From the NCBI RefSeq assembly GCF_011745365.1, contig NW_024468913.1:558001-622000 (forward strand): a DNA stretch of 64,000 nucleotides. The letters are read 5' to 3'. Source of the stretch: Cryphonectria parasitica EP155 (Eukaryota > Ascomycota > Sordariomycetes > Diaporthales > Cryphonectriaceae). Numbering within the stretch: position 1 is the stretch's first letter; every line of letters starts with the position of its first letter. The translations under genes were made by a program, and so were the position numbers. The notes below the pieces were generated by a model. It was not told the DNA's origin, did not search any database, and saw nothing but the letters and a program-made list of their open reading frames with translations. This document shows, piece by piece, positions 1-64,000 of this stretch.

Positions 1-726
1 ACCAAGGTCCAGTCCGGCTCAACAATCACCATGACGATTCACCAGGTGAACGCCGACGGTGCCGGCCCCTACACTGTGAGTTTTGCTCCTCCTATCAGAT
101 ACAGAGTATGTGAGAAGATGAATTGCAACTGTACTGACGAATGGTCTCGTCTAAAATAGTGCGACATGGACCCGACCGGTAACTCCCTCGGCGTGACCGG
201 CCAGACCGCCCTGCAAGTGACCAACAACGTCCCCGGCGCCAACGGCTTCTCACAGGCCAAGACGCAGGACTTCAACATGACCATCACGCTCCCCGCCAAC
301 ATGAACTGCACAGGCGGCTCGACGGGCAACATCTGCACAGTGCGGTGCCGGAACAACGCGCTGGCAGGGCCCTTTGGCGGGTGTATCGCCGTGCAGCAGA
401 CCGACACCGCCGCCAAGACCAACGTGGCCGCCGACATCACTACCGGGTCTACCCTCGACGAGGTCAACGCTCAGGTCCAGCAGAACCAGATTGACCTCCC
501 TGCTGCCATCGCCGCCAACCAGGCCGGTGGCACCCCGGAGCAGCTCGCTGCCCTGGCTGCCGTCTCTAAGCTCGCCTTCCCCACCGTCGTCAGCAAGGCC
601 GCGCCTGTGCAGACGCCTGCTGCTGATGTTGTTGCCGCCGTTAATGCCGCTGCTTCGACGACGACTGCTGCTGCTGCTGCTACCACCAGCGACACCACCA
701 AGAAGCACAAGAACAAGAACAACTGA
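1..726 (+). CDS. Egh16/MAS-like secreted surface protein (3' part)
   Basis: Two exons are visible, 1-75 and 160-726; the 5' end lies outside the window. The intron 76-159 starts GTGAGT and ends TAG, and the join reads ...GPYT-CDMDPTG in frame. The sequence resembles the fungal Egh16/MAS1/GAS1 family (DUF3129), secreted proteins first described from appressoria of powdery mildew and Magnaporthe. Visible family features are the cysteine-containing CDMDPTGNS segment and a CTGGSTGNICTVRCRN segment with paired cysteines. These are followed by a low-complexity Ala/Thr tail ending in a Lys/Asn-rich stretch (KKHKNKNN). The signal peptide and first half are missing, so secretion is inferred from the family. 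Family membership is fairly sure; a role in host surface colonisation is inference. Confidence 0.8.
76..159 (+). other. Spliceosomal intron of the Egh16-like gene
   Basis: 84-nt GT-AG intron (GTGAGT...AATAG). Its removal joins the ACT codon to TGC and keeps the frame open to the stop at 724-726. Confidence 0.8.
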
Positions 727-1731
727 GTTGTTCCTGATTGGGAAGCCAGTGGGATTAGGATCGTCTGAGACGATGGTGTCATGATGAGAACTGAATTAGA
801 AAGTAGAGTGTCATATTTCAAAACTATATCAGATGGCTGGTCAGAGGGGGTGTGAATAGGAGGTGGTTGTTCTTTTCCTCCCAGCGATTTGATATATATC
901 TGAACCATATTCCCCCAAAAGAAAAATTTGTCCATACGAACTGTACTACTGGTGAATTGCTTGCCCTCGATTTTGGGCGCCACAACTCCTCCTTTCTGCA
1001 ACCATGACGACGGTCAACAGGTCGCAGAATGGGGGTTGCGTTAAGGCTCCCCAAACCATTTTTGTGAAGTAAAAGTGCGCTTCCATCAGTCCGGCGCGGA
1101 TCCGCATGCGCATCACTGAAGGTCACTTTTGCTTCTTCCTCTCCTACCACAGAGTTCTCTTGGCGGCAGGCCTGGCACGACGCGAGTTTCGAATCTGCAG
1201 CATGGATTCAACTCCCTATATCCACTTTTATACGCGCGCTGCGCATTTTGTTGGTGTATGACTTGAGACACACACAGAAAGAGAGAGGGTAATATAGAGG
1301 TTTGAAGGGCAGAACAATTTCCAGGAAGGTGGCGATGGTCATGCAAAGCGCCCTGATTTTGCTAGGATTTATCGTGCTGGGCGAGGCTGCTCACGTCTTC
1401 CAGACAGCGTGACATCTCATTCTTGCTTACTCATTTTTCAGGTCTTTGCAGGAGGCCCCTCACCGGAGCAATAAATGAAGTGAGGCACAGCATCTGTCGC
1501 CATTTGCTCTTTTATTGAGACTCGCATCGTTAATTCGTACCGCACTAAGAACCACTACACCTTCAGAAAACCCAGAATTGCACTACTAAGCGTTGAGATT
1601 AATAACACCTCATCAAAGGATGACGAGCGAAAGGAAAACAACCCATACCGACCAATTGCGATGTTCAGATAGCACGGCACCTGTGCTGCTTGGAATCGAT
1701 CCGTCGTCTGTGGAGGCGAGGTTGCTAGGTC
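727..1731. other. Intergenic region between convergent genes
   Basis: About 1 kb between the 3' ends of the Egh16-like gene (+) and the rhodopsin-domain gene (-). I see no gene in it; short ORFs lack family similarity and intron signals. It should hold both 3' UTRs and terminators. Confidence 0.6.
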
Positions 1732-3155
1732 TTATTGCCCTGAGGTCCCCATGTGTGGCCTCCCTGTGTCTGTCTGGAGATCCTTCTCGCTCCTTTCCTT
1801 GCTAGGCCCACTCAGCCCCGTCACATTGCTGGCCTTGGCCGTGCTGGTCCGCGCGGTAGTCTTGGTCACGACAAAGGAACTTGGTATCGCGAACAAGCTT
1901 CGTCTCTGTTCCCTAGGCCTGTTCGCGCCGGCGACGTCGGCGACCCGAGGTGCCCATTCAGCCTGGTCCGATATGTTCCTACCTGGCCGATACGGTCCAT
2001 GCCTCCAGAAGGCCTTACTAAAGAGCGGTGCAAGTATGGGCGCATTGATCGCCGCAACCCCAGCAGCTGTCTCGCGGAAGCCCCAGCGGTTGATGGTGAT
2101 GATGGACGGCGATCCGGCAATTGTAAAGGCTGCGCGCACTATTGCAGTGGCGATCAGGAAGAGGCCGGAGCAGAGGAGGAGCGTGACGCCCAGCTTTCGG
2201 AGGCGGGAGACTCGGAGCCGCCATAAGATTGGCAGTGGCAGGCTCAGGATAAGCGCATCGGTCAGGACGTTAAGGACGACGAGGGTCCAAAAATTCTGCG
2301 GGCGGAATGTGCACCGCAGGGGAGGTAAAGGCTTGACGGCCCAATTATCGTGGAATCTATCAAGTGGTGTGAGTCCCTCAATTTGAGAACGAAGGGAAAG
2401 AATCGTGGCGAGACTTACGGCCGACATGAGAGCAATGCAGTCAAACAAAGGGCGATGTAGGCGACGCAATTGATCCAACCCAGGCAGTGGACTGTTAACC
2501 AGGTCTGCCTCCATTCATCGGCTCTCAGTCTTTGATAAAAGCAGAGCACACTGAACTTCAGCGCCCCTTCTCCCGACCTTGTTAGATCTTGGTTCCGTCA
2601 CAGGAAAATCAAGGAGCTTTGCGGCAGAATTATAAAGAAGGAAAGAAAACAACAACGCACAGATAAGCCCCGAGTATGTGAAAAAGGAGGCGTATTCCCA
2701 TTTCGTTCCGTACATCAAAATAGCAATGTCCCTCTCGGAGAGATAGGGGAGCACTTCGGGCGTCACGTCAATGCTACCGCCAGTGTAGTAGGTGATTTCC
2801 ACAATTACTGCATCGATTGTCCATAGAGCAAGAACCTAAACATTCCTCCCATCATCAGCAATGATCAGACCGCGGAAGCTCAAAAGACTCACGAGTAACA
2901 TCAAGTAGTCGTCTCCGGCAAAGTTTCTAATACCAACAGTCCGAATCCTCACCACATACCGCAGCGAAATGACTAGGACTCCAAACACAAACCAGGCCTT
3001 CAGAAAGGGAAAGTATATCAGCAAGGCAGCACAATAAAGGGGTCATGGAATCCAGAGTAGTCAAACACAATGGCTGACGGAAAACTCACCCAGACTTCCG
3101 GCAGGTAGGTGCTGTCCACGTCCAAGTGGACAAGTGAACTAGGACTTGAAATCAT
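1732..3155 (-). CDS. PTH11-type rhodopsin-domain integral membrane protein
   Basis: Exons read on the minus strand: 3155-3090 (start ATG, first residues MISSPSSLVHLD), 2997 to about 2897, about 2837 to about 2630, about 2560-2423, and about 2363-1732. The pieces join into a family-like order: an AWFVFGVLVISLRY membrane helix, GDDYLML, a YYTGG turn, an EWRQTWLTVHCLGW helix, then SCRP-FHDNW across the fourth intron, and PLPILWRLR further on. This is the fungal seven-helix rhodopsin domain (PF20684) found in PTH11-related proteins without a CFEM domain. The C-terminal tail is polar and Ser/Thr-rich. The donor of the third intron (near 2630) is weak, so the central junction is uncertain. Family members may act as receptors, but no ligand can be inferred. 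Expected location is the plasma membrane. Confidence 0.75.
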
Positions 3156-4592
3156 GGCACATCTTGTGCTTAGCAAAAGTGGCTTTTTGGCAAGGCACAG
3201 ATGTGGCCTGTGGGGATTTGACAAAGCAAAGATGGTTAACTTGCTCTTAAGCCGCCCAGAATGGCTCTTCCTTGTAGAAGTGATCAAGAGAAAGGGTCCA
3301 TTGAAGGGGGGGCATAGGGGGTTCTTGAGGCGGAGGGGAAGAGGACTAAAGATGGCGGTCTTAAAAGAGGCCAAAGCCCTCGAAACAGATTCTCGAGGGT
3401 TTCAACTCTGATCTACAGGTGGTTGCAAAAGCGCCAACTAGGAGTGTCCCTTGCTTGCTTGGGTTTTTAATAGCCTTGCCAGGGACGCATGCTGCCTACG
3501 GAGAAGCCATCCTCGCACCGACATTATGGTGTCATTGATATTAATTACTGCCATTGAACCTTCGCTCGGATGCTTTCTGTGTGGTTTGTAATGCAGCCAT
3601 GCGCCTGAGGTAGGAATGGTGAAAACTCTAATTCAGCTGAAGCCGGATCTCGGAAGCAAAGCTTAACGGCGGTGAAGAGCAAAGCCTTGCACTCGTCCCG
3701 GGCTTGCAAAGAAAGAGAGGGAGGCATTCATTCATTAGCACTGGGTGCTGTCAAGGCTGATGATTGCTAGCTGAGGACCCCCACAGCTGCGTGCGCAAGG
3801 CGCGTGCGTTTAACGTGTTCTAGATGTTTATACAGCTTCACAGCTGGTTTTGGATGCCTCATCCTTCAATTAACCCACGATGGCAGCTTGGTCTTCCTAT
3901 ATCTCTAATGATTAGTCAATATGAACAGAGTTTTGCAGGCCTGTCGGGTCGAGTCAGTATCATGAGCTAAAGGACGTCACGCATTTTATGCAGCCTGCCT
4001 TGCTCGGAAGGGAGGGTGCCGCGTAATCATCCTTGAGGTCTGGATAAACAAAACGGTGTCTGCATCTGTATTTAAGATGCAGGGTTCCACATAAAACTGC
4101 CGTTGCGTGACAGAGGCCGTGGACGGTTTGAGGCAGGGTAAGTGCTGGTATAGGAACAAGACAGTAGGACGTGGACAGCTGACAGCAGGTGGGGGCGCTG
4201 GAGTTGGAGCTCTCCAGGTGTTGTGGGGGATTCTGCGGGGGTAGTTACTGAAGCTCTAGCCAGCATTTTGTAGGGGTTCTGAGCACTGTGTACAGTCCAG
4301 CAGGCAGTTCCCGCTGCTCGGCGCAGTCAACAGGGATGAGGGAGACGCGACAGAACCAGAACGCGCTTTCCCCAGCAGGGGTCCTCTCGACCGCGTCTTT
4401 TCCCACTTTATCAACATCTCCCAAATCTCGCCTCCCCCCCCGACCCTCTCTCCCCTTTCATATCATGCGAATATTTGTCCTTTTTTGAGCTTGATTCCGT
4501 GTCTGGCGCCTTGTTCTTTGTACTTTTCGTTAGAAAAAGTTCTTATATCTATTGTTTCTTCGGTCAATTGATCTGGTCTCGACACCGCAAAA
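3156..4592. other. Divergent intergenic promoter region
   Basis: 1.4 kb between the divergent starts of the rhodopsin-domain gene and MSH6. No convincing coding sequence. It contains a pyrimidine-rich stretch next to MSH6 (about 4400-4560) and a cluster of ACGCG elements listed separately. Confidence 0.6.
4345..4396 (+). promoter_or_regulatory. Cluster of three ACGCG (MCB-like) elements upstream of MSH6
   Basis: ACGCG cores lie at 4345-4349 and 4361-4365 and, in reverse orientation, at 4392-4396, about 200-250 bp before the MSH6 start. ACGCG is the core of the MluI cell-cycle box bound by MBF, which drives G1/S expression of yeast replication and repair genes including MSH6. Function here is inferred from spacing and gene identity. 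Confidence 0.45.
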
Positions 4593-7500
4593 ATGGGAGA
4601 CAAATCGAGCGTCCCAGCTCGGACGCCGGCGAAGACGCCCTCGATGCTCAAAAAGAGTAGCAGTGGTAGCAATAGCGGCTCCCTTCCCTCGTCGGCCGGA
4701 AAGCAGCAGAGCATCTTGGGGTTCTTCTCCAAGACGGCCACGCAGGCGAGTGCCAAAGGAGCTACCCCGTCCTCCAGATCCGCCTCGTCTGCTGCTGCCT
4801 CGAGGGGAGCCAAGACCTTGTCGTCTCCGTGTCTGCAGGAGACAACCTCGAAATCCAACGCCCTGTCCTTCGCAAAGCGACCCTCCACGATCACACCCGT
4901 CCCTAGTAGCGATGCGGCAGAGCCCCTCAGCTCTCAGGAGAACAAAGACGTCATCCAGGTCGACATCAAGGTGCCCAGCGATTCTCTTCCATCTCCTAGC
5001 TCCTCGCCCGTGGTTCCAAAGATCGAGGATTCGGCTCATAGTAGCCCCTCTCGAAAAGTAGGACATTTTCCAGACTGATCGTGGTCTCTCGCAATGCTGA
5101 CAGGCACCTCTACAGGCCAGGAAGGCGATCAACTACGCCGAATCCTCCGAAGACGAAGACGTGATCATGCCGCGTAAGGCGCGTCAGGCACGCACAAAGG
5201 CCCGTGCACGTGCCCCAGTGCTTGATGAGGACGATGAGGACGAGTATGATGGTGGGAATGACGAGATTATCGAGGACGATGATGGTGAGTCTTATATTCT
5301 GCTCGTCTATTGAACCCCCTCCGGGCCAAGGCGTCGCGTGTCACTAACACCAAGCAACAGACGATATGGCCGATTTTGTCGTATCCGACGACTCCGATGC
5401 TCCTGCCCGAGCCAAGAAGCGGAAGCGGCCCTCTACCGCTGCCACGTCCGCCCCTAGAAAGCGACATACCGCATCAAGCCCGCCCGTCTCTACCCATAAA
5501 GTAGACCCAGACGAGGACGAAGACATGTCGGACGGTCTCCCGGCCACTTCCACAGCTCAACAGTGGCGCTTTGACCCGGACAACATCGAGCCGCGGGCTG
5601 AACGTCCCAGAGCTCTGACCTCGAAAGCCAAGACAACCTCTGCGAAGACGAAGGAGAGGGCCTGCGACAAGGAGCCAGAACATCGGCATCGCTGGCTGGC
5701 ACAGCCCGTCGACGCCAATCAAAACCCTCCTGGTCATCCAGACTACGATCCCTCCACCATCTGGGTACCCCCGCACCAGAAATTTTCGGCCTTTGAACAG
5801 CAATATTGGGACATCAAGAAAAACCTCTGGGACACAGTGGTCTTTTTCAAGAAGGGCAAATTCTACGAGTTGTATGAGAACGACGCTACAATTGGCCACC
5901 AGCTCTTCGACCTGAAGCTGACGGACCGTGTCAACATGCGCATGGTCGGCGTGCCTGAGAGCTCCCTGGACATGTGGGTCAACCAGTTCGTCGCCAAGGG
6001 GTACAAGGTTGCTCGTGTCGACCAGATGGAATCGGCACTCGGCAAGGAGATGCGCGAGCGCGACGTAAAAGGCCCGAAGGTGAACGCCAAGGACAAAATC
6101 ATCCGCCGGGAGCTGGCCTGCATCCTCACAGGAGGCACCCTCGTGGACGGAAGCATGCTGCAGGATGACATGGCTGTCTACTGTGCCGCCGTCAAGGAGT
6201 CCATCCTTGAGGGCAAGCCTTCATTCGGTATCGCCTTCGTCGATGCTGCCACTGGCCAATTTTTCCTGTCCGAATTCGAAGATGATGTCGATCTCACAAA
6301 GTTCGAAACGTTCGTGGCCCAGATCTCACCCCGAGAGTTGCTGCTGGAGAAGTCGCACATCTCTCCCAAAGCCCTGCGCATCCTCAAAAACAACACTGCT
6401 CCTACCACGATCTGGAACAATCTCAAGTCCAACAGTGAGTTCTGGGGGTCTGACCAGACCCGCCGAGAGCTTGACTGTAACGACTACTTTGCATCAGAGG
6501 ACGGCCAGGAGCAGGTATGGCCCAAGGTTCTCCAGGAGGCAAGAGACAAGAACTTGTTGATGTCAGCCCTTGGTGCTCTGACGCACTATTTGCGAGTCCT
6601 GAAGTTGGAGAAGAGTCTGCTGTCACAACAGAACTTCAGTTGGTATAGCCCCATCCACAAAAATGGCACTCTCATCCTGGACGGGCAGACACTCATCAAT
6701 CTGGAAATCTTCTCCAACAATGTCAACGGCAGTGCTGAGGGCACCCTATTCCCGCTCCTCAACAGATGCGTCACGCCATTTGGCAAGAGGCTCTTCCGGC
6801 AGTGGGTCTGCCACCCTCTGTGCAACATTACAAAGATCAACCAGCGTTTGGATGCTGTGGATCTTCTGAACACAGACCGCAAGCTCCGTGAGCAGTTCGC
6901 GTCCGAGTTGACGAAAATGCCTGATCTTGAACGCCTCATTTCTCGTATTCACGCTGGTGCGTGTAAACCTGACGAGTTTGTCAAGGTTCTGGATGGATTC
7001 GAGCAAATTGAATATACCATGACGCTCATGAAATCCTTCGGAGAAGGCAATACCTTGGTGGACAAACTCGTCTCCTCCATGCCTAATCTCTCTGAGCCGC
7101 TCGCCTTCTGGAACAGTGCTTTCGACAGGAGGATGGCCCGCGAACAGAAGCTACTGATCCCCGAACGGGGCATCGAGGAGGCCTTTGACAACAGCGTCGA
7201 CGAGATCAAGCGTATCAAGAAGGACCTCGATGCCCTCCTCTCCGAGCAGATGAACAAGCTGAAATGCACGAAGCTCAAGTTCACAGATGTGGGCAAGGAG
7301 GTCTACCAGGTTGAAGTCCCAAAGGCGGTCGAAGTACCCAAGACCTGGCGGCAGATGTCTGCCACCGCACAGGTCAAGCGTTACTACTTTAGGCAACTCG
7401 AGGAGCTCGTGCGGGAACTGCAGGAGGCAGAGGAGACACACTCGCAAGTCGTCAAGGATGTTGCGTCTAGCTTCTTCAGCCGCTTCGACGCGGACAATGA

Positions 7501-8530
7501 GACGTGGCTACAGGCCATCAAGGTCGTGTCCCAACTGGACTGCCTCGTCAGCTTGGCCAGGGCCTCTACAGCCCTGGGGCAGCCGAGCTGTCGTCCTGTC
7601 TTTGTGGACGAGGAGCGGACCGTTGTGGAGTTCGAGGAGCTGCGTCACCCATGCATGCTGAACAGTGTTGACGACTTCATTCCCAATGATATCAAGCTGG
7701 GTGGTAACGAGGCCAAGATTAACTTGTTGACGGGCGCCAACGCCGCTGGCAAATCGACCGTATTGCGCATGGTAAGTCCCTTTGAGAGCTGATAGATTCC
7801 TCTGGTCACGAGCATGAAACTTACCTTCATCTACTAGTCGTGTATCGCGGTTATCATGGCCCAGATCGGGTGCTACGTTCCTGCGGTCTCAGCCCGCCTG
7901 ACTCCAGTGGATCGCATCATGTCTCGCCTCGGTGCCAACGACAACATCTTTGCAGCGCAGTCGACGTTCTTCGTCGAGCTGTCCGAGACGAAGAAGATCC
8001 TGTCTGAGGCAACACCTCGGTCGCTGGTCATCCTGGATGAGCTCGGCCGCGGTACGTCCTCGTATGACGGCGTGGCCGTCGCCCAGGCTGTGCTCCACCA
8101 CATCGCCTCCCACATCGGCTGCGTGGGCTTCTTCGCGACGCACTACCACAGTCTGGCGACGGAGTTCGAGAACCACCCCGAAATTGCGCCACGGCGCATG
8201 CAAATTCATGTCGACGATACCAACCGGCGGGTAACGTTCCTATACAAGCTCGAGGAGGGCGTGGCCGAAGGGTCGTTTGGTATGCACTGCGCTGCCATGT
8301 GTGGCATCTCAGGGAAGGTCATCGAGAGTGCAGAGGCCGCGGCCAAGGCGTGGGAGCACACATCGCGGCTGAAGGAGAGTCTCGAGCGGGCCAAGACGGG
8401 CTGCTATATCCCGCTCGGTGTGCTGAGCGATGTCTCGTCGCTGCTAGCGGGCAGGCAGGACGAGGACGGGAGGAGTGAGGTCGACGAAAGGGGTGTGGAA
8501 GTGCTGTTGAGAGCTATTGAAGCCCTGTGA
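4593..8530 (+). CDS. MSH6: DNA mismatch repair protein MSH6 (MutS homologue)
   Basis: Exons 4593-5057, 5104-5284, 5361-7771 and 7838-8530 give 1249 residues, normal for fungal Msh6. The protein pairs with Msh2 as MutS-alpha in the nucleus and recognises base mismatches and small loops. A PCNA-binding PIP box lies at residues 38-45 (Q38, I41, F44, F45) in a disordered, acidic and basic N-terminal region. The mismatch-wedging Phe-x-Glu is F383-Y384-E385 within GKFYELYE. The MutS connector, lever and clamp follow. Walker A GANAAGKST is near residues 1007-1015 and is split from the next exon shortly downstream. Walker B LVILDELGRGTSS is near 1081-1093, then the ATHYH switch. The exon 2 acceptor could alternatively be 12 nt downstream, at 5116 (also in frame). 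Upstream ACGCG elements suggest cell-cycle control. Confidence 0.97.
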
Positions 8531-11500
8531 GCTTAATGACCTGGCTGGCAAGTCTTGCACCTTGATTTTCCAAGGGTTGTACAACTTCCTACGGACTCTT
8601 GTAGCATGTCTGACTGTACGTTGCTGGATTTTCTGGCCAATTTGCTGTACAATACCACCAGAACACATCAACATCTATCTCACAAATGCAAACTGCAATT
8701 ATCACAACAAATCACGGCACGAGGCTGGCTGCCGGGGCCAGGTGCCGGGGTCGATAAGTAAATAACGTTATGGAGAGGCGGGCCCAAACCGAGTGTCCAA
8801 GGCTCCGACTAATCGTTTTCGACTGGAATGGATTCTGGACACAGCTTAGGCCTCCAGGTTCAGTGTCTTACCGACTTCATCTGCGGATTGCCTGCTGCCT
8901 GCTAAACTAGACCAGAGTCGCATGGCCCAGCCCGGCCGCTCTTTTTATTGCGTTGCCTACAAGGAGCCGAGCTGCGGTGGCTTGGTCCTAAAACTGATCC
9001 ACACCGCCTATAAGGAACGAGAAGCTAGCTTTCGTCGTGATTAATCAACACCTTGCTGCTGCTCCTGCGTCCATAGAGAGAGCTTTGCAGGATATGGCAG
9101 GTTCTCGGTAGTTACTTTGGTCGTTTCTATTTTCCTAATTGGTTTTGGTTCTTCTCAGGAAACAGGCAAGTTTGCTTTGTCAGATGATAAGTCAGTCTGC
9201 ATGTCATACATGGTCGGTGTTGCCAGTGGCTTGCTGCCCGCTCCCTTCTCCCACTCCCTCCCCCCTTCACAGCTCCACCCCACCACCCCCGCGGTGGCGT
9301 TACTATCTCAGCCTTTCCTTTGTCTCTGGGCGCGGTTTTCAGGAGCTGCATGACACTGCCTCAGAAGTTAAGTTGGTTGGGATGGCCCAGAACATGATGC
9401 AAGTAGCAGCGAACCAGAAAACTGCTACATACTTATGTGGGCGATGTGTATTCGTGTGAGATTGTGTCTGTGTGTGTGTAGTTTCCATCTGATGCTGATG
9501 ATCCCTGTTAGGAGCAGCATATAATATCCCACGGATCCTTCCCGTTGCAGCTGAGTGTGGGGTGGACGGACGGATAAAGCCTGGTAAGTGGTCACCGCTC
9601 TTGAAGCTGTGATCTGGGACCTGGGATGGTTGTTGCAAGGAACGAGAAGAAGAGATGATATGATAGTGGGCTATTTTGTCTGCCACCACTTGTAGTCGAT
9701 CACTCGGGCACTGTCCATACATGAGCCAAGCTCAGCGAGAACAACAACTAACAGCTTATGAGTCAGCCCTATGAGCAAAGCTCAGCATGATAAGATGAAC
9801 ATGATTGTCCCTCCCAATAGCGAGCGGTTACCAGCAGCGACTGGCTGCTAAAGACCAATAAAAGAAGACAATAGAGGGGGGGAGAGAGTCCTAGATGGTA
9901 GTTCTGACACCCCCGGCCGAGGCGTCTCCATAACCACATGCAGATCTAACAAGGGTCCAACAAGACTTGGACGAAATAGGCAAATGCACAAAGACGTCGA
10001 AACGTCAGCACGCATCTTACCTGCTTGTTCCCTCTCTGTCTCGCGTTGCATAGAGAGGGGACGATAACCCCCGGGCCACTCCATGGGGGAGACAGGGGTG
10101 GGCCGCATAGGACCCGCACCACAGGTCGCCCACCCATAATTCGTAGGCTAATCACGCGTAAAATAAACATTGTGTGGATGGGATCATTTGATAGGGCACG
10201 TTGGAACTAATTACGGCATCCACTGAACGACTACCGATGGGTGAGATCTAAATAGTTCCCACTCCGCAGCTGTCTAAGCTAACCCTCTTTTCGTTCTGGA
10301 TGAGAGGCCGCAGGGGGTTTCAATGGGCTGACCATCACTGCTGGCCCGTAGAACCGTCCTGGATGTGTTTGTCCGTCCTGTCGATCTCGAAAAGGAGAGA
10401 GAGAGGGCTGACTGATGCCGGCAACTGTGATGCACCTATGCATGAGCTGGGTCTGTTGAGGGTCAGGAGGGGGGAGAACAGGGAAAAGGAAGAGGGAAGA
10501 AAAGAGGAAAAATACGATTCGCGGGCCCATAGACGCTCATAAAGGACCCAAGAGGCACCACGTGGTAGTAGAAGTAAATTCGGCGAGGGTGCGTCTCGCT
10601 TACGCCCGTGCAACGATAAAGAGTGCGAAGAAAAGTCTTGCCGGGGCAAACAGCTTGACCAAAGTACAACGAGAATGTATCGTAAGCGCCAGTGGTCGCA
10701 TCTGTTAGCTTTGTACGACAATGCATTCTCATACCTTTCAATCTTTCTCACTATATTCTTTGTCACTTCTTGTTCCTCCCTGCCCTTGTTCCATCCCTCC
10801 TTGTGAGAAAAAAAACCTGTGTGTAACGTCAATAAGCGCATCTCAAGTGGGTAGATTTCAGTGTAACACCACACACCGTCAGCACAGCCCGCGCGAAGCT
10901 GTCCTCATTCTCTCTCTCTCTCTCCCCCCCCCCCTCTCCTATCCTTTTGTTTCTCTTTTCATTTCTTCATGGCCTAGGCTCGAACAAGATAATGACCTCA
11001 CCCTCCTCCCTGCGTTTCTTTCCCTTCCCTCTTTAATGACAACCAGCGCCGTGTAACGTTGATCCGACCAGCATTACTCATATTTGTAATCCAAGCCTCC
11101 GTCAAGGAATCCTTAAGTCTCACTCACACCAGAACATAGAGAGGCACATATAGCAACACACACTGCATGGGAGATAGCCGCCAGGGCTCAGTCGGTCAAA
11201 GCGCCTGCAAAGGCTCTCTCTCTCTCCACATCTCCCACCGTCTCGTTCCTCCTCCTCCTCTGGTACTCCCGCGAGCGTTTACTTGGCGGTCAGATCCTAA
11301 ATCATCCTGGCGTAGAGAATTATATCATGTCTGGGCTGGAAGAGCCCAACCATTGACACTATATTGTTTTCTTGTCCTTCTTTTTCCTTCTCCTGGAAGA
11401 TTGGGTTTCCCGAAATATTATATGAGGTAGACACATAAGGTTTCAAAGCATATCTCAGCAACACTTCCTCCCCTCGCCTCCTTGCGCCCCCCCCCCCGGC

Positions 11501-11841
11501 CCCCTCCCCACCTTCCAAGGCAACAACATTTCTCTGCGTCTCGTCTGCCACGTTAAGACAGAGCTAGAGAGACAGAGAAAACATAAAGAGCTCCAGAGAA
11601 TTCAGGGATGACGACTTCACGTACAAGCAGAGGGCGACTAGCCGTACCCACATCTGGCGAAAACGCTGTCGACTTCACACCGGATTTATAGTTTTTGTGG
11701 GCGAGGACCAGGTTCAGGCTTTCTTTGGAGACTTGGTGCTTTGATATTGTATACTCTGCCCTACTTAGTCGCACATTACTCGCATACACACTCACGCACA
11801 CGCACGCACACACACGCACACACACGGACACACCCCACGCC
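8531..11841. other. 3.3-kb intergenic region upstream of the Zn2Cys6 regulator gene
   Basis: No convincing gene on either strand. The sequence holds several pyrimidine-rich and C-homopolymer tracts (for example around 10925-10940 and 11490-11505) and a CA-rich microsatellite next to the regulator start. Long upstream regions are common for fungal regulatory genes; it probably contains the promoter and a long 5' UTR. Confidence 0.55.
11785..11835 (+). repeat. CA-rich microsatellite
   Basis: Imperfect CACA/CGCA dinucleotide tract ending just 7 bases before the start codon of the double zinc-cluster gene, so it lies in its presumed 5' UTR. Confidence 0.8.
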
Positions 11842-14800
11842 ATGGGAGCCCCGATCCACGTGGCAGACACCGGGGCCGGCCGCCGTGAAAAGCAACGTTC
11901 GAGAACAGGTGAGTTCTTTACATATTTTCTTGCAGTCGACCAATCCCATGGAAGCTTTTACATAGTATTGCGTCTCTCAAATTTTCTAGTTGTGTTTTAC
12001 TTTGCTTGCCCCATTAACGACGACATTCTCCCTTTCCCTCTCATGAACATGAACATATTGTTGATCTGAGTAATACAGGCTGTCGAACCTGCCGGTCGCG
12101 CAAGGTAAGAAAACACTTTATCATGCATCTTGCTGTTTGGCATTGCCAAATCACATGTATACAAGAGAGTACAGAAGACCAAACAGAAAGGGAAAGGAAG
12201 AAGAAATCTAATCATTTATCATCATGATTCATTCATCTTAGGTTAAATGTGACGAGAGGCCTGGCGGCTGCTACAACTGCGCCCGCCTCAACCTCCCCTG
12301 CCCCAACTCGGCCGCCTACCACAATGCCCTCCTCAAGGGGGAGGCCGAGGGCGAGTATCTCCGGACCCAGGCAGGTCTGCGCCGGTCACGAACCTACCGC
12401 TCGTGCCGAGGATGTCGGTCGTCCAAAAGCAGGTGCTCTGGGGAGAGGCCTACTTGTCTGCGCTGCAGGCAGCGGGACATACAGTGTTGTTATGATGGGA
12501 AAGAGGCCCCTGCTTGGCTGGAGGTGGCTTCACAGGAGGCGGATGGGAGGGGAAGACGAGGTTCCAGCAAGGGCGGAACGTGAGTGAAGAGCAATCCTGC
12601 CCCCTTATTCGTGTTCTATCTTTGTCTTTTTTTCTTTTTTTTTTCTCTTCGTTTTGCAAGAGAGAAAAAGAGAGGGAGAATTTTCGACAATTTTATACTG
12701 CTGTTCAAATGCTAATTCGGGCCACCTCGTTCCCCTTTTGGTTGATCATAGACCATCCAGCAGCGGTGCTATGCACAGTCACCCAAGCTCACCAGCGCTC
12801 TCCCATGCCGGCTCGAGCCCGTCAAGTTCTCGCCACCGTGGGACGACCTCTGAGCCGGATCTCGCAGCAACGACGACAACAGAATCATCATCCTCATCGT
12901 CATGGCTTCTAGCGCATGAGCTGCCCAGAAGCAGGGAGCATGTCGTCCAGCTAGTCGAGGCCTTCTTCGCCAACATGCACAGTCTCCGGTGTTTTGGCTT
13001 TATCCACAGGCCGTCTGTGTTGCGGCATCTGGAGCACTGGTCGTCATCTGCCTGGTATGAACACCAGGGAAATGCACTTCTTCTGGTGGTGTGTGCCCTG
13101 GGCGCCAAGTTCTATGCCGTTAAACACGGCAGCAGCATGGGAGAAGGAGGGGATGGGGATGGGGATGGGGATGGGGATGAGGACGGAGACGGAATGGACG
13201 GCGAGTCCCAGCAGAGGCAGCAGCAGTTTTGCTCGGGCAATTTGGCCCTCTCGGCAGGATGCCACTGGGCGAGGAGGGCACAACAAGTCGTCCTCTTGGG
13301 GCTGGATACACCCTCGGTCGAGAACGCCATGGCCGTGGTCCTCCTGCATGAGCACGAGCTGCGAGTAGGAAACCACGCCTGCGCTTTCATGCTCACTGGT
13401 TTGGGTGTTAGGATGGCCCAGGCTCTCCAGATCAATATTGAGTCCTCTCCCGACATCCTCTGCAGGGGCCAAACGAAAGATAAGAACAAAAAGAAAGAAG
13501 GAGGAGTAGGTGGGGGAGGAGGACAACAACAACAGGGCTTGTCACCCACGACAAGAGAAGCCAGGAGGAGACTGATGTGGAGCATCTACACAATGGACGC
13601 CTGGGTGGGAAGCGGAGTAGACGAGCTGACCCTCCTCCGCGAGGCAGATGTGCAGATCCAGCTCCCCTGCAGCGACCACAGCTTCGACGCCCAGCGCCCT
13701 CGTATCGTGGAGGCGCTGCGTCCCGGTACATTCTTACCCTTTGTCTCCGCCGAGGACCGCCGCCAGCAAGGGAGCAACAGCGGCGCCGCAGTGGAGCGGC
13801 TCGACCTTCAGGCCTATTTCATACGGCTCGTCAGCATCCGCAGAAAGGTCCTCCGGTTCGTCAAACACCTCGACCAGGCACAGCCGCCCTGGCTTCCACA
13901 GTCTGAGTTCGCCATGCTACAGGCACAGTTACAGCACTGGGTAAACCATCTCCCGGACAGCATGCGCCTCACGAGGGGTGCGATCCACAGGCGAAAAGAG
14001 GCCTCTCAGCTTGGAGGGATGCTGTTCTGCCACTTTACCTATCACCAGACCATGTGCGACCTGGCGCGCATCGGCATGAGGGACATCTTCCCCATGCGCG
14101 GGCGGCTCGAGTGTCCTCCTGAGCAGGCCTCTTTCACCAAGCGCGTGCAGGATCAGTGTTTTGAGCACTGCATGGCGATCTGTGGTTTGTTCGAGGAGGC
14201 CTTGGGGCATGGACAGGAGGCACTGGCAGATACGTGGCTCAGCGTGGTAGCGCACGACTCGGCAAGGGTGGTCATTCACTGCATCACCGCTGGCGTAGGG
14301 AGTGCTAAGGAAAAGGGGGAGGTGTTTAAGATGAATGCTGTGACTGCGGTGCACTCGAATATTCGAGCTCTTCACGCCATGATTCCTGTTCACTCCCTCG
14401 CTCGACCACTGGTAAGTCTTCTTTTTGTCTTCCTTCTGGCATCAACTGGGAGAAATTGTTCGTTGGCTAATACCCCAGCGTCTCTTCCCATCACTACTGG
14501 ATACAGCATGCCGCTACTGTCCAAATGCTGCTTGCAGCAGGCCTCCCCATACCTCGTTCATCTGTAGAAACGAACAACGGAAACCATCTCCACTCCTCCA
14601 CACCCATCGTCCTTGTCAGCAGCGACCAGGAGGCCGCAGGAGGAAGGGCAACGATCACACCTCCTCCGCATCCAACCGATGCAGGCTGGGGAAGTCCTCC
14701 ACAGTATACACCTGACCAGGTCCTCAACCCCCTTGCCATATTCCGCATGGCCAGGAGGACCATCTCGGACAGGGAGAAGCACTCGTGCTCATCAGAGACC

Positions 14801-15466
14801 ATCGAATCCTGCACGGTCAACATAACGACAACAACATCAGCAGACCAGGATCAGCATCATCGCCAACACCCAACAGCAGCGCCCTTTGGCGAAGATCATA
14901 TCCATCCAGGCCTACTTCCTCCTCACCACCAGCAGCACCATCACCCTCACCAACGCGGGCTCAGCAGCAGCTCTTCCTCGGCGTTTGACCTAGGCCTGGG
15001 GCCACAAGCCCTCTCGTCCATGGCATCATTTCCAGTAGGGGGGTCCTCGTCGTACGCAACACCGGCCTCTAGTTCACCCGCACCCTCTACAATGTTTCTG
15101 GACGACACCATGACGGGAGGACTGCCCCCAGGCTATGGCGATGCAATGGGCATAGCAGCAGGAGCAGCCTTCGACGATCTCCATGCATACAACCTCTCCC
15201 TCGTGATGGGAGACATTGGCATGCCCCTCCATTCCAGTGGCGGTGGTGGGGTTATGGGTGGTGTGCCTTCGCATCATTCTGCTGTGATGCCTGATTATGA
15301 CAATACCAGTGTCTATCCTCACCCTCCTCACCCTGTGTCGGCGGCAGGAGCAGTGTCTCAAGGGGCGCCTGCAACGTCGAATCATGATTTTGGGGGGGTT
15401 TCTATGGGTACTTTGGGTGGCTTTCAGGAGGATGGCTCTGGGCATATGCTAAATTGGGATGTCTAG
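11842..15466 (+). CDS. Transcription factor with two consecutive Zn2Cys6 clusters
   Basis: Exons 11842-11908, 12079-12104 (26-nt microexon), 12242-12579, 12752-14411 and 14507-15466 encode 1016 residues. Cluster 1 has cysteines 24, 27, 34, 41, 44 and 51, and cluster 2 has cysteines 86, 89, 96, 103, 106 and 113. Both fit C-x2-C-x6-C-x6-C-x2-C-x6-C exactly. A fungal-specific transcription factor domain (PF04082-like) follows, starting near FFANMHSLRCFGFIHRPSV. It is interrupted by a Gly-Asp repeat and a Lys/Gly/Gln-rich loop. The C-terminal 300 residues are low-complexity Ser/His/Gly/Pro and end LNWDV, plausibly an activation region. The protein should be a nuclear DNA-binding regulator. Targets are unknown, and no adjacent pathway genes point to one. 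Exon choice is supported by phase and GT-AG signals at all four introns. Confidence 0.88.
13149..13179 (+). repeat. GGGGAT hexanucleotide repeat inside the regulator gene
   Basis: About five in-frame copies of GGGGAT encode alternating Gly-Asp within the transcription factor middle domain. A hexamer unit can expand or contract without breaking the frame, so length variation between strains is likely. Confidence 0.85.
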
Positions 15467-16733
15467 GAGGAAGGAGACAGAGAGAGATGATGTATTTACT
15501 CGTGTGCTTGATATGAGAAGGGATATCCTTTGTGACTTTGAACAGGGTATGGAATCACATCTGTGATAAAAATAGTCGTCAGTCTACAACAAGTATTGAA
15601 ATGGCACACGCAAAACACAATCAAAGAAAAAATTGGAGTTCTTTTTTTGCAATAAGAGAAACGGAATGAAGAGACATTATTTATATGCACAAATGCTGAG
15701 CCCTGATCAAATTACTGGGAAGGTCAGCATTGTAGAAGCAACAGACAGCCCGGCGTAATCGACCTTCCCTTTGCAGGCATTATGTGTGCTCGATATGACA
15801 TAATTGAGCAAGTAGCACATCTCTGAAGAATTCATTACCAGTGTCATAACCCGCTCAACATGCAGGCAACTCAGTAGGCCATACGCAATAAGGACATAGG
15901 CCGGGATAACTAGGATGAATCAGGGTATTGGTCAAGATGATCCTGTCTGAAGAGCTGGGTGTGTAAGAGCCCATCTATTACTATGAGATAGATGATAATG
16001 TAAATGTCTTGAGTCGTTACCCTGAATAGTGCACTCGGTAATTATATTGTAATAGCCTCACTGCGAATGAAAAATCACATCAACGTGCAAGGATTGCATC
16101 GATATCCAAAGCTTGTGATTGGCACCGCTCTTTTTTGGCATAACCCTTTTCGGTATTAGTCGGTCTTCAGACTATTACCACAGTGCTCATTACACGTAAG
16201 CATTGAACGTACATGTGTGTACAATAAAGTTCAAGAAATATAATGTCCTTATCAGGTTTATCTTGGGGTTCTAGCAAAGGTGAACCTGGATTGCCATGCC
16301 CAGGAAGCCAATCCTCCTCGACACAGGAACTTGAAGTGGATTCCCCCCTACGGCATTGGATACCAAGATCCATGAGTGGTGATTTTATGTGTTCTCCTGC
16401 GCTCATATCCATATGGGATTCTTCCGTCCACCGCGTTCCTGCTCTTCTATATGCCACATCATCATATCATCAAGACTGTAATGTATAACCTGAGACTCAG
16501 TCATCTATCCTCATAGCCAAAATCTAAGCGCACTACAGGCACATGGTCTGGCAGGAAACACGTGGGTTATCTCATCTTTCTGAATGAGAGGAGGCAGGGA
16601 GGGACAAGAGGAAGATGGACGGCGCAGGCTGGGCCACTCGTTTCTGTTTGTGCTCTTGGCCCGAGGACAAAATAAAAGGCTGAGTCTAGGGCTCGTACAC
16701 GTTGCACGAGATTAACAACTACTGCCCAACGCG
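15467..16733. other. Intergenic region
   Basis: 1.27 kb after the regulator gene. No gene recognised; it has moderate AT content and no repeats of note. It ends in a possible core promoter (AATAAAAGG near 16670) for the small ORF at 16734. Confidence 0.5.
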
Positions 16734-17059
16734 ATGTCCGAACCAGACATTACAAAATACCTTCGCAGAATCTATAGCTCGCTCACGTGGGAAGACATCC
16801 GAGACGCCCACAAGAACCCCACCAAAATAGTCGGCAGCCATCCGCCCAAGAACTCCTTCTCCGCCCCGCAGAGGAGCCCCACGACCTGCAGGCGGACCCG
16901 CTAGAGGTGAAGACCCTGGCGGGGGGGACGAGGAGTATGTGGCGTTGCTGGGGGGAGACGCGTCAGGTTGGAGCCGTGGCAGTACAGGGCCGAAACGCCT
17001 TTGATTGTATCGCGATGGCGTATCTCGATGCTGTCTATGGGACATGGTCTAAATGAAAT
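16734..17059 (+). pseudogene. Small fungal ORF with apparent frame breaks
   Basis: An ATG at 16734 opens a 56-residue frame (MSEPDITKYLRRIYSSLTWE...) that stops at 16902-16904. Coding-like sequence with GC-rich third positions continues in a shifted frame from about 16865 (EEPHDLQADPLEVKTLAGG). It runs on either as MWRCWGETRQVGAVAV...YGTWSK (stop near 17056) or, after another shift at a G run near 16920, as DEEYVALLGGDASGW. The breaks fall at C and G homopolymers, so either indel decay or sequencing error could explain them. I do not recognise the family. The 56-residue ORF could also be a genuine short gene. No function is proposed. Confidence 0.4.
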
Positions 17060-18240
17060 GAAATATCGAACAGAGACAAACAGAGCGAAAGAAGAAAAAG
17101 AACTCATCAGCAAGACCATCACTTACGAGCCTCGGAGTTCCGTTCTCGACCTCCCTTGGGTAATCCGGCCCAGACCAAAGTGAGCTGCGCCACCCTCGCT
17201 CAGCTGGTGAGTGCACCTATGGTTCCATATATATTGGGTAGTAACACCACCAAAACGTCCCTGCCACCTTCCTTCAAGGGTCCTCATGAAACTCATGCGA
17301 ACCATGCCGTGTCTGCCGTGCCTGCCCAAGCCCGCCAAGGGAAGGAGCTGCTGGGAGAGAGGCACGAGAGGAGAGGGAGAAAAGACCCGCCAGCAGCAGG
17401 GGACCCCCCAGTCGTCTAGTGGCCAGTGATCACTGCACCAACGCCACTAGCCAATAGGGTATTACAGCCCATGAACTATGACGACATGTCTGCCCACGGT
17501 TTGGAAAAGAGGCCTGCATCTTCTCCTTCCGCACTCTCAGCCTAGATGAGACCAGATCAGGAAAAAGGAAAGAGTGAGTGAGGAAAGGAAAGATGAGGTC
17601 ACTCGAGGATGAAATTCTCCGAAGGTGCTATAGTAGAAGGTTGAATATGCTAAGCTACTACGGTACATACTGCCAGCCATGCAAGTGAGTGGAGAAGCAA
17701 GAGAAAAAGCCCAACACATTGCCAAGGGGGTTGGTTGGAGGGAAGGCTTTTCCCCTCTTTCTTGCCTGAGCCCAGGGATGACGACGGGGAACTGATTGGA
17801 TGTCGCCCTGTATTGGCGATCTCAGATGCTGGTTGACTTGTGACATGCCAGATGCGTTGTTCGTTGGGCGGCCACCACGTCATTCTTTTTTTTTTTTTTT
17901 TTCGTCCTTCCCTTTTTTCCTTGGACTCACCAGCGCCTGACCTTTTTCTTTACGTAGTAGTAAACCACTTGTTTCTTTTTGGTTTCCTTTGATCTCTTAC
18001 TTTTTTCTCCCCTTTATTTCTTGCCTGGCTGCTCAGCCTCTCTCCTCCCCACTATACAAGCTACCATTCCGCATATATAACAGTAACTTGCACCCATCAT
18101 CAACAAAGGACTCCTTAAGCTCCCTACGACAGACAATACTTGTATATCACACGAAAGTACTTACTCCTCTTTCTCCTCCTTCCTCATCACCACATTTACC
18201 ACCACTATCACCGTACAAGCCTCTTTAACAACCGCCCACC
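16905..18240. other. Intergenic region with possible gene remnant
   Basis: The first 500 bp may contain decayed continuations of the ORF at 16734, including a GTGAGT donor-like site at 17210. Beyond about 17420 I see only promoter-like sequence, including a T17 run at 17886-17902 and pyrimidine tracts preceding the MARVEL gene. Confidence 0.4.
17886..17902 (+). repeat. Poly(T) run in MARVEL gene promoter
   Basis: Seventeen consecutive T residues about 340 bp upstream of the MARVEL gene start; such tracts are common nucleosome-depleted promoter elements. Confidence 0.8.
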
Positions 18241-18829
18241 ATGGTTCTCGGCTTCGTCCCCATCGCCCACATAGTGGCCGTTGTGTTCACTATCATCGAG
18301 CTCGGCCTCGTCGCCTACCTCGTCTCCACCTACGATGGCGGCAGCTACGGTTACGGCTACGGCTGGTACTGGAACGCCAGCCCAGATCGCCTCAACTTTC
18401 AGCTTTTCACTGCCGTCTGGTCTCTGCTCGTCCTCGCCTACGTGGGGCTCACCCCGCTCTACATGACCAGCATCTTCCACAAGCTGGCTGCCCTCGCCCT
18501 TGAGTCTATTACCATGATCTTTTGGTTTGCCGGTTCCATCGCCCTGGCCGTCTTTTTTGGGGCCCCGGCCTGTCATGGGAATATCTGGTGTGGCTCCTTT
18601 GAGGCCGCTATCGCCTTTGGCTTTTTCTTGTGGTGAGTTTCTACAGTATTCTGTTCGGTCGCTTTGTTTTGTCTTCGAGGAAGCAACATGTCTGACCACA
18701 TTTTCACATCACAGGGCCATTTTCCTCTTCCTCGTCGTTCTCGACGCCATCGAGGCCCTGCGGTCTCGTCGCAGCAACTCGTCGCCCAGCAATGGCCACC
18801 ACCACACCAAGCCCTATGCCGGTGCTTAA
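18241..18829 (+). CDS. MARVEL-domain four-helix membrane protein
   Basis: Exons 18241-18632 and 18715-18829 join through a split Trp codon (TG|G) and encode 168 residues. The protein starts with a hydrophobic helix (FVPIAHIVAVVFTIIELGLV) and contains four predicted membrane helices. The fourth is completed across the intron (FGFFLW-AIFLFLVVLDAIEA). A Gly/Tyr-rich first loop (YGYGYGWYW) and a Ser/His-rich cytosolic tail (SSPSNGHHHTK) follow the fungal MARVEL pattern (PF01284). Proteins of this type sit in the plasma membrane or endomembranes and are linked to membrane apposition and trafficking. The exact role is unknown. Length and topology are normal for the family. Confidence 0.88.
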
Positions 18830-19317
18830 ACGGAGTTTATGCGCTTGAACAGAAGAGAAGGCAGGGAGAAAAATACATACATGGGGTACACACCTTTTGT
18901 GTGACTTATCTGCCTTTTACGAGGAATCGTTTCTAATGATGTATTGGATATGACTTCTTTTCCTTTTCTTCCTCCATGACAGCTGCTGGTTGGGTGTATG
19001 GATCTTCGAATTGTTGGTTTCGGTTATTATTTTCATCAAGGGATGGTGGTGGCGTTTTCCAGTCAGGCAGTCTGTCAGGCAGCCTGTTTGTTTGTCCATA
19101 TTCGCAGGCGTGAAGTTTTCTCTGGATCAGTTTGTTCATATACCCTCTTGCGAGATACCACTTCAAATCTGACTTATGTTCCTTTTTAATATACATAGAA
19201 AAGTCGAAACTAGTGACTCTCTTGTCTCTACTACCTAATCAGTATACAGGAAATGATGTTCAGATCCTCACCATACCAATAATTTTGGGATTATATACTG
19301 TATACCTCAGGATTTCA
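18830..19317. other. Intergenic region between convergent genes
   Basis: 488 bp between the stop of the MARVEL gene (+) and the stop of the aminotransferase-fold gene (-). No gene seen. Confidence 0.7.
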
Positions 19318-20727
19318 TCACAGTAAACCTCTCTCCTTCAGTACATACCCAAACGCCTCATCCAAAATGCGCAACCCCTCCTCAATCTCTTCGGCAGAGA
19401 CCGTCACAGGCGGCGCCAGCCTAAACACACCACCCATACCAGGCAAATTCACCACATTACAAGACAGACCACAGGCCATGGCCCGATCACTCACCGCCTG
19501 GCCCAGCTCCGGCCCAGGCGCTCTCGTCTTGCGGTCCGAGATGATCTCGATGCCCTGCAAGAGTCCCTTGCCCCTCACGTCGCCCACACACCAGTACTTG
19601 TCTTTCAATGCCAGCAGACCCGACCGGAGCTGCTCACCTCTGTTCCTCGCCCGCCCGCAGATATCGTCCCTCTCCACAATCTCCAACACCTTGCAGCCCA
19701 CGGCAGCCGTCAAAGGGTCGTTCAGGTGGGTTGTCAGCCACAGAAACCCGGCCTCCCTGGCGCCCCTCTCGATCTCGGCTGTGGTGCTCACCGAGGCCAG
19801 GGGGAGCCCACACCCAAGCGTCTTGGAAAGGCACAGGATGTCAGGCACCACGCCGTTCTTGTTACCGTCTCCGCCTTCTTCCTCTCCCTCCTCGTGCTGG
19901 AACGCAAACATCTTGCCCGTCCTACCCACGCCCGTCTGCGCCTCGTCCAGGATCAACAGCATCCCGCGCCGTCTACACTCTGCCGCCATGCGTGCCAAGT
20001 AGCCCCTGGGCAGGTCTAGCACCCCGCCCGTCGACAGGATGGGTTCCATGATGAGCGCAGCCAGCGACCCAACGCTCTGGCGATCGACCATGGCCCAACC
20101 GTACTCCAGCTCGGCCTCCCAGTCATACGTCCACTTCTCCTCCTCCCGTGCTTCCTTTTCACTGCAGCCGCCACCACCACTTTCTAGCCTGCGAAACACC
20201 GAGCGGTATGCGTACGGTGCGGGAAAGGCAATCTGGCCCGGTACGGTGGGGCCTGCATTCCGGCGTCCCGCGGCGTAGGTGGCTGCGCCCGCCCCCGAGG
20301 TCAGGCCGTGGTAGCTAGCAGACAAGGCGACGACCTCGAAGCGGCCTGTGTACAGCTTCGCGATGCGCAGGGCCGCCTCGGTGGTCTCGCTGCCCGTGTT
20401 GAGAAAAAAGGACTTCACCAGCGGGGGTGGCAGCACAGACGCCAGGCGCTCTGCGAGGTCGACGACGGGCCGCGTGACCATGTTGCTCAGGAGGTGGTCC
20501 AGCTCGCCTGCGTGGTGGCGCACCGCGGCTACGATCTCCGGGTGGCTGTGGCCGAGCAGGGAGCTCATCTGGCCCGAGGTGAAGTCGAGGATCGAGCGGC
20601 CTTGGGCGTCGTAGAGGCGCGTGCCCTGGGCTCTGGTGATGATGATGGGGGAAGGGGGAACGCCGGTGGACATTACATATTTGTTGTGTTTGGCCCAGAA
20701 GGTCTCGTCTGTGTCGATGGAGCCCAT
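19318..20727 (-). CDS. 2,2-dialkylglycine decarboxylase-like class III PLP enzyme
   Basis: Single exon. The likely start is the ATG at 20727 (MGSIDTDETFW...), giving 469 residues; an in-frame ATG at 20805 would add 26 residues that lack family similarity. The class III aminotransferase fold is clear. It has an ILDFTSGQMSSLLGHSHPE segment and an LDEAQTGVGRTG cofactor site (Asp261 to the pyridine nitrogen). The Schiff-base lysine is K302 in SKTLGCGLPLA, and a PGMGGVFRLAPP segment follows. The overall pattern is closest to bacterial 2,2-dialkylglycine decarboxylase, which decarboxylates 2-aminoisobutyrate and transfers the amino group to pyruvate. The active-site Trp-His-Gly-Met of that enzyme reads Tyr-His-Gly-Leu here, so substrate range may differ. 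It also has an acidic Glu/Gly insertion (EEGEEEGGDG). Probably cytosolic. It may handle dialkyl amino acids such as those in peptaibols; this is inference. Confidence 0.82.
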   Translation of the reverse strand: MGSIDTDETFWAKHNKYVMSTGVPPSPIIITRAQGTRLYDAQGRSILDFTSGQMSSLLGHSHPEIVAAVRHHAGELDHLLSNMVTRPVVDLAERLASVLPPPLVKSFFLNTGSETTEAALRIAKLYTGRFEVVALSASYHGLTSGAGAATYAAGRRNAGPTVPGQIAFPAPYAYRSVFRRLESGGGGCSEKEAREEEKWTYDWEAELEYGWAMVDRQSVGSLAALIMEPILSTGGVLDLPRGYLARMAAECRRRGMLLILDEAQTGVGRTGKMFAFQHEEGEEEGGDGNKNGVVPDILCLSKTLGCGLPLASVSTTAEIERGAREAGFLWLTTHLNDPLTAAVGCKVLEIVERDDICGRARNRGEQLRSGLLALKDKYWCVGDVRGKGLLQGIEIISDRKTRAPGPELGQAVSDRAMACGLSCNVVNLPGMGGVFRLAPPVTVSAEEIEEGLRILDEAFGYVLKERGLL

Positions 20728-21110
20728 TTTGATATATCCTTGATTATAATAAGTCTTGAATGTTGAGGGGTTGAAGTTCTGAAGTAAAAAGATAGCCACG
20801 ACCAAAGACAGAAGGAAATGAAGATGAGAAGATCTAGACGACTTGGTTTTTGAAGAGACTGAGCATTTCTTATTTATACTTCAGTAATACTCATGAAACA
20901 CAATCAAATATAATTCGCTCTGAAGAATCATGCCAGCAAATCATAATAATAGCTCTTGGGTCCATTAAGATAAGGCGAGATTCAAATAGGCTTGCCGCTT
21001 TGAGTGGAGTTATGGAGGTGCAACTCCGTCCACAACTACTTCATTCACATGCTTCGAGATTAAGTCTCGACTTGATCTAAAAATGAGTAGCAACCACTAA
21101 CCCTCTTCCA
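20728..21110. other. Short intergenic region
   Basis: 383 bp between two genes on the minus strand; should carry the promoter of the decarboxylase-like gene. No further feature recognised. Confidence 0.6.
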
Positions 21111-22199
21111 CTAATCAGTAACTGAACTCTCTCCAGAAGAAGAAGACTCCGCTATAGACGCAACCACCGGCGCCTTGACCACCGACGTCCCAGAATAACT
21201 CGTCCAAGTTTGCAACTCCCGTCCGCTCTCGACCTGCAATGGCGGCGCCATAGCTTCCCTTGGCCATATCTGCTTGTTCTTCTTCTTTTTACTATTGTTG
21301 TTGTACCCCCTCCTCGACCGCCAACAAAAGTACCCGCAGCAACACAGCACCGCGAACCCGAGTAGAGGTAGCCCTATCGTCAGGAAATAATACAACCCTC
21401 CCACCATCCCGTCCGTATCTGAAGCGTGTGTGCCCACGGTGTACTGCCCTTTCTGCAGCTGCGTGCCCGGTACCCATGTTGGCACGTACATGCCCGAGGT
21501 CAGCTTGGGCGGCTCGGGCGAGAGGGTGGACGTGTCGGATGCCTCCCAGATGATATTCCATGCCGTGTGGAGGGTGACGATGCCTCTGGAATATGTCGTT
21601 GTGGATAACACTAAGCCTCCTGTCGTCGTCGCCGTCGCCGTCGTCGTGAGACTTAGCTTGTCCGTCAGAGACTGGCCTCCCTCCAACGACCCACGAACAC
21701 ACATTGCACTGGTGAACGGCGCCCCCACTGCAGGAACATACTGGCCCCCACCGTCCAAGCTGAACCCCTCAGCGCAGCAGTACGCACTCGAAGCCGTCAA
21801 TGGTCGTCGCGTCGAAAAGGCGGCAGACGAGACAAAAGTCGTCAGCTCGTACGCCGTCCACCCGCTGGGACACACGGCGGGGCTAAAGACATAACGGCTT
21901 TGCGAGACTACGTCGGCCCAGCCAGAGGGTTGACATGCTTGGAACTGCGCATCTGCGGCAGGGCCTGAGATGAGAGCCTGTGCGGTTGTTATGGTCCAGT
22001 GGTCGTCTTGGTCCCATAGGCCGGTGAGGACGCTGGTTGTTTCCCAGAGGGGGTGGCAGTTTGATACTGCTGGGGGTGTGAACGGTGTTGTCAGGGTGGC
22101 GATGGGCGTTGTGATTGTGCCGTCGGGGAGGGATGTTGTGGTGGTTGAAAGAGCCGCGGCGGTGCTCGAGGGAATTGTTGATGTAATTAAGGACGCCAT
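21111..22199 (-). CDS. Single-pass membrane protein of unknown function
   Basis: One exon of 362 residues. A Ser/Thr-rich N-terminus is followed by a Cys/Trp-rich putative extracellular region. That region has CHPLWETTSVLTGLWD, VCPSGWTAYEL and an AYCCAEGFSLDGGG double-cysteine element, with a further cysteine in MCVRGS. A single membrane helix lies at about residues 266-290 (YYFLTIGLPLLGFAVLCCC) and is followed by a basic stop-transfer stretch (WRSRRGYNN...KKKKNK) and a Ser-rich cytosolic tail. The architecture matches a widespread group of fungal surface proteins with the CPxG-W/Y...CC pattern, but I cannot name a function. No N-terminal signal peptide is visible, so either the helix acts as a signal anchor or an upstream exon has been missed. 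Confidence 0.72.
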   Translation of the reverse strand: MASLITSTIPSSTAAALSTTTTSLPDGTITTPIATLTTPFTPPAVSNCHPLWETTSVLTGLWDQDDHWTITTAQALISGPAADAQFQACQPSGWADVVSQSRYVFSPAVCPSGWTAYELTTFVSSAAFSTRRPLTASSAYCCAEGFSLDGGGQYVPAVGAPFTSAMCVRGSLEGGQSLTDKLSLTTTATATTTGGLVLSTTTYSRGIVTLHTAWNIIWEASDTSTLSPEPPKLTSGMYVPTWVPGTQLQKGQYTVGTHASDTDGMVGGLYYFLTIGLPLLGFAVLCCCGYFCWRSRRGYNNNSKKKKNKQIWPREAMAPPLQVESGRELQTWTSYSGTSVVKAPVVASIAESSSSGESSVTD

Positions 22200-22669
22200 C
22201 GTGACCTGCGCAGGCGAACTGAGCCTTCCGGTGTCATTGTGCTAGTCGGGAAGGAAAGAAACAAGAATAAAAGGAGCGATGGTGCTCATGTGCGATCTAA
22301 GGAAAGTATAAAGAATATGAATGGGCCCATGAATGTAGACCTAGATGTGCTTACATCTTGCAGCAGAGCTGATTCCTGAAATAGATGTACCTGCGACATG
22401 TAATGGAACTAGGCTGCCGAAAGGGGCCATTCAGACAAATCCTTCCTGCAGGCCCGGCCCTTGAGCCATCCGTGCTCATCCTAACGCATACAAATAGCAA
22501 AGAAATCCTGGTGGCAGCGAGGTAGACCTGTACAGGAGATATATTCCGAGTGGACAAGGTTTCTAGTTAGTACTTTGAGTTATGAGATGTTTTCAGTTCA
22601 TCTAAGCAGGCGAGCTTGTGCAACTACAGGCAACATCTTCCTTGCCACAAACTATGGCTACTATGATTT

Positions 22670-22684
22670 GGGGGGGGGGGGGGG
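22670..22684 (+). repeat. Poly(G) run
   Basis: Fifteen consecutive G residues followed by a purine-rich stretch; a possible quadruplex-prone or sequencing-error-prone site. Confidence 0.8.
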
Positions 22685-23300
22685 AGAGGGTGGAAACTAT
22701 ACTCCAATCGATATGTTTCCTTGTCTAGAATATTGAACATAGTCAGGAAAAAGAACAAGAGAGAGAAAAAGAATAGGATTAAAAGAAAAAGGAAAAGAAA
22801 AAGGAAGAAAGGACGGAAAACGATTGTCGGTGAAGGTGATCTTCTGAAAGCCATCGATTCCTCCACGCAGAGTACCTTATCTACCCTTTTAAACACTCCT
22901 AGATATCCAAATAAAGTCCATACATTGCTATAGCCTATGCAATCACCCGGTGTAAAAGCAATGTCCACGGCATTGCGGATCTTCAGTGGCTGATAAATAC
23001 GAAAAAAAGAATCCCCCCCTCACCTCATAAAGCCAAAGCACATCCAAAAGGGCACAAGCTCGATTCTGTATACTGTCTCCAAACGATCTAAAGCGTTTAG
23101 GTCATTGGACAATCAACCTGGTCTGCATCGAGATGTCTGCAGGCCATTTCGGTCGTCATGGGTGCGACCGCGGCTGGGACGCCACGAACAATCTGCTTTC
23201 CTTTGGCAGACATGGCTGCATCCTTCTTCTTCTCTTTGAATGTTGACTTCATTTTTCCCCTCTCCTTTCTTCTTTCATCTCTTTCCCTCTTTTTCCTCCC

Positions 23301-23322
23301 TTTTTTTTTTTTTTTTTTTTTG
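23301..23322 (+). repeat. Poly(T) run, 22 nt
   Basis: Uninterrupted T22 within a strongly pyrimidine-biased 150-bp segment. Confidence 0.85.
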
Positions 23323-23409
23323 GTTTTTTTGGTTTTTTTGTTTGGTCTCCACCTCCCCCACTCAGCCAGCCGCTGTACTGGACTGGATCTTGCAGTGCCT
23401 CCCGGACGA

Positions 23410-23411
<2 letters not shown>

Positions 23412-23452
<41 letters not shown>
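23412..23452 (+). repeat. Poly(T) run, 41 nt
   Basis: Uninterrupted T41 (A41 on the minus strand), the longest homopolymer in the window. It lies 17 bp beyond the stop of a minus-strand ORF, the geometry expected of a retroposed poly(A) tail, though simple slippage is also possible. Confidence 0.85.
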
Positions 23453-26400
23453 CCTGGTTTGAGTGTGAATCAAGGTTTACAGAAGATCCATCTGGTCGAC
23501 ACCGCCAACCTCCCGGCTAGCAGACGAGCAAGAAGAAGTTGACAGCATTGATGCAGGAGAAGCTTCTGGATATAGATGCCATCGTCCACAAGTTGTACTT
23601 GGGTATGAAACGTCCAGATGTTGTCAACTCGCCCCTTGCATGACGACGATAATAGCAAGATTGAGGTGCCCCGCACCATCATCATGTTCTTCAGCTGCAC
23701 CCGAGTCTGGACAATCCTGAGAGCCGGAACAATTCTTCCACGTACCTCTTCGAGAGATACATCGTCGCCACGCCGAGTCCTACACGAGAAGGGCCTTTCC
23801 AGACTCTTCAGTTCTACCCATGCTTGGCCGTCGACATGAGAGGGGGGGGGGGGGCTGTCGCTCGGAGCGAGTACGAGGAACTGCTGGCAATGGTGGCGCT
23901 CCACACCTCGTTGTTGGAGGGCCACACGTGTGGCAGCTGACAAGACGCTCAATGTGACAATTGCGAGAGGCCTGCCTGGATGAAAGATGAGAGACATAAC
24001 TATCGATCGCAGCTTGTTTTCCAAGTGTGAGTAAAGGTACACCCCTCTCAGATGCTTGCCCGCAGCATTACCCACTACCTCGTTCCACCCACCCTTCGAT
24101 TCTCGTTCCTCAGGATACTGTGGCTTCGCAACGTTCCCTTTTCCCTCCTCGCGTAAGCTGCATGCCGAGGGCCATTGGCACAAAATCGTGCTTGTGAAAC
24201 AATTGTCTCAGCGCCACTTCCATGCATGCAGAGCAGAATTGCATGTGGGTTCGTGTGGCACCCCTTGGCGCTCTCCTCGGTTCAAGATACCTTGTGGCTC
24301 GGCTCAACGAGAATCACACACAACACCTCGTTGTGTTCCGTCCCGAGACAGTGAGTGAGTGAATGCTATGGGAGCAGTAAATCAGTCAATCGGTCGGTCA
24401 GTCAAACAATCAGTCAATCTGCAGTGCAGAAGAGTGTCTTTCTGGCCACAATCATCGTCATATTCCGCTCTATCGGGGGTCTGGGCTTGTATGTGTGGAA
24501 GGCTATTGGATCAGATACAAGACAAATACCAGGCTCTGAATGCTTGTTTCTTAGTCTTCTTCTTATTCTTCTTCTCCTCCTCCTCCTCCCGAAGTATATC
24601 AGGGGGTTCCTAGAACCGGCGCCTCCATCGAAAAGGCCAAAAGTCTCCTTGAGTCAACCGGGATGAAAAAGGGGCTCAGCGGTCTGGTACATGAGGGGAA
24701 GCTGGCTACTTAGTTGCAAGTGCTAGCTCAACTCGGACCGATACTTGAGCCTCCATTGACTTCAGCCGTAGCAGGCAGAACTCCTCGGTAGACAGCAAAG
24801 CGGGCCAGAGAAATGGAATGATTGCGCCTCTTCGAGGTATGCCAAAAGGGCTGGATTGATCACATACGAGAAGACACGTACCACTCCTCCTCAGTTGGTG
24901 AACCCTGCAACAGCATGCACAGGAGCCCCTGAGCTGGAGAGGCGCGAGAGACTGGTCTGGTACGACTCCTCCCATGCGGCTTGCCCTCTGTCCCTTCTTT
25001 TTCAGCCGCCACCCAGCCCTGGTTCTGGTGTTGGTTCCTGAGCCCCACTTGAGGGAAGGGACCCGGTTATAGTCAATGTGCCAATGCGATTCTGCGTCTG
25101 GGTGACACCAGATTCGCGAGGGCCGTTGAAGTGATCATCAAGCCACATGAAGCCTCCCTGCAGATCGAGGCGTTCGAAAAGCGAGATTGACAGCGCGCCA
25201 TGGCCCTGGGACGCTCTTTGAGAGGGAGACGGGGACACAAGCTCACGTAATACAGAGATACAGGGTACTACCGTCGCGCAAGAAAGCCATGCGCGTCTCA
25301 AACAAAGGCGCGTGTGTCTGTTTCCCTGCTTTATTGGTCTCCATTCAAGGAAGGACAAGGCATATCTATGTTATAATACTTGTAAGTATACTTGCAATGC
25401 TTTCCCCTTCAAGATCCTGTTCTGACTCGGAGAGTAGATGATCCGGCTGTGGTTTTACAGAAGGAGAGGACAACAATAGGAAGAAAGGGGAAGGGTCTTG
25501 CAAATCAATGCCTGTCTCTCTTTGCTGAGATAATTCCCTCCTTGTTCGGCCGTACCCGGAGGCGCGTCGGCGATCTCCACCAACAAGACAGGCCCACACC
25601 CACGGTTCTGGGGGCGCGAACTACTCCACCTTTCAGGCCAGCGCTAGGTCTGGAGTGGACAAGCGAAGGGTGTGCCTCTCGGATCCGGGGAAGAGATTTT
25701 TGTTGAAAGACTTGCCGGCCGGGAGACAGAGAAAAGGGATGCTGGGCAATGAGAGAGGGAGGGATGGAGGAGTACCACCAGCAGCAGGAGGAGGAGGGAA
25801 AAGTTTGGGGGGCCCTCCTCTTTTGACTAGGATATGATTGAGGGTGTCCCCTTCTTGTGTCTGTGTGTCTGTTTGTCCGGGCTCCGGCGCTTGTGTGGTC
25901 GCAATAATACATAATCTACTCCTCATCTCGTCCTTTCTTGAGAGAAGGCTAGAGGCCCCTGGTCTCTTTTTTCTCCCTCTCTTCTCTCTTTCTCTCTCTA
26001 CTCTTTTTTACACTATCCTCGCTTCTCCCGTGCAGAGCCAAGAAAAAAAAAAAGAGAAAAAAAAAGGGCTTGTGAATGACTAACTCATGAAGGTGGACCT
26101 GTCCCGACTAACATGACAGTGGACCGATGAATTACGACAACACTCGTGTTCACTTTTTCATAAAATAAACTAAAAAGGGTAAAAATGCTCTCATTCTCTC
26201 TTTTTTTTACCCCCCTTCCACTGGGTTCACACCCCTTCCCCCGCTTTATTGTCGATTGGTTTTCTCTTTCTTTCGAATCCGGGGGTGGCTGCAGAATCTT
26301 TCCTTCAAGTCTTGCTTGGCTCGCCAAAATCGAACATACTTTACTTACTTGATAAAGATCTTGTCTCGAGTCTTCCCGAGACATTCACCCGCCTCGTCAA

Positions 26401-26946
26401 GCATTCACTCACTCGATCGGTACGTACCGTGCGTACCTTGTCTCTCTCTCTCCCCTGTCGAGTCTGGGTTGTCATTACCTTCTCTTGTCTTTTACTGCCT
26501 GCCACAAGAACCCTTTACAGGAAAACAGTAGCATCGTCTCTAGTACACTTTCACTTTGCAGTGTGAACCCAAATCAAGCTTTCTAACTTTCACTTTTCCA
26601 GCTTGTCGTGGTGGGACTAGGAAAACCTCAGCTCAGTCCCACCACAGGATAATTACTACATAACCAACCGCACACATCCCAAAACCCATCCACAGAGAAA
26701 TCCACGACAAAGTGATTCGAGCATCGTACGAAAAACAGGATCAGAGAAACACGCCACAACCACAACATAGTTCCTTTCGTCTGTGCTTCTAGGCACGACT
26801 TACCTCCTTTTTTTCCCCCCATCTCCAACCCCCTTCCACTGCTACTTTGACTGCTCAGACTGTCCCACTGTCTCTTGTGTTTCCTCCTGTCACCCATCCC
26901 CACCTTTCTCTCTCTCTCTCCATTATCACCGGTGACCGGTGTGCAC

Positions 26947-28652
26947 ATGGACTTTGACCGCAACAATGCAGAGGACAGCTGCATAAAAAACCACCCCTAT
27001 AGAGACACCTGCTCTACCATCAACACACATGGCTTCAATCCTGACGCCTCGGGAGATCTCGAGAAACTCGACTCGCGCCATGACGAGGAAGACGTCTACT
27101 TCCACCAGAAAGAGCACCATAACCACCACAATGATGACAATGATGATGGCAATGGTGGCGCCAACACCGACCTAACGGCCCAGAGAACCACGGCCTCGGC
27201 CTCGACGACTACTATTACCGACGACCATGAGTCCCAGCAGGTGCCCTCGAGTTTCCCAGAGCGAGTGGCATCTCGTATGTCTGCAGCATCGACCCTCACC
27301 TTTCCCGAGGGCGGCCTGGACGGCTGGCTGTCCGTGGCGGGCTCGTTCTGCGCCATGCTGTCCATCTTCGGTCTCATCAACTCGTCTGCCGTCTTCGAGT
27401 CGTACTTCTCAGAGCACCAGCTCAAGGACTACAGCTCCTCTCAGATCGGCTGGGTATTTAGCCTCTACCTGTTCCTGGTCTTCTTCGTCGGTATCTACAT
27501 CGGACCCATCTTTGACCGCCACGGGCCGAGCTGGCTGGTCCCCACCGGCAGCCTGCTCATGGTTCTCAGCCTGATGCTGCTGGGTTTCTGTACGAGTAAG
27601 TGATGACGCGCTTTCTTATTCGCAGTATACATTGTGTGGTACATATTGAAAGATAAGATTCAATACTGACTTGTCCCTCTCATACAGAATACTACCAAAT
27701 CCTGCTCACATACTCTGCCATGGGCGGCCTGGGTGGTGCCCTGCTCAACTCACCAGCTTATGCCACCATCGCTCACCACTTCAACACGCGCCGTGGTTTT
27801 GCCACAGGCATCGCCAGCACTGCAGGCGGAATCGGAGGCATCATCTTCCCCATCATGCTGCAGAACCTCCTGCCTGTACTTGGTTTTGCCTGGAGCACAC
27901 GCATCCTCGGCTTCATCATGCTGGCCCTCGCCGTGCCCTACAATCTGTGGATCAAGGCACGCCTTCCCCCTCGTAAGGACACCGCCACCGGGATCCCCCC
28001 AGGCGGCGGCTGGCGCGGCTATCTCGCCAGGTTCATCAGCTTCCAGCCCAAGTTTGGCGTGTTCCGCAACCCGAGGTTCGCCCTGGCCGCCATAGGCATC
28101 TTCTTCATGGAGTGGGGCCTCTTTGTGCCTCTCACCTTCATTGTCTCCTTCGCCGCCGAGCACGGCCAGAGCGCCACCAAATCCTACATCCTCCTCTCCT
28201 ACCTTAACGCGGGCTCCGTCATCGGCCGCTTCCTGCCCGGCGCCCTCGCAGACCGCTTCGGTCGCTTCAACATCATCATCGTGACCATCGCCCTGTGCTG
28301 CGCCACCGTCCTCGGGCTCTGGCTGCCCGCCGGCGACTCCGAGGCTATGATCATCGCCTTCGCTGTGCTGTTCGGCTTCGCCAGCGGGAGCAATCTCGGC
28401 CTCATCCCCGTGTGCCTTGGCCAGCTGTGCGACTCGCGCGACTACGGTCGCTACATCACCACCGCCAACTTCCTCGCCAGCTTCGGCACCCTGAGCAGCA
28501 CCCCGATCGGCGGTGCCCTGCTTGGCATCAGCGGCGACAAGGGCTGGACGGCCTTGGTTCTCTTCTCCGGCCTGTCTTATGCCATCGCTCTCGTCTGCTA
28601 CGTGTCGGCGAGGGTGCTGGCTGTTGGCTGGAGCCCCAAGATCATCTACTGA
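26947..28652 (+). CDS. MFS transporter, monocarboxylate permease-like
   Basis: Exons 26947-27595 and 27688-28652 join through a split Lys codon (A|AA) and encode 537 residues. I chose the ATG at 26947 (MDFDRNNAED) over one 24 codons upstream because the upstream residues look like translated pyrimidine tract. A long hydrophilic His/Asp-rich N-terminus (HHNHHNDDNDDGNGG) precedes the membrane domain, which begins PEGGLDGWLSVAGSFCAML. The helices and loops (FGLINSSAVFESYFSEHQL, GPIFDRHGPSW, ADRFGRFN) fit the fungal MCT/MCH subfamily. Known members carry carboxylates or riboflavin; no substrate can be assigned here. It should sit in the plasma membrane with 12 helices. The His/Asp-rich leader is a possible metal-binding or disordered element. 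Confidence 0.88.
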
Positions 28653-31047
28653 CGTGGAACAGAAAAGAAGAAACAGGAAAGAGGAAAAGAAAGAACACGT
28701 GACGGAAAAGAAAGCGTAAAAAGCGTCACCAGGAAACGTCATCTGTATTTTTCTTCACTCTGGATTAATTAGTCTGATCAGGATGGTATCATCCAAAAAT
28801 GGACAGGACAATGTTGCACATACCTAAGTAAGAAGTTGGTAGCGCCAATCTGGCTTCAGGACACAAACAGGTAACACCAAGCAGCAGCAGCAGCGTCTGC
28901 GGGGAAAAAGTTGATTGTAATTAGTACAGCGCTTGCTTGAGTATCATAATGAATGAAATTTTGTAACATAATGCATCCTGGCTGTGATAACTTCTTTGGG
29001 GTTGAGACACCGTTGTCTTTGCTGTTCTGCAGGTGGTGGGCTGCTAGCCACATTCTTGTGCATTGCCGCTTTCTTTGGCCACCATAGGTCTTTTCAACAC
29101 AGGCAGATCTTCTGTCCAAATCACCAACTGAACTGCTACCATGCTTTAAAACTCTAGACTGTGACACGATATGATACACAGGTACACTTACATCTTGCAG
29201 TTATTTTGTGGACGACGGAGAGCATAACATCATATCTCCTGCTATACTGGGTTTAGCACAGCAAGTTGCAGCGAGTCTAGTCATTAAACATATCCCTATA
29301 GTTAGTTGTCTGCAGAGTCTAGTCTAGACACGGACTTACGAACAGGGAAGTGAATCCAGCTTTCTCTCAAACCTTGAATTGAGCGCGGCGCGTTTTGTCG
29401 CCCAGCTTTCTCTTCTAAGTTGACATGTCCGAGGTGACCATCAATAGCTTCCCTCACCAGCAGATTAACGAGAAAGTCCTGCTTGGTTTTTTTCTTTTCC
29501 ACCTTACTTTAGGCATCAGCCTATGCGATTCATGTACATATTAAGTTTATATGGGTGATAGCTTCCTCGCCCATCTGTGACGGTTTCCTTCTCCTTGATA
29601 CAGACCAACACTGGCCGTGGCGTCCTTGTGACCTTAGGTATGACAGTTCAAGCATGTCATCCCCATTCTGGCTGGCCATACAACCACGTCTTGGAGCATA
29701 TGGAAAGCCCTGCTCACCTACAAGATAGTATGTGGCCGGTACTCAAACAAAAGGACAGCCAACCTCAATATACTCCTGCTCAGAAAAGCCTGCATGCACC
29801 CCTTCAAATTCTGAACACATCTATGCACCTCACCAAAGAAACAAAGACCTACGCTGATCTATAATACCTTTTTCTCAAGTCAATAGGCCAACCTCCTCCC
29901 CCTCATCACCCCCGCCCCCCTCATTGCCACTCAGCAAAGCTCACATCTCCACAGGAGTATCAACAACAACTTTATCGGGTGTTCCTTCACGGCTGAAAGA
30001 AGCATTTGCTAATTAACTCTAGATGCAAAGCAGCCCAACGGATCATCTTTTCCCCCCTTGCAGCCGAATACTGTGTACATAGCCAGTGACATCTCATCGG
30101 GGCACAGACCGGAAACGCCCCGAAAACTGTAAAGTACTACCTTGTCATAGTAACTTTATATATAACATGGGAGAGCCGGCTTGAGGTTGCCATCCGGTTG
30201 GGTATTAATTGCGCTGTCATCATGGCACCAGAAAAACATGGGAGCATTAGTAGGCATGGTTCAAGGTTTGATGCCCAACGGACGTCGGAGTCGCGGGCCT
30301 GCCGGGGCGTTCATGCGTCTTGCAAAGGAGGGGAATGATCGATGGTACCCTCCCTAGCCTCGATGACAAGATCACTGGCAACTGCGAGATACACTTCAGG
30401 CACACAACTTCACGAGCAATCGGGATATACACACAAGAGCTGGCGAAGCCTAACACACGAGAGGTTATATTAGCTATTACTTAAGTCGATGCTATGGGCC
30501 GCCCACGGCAGACAGATCCTAAGGTGACCAGACTGCACGTAGAACAAGACCACCAAGCAAGCGCCGTCCCATCAACAACATTGCTCAAAACCAAACCCTC
30601 CATCTCTGTTTCTTTTCCAGGTATCTTTTTTTTGTGGTTTTTTCTCCTTTTTTTCGTTGATATACTAAATGTTTCCATCATCGTCGGTATCCGTTGTCCT
30701 TCCAAACGACTGTCTTTGGGTATACTTCGGGTATCAAAACAAAGAACAAGTAAGTTGCAGTAAGGCAAGACTCGGCATCTGGGACAACAAGGAAAGTCGG
30801 CCTCCCCAATCGAAGAGGTGTTCCGAGACAAATGGGGGGAATCTGGGTATCTCGAAATGCAAATCCGATCCCTTACACCCAGGGAATGGGTATCATAAGT
30901 GTGGTGATGCTCTCATGTGACGCCTCCGTGTCATCAACCTCGCTCTATTTTGTGTGGTAATTGTCGTTCGTTTCCATCCAGGACTGGTGGGGGATGTCAT
31001 GACCAGCCCCCCAGTCAATTGGGCTGGCCTGTCGCGCGCGTGGCTCC
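28653..31047. other. 2.4-kb intergenic region between convergent genes
   Basis: Lies between the MFS stop and the stop of the PH-domain gene. No ORF here has recognisable similarity or codon bias like the neighbours. I see nothing else of note. Confidence 0.55.
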
Positions 31048-33244
31048 CTAAGCAGTGGCAGTGACGACAGGAGTGCTGGCGACGGGGGCGGCCTCGGTGG
31101 TCTCCTCGGCAGCAGGCGCAGCAGCGGCCTCCTCGGGCTTGGTCTCCTCGGCGGCGGCGGCCTCCTCGGCAGGCTTAGCCTCCTCATCGACCTTGGGAGC
31201 CTCAGCAGCGGCGTCCTCAGGCTTGTCCTCGGCCTTCTCGGCGGACTTCTCAGCCTTGCCCTTGCCCTGCAAAGCTTGTTAATGACACGTAACAGACCAA
31301 CTATACACGAGGATGTGAACTTACCTTGATAGTAGCACGGAACTTGGAGAAGGCGTTGTTGCCCTTCTTCTCGCCCTCAGGAGAAGAGGCCTCAGCATCG
31401 GGGCTGGCAGGACCAGCCTCAGCCTTCTTGCCGAAGGCGAAGGGGAAGGACGACTTTCGCTTGTCGCTCTTCAGCTCCTTCTTCTCGCCGTTGACAGCGG
31501 GGGAGGGGGCGGCCTCGGTGGTGGTGGTCTCCACGGGAACGTTGGCAGGGCTGGAAACCTCAGTGCTCAGGGGCTCAGTGGCCTCAGGCTTGGGAATGAC
31601 AGGCGCAGTCTAATTTAGCGCAAGTGAATTGATTAGCTTCAAGCCGTTATGAAATAAAGCGGGAACCACGCCACGTTGTTGACTCACCTCAGCGACCTCA
31701 GAGATGTCCTTGGCGGGAGTGGCGGGAGCAGCGTCCTCGGTCTTCTTCCGGCCGAAAGGCAGTCCACCAAAGATGCTGTGTAGACCCAATTAGCAAACCA
31801 TGGTTGTCAACTTGCGCAGAACTAAGAAAAAATACATACCTGGACCTCTTGGTGGGGGTGGGCTTCTCAGCAGGCTTGACCTCCTTGGCCTTGGCCTCCT
31901 CAGCAGCGGGCTCAGCGGCAGCGACCTCAGGCTCCTTGGCAGCCTCGGTGGTGGCGGCAGCCTCAGCATCGGCGGGGGCCTCAGTGGCAGCAGGCTCACC
32001 CTCAGCCACGGCCTCAGCGGGAGTCTCCTCAACAGTCTTGGGAGCCTCCTCGGTCTTCTCCTTCTTGTCCTTGTTGCCACCGAGAAGAGCACCGAAGATA
32101 GAGGTGCGCTTCCTGCTGGCAGAACGCTTGCGCTCATCGGCCTTGGCATCCTTGGCCTCCTCCTTGGCTTCCTCCTTGGCCTCCTCCTTGGGAGCCTCGG
32201 TGGTGGCAGCCTCGGCGGCAGGAGCCTCAGTCGCGGCCTCAGCGGCAGCAGGAGTCTCCTCGGCGACCTTGGGAGTCTCCTCGACCTTCTCCTCCTTCTT
32301 AGCAGGAGTGAAGGAGGCGAGGGTGGCCTTGTACTTCTCGGACTGAGTCACGGTCTCAGACGCCTCCTTGGCCTCAGTGATCTTGATCTTGATCTGGGAG
32401 ACCCAGTTGTCGCGGTCGGCCTGGTTGGCGGCCTTGAAGGTGTGCTTGTGGCCCTTGGAAGACAGGACGAACTTGTGGGTGCCCTCGGAGGTAGGCTCAG
32501 CAGCGTCGGCCTGGACATGCGTTGTCAACACCAGGCCAAAAATAAAGGGGGCAAGTCAGACCTCAAGGGGACGGGGGGGCATACCAGCAGGATGGCACCG
32601 GAGGGGGCATTCTTGTCAGTGCCCTTCTCCGCGTAGAAGAGGAGACCCTTGCCAGTCTCGCTCGCCCAGGCAGCAAGCTGGTGGTCCTTCAGCAGGGAGG
32701 GGATCTTCTTCGGGTCGACGGCGTCAGAGCCGAACCAGAAGAACTTCTTGGAGTAGATGAAGTTCCTGTGGGCAGCACATGTTAGCAAATGTGTTGAGCA
32801 CACCAAAAACGAGGGGACAGTCCAAGCGGATAGCCCCTGAGGATAGGGTTGGACGTACTTGGGGAAGTTGCTCCCCTTGTGCTCGAGCTGTCCATCCTCG
32901 ACAGGCTCGACCTCCTTCTTTGCCTCCTCCTTCGCAGGCGCGGCGGCAGTCTCAGCACCAGCGGGAGCCTCGGTGGCGTCCGCAACAGGAGCTTCGGTGG
33001 CTGTTGTGTGTGGAACATATCGTCAGTGATACTGGCCCTCATATTCTCGGCGCCGTCGCCTTTTGTGGCCACAAATACATAGAGGGGCGGACAAGGAAAG
33101 GATCATTCGCATACCAGCAGGAGCAACAGCCTCCTCCTTGACCTCGGTGGCGGGGGCCTCCACAGCAGCGGCAGCAGGGGCCTCGGTGGTGGTAGCGGGA
33201 GCCTCCTCCTGGGGGATCTCGACAGGCTTGGTTTCGTCGGCCAT
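31048..33244 (-). CDS. Meu6-type PH-domain protein with repeated basic-hydrophobic modules
   Basis: Seven exons on the minus strand: 33244-33115, 33000-32859, 32765-32585, 32510-31840, 31775-31688, 31609-31325 and 31266-31048. They encode 571 residues, with every junction in phase. An Ala/Glu/Pro-rich N-terminus precedes a PH domain at about residues 90-190 (NFIYSKKFFWFGSDAV..., THKFVLSSKGHKHTFKAANQ, DNWVSQIKIKI). This resembles the PH_6 family named after fission yeast Meu6. The rest is acidic Ala/Glu-rich linker. It is punctuated by three similar short modules at about residues 285 (KRTSIFGALLGG), 372 (KRSSIFGGLPFG) and 454 (KRKSSFPFAFGKK), spaced about 85 residues. The PH domain suggests membrane phosphoinositide association, possibly at the cortex or eisosomes; that is inference. 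Exon 5 is only 88 nt. Upstream of the start is a purine/pyrimidine-rich leader. Confidence 0.88.
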
Positions 33245-36200
33245 GTTGGATGATTTGGGGGTTTGGGTATGCAGAGGAAAATTGGGTATCTCTAAAAGAA
33301 AAGAAAAAAACCAAAACAAGCAAGACAACTGAGAAAAAGATTAGATCAAAGGTTTCCTGACTAATAGGAGAAGTCCTTTGATAGTAGTACTAATGAAGAA
33401 GAATCGGGGATGTTTCTATGCCCTCGACGAGAATGTATGGATGGCTGGGATCCAGATGGTGACAACAGTAGAAATGGTCTGCTGGAGAGAGAGAAAGGAG
33501 AGAGGAAGGTCAGGAGATTAAGAAGGAAGGGAACGAGAGTTTTGGGTTGGGTCGTACTTTATTTGTTTTTTTAAGCCCCCCCCCCTTTCTCCTAGGGAGG
33601 GTTGCGGTTACGATGGGTGGGTAGTGGGAGATGGGTGGTGGGAGGTGGTACTACGGTACTTACTGTGTACTGAATGTACCCTGTTGATCTGGTTGGCAGT
33701 CGAGGCGCCTCAATCTACGAAGGGCCAAGGTCGACTTGGGGCTGAGATACTGTAGAGAGAAAGTGGAGGCCCTTGAAGGAGACCGGGGGGGGGCCGTTCT
33801 AGCGGGTGGGAAGGGGTGCATTTGGATTGGATCTGGGCTCGTCTTGGAGTCAGAAGAAGAGTCAACAAGCAAGAGAGGAAGAAGAAAAAAAATAAAAAAT
33901 TGCTTGTCTGTATGATGCTTCATTTCCTCGCCTGCAGCCAGAGTGCGCCTCTCTCTTCTCTGTGGTGTGGGTGGGTGTGCACAGGTGCTCCAGCGCAGTG
34001 ACCAAGCTCCCCTTTCCCTGAAATGTCAACCCCCTGTAGCAATGTGCAGGGGTCTGTCCTGCAGCAAAACGGTGAAATTCGTCTCCACCCACCGTCCATC
34101 CTGGGTACAGGGTACATGGTCAGGTACATGTTACCGCGTACGGTATCTTTCCCTGGCCATTGCCCTTTCAGTAGTCAGGTCCTTCGACTGCAACCTGCCC
34201 CTTACCCGCCGCATGAGAGGGACCCCTTCTGAGGGCCTCTGGATCAGATAATCCCACCATAAGTTGAGATCAACTGGGTCAATTGTTATTATCTTTAATG
34301 GGATGTGCAGTGTCTGATCATCGCAGCAATATTGGGCCGCCCCCTCTCCAAAGGGGGAAAGGCAACAAAAGACAATAAAAACTCGAAGGGGGGTGTTCCT
34401 CTCCGGTGGCCCGTGCTCATGCACTCTCGGGTAGTCTGGCTATGTACTGTACTACGTGATACAAGGGCGTTCTTGTCTGTAGGTACCCAAGTACCGGCAT
34501 CCCTAGACTGGGCAGGGATAAAGGAAGGGCGTTAATTAAGTAGGGCTCGTGTCTTCGTCCCATACTTAATTTCAACGTTCCGCCATCTGTGCTGGAAAGA
34601 TAGAGATGGTTCGGGGCCAGACAAGAAAGTAGGCTCGAGCAAGAGATTAACAAACATTACAGGAACAGGCTTGAGGCGGAAGGGTGCTCAGTCACCTCAT
34701 ATGACCAATGTCGTGTGTTGTCCTGCATACAGTACCTATCCAAATGGACCCAACCACACATACCAAGTACATATGTGCATACATATAATGGAACCCTCCC
34801 ATACCATACATAGTACAGTCGACGATCGCTATAACAGAATCCGTGTGATGCTGCAAAAAGAGACGGAGAGGAAGAAAAGAGGAATAGAGGAAAAGAAAAA
34901 ACCTGGTGGGGGGAAACGCTAGAACGGACCAAGCAGAGACTTTGGCAAGTGCCTACCAGAAAATCAAAGTGGTGGTATTTTTCTGGGCCAACTACGATCC
35001 ACCAGCCCACCTTCCCACTAAGCCAAGCCCCACCACACCCCCCTCAAGTCATGAACCTTCCTTCCTGTCACTGTATTGGCCAGAGGGCCCATGCAGGGTG
35101 GTCCAAATTTCCAGAGGACACCCAATATACTCGAGACGGTCGTCAGAACGGACACCACGCTTCTCTTACACAAACATTTGGTATCAGATTTGTTTGTTTG
35201 TTTTTATCTTCTTGTTGTTGTCCTCGGGCCCGTTAGAACACGGCTCCACCTAATGCAAGCTGTGCTGTACTATGCATGTTGCCTTGTCTCTCCTCCTCCT
35301 GTGCCTGTGCCTCAAATGACTCCATTTCGCCACTGCCGCTGCCACCACTACCACCAGTCAGCCAACCACCTGAGTGAGGCAACTTCTCGCGGCAACCTTT
35401 TTATCTCCAGGGCCACCACAGCAACCCACACATGCAACATGCACCACAACCACACAACCACACATGCGACTGGCTGCAGGGTGTTCTTGAGACGCCCACG
35501 CCACCTGCATGGCGAGCTACCTGGGGCGTGTACGCGTGCTGCTTTGGCCAAGCCAGATGTGTTGTTTCCCCCTCACCCCCTTCTTGTCGATCGCTTCTGA
35601 CGGTCCAATCTCGTCACGAAACGACGTCTAATCATCGGGATGATCGGGGGGAATGACTGCTCATCATAGGACGATCCTCAATGGAACCTCACTAATACGA
35701 CCACGCGATCCGTCCTGGCAAAGATAACATTCAGCCTATGCCTTCTTTGTGCCAGCGTCTGTGTGTGTGGGTGGGTGCACACGCTCTGGACGGACTACGA
35801 AGGCTCCTGCATTACCAAATCAACCACTGTTGGCACATTGTCCATCAGATCCTGCATGTTACAGCTAGCAACAGCTTCAGGGCCATCCTTAGGGGGGGAG
35901 GGGGAGAAAATATGTACCCGAGCGCCTCATCTCAGCATGTAATCAACTCGAGATCCACATCCTTTTACTGAGTCCTTGACGGTCGACCTCCGTACGAGAT
36001 GACCACGCGAAAGGAGAGGGGAGAAGAAGGAGGTGGAAGGGGGGGCATGGAACTGAGACGAGGGTCAATACCCATGGTCTCAAAACGGAGACTTTTAATT
36101 GCAGCGGCGCATTACGGACGCTAGCGCTCCACTGCAGACTGCAAGTCTGCTGCAGGTGCCATGTCATGGCATGTGCTGGCTTGCATGTCTCTCCCGGCTG

Positions 36201-39200
36201 TACTGCCCCGACCCCTGCCGCCCTCGTCGTCCTCAGACCATACCATGGGCCTTTCATCGCGATGAAACCTCGATATATTATTACTACTACCTGCTTGCCG
36301 CTGCCTTCGGAAGGTGCCTTGTTGGAAAAGATGCATGTCTGCCATATCCATCGTCAGTCTTCTGGTAAGTCGTTGAACAAGCGGCGGTCTGAGTCTCTCT
36401 TGTCGAGACGAAGACCAATACACCTGCTGCTCGCGATAGCAGTCCAAGGGTGTGACAGGCCGACAGCTCGACCCCTCCCACACATAATCGTGTCCCGTTC
36501 GAACCGAGACTGAAAAGGGAAAAGTAAGAAGTTGCCCAGCAATCCTGCTCTCGTGGCCGGCTGTTCAGCTCTCGTACTCCCGTCCTCCTTTCCCTTCTCG
36601 TGCCTCCCTTCTATCTTCGACGACTCCGGTCTCGTCGCCCGTCCTGGGCCCCACGTCCTCCTCCGAGATTGCTCCAAGCACGGACCAGGCAAGGGAGTCA
36701 GGTCTTCGGAGAGGCCCCGGCTTGTGGCCTTGATGCATCGAGTACGCCACATGGGCGCCATCCTGGTACATTACTGATTGCTTCTTCTTTGAGCACCTCT
36801 GACGCTGTGTCCACGTCGGTGGCCGAGTCCATTGGAATATCGTTACCCAAAACATTCTTTCTTCCGCATTGGCAACTAACACCCAGCCACCAGGCCGCAC
36901 ACTACGCCTACGATTTCACAGATTTTTGTCTTCTCACGGCCGAGTCGAGAAAACCTCACTGGACAAAAGCACTGCATTGCTCATTTCTAGCGTCTCAAAG
37001 GTTACCACAAAAAAATTTAAAAGTGGCTAACTCCGACCATCGAACTTGTGATTGATATCGACCTCTACCAGGCATTATACCCGAGACAAGGCCCCACTGG
37101 CCGCATCTGGACGGCCGCGGCTACAGACCAAAACACAGCAGATACAATGTTGCGGCGCGGCGCTACGCAAGAAGCTGCGCTGTCTTACTATAGTAACGCT
37201 TGCTGTCGCGCAACAACAGCACGAGTCGTCGGTCTCGCTGCTCACAACGAGATTGATACACTAACACAGTGACGCCTTGAGACGGAGCTGTCAATTGTGG
37301 CCGCCAATAGATCTGTCCAGGGTGTTCTACAGCGTGTTCCCGACTCGGCTCAGATCCTAGCACGACGTCACTACAGACAAAATCTGATGCTTTAGGAGAA
37401 GAGTTCGGCAGAGGCGTAAGGGTTCTTGAAATCCGTGCCTCACCATCTGGTCTCTGCACGATAACACCCAGTTGCAGCTTTTGTCCTAGCTCGAAGTGAC
37501 CAGACACACAGGATGCTGATCACATTCCCTCGCGTTACGTCGTCGTATTGTCGTACACAGGCAAGCAACCGTCTTGGAACAATGCTGTGTACGTGCACAC
37601 CAATCGTCAATACCCCCTGTTCCAAGGCCTTCAAGACGGCCGCACACGCAGCTAGCTGTCTGCTCGCCCCAAGCGAAGCGTTTCGGCCGAGTAAGAACCA
37701 AGCCGTGACTCTCACTCGACCGCGATTGCTGGACAAATCGTACCCTGCCACACTTGCCAAGCAGCAATGGAGTTGTTGAGGTGCTGCCTGCATCTAATTC
37801 ATATCCTCGCTGTGCTCAGACCTGCTAGTCTCCGTTTAACAAAGCCTCGAGGCGGGACCTGAGGCAAAGACAAGACGCTGACAATCGGTTTCAAGACAAT
37901 TTGCATTGTGATTTCTTTCCGTTCCTGCGAGGTCGGAGGATTCCCTACAACGGTTTTGCTTGTAGTCTGAGCCTGCCCAATAAAAACCTTGCTTCATACC
38001 AATCACAGATCCAGGCGTCGAGAGAAGGCAAAACTCGTGGGCCTTGCCACCTTCGAAGTTTCAAATCTCGCATGATCAAATCGGGCTGCATGTTTCTTAA
38101 CCCTTGCCGTGCTGCGCGTATCGGTTTCTTTCTGGTTTTTTTTGGGGGGTGTGGGGGGGGGGGGGAGTGTTTTTCCCTTCTTTTTCTTTCTTTTCTCCCT
38201 TTGCCACCCTCAAGAAGAGGGCCCATTCAAGGATGTTGGGGCACATACACATCGCCAGATGCATCCGGGTCGTACGATTTGTTACTATGTATGAAAAACA
38301 CCGTTTCGCCTATTTTCTCTTTTCTTTCTTCTCTTTCTCTCTCTCTCTCTTCTTTTTCCCCCCTCTCTCCACCAATAAGACCAACCGTTTCGTCTGGGCC
38401 ATACATCCCGCCTCAGTCCTCATCGCCTCTCACCCTCCTGCTCTTCAGGCCTTGCTTGCTCTGGTGGGGTTTGCGATTTGCGGACAACGATTCAGGGACT
38501 CATAACACTAGTCACGATGGTTGAGTCTCCACCATCATGTTTATGCGCGGTCCTCGTTGGGGCTTGCTACCTGGGGCCTAGGGAGATTTCGTGAAATTTT
38601 GGGCGGGGTTCCCACCTTGTCTTATCTGCAGGTCGACCGGGGGGCAGAGAGAAACTGATCCAGACCCAAATCACACGGGACGCCCCGTTGGGCAAAGAGG
38701 GGTCAAGTGTTGGACCCTATTTTGCTACCTAACCTAGACGACGACGACAACAAAGGTTTCTCATAGCCTCATGGCACCTAGCCAAAAGTCATCTGCGCGC
38801 GGCAAAGAAAAATGGAGCAAGGGGACCAGGGGAATAAGTGTTGCTCGTTTCGAGCCCCATCAGGCTCGCGTGCGTCCTCCACCAACGGCCAACTGTCAGT
38901 CTGGCGCACACAACATCCCCAGCCGACGGCTCCTGCACCCTGCACTCGGCGGCGTTAGAGAGGGCTGCAGGCAGGGTCACAGTGCAGAACGTGCTCCTCC
39001 TGGCCAGTGGTTGATCACAGAGCCAAAAGGCGAAACACTTTGGGGATTGCGCTAAGGCACAGCTTCGGTACGAACCAACCACCAATCAAGGCGCCTTTGG
39101 TAGGGTTCGTTTGCGCTACCCCCCATCTTTAACCACCAGATCATCGTATTACTGTAAGTAGATTTCACTTTCGCACAGATGTAAATAGTAGTAGCAGTGG

Positions 39201-40506
39201 GTACCGCCACGAAAACAAAAAAGAAAAATCCTGAAAGATTGGCTCTCGAGCAACGGCCATTCGTAGCTTGTCCTGCTCGCATGGATCTCCCGTTCGTCGG
39301 ACAGCAGTCTTTCTCTGTGCTGTGCTGAGTGGGGCTTACAAGGTATCGAAAAGGACCTCCTCACCCTGTTTCTTTACTGTACCATAATTAGTCCAAGTGC
39401 GCGCGTAGGCCAAAAGAAAAGAGACCTACCTGCCTGCCTGTCCCCTGGTGTGCCGTGAGCCGAACGGCTAAATATAGGATGTACGTTACTCAGTCACTTG
39501 TGGGAGAAGAAGAAGGAAAAAGAAAGGTGACGAAGCCCGGCATTCTAATTAATTCCCAGTGCTAGCCGCGGAAAACAAAACCCGTTACCCTGGTCCGGCT
39601 GCGAGAGACGAGAGAGAGAGAAAGAAAGGGCCTGCGCCCCGGTTGTCGATCGCTACCAGTCCTCTTCACTCTTCCCCTCGACGCCTGACCGCTCTTTCTT
39701 GATGTCCAGGAACATGCGAGCAAGTACTATGATATGATCCTTTTCTCCTTTTCCCCCTCCTTCTTTGGTCTTCGCTGGGCTGGGCTTGGCCGGGCTGGGC
39801 TGAGTGTGGTGTGGTGCTTGTTTTTAAATTGGTTTCGGATAGCGGGTGATATTAGTCTAAGTAGTGATCTGGATAAGATCAGCTGGCCAGTCGGGGGAGA
39901 GAGGGAAGAGATAACGAACGACTCTTCCTTTCTCACTGTACTGTGTATGGGTGTGTCTGTGGTGTGTGTGCGTGTCCTGTCTTTGTCTACATAGATGACC
40001 TTGCTACCAGCCTATCACCTCGATCATCACCCACCACCACCATCATCACAAGGGTAGGAGGTCACAAGAGAGGCGCGTGACAACCCCCTCTCTTTTGTGT
40101 GTTCATGCAGCCTGCTTCCCCAAGGTTTGCTGCCAGGGTCCAGAGCCCTGAAATAGGTACTCGTCCTGCTCTACCCTGAAGGTGATGTTTTGATTCCAAA
40201 GTAGTAGTGACACGCCATTAATAGCAGCATGTTCAATTTCCTTTCCAGCCCCAATGTGTCAGGTCAGCCTCGCCGCCTCCTTCTTTCTTTTTCTTTCGCT
40301 CGAGTCAACACAGAAATTCCTCACCACCCAAATCTGACCGCTCGAGATCTAGGTCGAGAGAACGGGAGGTGGGACAAGGGCTATGTTTTACCCCTCACAA
40401 TGTCACCGTTGCGTGCGATATGCAGGCTGACTCGTCATACCACACATATGATGTCGTCCCGCATTCCGAAAGGGTGTGCAGCCAACCTTTTTATCGTCTC
40501 CAACTT

Positions 40507-40515
<9 letters not shown>

Positions 40516-40543
<28 letters not shown>
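40516..40543 (+). repeat. CT microsatellite
   Basis: About 14 CT units within a longer pyrimidine-rich segment. Confidence 0.85.
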
Positions 40544-42695
40544 TTTGCCCAACATTCTTGGAGACACAAACACGCGCGCGACCCCTGCATGGGATAGACA
40601 GGGTTTGGAAGAGGGGAAAAAGAGAGTTCGAGGCCTTCGCAAGATCGTCCGTGCATAGTACAGCAGGTAAGAAGATCAGGTAGGATGGAGGCAGGTAGGT
40701 ATCGATCGGATCAAAAGACAGATGTCACACACCACACTATCCGACCGAGGTCACCCGGCTGGCTCTCTACCCCACACAAAACGAGACTCAGGTCTCGGGT
40801 GGATTCTGAGGAGGAGGGGCTGTAGGTATGCACATGCACATACGTCTGCAGATGTTCTTTCCCCTTCAAGCACATTCGACCCTCTCCGAGCAGCAGCCTG
40901 TCTCCACTTCATCCGCGCCCTGGAGAAACGCCCTCCTCTACTTCCTTTTCAGAGGAACTCATTTTTTTCTTTTTTTTTTTCCCCTCGCGTGGGATCGGAT
41001 ATCGTCCCATCGTCCACAAACCACCCCCCCCCCCCAAAGAAAGGACGACCATACACCAACTATAGACTGCCGCCACTACCCTTGCTCCTACTACGCTTGT
41101 CTCGCCAATGATTTTAATAACGTAAACCTTATTTTCGGCCGGGTACAGAAGGGTAACAAGGAGCAGGGTGAGGTCAGTTCGTCGTTCTCTATCCACGTCA
41201 AAGGTGCTGTAGATGGACAGGGGTGGAGAGGCGCTGTTTCTCCTTTTGGCTGGAGCTATTTTGTCTTTATCTACAGACAGTGTTGCTGTGGCGCAGGCAG
41301 TGTCTGCAAGACCTGTCTATGCAATCTTGGCTTGACAAAGTGTTAATGGTTTCAATAACCAAGTTCGTCCCTCGAGGGTTTTTGCTGGGGAGACTTCTCG
41401 CGGTGGTGACGCCCAGTTGTGAAGATGGAGAGTTGTTGGCCGCTTTTGCTCGAGTGAACATCCTGAGCTGGAGCTGTTTGTACTGGTGTCAAGTGACAAT
41501 TCTCTCTGATGCCTCAGAACCTCGAGCGGTATCACTTCACACAGGCCTGTTCAGGCTGTCGAGACTTCATGAGGCGTTTCGTGATGGCTGTAGTTATGAA
41601 AGAGGAGTCGTCATCTTGGAGGCGGCTGGAGGCAGGCTGAAAGATGTCTCCATGATCACCACAAAGACAGCAGCCGGGGAGTGTTTTCGGTTCGTGTCGA
41701 GGCGGACCTTGACTGTTAGAAACACATTCCGCAGGACAGCAATCTCAAGAGTTTGGGACGACCGGGAGTCAGGAGACCTTGCAGACAATGCCTCATTTCG
41801 TGTGGACCAAGCTGAATCACGATGGCTTGTAACCCAGAAGCTAGCATGAATCCTTCTTTCTCAATGACGCCCGTCCCTCATATCCTGCTGCGTTGCTGAA
41901 TCAGACCTGACTGCTGTGGCGTTTGCCCCATTCCGAGTGAGAAAAGGCAGGTTGTACTGGGATTCACATGCAGTGACGCAGCCGGATGACCAGGCCCAAG
42001 ATAAACTTCAAGTTTTACTCTCTGGGTCTTGAGATATATTTTCCAATTCGGTCTGATCTATCACACTTATGGTATATGTATCATATGAAGTTGGAAATGA
42101 CTCTATGCCTGCTTCTGTGACTCAGTACTTAGTCTGATGTTGAGGTCCATAGTGTTGTGCCAATTTATTAACCCCCTTCACCTTCTTGGAGCTTTAATGC
42201 TTCTAGCTTGATAGAACTAGTCCTAGTCTTCTGGAAGGCTCATTGTGTCAAGCCATAGGAGGCAGGCAATGGCAATGCTCAGCTCTGTCTGAGGCTGTTT
42301 CGATGCTCCCTTCTATGGTCACTCCAGTGAGGAGTTTTGCTTTCTCGTCACAATGTATCATCAATCATCACGTCAGCCATGAGATATCACTATTTATCTA
42401 AGAGCAAACCTTATGAACCAGTAGTTGACAGTTTGTATGTGTTCGGTTTTTCACACTATTCATACTTCATTAGAACTGCTCTTGAATAAACATTCAGGTA
42501 TGCATTATGATCAACCAAACTATATCTGTCTTTAGAAAGTAGTACATGGCTAACATCAGCAAGCAGGTGCCTCGGGATGCTCAATAGGTGGGCTACTGCC
42601 AGCTAAGTTGTGCGAGGCCTAGTGACTCACTGGGCCTGTGCGTGCCTGGCATTCAACTGCCCCCACGCTTTCTGTAGATAGCCTCAACACATCAG

Positions 42696-42718
42696 GCCGG
42701 CCGGCTAGCTAGCTAGCT
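42696..42718 (+). repeat. Nested palindromic repeat GGCCGGCCGGC / TAGCTAGCTAGC
   Basis: A self-complementary GGCC/CCGG block is followed directly by three and a half TAGC units. Both halves are palindromic; significance unknown. Confidence 0.7.
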
Positions 42719-44313
42719 TTGTTTTCTTTCTTCCTTTTTGAGTGCGCTCCTCCATAGAGGCAGTCTTGTATGAGTCTCTTTGGAGAAAGAGCCGCCCAAG
42801 AAAAGCTTACAAAGGCTATAGAGGATAACAGTGCATTCAATCTTGATCTGGGCAATGGCCTCTTGATAGAAGCTGACAGAAACATAACATGTGTGAAAAT
42901 CAGCACCTTTGAAAAGCAACCATCTACGTAGAGGGTACTGGGACGAGCAGGTGATGTCAGAACAGCTGATAGCCAGCCTCACAAATTATCTCAATTACTC
43001 ATCATCGATGTCATCAATGATGTTAAAGAAGCTAGAAGCAAGTATTTGTTGAAGTCACCCAGGGATCCTCACACAAGAGCACTGAGAATCGATCACGATG
43101 TGTGGAATCCTAAGGCAGCATTCCGTCTGATGTCTCTGCCTGTCCATATGCTGCCGGAACATTCTTTTCACAGATTTTTCGCATAACTTTTGCACACTGA
43201 CCAACTAGAGTGCCCGGAAACTCCTAGAAGATAGTACTGTACTCCAATCATGGTGTCTGTTCTCATCAGTACCTCCATCCTCTATGGAAAACAGTATCAC
43301 ACCGAAGTAGCCTTGACAAATTTGCCATTGTTCAGGAATTATTGGCTTTTGGTTGCTCTTCCCCCGGCATCTATTGTCCTGATAGCCATTGTTGAGCTCA
43401 ACTCTTCGCGTACAAAGTTTCTTGACTTCTGCCACTCCCAGCCACCAACAGCCGGCCCTACACCGACCTCTGAAATCCAGCGACGTTTCTAGAAATTACG
43501 TTCTGGCAAATCGATCTGACTTCCCAGAATATTTAGAAAACTTCAATCCTTCCTCTCTGTTCGTCGTACCTACCTCACATTCTTCTTCCTATCCTCCATC
43601 TCATCCTCCTTGTATGCGGCCATCAGATCGTCCTCATCCTCTCTTTCTCAACCGAACTCGACTTGAACCCTCAAAGGGAAAGCAAAGGTATGTTTTGGCT
43701 TCTAATGAGCATTGCTTCCATCTGCCTGCCTGACTCAACATCTGTTCCTACCTTTCTCACCAAACCACCGTCACTATCCGGACACCGTCACTGCTCAAGC
43801 CTCGTCACTGCTTCTCGTCCTTCCTTACTTCTGCCGAGATGTCAGGCTTCTTCTTGCCCCTGTCGGCCTCTTACACAACCCTCAAGTGAATTACTACTTC
43901 ATCTACCTTGGGCTCCCTTCGATCCTGCATCTGGACTTGGACCCACGTAGTTTTCACCCTAGCAATTCGCGCTTGGAGCCTTGGAAAGACCAGTTTCCAG
44001 AGCGACCATTCCGCTAGGTGTTTAATTCAACTTCCCGCACAACCGTCTTGGTGCCAGGAAAGTCCGCCTGCAGAAAAGCAACCCTTCCTTTCCCATATTT
44101 GCCCAAGTGCCCATGCCCCTCAAAAGCATATACATTCCAAGGAGGTCTCAAGACACTTCCATCCTTCTACATCTCAGTCACTCTTTCCCGACTCTTCTAT
44201 TTCCCATCATCTTGCTTCCAGTATCGCCTCGACGACAAAGGCCTCAAGCAATTTGCTTTTGCCACGCACGACCAAAGTATCTCACCTGCTAATCGAAACG
44301 GAAGCAGCAAAGG

Positions 44314-46837
44314 ATGTCTCTGCGAACCACCGTCGTGGGCTTCAACCCCCGCCGTCGGGACCAACAGGCGCAGATGTGGATGGGCCTTTTTGAGGCCAAA
44401 CACCCACTCACCGAGGAACAATCCGAGTTCCTGCTGAAGTTGAAGTCGGCCCATGCTTCCAATCCCGGATCTGCTCCGACTTCAGAGGAGCTCCGTGAAG
44501 GCTATCTAACCCCTCCTGTCGGTCATGACCATGCAAAGTACAAGAAGATCTGTCAAGCCTTCACGGACCAGACCGTTTCCCATCGCCTGCGACTCCGAGA
44601 CAGCAAAGGGAACAGTACCTTCAATGATTCCTGTGGCAAAGAGGATGTCAAAATGGCCACTATTTCCTATCCAGACCAGCAGTACATCATCATGGCTGTA
44701 AGTTTGTCCCAATGACCACAACCTTCCATCTTCAGGGGCCCGATCAATCGTTCTTCTATCGATGCTAACGGAAGAGCAAAGGCTCCCATGCAACCGGGCC
44801 CGAGGTTCCCAGTCCGGCCGTTGATCAATTCCCGCCTCAAAATGAAGGGCAAGGGAAGAATGGCCCGCCGCCTGAACTACCGAGCTAAGCCCACTCTCAT
44901 GGACATGTTGGGCCTGAACAAGCTTGTCGCCGAGCAGATCTTCGAGTACCTACCCTACACCAGCCGTGCGGCTCTCTTCCAGACTTGTACCGAGGCAGCC
45001 TGGATTGTCGGCGACTACCAGGTCATGTATGATTTTACGCAGGGCAACCTGTTCAACTCCGAGTACAACGACCAAGAGCTCGAGCAGCTGCAGTCCAAGG
45101 GCGAGATCGGTGCCGATGCTGAGTCCCGTGGTGCGCTGGTAAGAAGAATCCGCTTCTTTCTTTTTGTGTTTTGCATTGGCTGAAAGACTAACGATGTTTT
45201 AATTTTCTTAGCATCTGATGGTCACCCGAACCCACCGAGACTGGCATGTCAACAAGAATATCGCATTCCGCCCCAAGGCCGACTATTGGCGCATGGGAAC
45301 TTCGCTCTGCCGTCTCTTCCGGTCTTTCAGCCTGCATACTCACAATACCTACTTCCTCACGCTGGCTAACCTGGAGCATGTGGATGATCGAGTGGCAGCT
45401 GGCCTGGTCAAGCTGCTGCCCAAGCTGAAGAAGCTGGAGATTGTCAACTGCGAGATGTTCCGTCTACACCATGTCGCTCGCTTCCTCGACCTGATTGCCG
45501 ACCTCCAGAAGGAGCGTGGAACCTATATTCACATTGACATCGCCCCTCTGTTCGAGCGTGGCTGCATGTGGATGAACGACAATTCCCAGACTTGGAACGT
45601 AAAGGGCCCCGAGACGTCCCGTAAGGGCACATTCGGCGTCACTTGGACGGACTCGGGTGTCAAAATCCCTACTGCCATTGTTGGCCTTCTTTTTTATCGT
45701 CTTCTTCCCGCCATCTATGGTAAGCAGTGTTTCGTATGAATTTGCTACATCCACATGGCCTCTTTTGCTAATACATTATCTTCTGCTACAGGTGCTGGTC
45801 AGGATCATATGATCATTGATACTGCCTCTCTGCTGCGTCAGTATCTAGAGGCTCTGCCTCTGCCAGCCTTCTGCATCCCTTATACGATGGCAGCATACGA
45901 TTTGAAGCTGGCCATGGACGCTGAGATCGCCGTTGAGGGAGCCCCGATCATAGCGGAGGCTGCCCGACAGATGGAGGCTGTCCAACTGCAAGCTGAGATG
46001 GCTGGTTTCATCCAGGATGACGATGATGACGAAGAAGAAGACGACGAGCCAATCATGCTGCCAGAGTTCAAAAGGGAGGACTGGTCCCAGGAGCTGCTCA
46101 CGAGGGTGACTCACAATGAGATCATCATCAGCTTTACTCTTGCCAAGGCCATGTACGGCGAAGACCTCTGGCTGGAGACTTTTGACCGCGGCTACCGGTC
46201 GACCAGCTTCCAGTGCAGTATCAACAACTACGGCATCTGGGCAGAAGTCCACGAGTGTGCGCAATGCAAGAAGCCCACGCAGAGAATGTTTTTCAGCGCG
46301 GGATTCATATGCGAGGCCTGCCGCCTGGGCCTCTGGGTCGACCTCGAGACGGACCACATGAAGTACCATAAGCGCAAGGCTGTGGACGCGCTGGGCTTCA
46401 CTTGGACTGAGGCGCATGGCTACAGCGGCGTGGCGGAGTCCAATCTCCCCAAGGAGAAGGACTTTGTCGCGATCGACGCCGAGGGCAGGACCGCCCCTCT
46501 CATCCATACCAAGCTTGACTTCGTGAAGCGCGTGGTCGACCTACCCAAGGGCCCGATGCACGAGTTCTGCGACGTCGTCGACAAGATGTCGCACACGGAG
46601 ACCAAGCTCGGCCCTATCGGCCATGTCGGCTACGTCCAGGCCGACCACCCCGACAGCGGCTACCAGTCGGTCGCCAGCACTGTCAGGGACTCGCTGCGGT
46701 ACATGCATTACCGAGAGTCCCTGACGTGCGAGAAACTGCGCGACAACAATGCCTATTTCACTGGCTGGAACCTGGACAAGGCAAACAAGGCCATGGGTGC
46801 TACCAAAACTGCAGATGGCAGGCTCATCTTCTGGTGA
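44314..46837 (+). CDS. Conserved fungal protein with F-box-like segment and zinc-ribbon-like CxxC pair
   Basis: Exons 44314-44697, 44782-45138, 45212-45719 and 45792-46837 encode 764 residues; all junctions are in phase with GT-AG ends. Around residues 170-205 a segment (LVAEQIFEYLPYTSRAALFQ) has the hydrophobic spacing of an F-box. It is followed by a leucine-rich stretch (LKKLEIVNCEMFRLHHV) of the kind seen in F-box/LRR-like fungal proteins. An acidic run (DDDDDEEEDDE) lies near residue 495. At about residues 572-593 two pairs, CAQC and CEAC, are separated by 14 residues, likely binding one zinc ion. The extreme C-terminus (NLDKANKAMGATKTADGRLIFW) looks conserved in style. An F-box would imply an SCF ubiquitin-ligase role, but this is only inferred. 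I do not recognise a named orthologue. Confidence 0.8.
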
Positions 46838-48062
46838 GGTACGGGCCGGTGTTTTCCCCCGTAGCCTATTGCATGAAAATATGCCAACAGGATAGCGATG
46901 ACATTGACCATCGCTTCGGCGGCACAATGGTAGATTTGGTTCTGACAGAAGGTTCAGAGTGGAGGCTTAATTTAAAGTCGGCTTTGAGAAGGAAGATTGT
47001 GGATGATTTATCTTGATGCTCCCAGGTTCGATACTTTGAAGGCAGAGACACGTTCAGCTTGTCACTCGGATGGTAATCAATGGAGGGATAGATTGGGATC
47101 ACGGACAGGATACTGGAGCCATCCATGCTCATAATGATGCATTGGGGTGCGATATCTCTGTTTGCATAAGAGACAGATCGTATAGACTTTTACGTCTTTA
47201 ATCATTGCGTGCTCGTTCACACTGACTCTTTCGGTTTCTATGATGCGATACGTTGAACATCCTGCTACGGGGAGGGGTTTTCATTCCCTTTTTTCTTCTT
47301 CTTCTGACCTTGCTTGGAGCGGCGACAAGATCGGAATGCGAGGCCTCAAGATGTCTTTGTGTTTTCCCCTACTTTGGCAAATAATAAGCTGGATGCTTCC
47401 CTTGAGTGAAGCTTGTTGGTAAGTAGATCCGTGGACTATGAATCTACGACGCGTCCTCCAAGATGAAGTCGAGACTTGCCCATTCCCCCAAACCACAAGC
47501 CCATTCATTATCTTTCCTTAAGATACTCTCTGGGGATGTAAGATCTGATATTGTCAACTGAGTTAAACAAAAAAGTGTCATAGATATTAGTTTCATCCAT
47601 AAAATTTCCCCGCTGCATTGGATCTCTGAGCACATATTACTGCCTTATCTGTTTGGTTCAGTGCTGAAGTAAGTAAAGACGAGAGCCAAAGCGGTTACAA
47701 TCTTCTTTCTAGCTGTATTCACACTTGTACATGCCAGAATATATGAAAGACTGAAAAGAGACGAGATGATTTATTGAGACTGCATCTAAAACTGGCCCCC
47801 CCAAAAATGTAGACTGTTAGATGTCCGTGGTGAACGATTTGTAGACACACGAGTTGACAATTGAGGTACAGTGCAGACAGTACAGAGTAGGCACTCAGCA
47901 CTGTCAAGAGTGGGTCCCAAAACCGGAAGGTACCGCGCGAGCTTTCGACCTCGACATGATTTTCCAAAGCCGCGCCGAATTGAAGCAGCCAGTAGCACCT
48001 GCAACCTCAATCCGACAAATCCTCTACCCCCCTTCTTCCTCCTTGAAGGACGCTTCAGCGCA
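46838..48062. other. Intergenic region
   Basis: 1.2 kb between two plus-strand genes; no gene found. An in-frame open stretch upstream of 48063 reaches back to 47871 but lacks the features of a targeting peptide. Confidence 0.55.
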
Positions 48063-49460
48063 ATGCCCCGACAAGCGGCGCGCCTCGTCCTCGGACGCAG
48101 CGTCAAGGCAAAAACCATCCGACAACGACCCTTCTCAACCACCCCACGCCGCAGCGACGATGACGCGAAGAACAACAGCAGCAGCAGCAGCAACAGCAAC
48201 GCACGAAACCAGCGATCCGTCGCAGCCGCCTCTGCCCTCGGTGCCATGAGCAACAGCCGCTCTGGGGCGCCTTCGTCCTCGTCATCATCATCATCTCCTT
48301 CGCAGCAGGGTAGCCGCAAACCAATTGAGATCCGCCGCACTATGGGAATGCGTCCCCCGACCCTCTCGCGCCCGCCTGGGCTGGGTCAAGGAAGGAATAT
48401 CATCGATCTCAAGAGCCTCCCGCGACGCACAGACGGCGCACCTCGATTTGTTCGCCCACCACCACATCTAGGCAGCGGCAGTAGCGGCGGTGACAGGCCT
48501 GCACCGGGCTCGTCAGGCTTTGTGCCTCGCTTTGCAGGCCGGACTGGTGGTGGCGGCGGCGGCGGCTTCCAAGGAGCTCCTCGTGGGAACAGATTCGGTC
48601 CTGGAGCGCGCACCGGTGGCTCTCTTGGGTCTTTCCGGCCACAGCGCCCAGGCGGCGGACGCTTTGGGGGCCAACAGCCTCGGACCGGAGGTGGTGGGGC
48701 CCGACGAGGACCACCACGGCGGAAGAGAGATGATAAGAAGCCGCGCGAGCAGGACGCCACCGAGGCCGGCATGGAACAGATGGATGAGGAGGTCCAGAAG
48801 TACGTGGCGACCTTGGATGCCGGAGGCGTCGAGAGGCCGTACAAGCCGTCGACGACGCTCGAGTCGCTGATCGGCTGGGGCCCAGCGGTGGCTACCAACA
48901 CGGCGATTGGACAGGCGGAGATTGCGGTGCGCAATATGCGGATCATGGGCGGAGGCAGAGGCTTCCAGGAGGCCGAGTCTACCTTTGAGCTGAAAGACGT
49001 GAACAGGTGGCTGTCGGCAGGCCAGCCCATCTTCTACTCGAACATGGAGCAGAAGAAGGGGGTGACGATGATGCTCTCCCCTGGCAAGGCGGATAAGATT
49101 GTGGAGAAGAAGCATGCCGCGATCATCGAGAAGGGCAAGGAGAAATATGGTGAGGACTGGGCGGCGTTCGTCAAGGCCTACAATAAGCGCGGCACCGCGG
49201 ACGAGATTGAGAAGAAGTCAAGGGAGCAGGCCGAGCGCGTCCTCATCAAGCACGTCAACGACCGCAACCTTGTGTCGACCAAGAACAAGACGACGAGGGA
49301 GGCCATCATCAAGTACGCCGTCAAGGGCGATCATCCTGTGATCAAGCAGGCTGAAGACACCTGGGGCAAGCTGGCTATGTATGCCGCCCATGAGCGGTCA
49401 TACAGACCAGTAGATGCCGCCAGGCTTGAGGCCAAGGTGCGGACATTGGTGAAAGCATAA
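48063..49460 (+). CDS. Predicted mitochondrial protein with RGG-like region, possible mitoribosomal small-subunit protein
   Basis: Single exon of 465 residues. I chose the ATG at 48063 because it begins a typical mitochondrial presequence (MPRQAARLVLGRSVKAKTIR) with a likely cleavage region RPFSTTPRRS; an in-frame ATG at 47871 would bury it. A Ser/Asn-rich linker and a long Gly/Arg/Pro-rich segment (FAGRTGGGGGGGFQG, FRPQRPGGGRFGGQQ) resemble RNA-binding RGG tails. The C-terminal 200 residues are charged and largely helical (DRNLVSTKNKTTREAIIKYA, DTWGKLAMYAAHERSYRP). This arrangement suggests a fungal mitoribosomal small-subunit protein such as the mS46/Rsm28 type, but I cannot confirm that from sequence alone. 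It lies tail-to-tail with the mitochondrial recycling factor, 181 bp apart. Confidence 0.7.
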   Translation: MPRQAARLVLGRSVKAKTIRQRPFSTTPRRSDDDAKNNSSSSSNSNARNQRSVAAASALGAMSNSRSGAPSSSSSSSSPSQQGSRKPIEIRRTMGMRPPTLSRPPGLGQGRNIIDLKSLPRRTDGAPRFVRPPPHLGSGSSGGDRPAPGSSGFVPRFAGRTGGGGGGGFQGAPRGNRFGPGARTGGSLGSFRPQRPGGGRFGGQQPRTGGGGARRGPPRRKRDDKKPREQDATEAGMEQMDEEVQKYVATLDAGGVERPYKPSTTLESLIGWGPAVATNTAIGQAEIAVRNMRIMGGGRGFQEAESTFELKDVNRWLSAGQPIFYSNMEQKKGVTMMLSPGKADKIVEKKHAAIIEKGKEKYGEDWAAFVKAYNKRGTADEIEKKSREQAERVLIKHVNDRNLVSTKNKTTREAIIKYAVKGDHPVIKQAEDTWGKLAMYAAHERSYRPVDAARLEAKVRTLVKA

Positions 49461-49641
49461 GAGTTGTTTAGGGGTCGTTGAGAGGATTGCGGCGCGCCAA
49501 AAAAAGACTGGCGGTTGGTCATTTTAGATACGCGATCGCCGTGGTTGTACAAATTCAAATTCAGAGAATTTCAAAACATGTGATATTGTGATGCACATGT
49601 AGTAGCATGTTCTATGCCATACCCGCACAGTGGTCACCAGA

Positions 49642-50517
49642 TTACAGCCTCTTCTGTCTGTTTGCCAGCTCGACCTGCAGCTGCTTCTCCTTCTTCTCAA
49701 TCGCCTCGAGCTTCTTATCCTGCTTGGCCTTGACCATCTTGTCCAGGTTCTTGACATCGTCCTTGGTCAGGTGCTTGGCCTTCTGCCACGTGGCATGCTT
49801 GCTCTTCCTCGTGGCCAGGACGTCGCGCACCGCGTCCTTCCAGGCATTACACTCGCCCTTGAGCCTCTTGGCCTGCTCCTCGGGGTTCTCGGGCTCGACG
49901 CGCAGCACTAGCTCTAGGTCGTTGTCCGGGTCGCGCTGCGGCTGCTGGTTGAACTCGGCGCTGTTCTGCACGGCGCTCATGATGGGCTTGATGTACGCCG
50001 CGTCGCTGACCATGATGGACACGCTGCGCCCGCCGCGGTGCACCACCGACGCCAGCTCGTGCAGCGGGTACGTGTGCGTCGACTCGCGGTCCGGCCGCAC
50101 CCGCAGCTGGCCCAGCACGTCCGGGTTGAACCGCCCGCCGCTGGCCTTGAACTCCTGCAGCTTCTTCTCGAACCGCTCGTCCACGCGCGCGTACTCGGCG
50201 TCCACGTCCTGCAGGTCGAACGCCGACTCGTGCTCAAAGTCGGACGGAGGCTGGAACTTGTCGCGGGCCTTGCGCCGGGATTCCGACGGGAGCTGGTCCT
50301 CGGCCCATGCGTCGTCCTTGGCCTCGGCTGCGGCCGCCTTCTTGACCTTCTCGCGGTGCTTTTTGGCGCCTAGGAGGGTGGTCTGGGAGAAAGTTCGGCG
50401 GTGGACGAGAGTGGGTGGGGAGGAGGTCGTGGTCAGGGCTGGGCTGCATGCGACGAGGGCGCTGCTGCTGGGAGCTGTGGCTCTGAACGCGATTGTGCTT
50501 CTGTTTCGGGATGGCAA
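49642..50517 (-). CDS. RRF1: Mitochondrial ribosome recycling factor
   Basis: Single exon of 291 residues. The first 50 residues are a basic, Ser/Ala/Thr-rich presequence ending LVHRRTFSQTTLLG, typical of mitochondrial import. An Ala/Lys-rich linker follows. The RRF fold (PF01765) covers about residues 95-285. Recognisable parts are the helix FEKKLQEFKASGGRFNPDVL, the strand region TYPLHELASVVHRGGRSVSI with a following DAAYIKPIMSAV, and the C-terminal long helices (KDDVKNLDKMVKAKQDKKLE). The protein splits post-termination mitoribosomes together with mitochondrial EF-G2. Length is typical for fungal homologues, which have divergent N-termini. Confidence 0.87.
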   Translation of the reverse strand: MPSRNRSTIAFRATAPSSSALVACSPALTTTSSPPTLVHRRTFSQTTLLGAKKHREKVKKAAAAEAKDDAWAEDQLPSESRRKARDKFQPPSDFEHESAFDLQDVDAEYARVDERFEKKLQEFKASGGRFNPDVLGQLRVRPDRESTHTYPLHELASVVHRGGRSVSIMVSDAAYIKPIMSAVQNSAEFNQQPQRDPDNDLELVLRVEPENPEEQAKRLKGECNAWKDAVRDVLATRKSKHATWQKAKHLTKDDVKNLDKMVKAKQDKKLEAIEKKEKQLQVELANRQKRL

Positions 50518-52067
50518 TTAGCTTGGAAAGTTTGGCCATTGGAGGATACTACACGGTGCTTTACCTCGATGATATAGTGGCGCCATCATAGGTGCATGCG
50601 CGCAGCGCAATTTGAGCTCTCTGCAGTCCTCTCATGGTGGTGGTGAGTGGTGTTTGCTCTCTCTCTCAAACATGCAACAAATGACCGCCTTTGGAAAGTT
50701 CAGGGCAGGTATGGGACCTAGTATCGGCGCCGACTCGGCCAAGTCTTGTGGCGCCCTTTTTGTGGCGTTTCTGTGGCGCCGGTTCCTGAGTCTCGACGAA
50801 TTAATGGCCATCCAATTTTTCTTTAAAATTTTTATTTCTTTGGTCTACATTTAGATATTACTGTATGACTTGTCCAAAAGACACCCAGGTCCTCTATGAA
50901 AGAATACAAACGAGATTGTCAAGAGCAGAGGGTGTAAGGCATCCTTCTGGGCTCTGGCCGATTCCGAGGGCCAAATCTTTCCTGGGAGCTCCGAGCACTT
51001 GAGTATGGTCCCATAATAGTGGTTTCCTGACGTCCAAATATTTGTTGACCGCATGCTATTTGAAATTGAATGGTAATGGGTACTCTGTGTGAAGACCAAG
51101 TAGTGAAATTTTAGTTATGATCTAGTTAGTATTAGAATTGAGCACTAAAATCACACGAATCAACATAAATTATATCAACTCCTTGGAAATCATTGCTGTT
51201 ATGATTTCTTTATATAGAAAAAGAAACCCTTTCCCAAAACTCACCAACTCTCAGATAGCATCTGTGGCATTCTATGAGTGCAACTTGTTCAAGTATTGGG
51301 GCCCATGGCTTCCTTGACGAGTATTGGTCCCTCAGATTGCCTTTCAAGTTGCACTGAATGATATTCCAAGTGTTTAGCTCTAGGACCATCCGTTTTGGCT
51401 TGAGAAAAAATTTCTTCCTTCTTAAATATGCAAATACTAAGAAACCTCGTATATGCGATGAAGGAGTACTCATACAGATTTTGGCAAGACTGATGCCAAT
51501 TCAGTGCTTTCCAATTGCTATCGACATTGCCATGTGCTCAGGTCCTTGAGTTGTTACTATACCAAGTACCGATGCATGTGGTGGCGCTTTGAATGCGCAT
51601 CAAGAGATTGTCTTAACATTACTCAAAACATGGAGATACTCATCGTTGGCAACCCTCTGTTCAAGTCTTGTGTGAAATGGCATCGGAGCCAGTATAACCA
51701 GGGACGTACGCGTCTGGTCAGCCGATATTTTCGGCAGTAAACACAAACTCCACAAGAAAGAAACCCTGATAAAACAAAGATAACCTCGCTTATGATGGGT
51801 TTGTAATCATTGACAGAGCGTGTTGGGCAATCTCAAATCCTGCAGCAGATATGTACCTGGCTTGTGCCACTCCATGCATGAGATTCATGGTGGCACACGT
51901 GATAGCCGGTATGGCGAGATTGCGTGCTCGTATGGCGAGCAATGGCGGCAACCAAGTCCATATAGACCGGCCGTCTCCGCAGCATGAGACGTAAATTGAA
52001 TCACTGTCAAAAAGAAATATATTCATGATAGAAGATATATCTTGATTCACTATTTCGGAAACAGAAA
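50518..52067. other. Intergenic region, AT-rich
   Basis: 1.55 kb upstream of both the recycling-factor gene and the monooxygenase gene (divergent). It is AT-rich from about 50800 on. No gene recognised. Confidence 0.55.
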
Positions 52068-53957
52068 ATGGGTGGCGAAAGGCTCATCAAGTCCGTGGCC
52101 ATTATCGGAGCCGGTGCCTCAGGTATTTGGCCCCTCAAGTGACTTTCATTGACGCAGCTTTGTAAGCTTTTGGCTGAGACTCTGGTACTGCTATAAAAGG
52201 AACAATCGCAGCTGCCGCCCTCAAGGCAGAAAACTATTTCGATCGGATCCAAGTGTTTGAGAGACGGGATTCTGCTGGAGGAACATGGTCAGATTTATTC
52301 CTCTTCATTGACATGGACCGGCCATGTTCTTGCACTACTATTACATCAGGCTGACACCTGGATAGGATATTCGATCCAAGCCCTGGACCGGAACTGCCTA
52401 TTGAGCCAGGCAAACTACCTCCAGAGATCGACCCACCACTGAGTATTCCGAATAATCTCCCGAGGATCACCGCTCCAAGTGAGCAGGAGCGTTATTCACA
52501 GACACCCGTCTACAACTCCTTGACGTGAGCCACTACTACCTATCTCATACGACATACAAGGGCGCCCAATAATAGTACGACACTGACAGTGTATGACTGT
52601 TAAAAGGACAAATGTTCCTGATGTAGCAATGTGTTTTTCCGACGAGAGGTTCGCGTACGGCCCGTTCCCACCTCATCATGTGCCCCGGCAATATCTGGAG
52701 AACTACGTGGCCCGCCACAGGCTCGATGAGCACCTGGTCCTCAACACCACTGTCGAAGACGTGTCTAGGATGCCACCGTCTTCTGGAACGGGCGGGCCCG
52801 AGCGATGGGAGCTGACTCTCCGCAAACACGATGTACTGCGACACGTCGACATATGGTGGACTGAGATATTCGATGCAGTGATCATCTCCAATGGACACTA
52901 CTCGGTTCCATATGTAAGGAATATCGGCCTTTCTCACTCTTCAATTTGCTTGCCTCCTGATATCTGATTTTGATTGAACGTATTTTTCCCTTCCCGTCTG
53001 ACCATCTTATTATCTCAGATTCCCCACGTAGAAGGCCTCGAAGCCTACACGCAGAAATATCCCGACCGTGTAGTCCACTCCAAGTACTACCGCTCGCCCT
53101 CCATCTACAAGAACCAGCGTGTCCTAACTATTGGCAACTCGGCTTCGGGCTGGGACATCATGAACGAGCTCACCACCACAGCAGCTTTGCCCGTGCACAG
53201 CTCACGCCGCCACAAGTCGCCCTTCGAAGGCGACAAGCCCGGCCCTGGCATCGAGTGGAGGCCCGTCATCCGCCGGTACCAAGCCGACGGCACGATCGAG
53301 TTCGAGGACGGGACGACGCTGGGGCCGGACGAGATCGACAGGATCGTCTACTGCACGGGCTACCGGCCGAGCTATCCGTTCTGGAACACGGCGAAAAACG
53401 GGCGGCCCATGTACGACTACGAGGTCGGGAAGCTGGTCAACACGTACTGGCACACGTTCTTCTCGGACTTTTCGACGCTGGCCATCGTGGGGATCCAGAA
53501 GGCGCTCACGTTCCGGAGCTTCGAGTACCAGGCTGTGGCGGTGGCGAGGCTGTTTGCAGGGCGGAACGCGCTGCCGCTGCCGCCTGCGGTGGAGATGCGC
53601 AGATGGGAGGCGGAGCGGCGCGACTGGGTGCTGGAGACCGGGAAAAAGTTTCATGACGTCGAGAGTATGCCTGGGCGGCTGGGCCAGGATACTCTGGTGT
53701 TTCTCGGGTTCCTGTATAGCATGGCTGGGCTGGGCACGCTGAAGGGGGATGGGAGGATACCTCCGGTTCTGAGTCAGGAAGTCCTCTATGCGCTGAGGAA
53801 CATCCACAAGTATCCAACGCCTGGAGACGATCCAGATAAGGAACTGGTGGTCACTAAAGGTGATAAAGTCGGGGGTCAGACTATATCAGACTACGACTAT
53901 CGTTATGAACAGAACGAACTGGATGAGTGGGTGATAGTAGTCGGTAATGGACACTGA
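52068..53957 (+). CDS. Flavin-containing monooxygenase
   Basis: Exons 52068-52122, 52200-52287, 52366-52524, 52607-52913 and 53019-53957 encode 515 residues. The FAD Rossmann motif GAGASG is at residues 14-19 and is split by the first intron. ERRDSAGGTW follows, its Trp codon split by the second intron, whose donor (GTCAGA) is weak but whose placement restores the family motif. CFSDERFAYGPFPPHHVPRQY precedes an ISNGHYSVPYIP segment. The NADPH-binding motif appears as IGNSASGWDI, and the ATG-type motif as YCTGYRPSYPFW. This matches fungal FMO-like enzymes that oxygenate nitrogen or sulfur atoms of small molecules with NADPH. No substrate can be inferred. Expected cytosolic or ER-associated. 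Neighbouring genes do not form an evident pathway. Confidence 0.9.
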
Positions 53958-54257
53958 TTGGAGGGGGACCTCGGGAAGGCAGAAGACAACGTATGCAAGA
54001 CTATTAGACGAAGATTTCACACATAACTTTGAGTATCCAAAGCATAACAATCACTTAAACAATGCATATTGGACCAGAAATTGGCTTTTGATCAGGAGAC
54101 TCGAAGGTCTAATATTCACGCTGTTTGATATGTATCCACAGACAACAGTAAGTAATATGTGACAGAGAGAAAAAGTGAACCACCATAATGATCATCCACA
54201 GCATGAGAGCTCAACAATAAAATGAAAGCCTTGCTGAGCCACCTCTACCTTCTCTAT
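53958..54257. other. Short region between convergent genes
   Basis: 300 bp between the monooxygenase stop and the stop of the secreted-protein gene; nothing coding recognised. Confidence 0.7.
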
Positions 54258-55433
54258 TTAGAGGTTGACAGCGCGGAAGACCCTGGAGCGCTTCCACGAG
54301 GGGACAGCAGCATCGCTCGAGCTTCCACCGTAGAAGGAGGAGGCGCCCTGGGACGACTGCGAGCCAGAAGATCCCCAGGTGGACGAACCGCTGCTGGGGG
54401 AGCCGGAGGACTGCGAGCCAGAAGAGCCCCAGGTGGAGGAGCCGCCGCCGTGGTGGTGTCCGCCGGAGGCGGTTCCAGAGGACTGAGAACCAGACGAGCC
54501 CCAGGTGGACGATCCACTGCTGCCCGAGTAGCCTCCAGTAGCGCTGCCGGAAGCCTGAGATCCAGACGAGCCGTAGGAGCCAGAGCCGCTGCTGGAGCCG
54601 GTGGTGGGAGAGCCCGACGAAGAGGCGCCGGACGAGCCCGTGGTGCCAGAGGGAGAAGAGCCGGAAGAGGACGAGGCAGCCGAGCCAGACGAGGCGGCAG
54701 CAGCGGCGGAGGTGGTGGTGGTGGTGGTGGTGGAGGAGGAGTCGTCAGAGTCCACGACAGAGAGGGTGGAGAAGTCGAAAGAGGGGATCTCGATGGTGCC
54801 GACCTCCCATGTCATGCCACCGTCGCTGGTGGTCATGGTGGCCTCGACATCCGTGCCCAGGGCGAGGGTGTCGATGTAGTCGGCGTAGGCAGCGTTGAGG
54901 ATGATGGAGACGTTGCTCCAGGTATGCGCAGGAACAGTACCGCAGTCCTCGGCGGCGCACTCGACGGCGGAACCCCAACCCTCGGCCTTGCCATCGCTGG
55001 TGGACAGCGTCGAGATGACGGTGCCTCCGACGATGACGTCCTGAGTGTAGTTGCCAGTGGCATCGTCGTACAGGTAATGGAAGGTCACGGCAGTGCCGGC
55101 AGTGCCCGTGGAGCCAGTGGCCTGGATAGGCTCCTGGGTGGTGGCGCTGGTCGAGATGAGCGTGTAGGCGTACAGGCTCCAGTCCGAGGAGTCCCAGTTC
55201 TCGGCGATGGACTGGATCAGATCGCCGTTGGAGGTGCCCATGCCGACCCAGAGCGACAGGTCGCCCGAGTTGTCACTGGGAGCACTGGGAAGCGTGAGCG
55301 TAGCCCAGGACTCGGCAATGTAGGTGTCGGAGGAGGTAGGACCAGTGCTGAAGGCAGGACCCATAGCACCCTGGACCTTGGCGACGGTGAGAGCGGCCGC
55401 CAGGGCAGAGAGGGCTTTGCGTGAGAAAGGCAT
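54258..55433 (-). CDS. Secreted eqolisin-like protein with Ser/Gly repeat tail
   Basis: Single exon of 391 residues. The signal peptide covers residues 1-22 (MPFSRKALSALAAALTVAKVQG). Residues about 25-225 form a beta-rich region (AESWATLTLP..., LSLWVGMGTSNGDLIQSIAE, WGSAVECAAEDCG). Its order of elements resembles glutamic peptidases of family G1 (eqolisins), including a Trp-Val-Gly segment followed by a Gln and a later acidic segment where the catalytic Gln and Glu would lie. Catalytic competence is uncertain. From about residue 235 the chain is Thr/Ser/Gly-rich, with at least three near-identical TWGSSGSQSSG repeats and one Gly/His patch (GGHHHGGG). It ends with a basic KRSRVFRAVNL. Location is extracellular or wall-associated. 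It could instead be a concanavalin-like wall protein without activity. Confidence 0.72.
   Translation of the reverse strand: MPFSRKALSALAAALTVAKVQGAMGPAFSTGPTSSDTYIAESWATLTLPSAPSDNSGDLSLWVGMGTSNGDLIQSIAENWDSSDWSLYAYTLISTSATTQEPIQATGSTGTAGTAVTFHYLYDDATGNYTQDVIVGGTVISTLSTSDGKAEGWGSAVECAAEDCGTVPAHTWSNVSIILNAAYADYIDTLALGTDVEATMTTSDGGMTWEVGTIEIPSFDFSTLSVVDSDDSSSTTTTTTTSAAAAASSGSAASSSSGSSPSGTTGSSGASSSGSPTTGSSSGSGSYGSSGSQASGSATGGYSGSSGSSTWGSSGSQSSGTASGGHHHGGGSSTWGSSGSQSSGSPSSGSSTWGSSGSQSSQGASSFYGGSSSDAAVPSWKRSRVFRAVNL
54330..54540 (-). repeat. Tandem TWGSSGSQSSG-encoding repeats
   Basis: At least three in-frame near-identical copies of a short Ser/Gly/Trp unit, separated by variable spacers, within the 3' part of the secreted-protein gene. 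Such tracts often vary in copy number in fungal surface proteins. Confidence 0.75.
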
Positions 55434-56968
55434 CTTTTATGACGTTGTGTTTGAGGATGTATGTGCTCGTGTGAGAGGATTTGGGTGATATCTTCGGCAC
55501 TGCCGGTAACGAATGTAAAAATAAGATAAAAAAAGAAGTTGGCTAGCAAGGAAAAAGAATGAGAGACCTGTTGGTGGTGAAAAAGAGAGGAGACACCTGG
55601 AAGAGATGGGCAAAGAGGTGATATCCAGACAGACAGATTCAGAGAACGAACTGTATATATACGGTCATGATCCAGCAACTTTGGCCAAGGACCCCATTCC
55701 TCTTGCGCAGCAATTCCCACACATGGAAATCATCTCGTCATCTATGATGCCATCTCCGAGGTGCCGGATCCTGTACTACCCCTGAGAGCTTCGAGACCTT
55801 CGAGACCTAGACGAGGCTCCTCCGGGCCCCCTGACCATTGCCATGTGCATAGAGGACCCCACAAGAATCCTAAAGCGTGCTGCAGTGGATTGCATGATAC
55901 TGTAAACTTTAGCGCTGGTGGTCGTCAAGATGAAGCAATCCATGACTGTTTTGTCGATCTACCTCGGGCGCAGAGCCGCATACAGGTTGGTGGGTCCAGC
56001 TTCTCAAAACGAAACAATCGCTTGTTTGTCGCGGCCCCCCTAATCTCGCCTTTGAAACACACCAAGGGTCCCAGATTGGCGGAAATTTGTTCCATCGAAC
56101 GCAGAAACATACCACGACTCGCCCATATTAAGGAACACGAGGATTACCGCCGTCCGAAGTGAGGCTTGAGAAGTTTTTTTTTTCCCTTCTTGTTACTAAA
56201 TTTCCGGTGTGAATACGATAAATTGCTAAAGGATCCAACAGATTGGGGCAAGACCAAATCTGGTATCCAACGTAGCCAGCATGGAGAAGTCCTGTTCCCT
56301 TTGAAGAATGGATCAACTCAGAAGAAAAGAGAAGGTTGCTTCTAGGCGTACTACTTTGATCGCCGTCATTCCACAGAATCATGAGTGGATGACAGATCCA
56401 TTATATTGCAAGACAAATCGTTGAGTATAAGGTTTCAACGTTCAATACATATCCACGTGAACACCCAGTCTCTTATAAGTCGCATGACAAAACCCAGGGT
56501 TAGGGCTAGGATCATGATAGATCGGCGTGGGCAGGATCACTTAGGTTCACGGTGAGTCAGTGAGCAATGTGACCCAAGGGCAAGGTGATTTAGTCTGAAG
56601 ATCTGAATACAGAAGGAACGAGCTTATTAGCAATAGATGCTTCTGCTGCACAGCCCTTCAGCCGTCAGTCTAACTAGCAATTCTCTCACCAGGTTCGGGG
56701 ATGAGCCCTCAAGTCCATATGCAGCAAACGACCAGGACCACGCGCTCCTCCGAGATGGTCTTGTCAGTCCACTGCTAGAGCAGAATTGAGACATCGAATT
56801 GCTGCTATCTTGTGCTTCGAGCGTTGAAAATTGGTTAGTATTAATTGTATGTTTTTATCACATATAGATATGTGATGAGGTCGAGTCTGTGACGGGCTGA
56901 TCCAATGCTGCTTTGTACTGGAAAGTATATAGATAAGCTTCTACAAAGTTTTAGTGTTTCTAGGTATA
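55434..56968. other. Intergenic region
   Basis: The proximal 250 bp carry the secreted-protein promoter; a TATA-like TATATATAC element lies near 55653. The remainder to 56968 is AT-rich and has no recognised gene. Confidence 0.5.
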
Positions 56969-57049
56969 GGTCCTGTGGCGCAGTGGTTAGCGCAACAGCT
57001 TTACATTGAGTCTCGCTGGAGGTCGTCGGATCGTACCCGACCAGGATCA
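56969..57049 (+). tRNA. tRNA-Val(TAC)-like gene with short intron and atypical T-loop
   Basis: Acceptor stem GGTCCTG (56969-56975) pairs with CAGGATC (57042-57048) with one G-T wobble; discriminator A at 57049. D arm GCGC-AGTGGTTA-GCGC (56978-56993) gives a good A box. Anticodon stem ACAGC/GCTGG (56995-56999 and 57015-57019) has one mismatch at the base. The loop is 15 nt, consistent with anticodon TAC at 57002-57004 plus an 8-nt intron (57006-57013). T arm GTCGG-ATCGTAC-CCGAC (57025-57041) has a perfect stem, but its loop departs from TTCRANY, so the B box is weak. A T6 terminator follows at 57060-57065. Sequence ends resemble yeast tRNA-Val(TAC). It may be functional or a recent pseudogene. 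Confidence 0.65.
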
Positions 57050-58823
57050 GCCCTTATTCTTTTTTAAATCCTCAAACTGTGATTTTTTTGTTTTTTTAAT
57101 CATTTTCCCAATCAGAATCTAATTTTTGTGCCATACCATTGCATTTTGTTTAGCAGTGAAAAGAGAGTGGTGTGAAGCCTTAGTGCGACCTCGGGAGGTG
57201 TGAGGGTGGGCCTCGGAGCTAACATCTAGCAATTATCAAAACATTTACCTCTCCTTTTTTGGATCGCAATAGAACAGCAATAATCAATGCATTACATATA
57301 TATACACATGATATTGTATCAACGACCTGCTTGACACGTATTGCACGGGACAGTTGTTTCCAATAGGATGCAAGAGATCGACACACATCCACCTCGTTAG
57401 GGAATATCTTTCACGATTTTTTAATCACCATCCTAACAAAACAACAACCATTCGTCTGATATCACAGTTTGCAGCTGGAGCAGACTGTGAACATTGCAGG
57501 CTTTCCAGAAGAGGTTTACAGCAACAAGGCATCACACTTCACCAGCGTCAGCGCCCAGCTCTTGTTTGAGGACAGGGGACAGGGCTTCTGACTGCTTCAG
57601 CGTATAGCACATCATCAGTCGTGCCTCATCAGCCTTTGCCCTTGGCGCCTTGCTCAGCTAACACCTTGGATGCAGCTCGCTCAGCAATCAAACAAAAGAT
57701 GGCCATTGGCACATTTCCAAGAACCGTCATCAGAGAGATGTCGCGCAACATGGTTGTGCATGATTTATCATGCTAAAGAACATAGGGAGTTTATCGCTAC
57801 TTGATACACCTGGCCCTGCTGCACCACTCACGACCTGCTTTGTAGGGGTAATTGAAACATTTTCCGCGTTTGGGCTTGCACCGAATGAGTGCACTCAGGT
57901 TCAAGGGGGCGGACTGGGACGAAGGACGACCTGGTACCAGAGGCACAAGGTAGGTGGCAGCATGAGAGGAACTTCATTTGACATGGTCGCAATTGCCTAT
58001 ACTGACGAGAAATATGGTGCTGTGCTTGAAGAAGGTGGAGAACAGAAGGGAGCTAGGGAGTCCAATTTAGCCTTGTGACTTCCTGCCCCTTTCATCCTTC
58101 TAACTTATATGTTCAGAGCAGCCCATATGACTCTGGTTCAAGGAAGATAAACCCGAGGTGACCACAACCCAGAAGACATGATGACGAGGCTTATATATGA
58201 TTTAGACTGAGGTGTTTCTTGACTTTTACAATGCCATCGTGGCAGGTTGAGTGATCCATGTCATAATTGGCTCAGCAGGCTGGGAAACGTAGAGAGCCTT
58301 ACTGCGTTTCTTTTTCGTTCTTCTGAGATAAAAATTCCTCAAAAGCTATCATTCCTGATTGATATGAAGGGTCAAATTCTCTGCTCTCTCCTCTTCCGGA
58401 GTAGGCGAATCAATAGCAACAAGGCTCTTCTCTTGATTCGTGTGGTTCACTGTTAGATGTTGAATGAGACTCTCAGAAATGAAATAGCTTCAGTTACAAT
58501 GACGTAATTATTCTCAATCACAAATATTCTGTTGCAGAAACTTGGTAGTAGATTCCGAGGTCTCAATACAGAGGAACTTCTTGGTACGCAAGTGGGTGCT
58601 CAGCCCCTTCACAATTACGATAAGAGGATCACCCTTTCAATGTAGCCAGACCACAACTATAGACACTTTGCTTCCTTTCTCTTCATCATGAGCCTCCCAG
58701 GAAGGTTTAAGACATGTTTTTGCATTTTGAACTCTGGCCCTTGTTAACCTCCACTTGCTGTCATTACATCTACACAGGCGGCGTGTTTGGGTCAAAGGGC
58801 TCTTGCCCCGTGGCTCGACGCCA
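57050..58823. other. Intergenic region with a possible gene remnant
   Basis: 1.77 kb. The plus-strand stretch 57770-58078 encodes a 102-residue ORF whose central part (KVGGSMRGTSFDMVAIAYTD) resembles the tail of the broken ORF near 16.97 kb. Apart from this and the Pol III terminator I see no features. Confidence 0.4.
57060..57065 (+). terminator. Pol III terminator of the tRNA-Val-like gene
   Basis: Run of six T residues 11 bp beyond the tRNA 3' end. Confidence 0.65.
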
Positions 58824-59885
58824 TTATATCTTCTCGTTCGGCCCCGCGATCAACATCTTGATGACCTTTCCTTCCAGGACCTTCTCAAATGCCTGTTCTG
58901 CCTCCTCAAACGGCACCTGACCCGAAATCAGCTTCTTCACATCGATCTTTCCGCTCGCCACCAGCTCCACGGCAAGTTTGTAGTCACCGCTGTTGTACCG
59001 GAACGACCCGTGCGCCGTCGCCTCCTTGATCGCAAACGCCATGATGGGGAAGGTGATGTCGTCCTTGCCCATGCCGCCCTGAACGTACGTGCCGCCGACC
59101 TTGAGAGTGTGAATCGAGGCCTGGATGCTCGGCTCGGCGCCGGACGCATCAATAACCACATCCGCGCCGTCGGGCAGGCCGGCGGACGCCTTGATGTTGG
59201 CGGCGTTCTCCTCGGCGCTGACGCGCTGCGACAGGTACGTGTGCGTGGCGCAGAACCCCTTGGCAAAGTCCAGCTTGGACTGGACAATGTCGACCTGCAC
59301 GACGGTGCTCGCGCCGTAGGCCTTGGCGACGGCGCCGCACAGCAGACCCACGGGGCCGGCGCCCATCACCACGACGCTCTGGCCGGGCTGGACCTTGGCC
59401 TGGCGGACAATGTGCACGCCCACGGCGGTGGGCTCGAGCAGAGCGCCCTCCTGCAGCGACACGTTCTCGGGCAGCTTGTAGCAAAAGTCCTCGGGGGCGG
59501 CGTAGAAGCCCGTCAGGGTGCCGTGGACGGGCGGGGTGGCGGCGAAGACCATCTTCTTGCACAGGTTGTACTTGCCGCGCAGGCAGTGCTCGCAGTGGCG
59601 GCACGGGTAGCCTGGCTCGATGGCGACGCGGTCGCCCACCTTCAGGCTGGTGACGGCCTCGCCCACCTGGGCGACAACGCCGGCGGACTCGTGGCCCAGC
59701 ACCATGGGCTCCTTGACGATGAAGGACCCGATGCCGCCATGTTGCCAGTAGTGCACGTCGGAGCCGCAGATGCCGGTCCAGGAGACGGCCACCAGCACCT
59801 CGTGCGGGGAACTGAGCTTGGGGACGGAACGCTCGGCGAAGCCCACGTCCTTGGGCTTGTTGAGGATGAAAGAGAGATTCTGTGG

Positions 59886-59919
<34 letters not shown>

Positions 59920-59984
59920 TAGTTATGCTGTACATGAAGGGTTAGGGAAGCTACTATGGCTTGTCTCACAGATTTTCCCTCCAT
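58824..59984 (-). CDS. xdhA: NAD-dependent xylitol dehydrogenase (D-xylulose reductase)
   Basis: Two exons, 59984-59970 (only MEGKS) and 59879-58824, encode 356 residues. The mini-exon restores the conserved start [17 protein letters not shown]. The medium-chain dehydrogenase fold is clear. The catalytic zinc site has C43 ([12 protein letters not shown]), H68 and E69 (LGHES). The structural zinc site has C98, C101, C104 and C112. The nucleotide-binding motif GAGPVG is followed by VVQVDI, whose Asp favours NAD. The enzyme oxidises xylitol to D-xylulose in the pentose catabolic pathway; close paralogues act on sorbitol or L-arabinitol, so specificity is probable rather than proven. Expected cytosolic. 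The 90-nt intron carries a T tract of about 30 nt before its CAG acceptor. A single GGCTAA (XlnR/Xyr1-type) motif lies at 60769-60774, upstream of the gene. Confidence 0.88.
59880..59969 (-). other. Intron of xylitol dehydrogenase gene with T30 tract
   Basis: Donor GTGAGA, branch-like ATAACTAAT, then about 30 consecutive T residues (A run 59886-59915 on the plus strand) and TTTTCCACAG. The homopolymer is far longer than a usual fungal polypyrimidine tract. Confidence 0.8.
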
Positions 59985-61476
59985 TTTCACACGATGTATC
60001 TGTGTTGACTCTAGGTTGAACTTCTAGAGCCTGTCTGTACTGGGAGACACAGCTTCTCAGTGGATCCTTGTGACGTGATGTCGACGATGTTCAAACGTGC
60101 AACAAGCAAGGAGGCAAGAGGAGAAGAAAAGAGCAGCAATGCACTGTGAGTATAGAGTACGCTGTTCAAGATTTGCAGCTCAACATATGTAAGATGTTAT
60201 TATTGTTCCAGGTTTGGAGTGTTTGTTCGTTTTACGACGATGAGAGTGAGTGCCTGCCCCTCCATGAAAGGTCACTGGTCCCCCACTATAGCAGCAGGTG
60301 TCACGTCACTAGCAGCGGTTGAAGTCGCCTAGCATCCCCCGGTGGAGACCCGCCTAGGGCGGTCTATAGCAAAGTCTTTGGCGACTCTTATCCAGCGCAT
60401 TTACCCGCTCCAATCATTTTCGAGCCCACTGCGTCCCCAACGCCGCGGGTAGCCTGGTGTCTCTGGGTCGAGTGTCGTCCGCCCTAGTACAGCACTTGGT
60501 CAGGATCAGGGGCACAGCAGTCCGTGGCGCTCTGCTGAGGATCACGCGGCGTCCACGTGAAATTGATCTGACCTTTTTCTCCGGAATTTACCATTTCGTA
60601 TCATGGTCGATATTAGCTTAGGATATCATGTGTTTGGTGTTGGGAAGCCGTTCCAGAGGGGCTGAACGGTATGCTGATATAGACGAACGACTGCGATTTA
60701 TATTGAGGCTAGAATTGAAAGAATTGTATGATTCTGGAACTGCATTGTGATAATACTAGTGCGGCCTGGGCTAATGATCTCAAATAACCGAATCCTTGAA
60801 GTCATAGTAGTCTTGCGAGGACTCGACTTGCTCAACGTATTTGGCAAACAAGTCGTTAGCTGATTTCGTTGTGTGAGCAAGGGCTGGTGAATACACTGCC
60901 TTGCTGGACGCATATTCAAGCCATCACCTTCATGAGTATAAAACAGAAGGGGCTGGGGAACAGATCTCCCTTGGCTCTGTACGATTAAACAGTCTAAGCT
61001 GCCTGATTTGGTTTGCCGTTGGGCTTCCTAGGTATGCACCAGCCAATCAGCATACAAGAATTGCTGCTGGCGAGGAGTAGCCACAATGGTGAAATCAGAC
61101 ACTGTTGCTGCTCTCCACGACATCTTTCTGAATGCCGTACGCATATGGTTGAAAACTATTGAAAGCAATCAATAGCAGCCTAACCTCATTATGAAAATAG
61201 AGGAGAAGAGAAATGAGCCACGAATGGGGAAGTCGCTGTAAAGGCCGCAAGGCTTGCCCAGATGATGGCTAGCATCATTGGCACTAAGCTTCGTGTCTGA
61301 TAAATAGTTGAGTACCCAGAAAGTCACAGGTCAATAGATAATCATTTGCATCTTCTTATCTGCTTATACATCAGTGATTTATTACAAGAGTGTACAGGTC
61401 AAGAAAGGAAAAAAAAAAGGGGACGACTGAGCATAAAAAAATAAATAAAAAAGAATCGAAGTATCGACGGGAATTG
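59985..61476. other. Upstream region of xylitol dehydrogenase
   Basis: 1.5 kb with no coding evidence. Contains GGCTAA at 60769-60774 and C-rich motifs near 60335 that could bind the carbon repressor CreA; neither is proven. Confidence 0.45.
61447..61452 (-). terminator. Pol III terminator of tRNA-Lys
   Basis: T6 on the minus strand, 24 bp beyond the discriminator base. Confidence 0.7.
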
Positions 61477-61627
61477 AGCCCGACGTGGGGGTCGAACTGG
61501 AAGTACTGTTAGTAACCATGTTGCAGCGACACTATGAGAGAAGTGACAAACATACCCCACAACCTTGAGATTTCAGAATCGGAAACTCTGTAAGAGTCTC
61601 ACGCTCTACCGATTGAGCTAGCCGGGC
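61477..61627 (-). tRNA. tRNA-Lys(CTT) interrupted by a tRNA intron and a spliceosomal-type intron
   Basis: Read on the minus strand. Acceptor GCCCGGC (61627-61621) pairs with GTCGGGC (61484-61478), discriminator T at 61477. D arm GCTC-AATCGGTA-GAGC. Anticodon stem TGAGA/TCTCA with loop CTCTTA...A and anticodon CTT at 61594-61592. A conventional 19-nt tRNA intron follows position 37 (61590-61572). Variable loop AGGTT. The T stem begins GTGGG (61560-61556). Here 59 nt (61555-61497) interrupt the gene before the T loop TTCGACC and CCCAC complete the arm. Removing both inserts gives a canonical fungal tRNA-Lys. The A box is intact, the B box keeps GTTCGACCC, and a T6 terminator follows at 61452-61447. 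All stems are preserved on both sides of the insert, which argues against simple decay. Confidence 0.88.
61497..61555 (-). other. Spliceosomal-type intron inside the tRNA-Lys T arm
   Basis: 59 nt on the minus strand starting GTATGT, with a perfect TACTAAC branch-site motif (61514-61508), ending TTCCAG. All three match fungal spliceosomal consensus, and 11 nt separate the branch motif from the 3' splice site. The insert sits exactly between T-stem position 53 and T-loop T54, and the orientation matches the tRNA sense strand. Confidence 0.8.
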
Positions 61628-62129
61628 GTCGAAAAGACGCGTTGGTTGAGAATTCGCTCAGAAAAAAAGCTTTATATCGTCAAGGTAATTCAGTAGAGAG
61701 GAAGAAAATTTCTGCATGCGGCGGGTTCCCGGGACCCCACTTGCTGGCGCATACCCCAGTGAGCAGACCACTCCCCCCCCAACACGCACACGCGAGGAAA
61801 CTCCAAAGCGAAATTACAAGTTTGACTCGTAGTCGATATTCTAGCTGGTGAAACAGGACGATATCGTGGTTGCGAGCCGTGACTTTGGCAGGTTCGAGCC
61901 TATACAAAACGACCCTGAGCCCAATATAAGAAATCAGGCCATGGAGTCCTCGATGTTCACGGCGGGCGCTAGCACATGAACAGGCACCAAAAATGGGTGT
62001 ATAATGAAACTGAATTGAGAGATGACATGAACGAGGGTGACAGTCTATGAGTCTTCGGACGCAGACTTATCAGGGCTAAACTTGACACTTTGACCTGACC
62101 GATGTGTCCGGCTCTGCACACCAATGTCT

Positions 62130-62154
62130 CTCTGTCTCTCTCTCTCTCTCTCTC
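62130..62154 (+). repeat. CT microsatellite
   Basis: About ten CT units after an interrupted TCTCTGT start. Confidence 0.8.
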
Positions 62155-62609
62155 CAGCTCCAGTGCCCTACTCTCGGCGTTTTGAAGGGCTGACTTATTA
62201 AATATCCTCAAACACCCCAGGGACGTAAAAAAACATCACTGCTGTGTTTCCCCTAAATGACCAAATAACCCAGCGTGGCATCCACTCCAGCGTGGTTCCC
62301 GATGGCCAACCTCTCCTCAGCTCTCATGCTCGCTTACCTGTGACCTCAACCGCCGTCTTTTGGGCGGGAGCTCAGGTTGCGGTGGCAGAAAAAGAGAGAA
62401 GCACATCGGCCAATGGGAAAAACCAAACACTTCCGTATGTGCCCGCAGTATAAGGCCATTTGGGAGGAAAACTATCATCCCGGCACAAGCGCTCCTCTCT
62501 CGGGGCCTCCCGCCGCCTTTGGTGTAGCGAGGCAGGAAAGCCCCCCCCCATTGAGAGAGGCAGCCAGGGCGCAGGGTCGTCAACCTGGGGCGGAGGATCT
62601 TCCAAAACC

Positions 62610-63040
62610 TGACTGCAACCAGCTTCCAGGTCACGCCGTAGGGGCATGAGGTCTTCCAGCGGGGCATTAAGTCTTGGGTCCATCAACGTTTGACTTTTTG
62701 CATTTCAGCGTGATTTGTTGAACACACGAGATCCGCTTCCAGAGGGACGTGTGAGGGTTCTTCAACGGGCAACCTGTCAGAGCTCGGCGGAGCTCGACGT
62801 CAGGTTGCGTGCCGCTTCTAGTTCTCGCGCGTCTGTATCCCCAGAAGTAGGATAGAGTCAAACGGAGGGGGGTATGGGGGTTGTCGACGTCGAAATTTTG
62901 AGTGTTTTTCTTGGATACACATGTCCCACTTCCAGGCGTGCGCACGAGGTCTTCCAGCGGGAATCAGACGGAGCAGGGCGCTCGAACGGCCAATTGCGAC
63001 CGCTTCCAGGTCGTGCGGGTTTCTTCCAGTGGGTATTTCG
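62610..63040 (-). repeat. Four degenerate direct repeats containing paired CTGGAAG motifs
   Basis: Minus-strand units begin near 62665, 62778, 62964 and 63032. Each is about 40-55 bp and reads roughly CCCGCTGGAAGA, a short spacer with GCAC/CACG, then CTGGAAGCGG. Spacing between units is irregular (about 70-190 bp), and one unit has GTTGAAG for the first motif. Confidence 0.6.
62769..62808. repeat. Imperfect hairpin between repeat units
   Basis: GCAACCTG (62769-62776) pairs with CAGGTTGC (62801-62808), and AGCTC pairs with GAGCT inside, leaving a short GGCG-containing loop and an internal bulge. Confidence 0.6.
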
Positions 63041-63099
63041 GACGGACGGCGTCTCGACGGCCGACTGAGCTTTTTACTTGGTCGTGCGGCCCAAGCAGT

Positions 63100-63633
63100 A
63101 TGAGAAAGGGAACTCAGTCGGCGGAGACGGGAGACGCGCTCAACGCATTGCCAAGGCTTGAGAGGGACCTGAAGGCGATGCGGAGCGCGTGGGGGTTCTC
63201 GAAGCTCGACGCCGCAGGGTCCGCAACGGGGGATGCGGAGAGGGTCAGTGGCGGAACTGAGAACATATTAGGAAAGGTCTGGTAGTTCCTCGATGCTTCG
63301 TGTGCGTGTCTTGTCGTGTCGTCGTTATGCCAAAGCATGATCAAACAGGCTTGGGTTGGACACATGTGGCGTGCATCGAGGGGCGCGAACTCCAGGGAGG
63401 TGTGGGAGCTGCAGGGGAGGGCAGAAGAGATCTCAATGCTCGAAGCAGAGGAGATCCGCGATATTTATGATCTCGTCTTCATGTTCTTGATCTATCACTG
63501 TCAGTGCGTGTCAGCCGGGGTGTTTGGTCCCGCTCCACCTGACTTGTCTCAACACCATGTTCCACGTTTCAGACATGCAGGAGTCGACAGTGCGTATGGC
63601 ACGACTGCCAAACCATTGTGCTTTGTGCAGTAA
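63100..63633 (+). other. Low-confidence plus-strand ORF pair at the right edge
   Basis: An open frame to 63285 (MRKGTQSAETGDALNALPRL..., ending LGKVW) is followed by another (63316-63633) with an amphipathic charged stretch (EEISMLEAEEIRDIYDLVFM). An intron from the GT after GGAAAG (about 63275) to AAACAG (63350) would join them in frame, but the donor is weak. No family is recognised; this may be a fungal-specific gene, a relic or noise. Confidence 0.25.
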
Positions 63634-64000
63634 TCAGTATCTTCAGGGCTTGTCGGCCTTAAAATAGGGATTGTGGCTTGTGCTTGTCGCCTGACAAAGC
63701 AGCTGCGAGACCTTCCGAGTTGCCAGGCGAGGATGGCTGGCTGCAGCTTGCCCCCCAACGGCTCACGAGGAATGGATACTGTGATTGATGCGACATTGGT
63801 GAGTTGGTAGGCCCGGCATCTCAGAGCAAGCACATGAATTGATCCCAGAAAACTGGCAGGTTGGGAAGTTGGAGGGAAGGATAAAAGACAATACCCAATG
63901 ATGGCCAAAATTGAGGGGGTGAGCCGCGCGCTTGGAGTGCAGGCGCGTGGGAGCAGACGCTTTCCCAAAACTCAAATCCGCTACATTTTCGCCCTCTCAA

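Follow-up and report, generated by a model that had tools for sequence, protein, structure and literature searches.

Can a tRNA gene carry an intron of the kind that the spliceosome removes from mRNA precursors? The question is raised by a tRNA-Lys(CTT) gene in a stretch of 64,000 nucleotides from Cryphonectria parasitica EP155, which is referred to below as the window. C. parasitica, the agent of chestnut blight, is a member of the Diaporthales (Sordariomycetes); one protein encoded in the window is 100% identical to MSH6 of strain EP155, and two others point to the same assignment. The introns of tRNAs and those of mRNAs are treated as belonging to separate worlds that are served by separate machineries, and to our knowledge spliceosomal introns occur in genes transcribed by RNA polymerase III (Pol III) but none is known in a tRNA gene. 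An mRNA-type intron is found in the U6 snRNA gene of fission yeast and of several fungi, and the gain of U6 introns in fungi is reportedly the subject of an earlier paper. According to one study, frequent interruption by introns was known, as of 2017, for U3 and U6 alone among small structured RNAs (PMC5832005). Among the matches listed in a search of the open-licence literature, judged by title and the opening of the abstract, none was recognised as describing a tRNA gene with a spliceosomal intron, which is not a proof of novelty.

Results

The tRNA-Lys(CTT) gene occupies 151 nt on the minus strand of the window (61627-61477) and consists of exons of 37, 16 and 20 nt, the features of which are listed in Table 1. 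The original prediction, which was based upon the window alone, placed a 59-nt insert with the signals GTATGT, TACTAAC and CAG between the 5' T stem and the T loop, and both its letters and its coordinates agree with our reading. GTGGG of the T stem precedes the insert and TTCGACC of the T loop follows it; since a shift by one base in either direction loses the GT-AG ends, the junction of the insert is unambiguous. Distinct from this T-arm intron, the gene also has the canonical eukaryotic tRNA intron at 37/38, a separate intron of 19 nt that had likewise been predicted. After removal of the introns, all 21 named stem pairs of the cloverleaf are standard, one of them being G-T. When the Rfam tRNA model was applied with cmscan, the window gene was called a tRNA with its insert included (35.5 bits against a cut-off of 29). 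A covariance comparison with and without the insert had been suggested as a check of the claim that its excision leaves a textbook tRNA-Lys, and C9, a genomic copy in which the same exons and the same anticodon-loop intron occur without the T-arm insert, scored 55.9 bits. ARAGORN made no call at the window gene, even when anticodon-loop introns of 0-200 nt were allowed.

Table 1. Positions of the features described in the text. Coordinates are those of the window except for the U6 intron.
Feature	Coordinates	Strand	Remarks
tRNA-Lys(CTT) exon 1	61591..61627	-	positions 1-37; anticodon CTT = 61592-61594
Anticodon-loop intron, 19 nt	61572..61590	-	at 37/38
Exon 2	61556..61571	-	positions 38-53; T-stem GTGGG at its end
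Spliceosomal-type intron, 59 nt	61497..61555	-	at 53/54, boundary of 5' T stem and T loop
Exon 3	61477..61496	-	positions 54-73: T loop, 3' T stem, acceptor, T73
5' splice site GTATGT	61550..61555	-	same in all three T-arm introns
Branch site TACTAAC	61508..61514	-	branch A = 61509; followed by 12 nt of intron
3' splice site CAG	61497..61499	-	sequence
B box AGTTCGACCCC	61488..61498	-	final AG of the intron plus T loop
A box TAGCTCAATCGG	61609..61620	-	positions 8-19
T-run terminator TTTTTTATTTATTTTTTT, Pol III type	61435..61452	-	sequence
TATAAA-like upstream element	61671..61676	-	putative role
U6 intron	L094:1484-1539 (G000:C4)		locus reading
MSH6 introns (3)	5013-7837		annotated protein
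FMO-like protein introns (4)	52123-53018		annotated protein
MFS transporter introns (2)	27094-27687		annotated protein

To place this gene among its paralogues, the 43.8-Mb genome was searched with the intron-free tRNA as query, which is blind to intron signals, and all six candidates were scored. Each proved to be a tRNA-Lys(CTT) gene, and use of the whole window gene as query led to the same outcome. In this survey of the other copies, which the original prediction had also proposed, the T-arm insert was present in three of the six genes (the window gene, C5, and also C4 and C1a), which lie on three different contigs, and it was absent from the other three (C9, C1b and C2), which match straight through the T arm and have the anticodon-loop intron only. 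By direct reading, the inserts of C5, C4 and C1a, which are 59, 58 and 58 nt long, occupy the identical nucleotide position. The mature sequence is identical across the six genes at 73 of 73 positions, and the anticodon-loop intron is found at one position in all of them; four genes share an identical 19-nt version, whereas in C4 and C2 it measures 22 nt. Likeness between the six loci extends only from about 30 nt before the gene through about 70 nt after it, which indicates that the six genes are dispersed copies; segmental duplication was considered and is rejected on the same ground. Immediately after position 73 (window 61466-61476) all six genes share the trailer CAATTCCCGTC, while their leaders and further flanks differ. 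All six also have T at position 73 (window 61477); the tRNA-Lys of budding yeast has G at this position.

The elements of a functional nuclear tRNA gene, namely an A box, a B box and a T-run terminator, are present in the window gene, where the sequences that we take to be the two boxes were assigned from their customary definitions and consensus. A run of 5-7 T residues lies within 60 nt downstream of each of the six tRNA-Lys(CTT) genes, and the leader of C1a contains TATATAA. An insert at 53/54 would split the B box, but the AG of the intron takes the place of positions 52-53, giving the B box listed in Table 1. A T loop of the form TTCRANNC is found in 54 of the 59 other tRNA genes that were identified in 58 fetched loci (the remaining five do not fit), and the two bases preceding it are GG in 33 of these 54 genes, AG in 19 and TG in two. 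Together, the intron end and the T loop make up a B box of a type that ordinary tRNA genes of this genome also use. A single AG may hence serve both splicing and transcription, and such sharing would explain why an intron at 53/54 is tolerated.

As regards the neighbourhoods of these genes, C4 starts 221 nt past a same-strand open frame with glycosyl hydrolase 3 domains (Pfam), and C1a starts 212 nt past one with a weak alpha/beta-hydrolase Pfam match. Because of these frames, read-through by RNA polymerase II (Pol II) is possible at both loci. Upstream of the window copy, no same-strand frame of at least 100 codons ends within 688 nt, whereas a same-strand frame ends 72 nt upstream of the intron-free C2, so that the neighbourhood does not track the T-arm intron.

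All three T-arm introns begin with the GT donor of a U2-type intron, in the form GTATGT, the fit of the donor being judged against the U1 consensus, and their acceptors (CAG, TAG and CAG) all conform to YAG. A YTAAC branch site is located 12-13 nt before the exon in each of them. The ACTAAC of the window copy fits RCTRAY, while TCTAAC of C4 fits CTRAY only and TTTAAC of C1a fits YTRAY only, and the branch sites of the latter two are weaker than that of the window copy. The fungal branch site is given as RCTRAY at 6-36 nt before the AG in the part of a published account that we cite here, and the distances in the T-arm introns fall inside this range (PMC5832005).

For a test of constraint, the T-arm introns were divided into donor, body, branch, spacer and acceptor, and the bodies were aligned with gaps. 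The likeness of the bodies is at the level of shuffled sequences, equal or higher alignment scores being obtained in a fraction of 0.21, 0.29 and 0.72 of 1000 shuffles, and the end-anchored columns of the donor (6/6) and of the AG (2/2) are all invariant (P ~1e-9 if the columns were free). An ungapped comparison anchored at the 5' end showed seven of 34 interior columns to be invariant versus 2.6 expected (P 0.014), which is a weak trace of common descent. Exons that are unchanged, signals that are kept and a remainder that is lost are what splicing predicts, whereas dead insertions predict otherwise.

The pattern GTANGTN{28,58}YAGTTCRANYC occurs at nine places in the 43.8 Mb, and at 36 when it is read backwards. 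Three of the nine places are the tRNA-Lys(CTT) genes, which pair at 5/5 T-stem positions across the insert, and the other six pair at only 0-2 of the five. No Rfam tRNA match was found at these other six places, an observation of little weight because C4 and C1a were missed by the same search. An exhaustive count of 58/59-mers fitting GTATGT...YTRAC...YAG, which covered the plus strand of 96 overlapping fetched loci (about 313,000 combinations of start and length), found four, all of them copies of a T-arm intron. Among 2,000,000 random draws there were eight matches, which are explained by the T-arm intron itself and from which no background rate can be obtained. Since the insert recurs at the identical nucleotide in two more tRNA-Lys(CTT) genes on other contigs, chance is removed as an explanation, and with three loci on three contigs having the insert at one junction, assembly error is likewise rejected. 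Each T-arm intron matches itself alone in the genome at E values up to 10. Exact scans of viral contigs gave no match, and they are uninformative, as the intron-free control likewise gave none; an exact scan of prokaryote genome contigs, which had no control, also gave no match.

The fission yeast U6 gene, cited in the original prediction as the closest precedent, has a counterpart in C. parasitica. One U6 gene was found in the genome (47 of 3351 candidates scored), and it is split inside the ACAGAGA box by a 56-nt intron, GTGAGT...CCTACTAACAGCCTTTGCAG, its 5' exon having been identified by eye against the model consensus. Because the intron splits U6, the model match runs its 5' part through unrelated sequence. 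The signals of this intron are GTGAGT...ACTAAC...CAG, and the 12 nt that follow the branch A equal the branch distance of the window T-arm intron. Within the U6 intron there is a B-box-like stretch, GCGTTCGATTC; the U6 intron of fission yeast likewise holds a B box. One product of Pol III, the U6 precursor, is therefore presumably already a substrate of the spliceosome in C. parasitica. The U6 intron also holds a tRNA-like stretch, ATCCCAAGGTCGCGCGTTCGATTC, corresponding to a variable loop, 5' T stem and T loop, for which the alignment score against the tRNA genes of the genome was 16 and the maximum among 300 shuffles was 14; by its sequence, the B box of the U6 intron may come from a tRNA. 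Among other small RNAs, no intron-sized insert was seen in the single SRP RNA match (278 nt for 293 model positions; 26 of 319 candidates scored), in the 23 matches listed for 5S rRNA (114-121 nt; 47 of 2301 candidates scored) or, as judged by its span, in the single U3 match (274 nt for 274 positions; 24 of 639 candidates scored).

For comparison, three annotated proteins of the window imply nine mRNA introns of 66-138 nt (Table 1), none of which is as short as the T-arm introns (58-59 nt) or the U6 intron. Five of the nine donors are GTRAG and none is GTATGT, a sample that is too small for GTATGT to be called unusual. The signals of the 138-nt MFS transporter intron (27094-27231) are poor, and this intron may have been annotated wrongly.

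A genome search for tRNA genes, in which 63 of 990 candidates were scored, gave a list of 61 matches that did not include the window gene. Three intron-free tRNA-Lys(CTT) matches were set aside and the other 58 loci were fetched, in which ARAGORN identified 59 genes, all with ordinary T arms, as its method requires. When 32 of these tRNA genes were joined as a query, none of the 41 matches listed was split in the T arm (40 of 70 candidates scored). In this partial inventory (63 of 990 and 40 of 70 candidates), no T-arm intron was seen in any other tRNA. The Rfam tRNA model at its cut-off detects only one of the three genes with a T-arm intron, that of the window, and it misses C4 and C1a even in short stretches, which indicates that such genes are easily missed. 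Two further observations concern other tRNA genes. At 56969-57049 of the window, ARAGORN in bacterial mode called a tRNA-Stop, which became a tRNA-Val(TAC) with an 8-nt anticodon-loop intron when introns were allowed. At L039:139-218 and 300-374, it identified tandem tRNA-Thr(CGT) genes of 80 and 75 nt, the first of which is longer in the anticodon region.

Discussion

The T-arm insert is probably a true spliceosomal intron of the U2 type, and the tRNA-Lys(CTT) gene that hosts it, one of three such paralogues, would be functional, transcribed by Pol III and dependent on both splicing machineries for its product. The original prediction had likewise proposed that the intron is spliceosomal and that the tRNA needs two machineries, and the comparison of the paralogues argues in its favour, with the intron in three of six copies, signals that are alike, intron bodies at shuffle level and identical exons. 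In the scheme that we propose from these sequences, the order of steps included, Pol III would read the window gene from the A box and from a B box that opens with the intron's own 3' AG. The spliceosome would then remove the T-arm intron from the pre-tRNA, forming a lariat at ACTAAC and joining GGG to TTC, and the tRNA-splicing endonuclease and ligase would remove the anticodon-loop intron. The predicted product is tRNA-Lys(CUU), the same molecule that would come from the three genes lacking the T-arm intron. As to their history, the three T-arm introns probably derive from one, which would have spread by gene duplication and diverged except for its splice signals, and the three copies that lack it may reflect either precise loss or an ancestral intron-free copy.

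Four other explanations deserve consideration. That the intron-bearing genes are dead or inactive copies, in which the insertion broke the T loop and from which no tRNA is made, was an alternative that accompanied the original prediction. Three tRNA-Lys(CTT) genes without the T-arm intron do exist, and insertions in the D or T arm, mostly in one of many synonymous genes, are supposed in an excerpt of one paper to mark pseudogenes (PMC4090602). However, the insert is present here in three genes rather than one, the splice signals are retained in all three, and the 73 exon positions have stayed identical while the intron bodies lost their likeness, although decay should strike exons as fast as introns unless gene conversion mends the exons alone. 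Because all three have perfect tRNA exons, we regard inactive copies as very improbable, and the decay of stems or conserved positions that would mark a tRNA pseudogene is seen in none of the six genes. It is also conceivable that the intron is removed from a Pol II transcript, perhaps one reading through from a neighbour, with the tRNA-like segment having another role or being processed to tRNA later. Capped transcripts of Pol II are the usual hosts of spliceosomal introns, and the frames with Pfam matches upstream of C4 and C1a fit this possibility; but these genes have kept both promoter boxes, their T runs and tRNA exons free of defects, the window copy has no such frame close upstream whereas the intron-free C2 has one, and the U6 gene of the same genome carries an intron of this kind too. 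This route is accordingly quite improbable.

If the insert were instead a non-canonical tRNA intron and a substrate of the tRNA-splicing endonuclease, it would have parallels in archaeal tRNAs, where 53/54 is used, and in T-arm introns of nucleomorphs and similar ones in the red alga Cyanidioschyzon, as described in one study (PMC4090602). None of the GTATGT, YAG and branch site present in all three copies is needed by an endonuclease intron, and removal by the endonuclease is extremely improbable. A bulge-helix-bulge at both splice sites, kept among the copies, would be expected of such an intron; to judge from predicted lowest-energy folds, the three precursors differ within the T-arm intron. 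The last possibility is that unrelated spliceosomal introns entered a hot spot in tRNA-Lys(CTT) three separate times in the fairly recent past, by reverse splicing or as introner-like elements; it overlaps with the explanation that we favour and implies the same function. The bodies are not alike above the level of shuffles in the gapped alignment while the exons are identical, as it would predict; against it stand the shared length of 58-59 nt, the shared donor, the nearly equal branch distance and the excess of invariant columns noted above, together with the failure to find a source copy in the genome for any of the three introns. It thus appears unlikely. A recent introner-like gain, which the original prediction had entertained, gains no support from these results, since the three introns differ widely and have no other genomic copy; many near-identical copies would be expected of an introner-like element, and each T-arm intron is single in the genome.

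Among known systems, the U6 introns of fission yeast and several fungi resemble the T-arm intron, as they too are spliceosomal, interrupt a gene transcribed by Pol III and are linked to a B box. U6, however, is a spliceosomal RNA, whereas the host of the T-arm intron is a tRNA with an endonuclease intron of its own, and the T-arm intron ends at the B box while the U6 intron of C. parasitica contains a B-box-like stretch. The introns of fungal U3 snoRNA are also spliceosomal and reside in a small structured RNA, and copies with and without them coexist in some genomes according to an excerpt of one study (PMC5832005), but the RNA and the positions are different. The non-canonical tRNA introns of archaea, Cyanidioschyzon and nucleomorphs are located at 53/54 or in the T arm, and some of their host tRNAs have additional introns; in the portion of the source cited they are discussed in connection with the splicing endonuclease, and in its main text the word stem 'spliceosom' does not occur (PMC4090602), whereas the T-arm intron described here is defined by its GT, branch site and AG.

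For this fungus, it is likely that half of the tRNA-Lys(CTT) genes found need the spliceosome, that their Pol III pre-tRNA holds introns of two kinds, and that an intron at 53/54 is tolerated as one AG is both the 3' splice site and the start of the B box. Since three copies lack the T-arm insert, C. parasitica need not depend on the intron-bearing genes. tRNA finders may overlook genes of this type, as the Rfam result indicates, and others may lie unannotated in fungal genomes. The paired genes, with and without the T-arm intron and with the same product, provide natural test material. If our explanation is correct, the spliceosome acts on Pol III pre-tRNAs, beyond U6 alone, and the supply of tRNA-Lys(CUU) would be partly tied to the capacity of the spliceosome.
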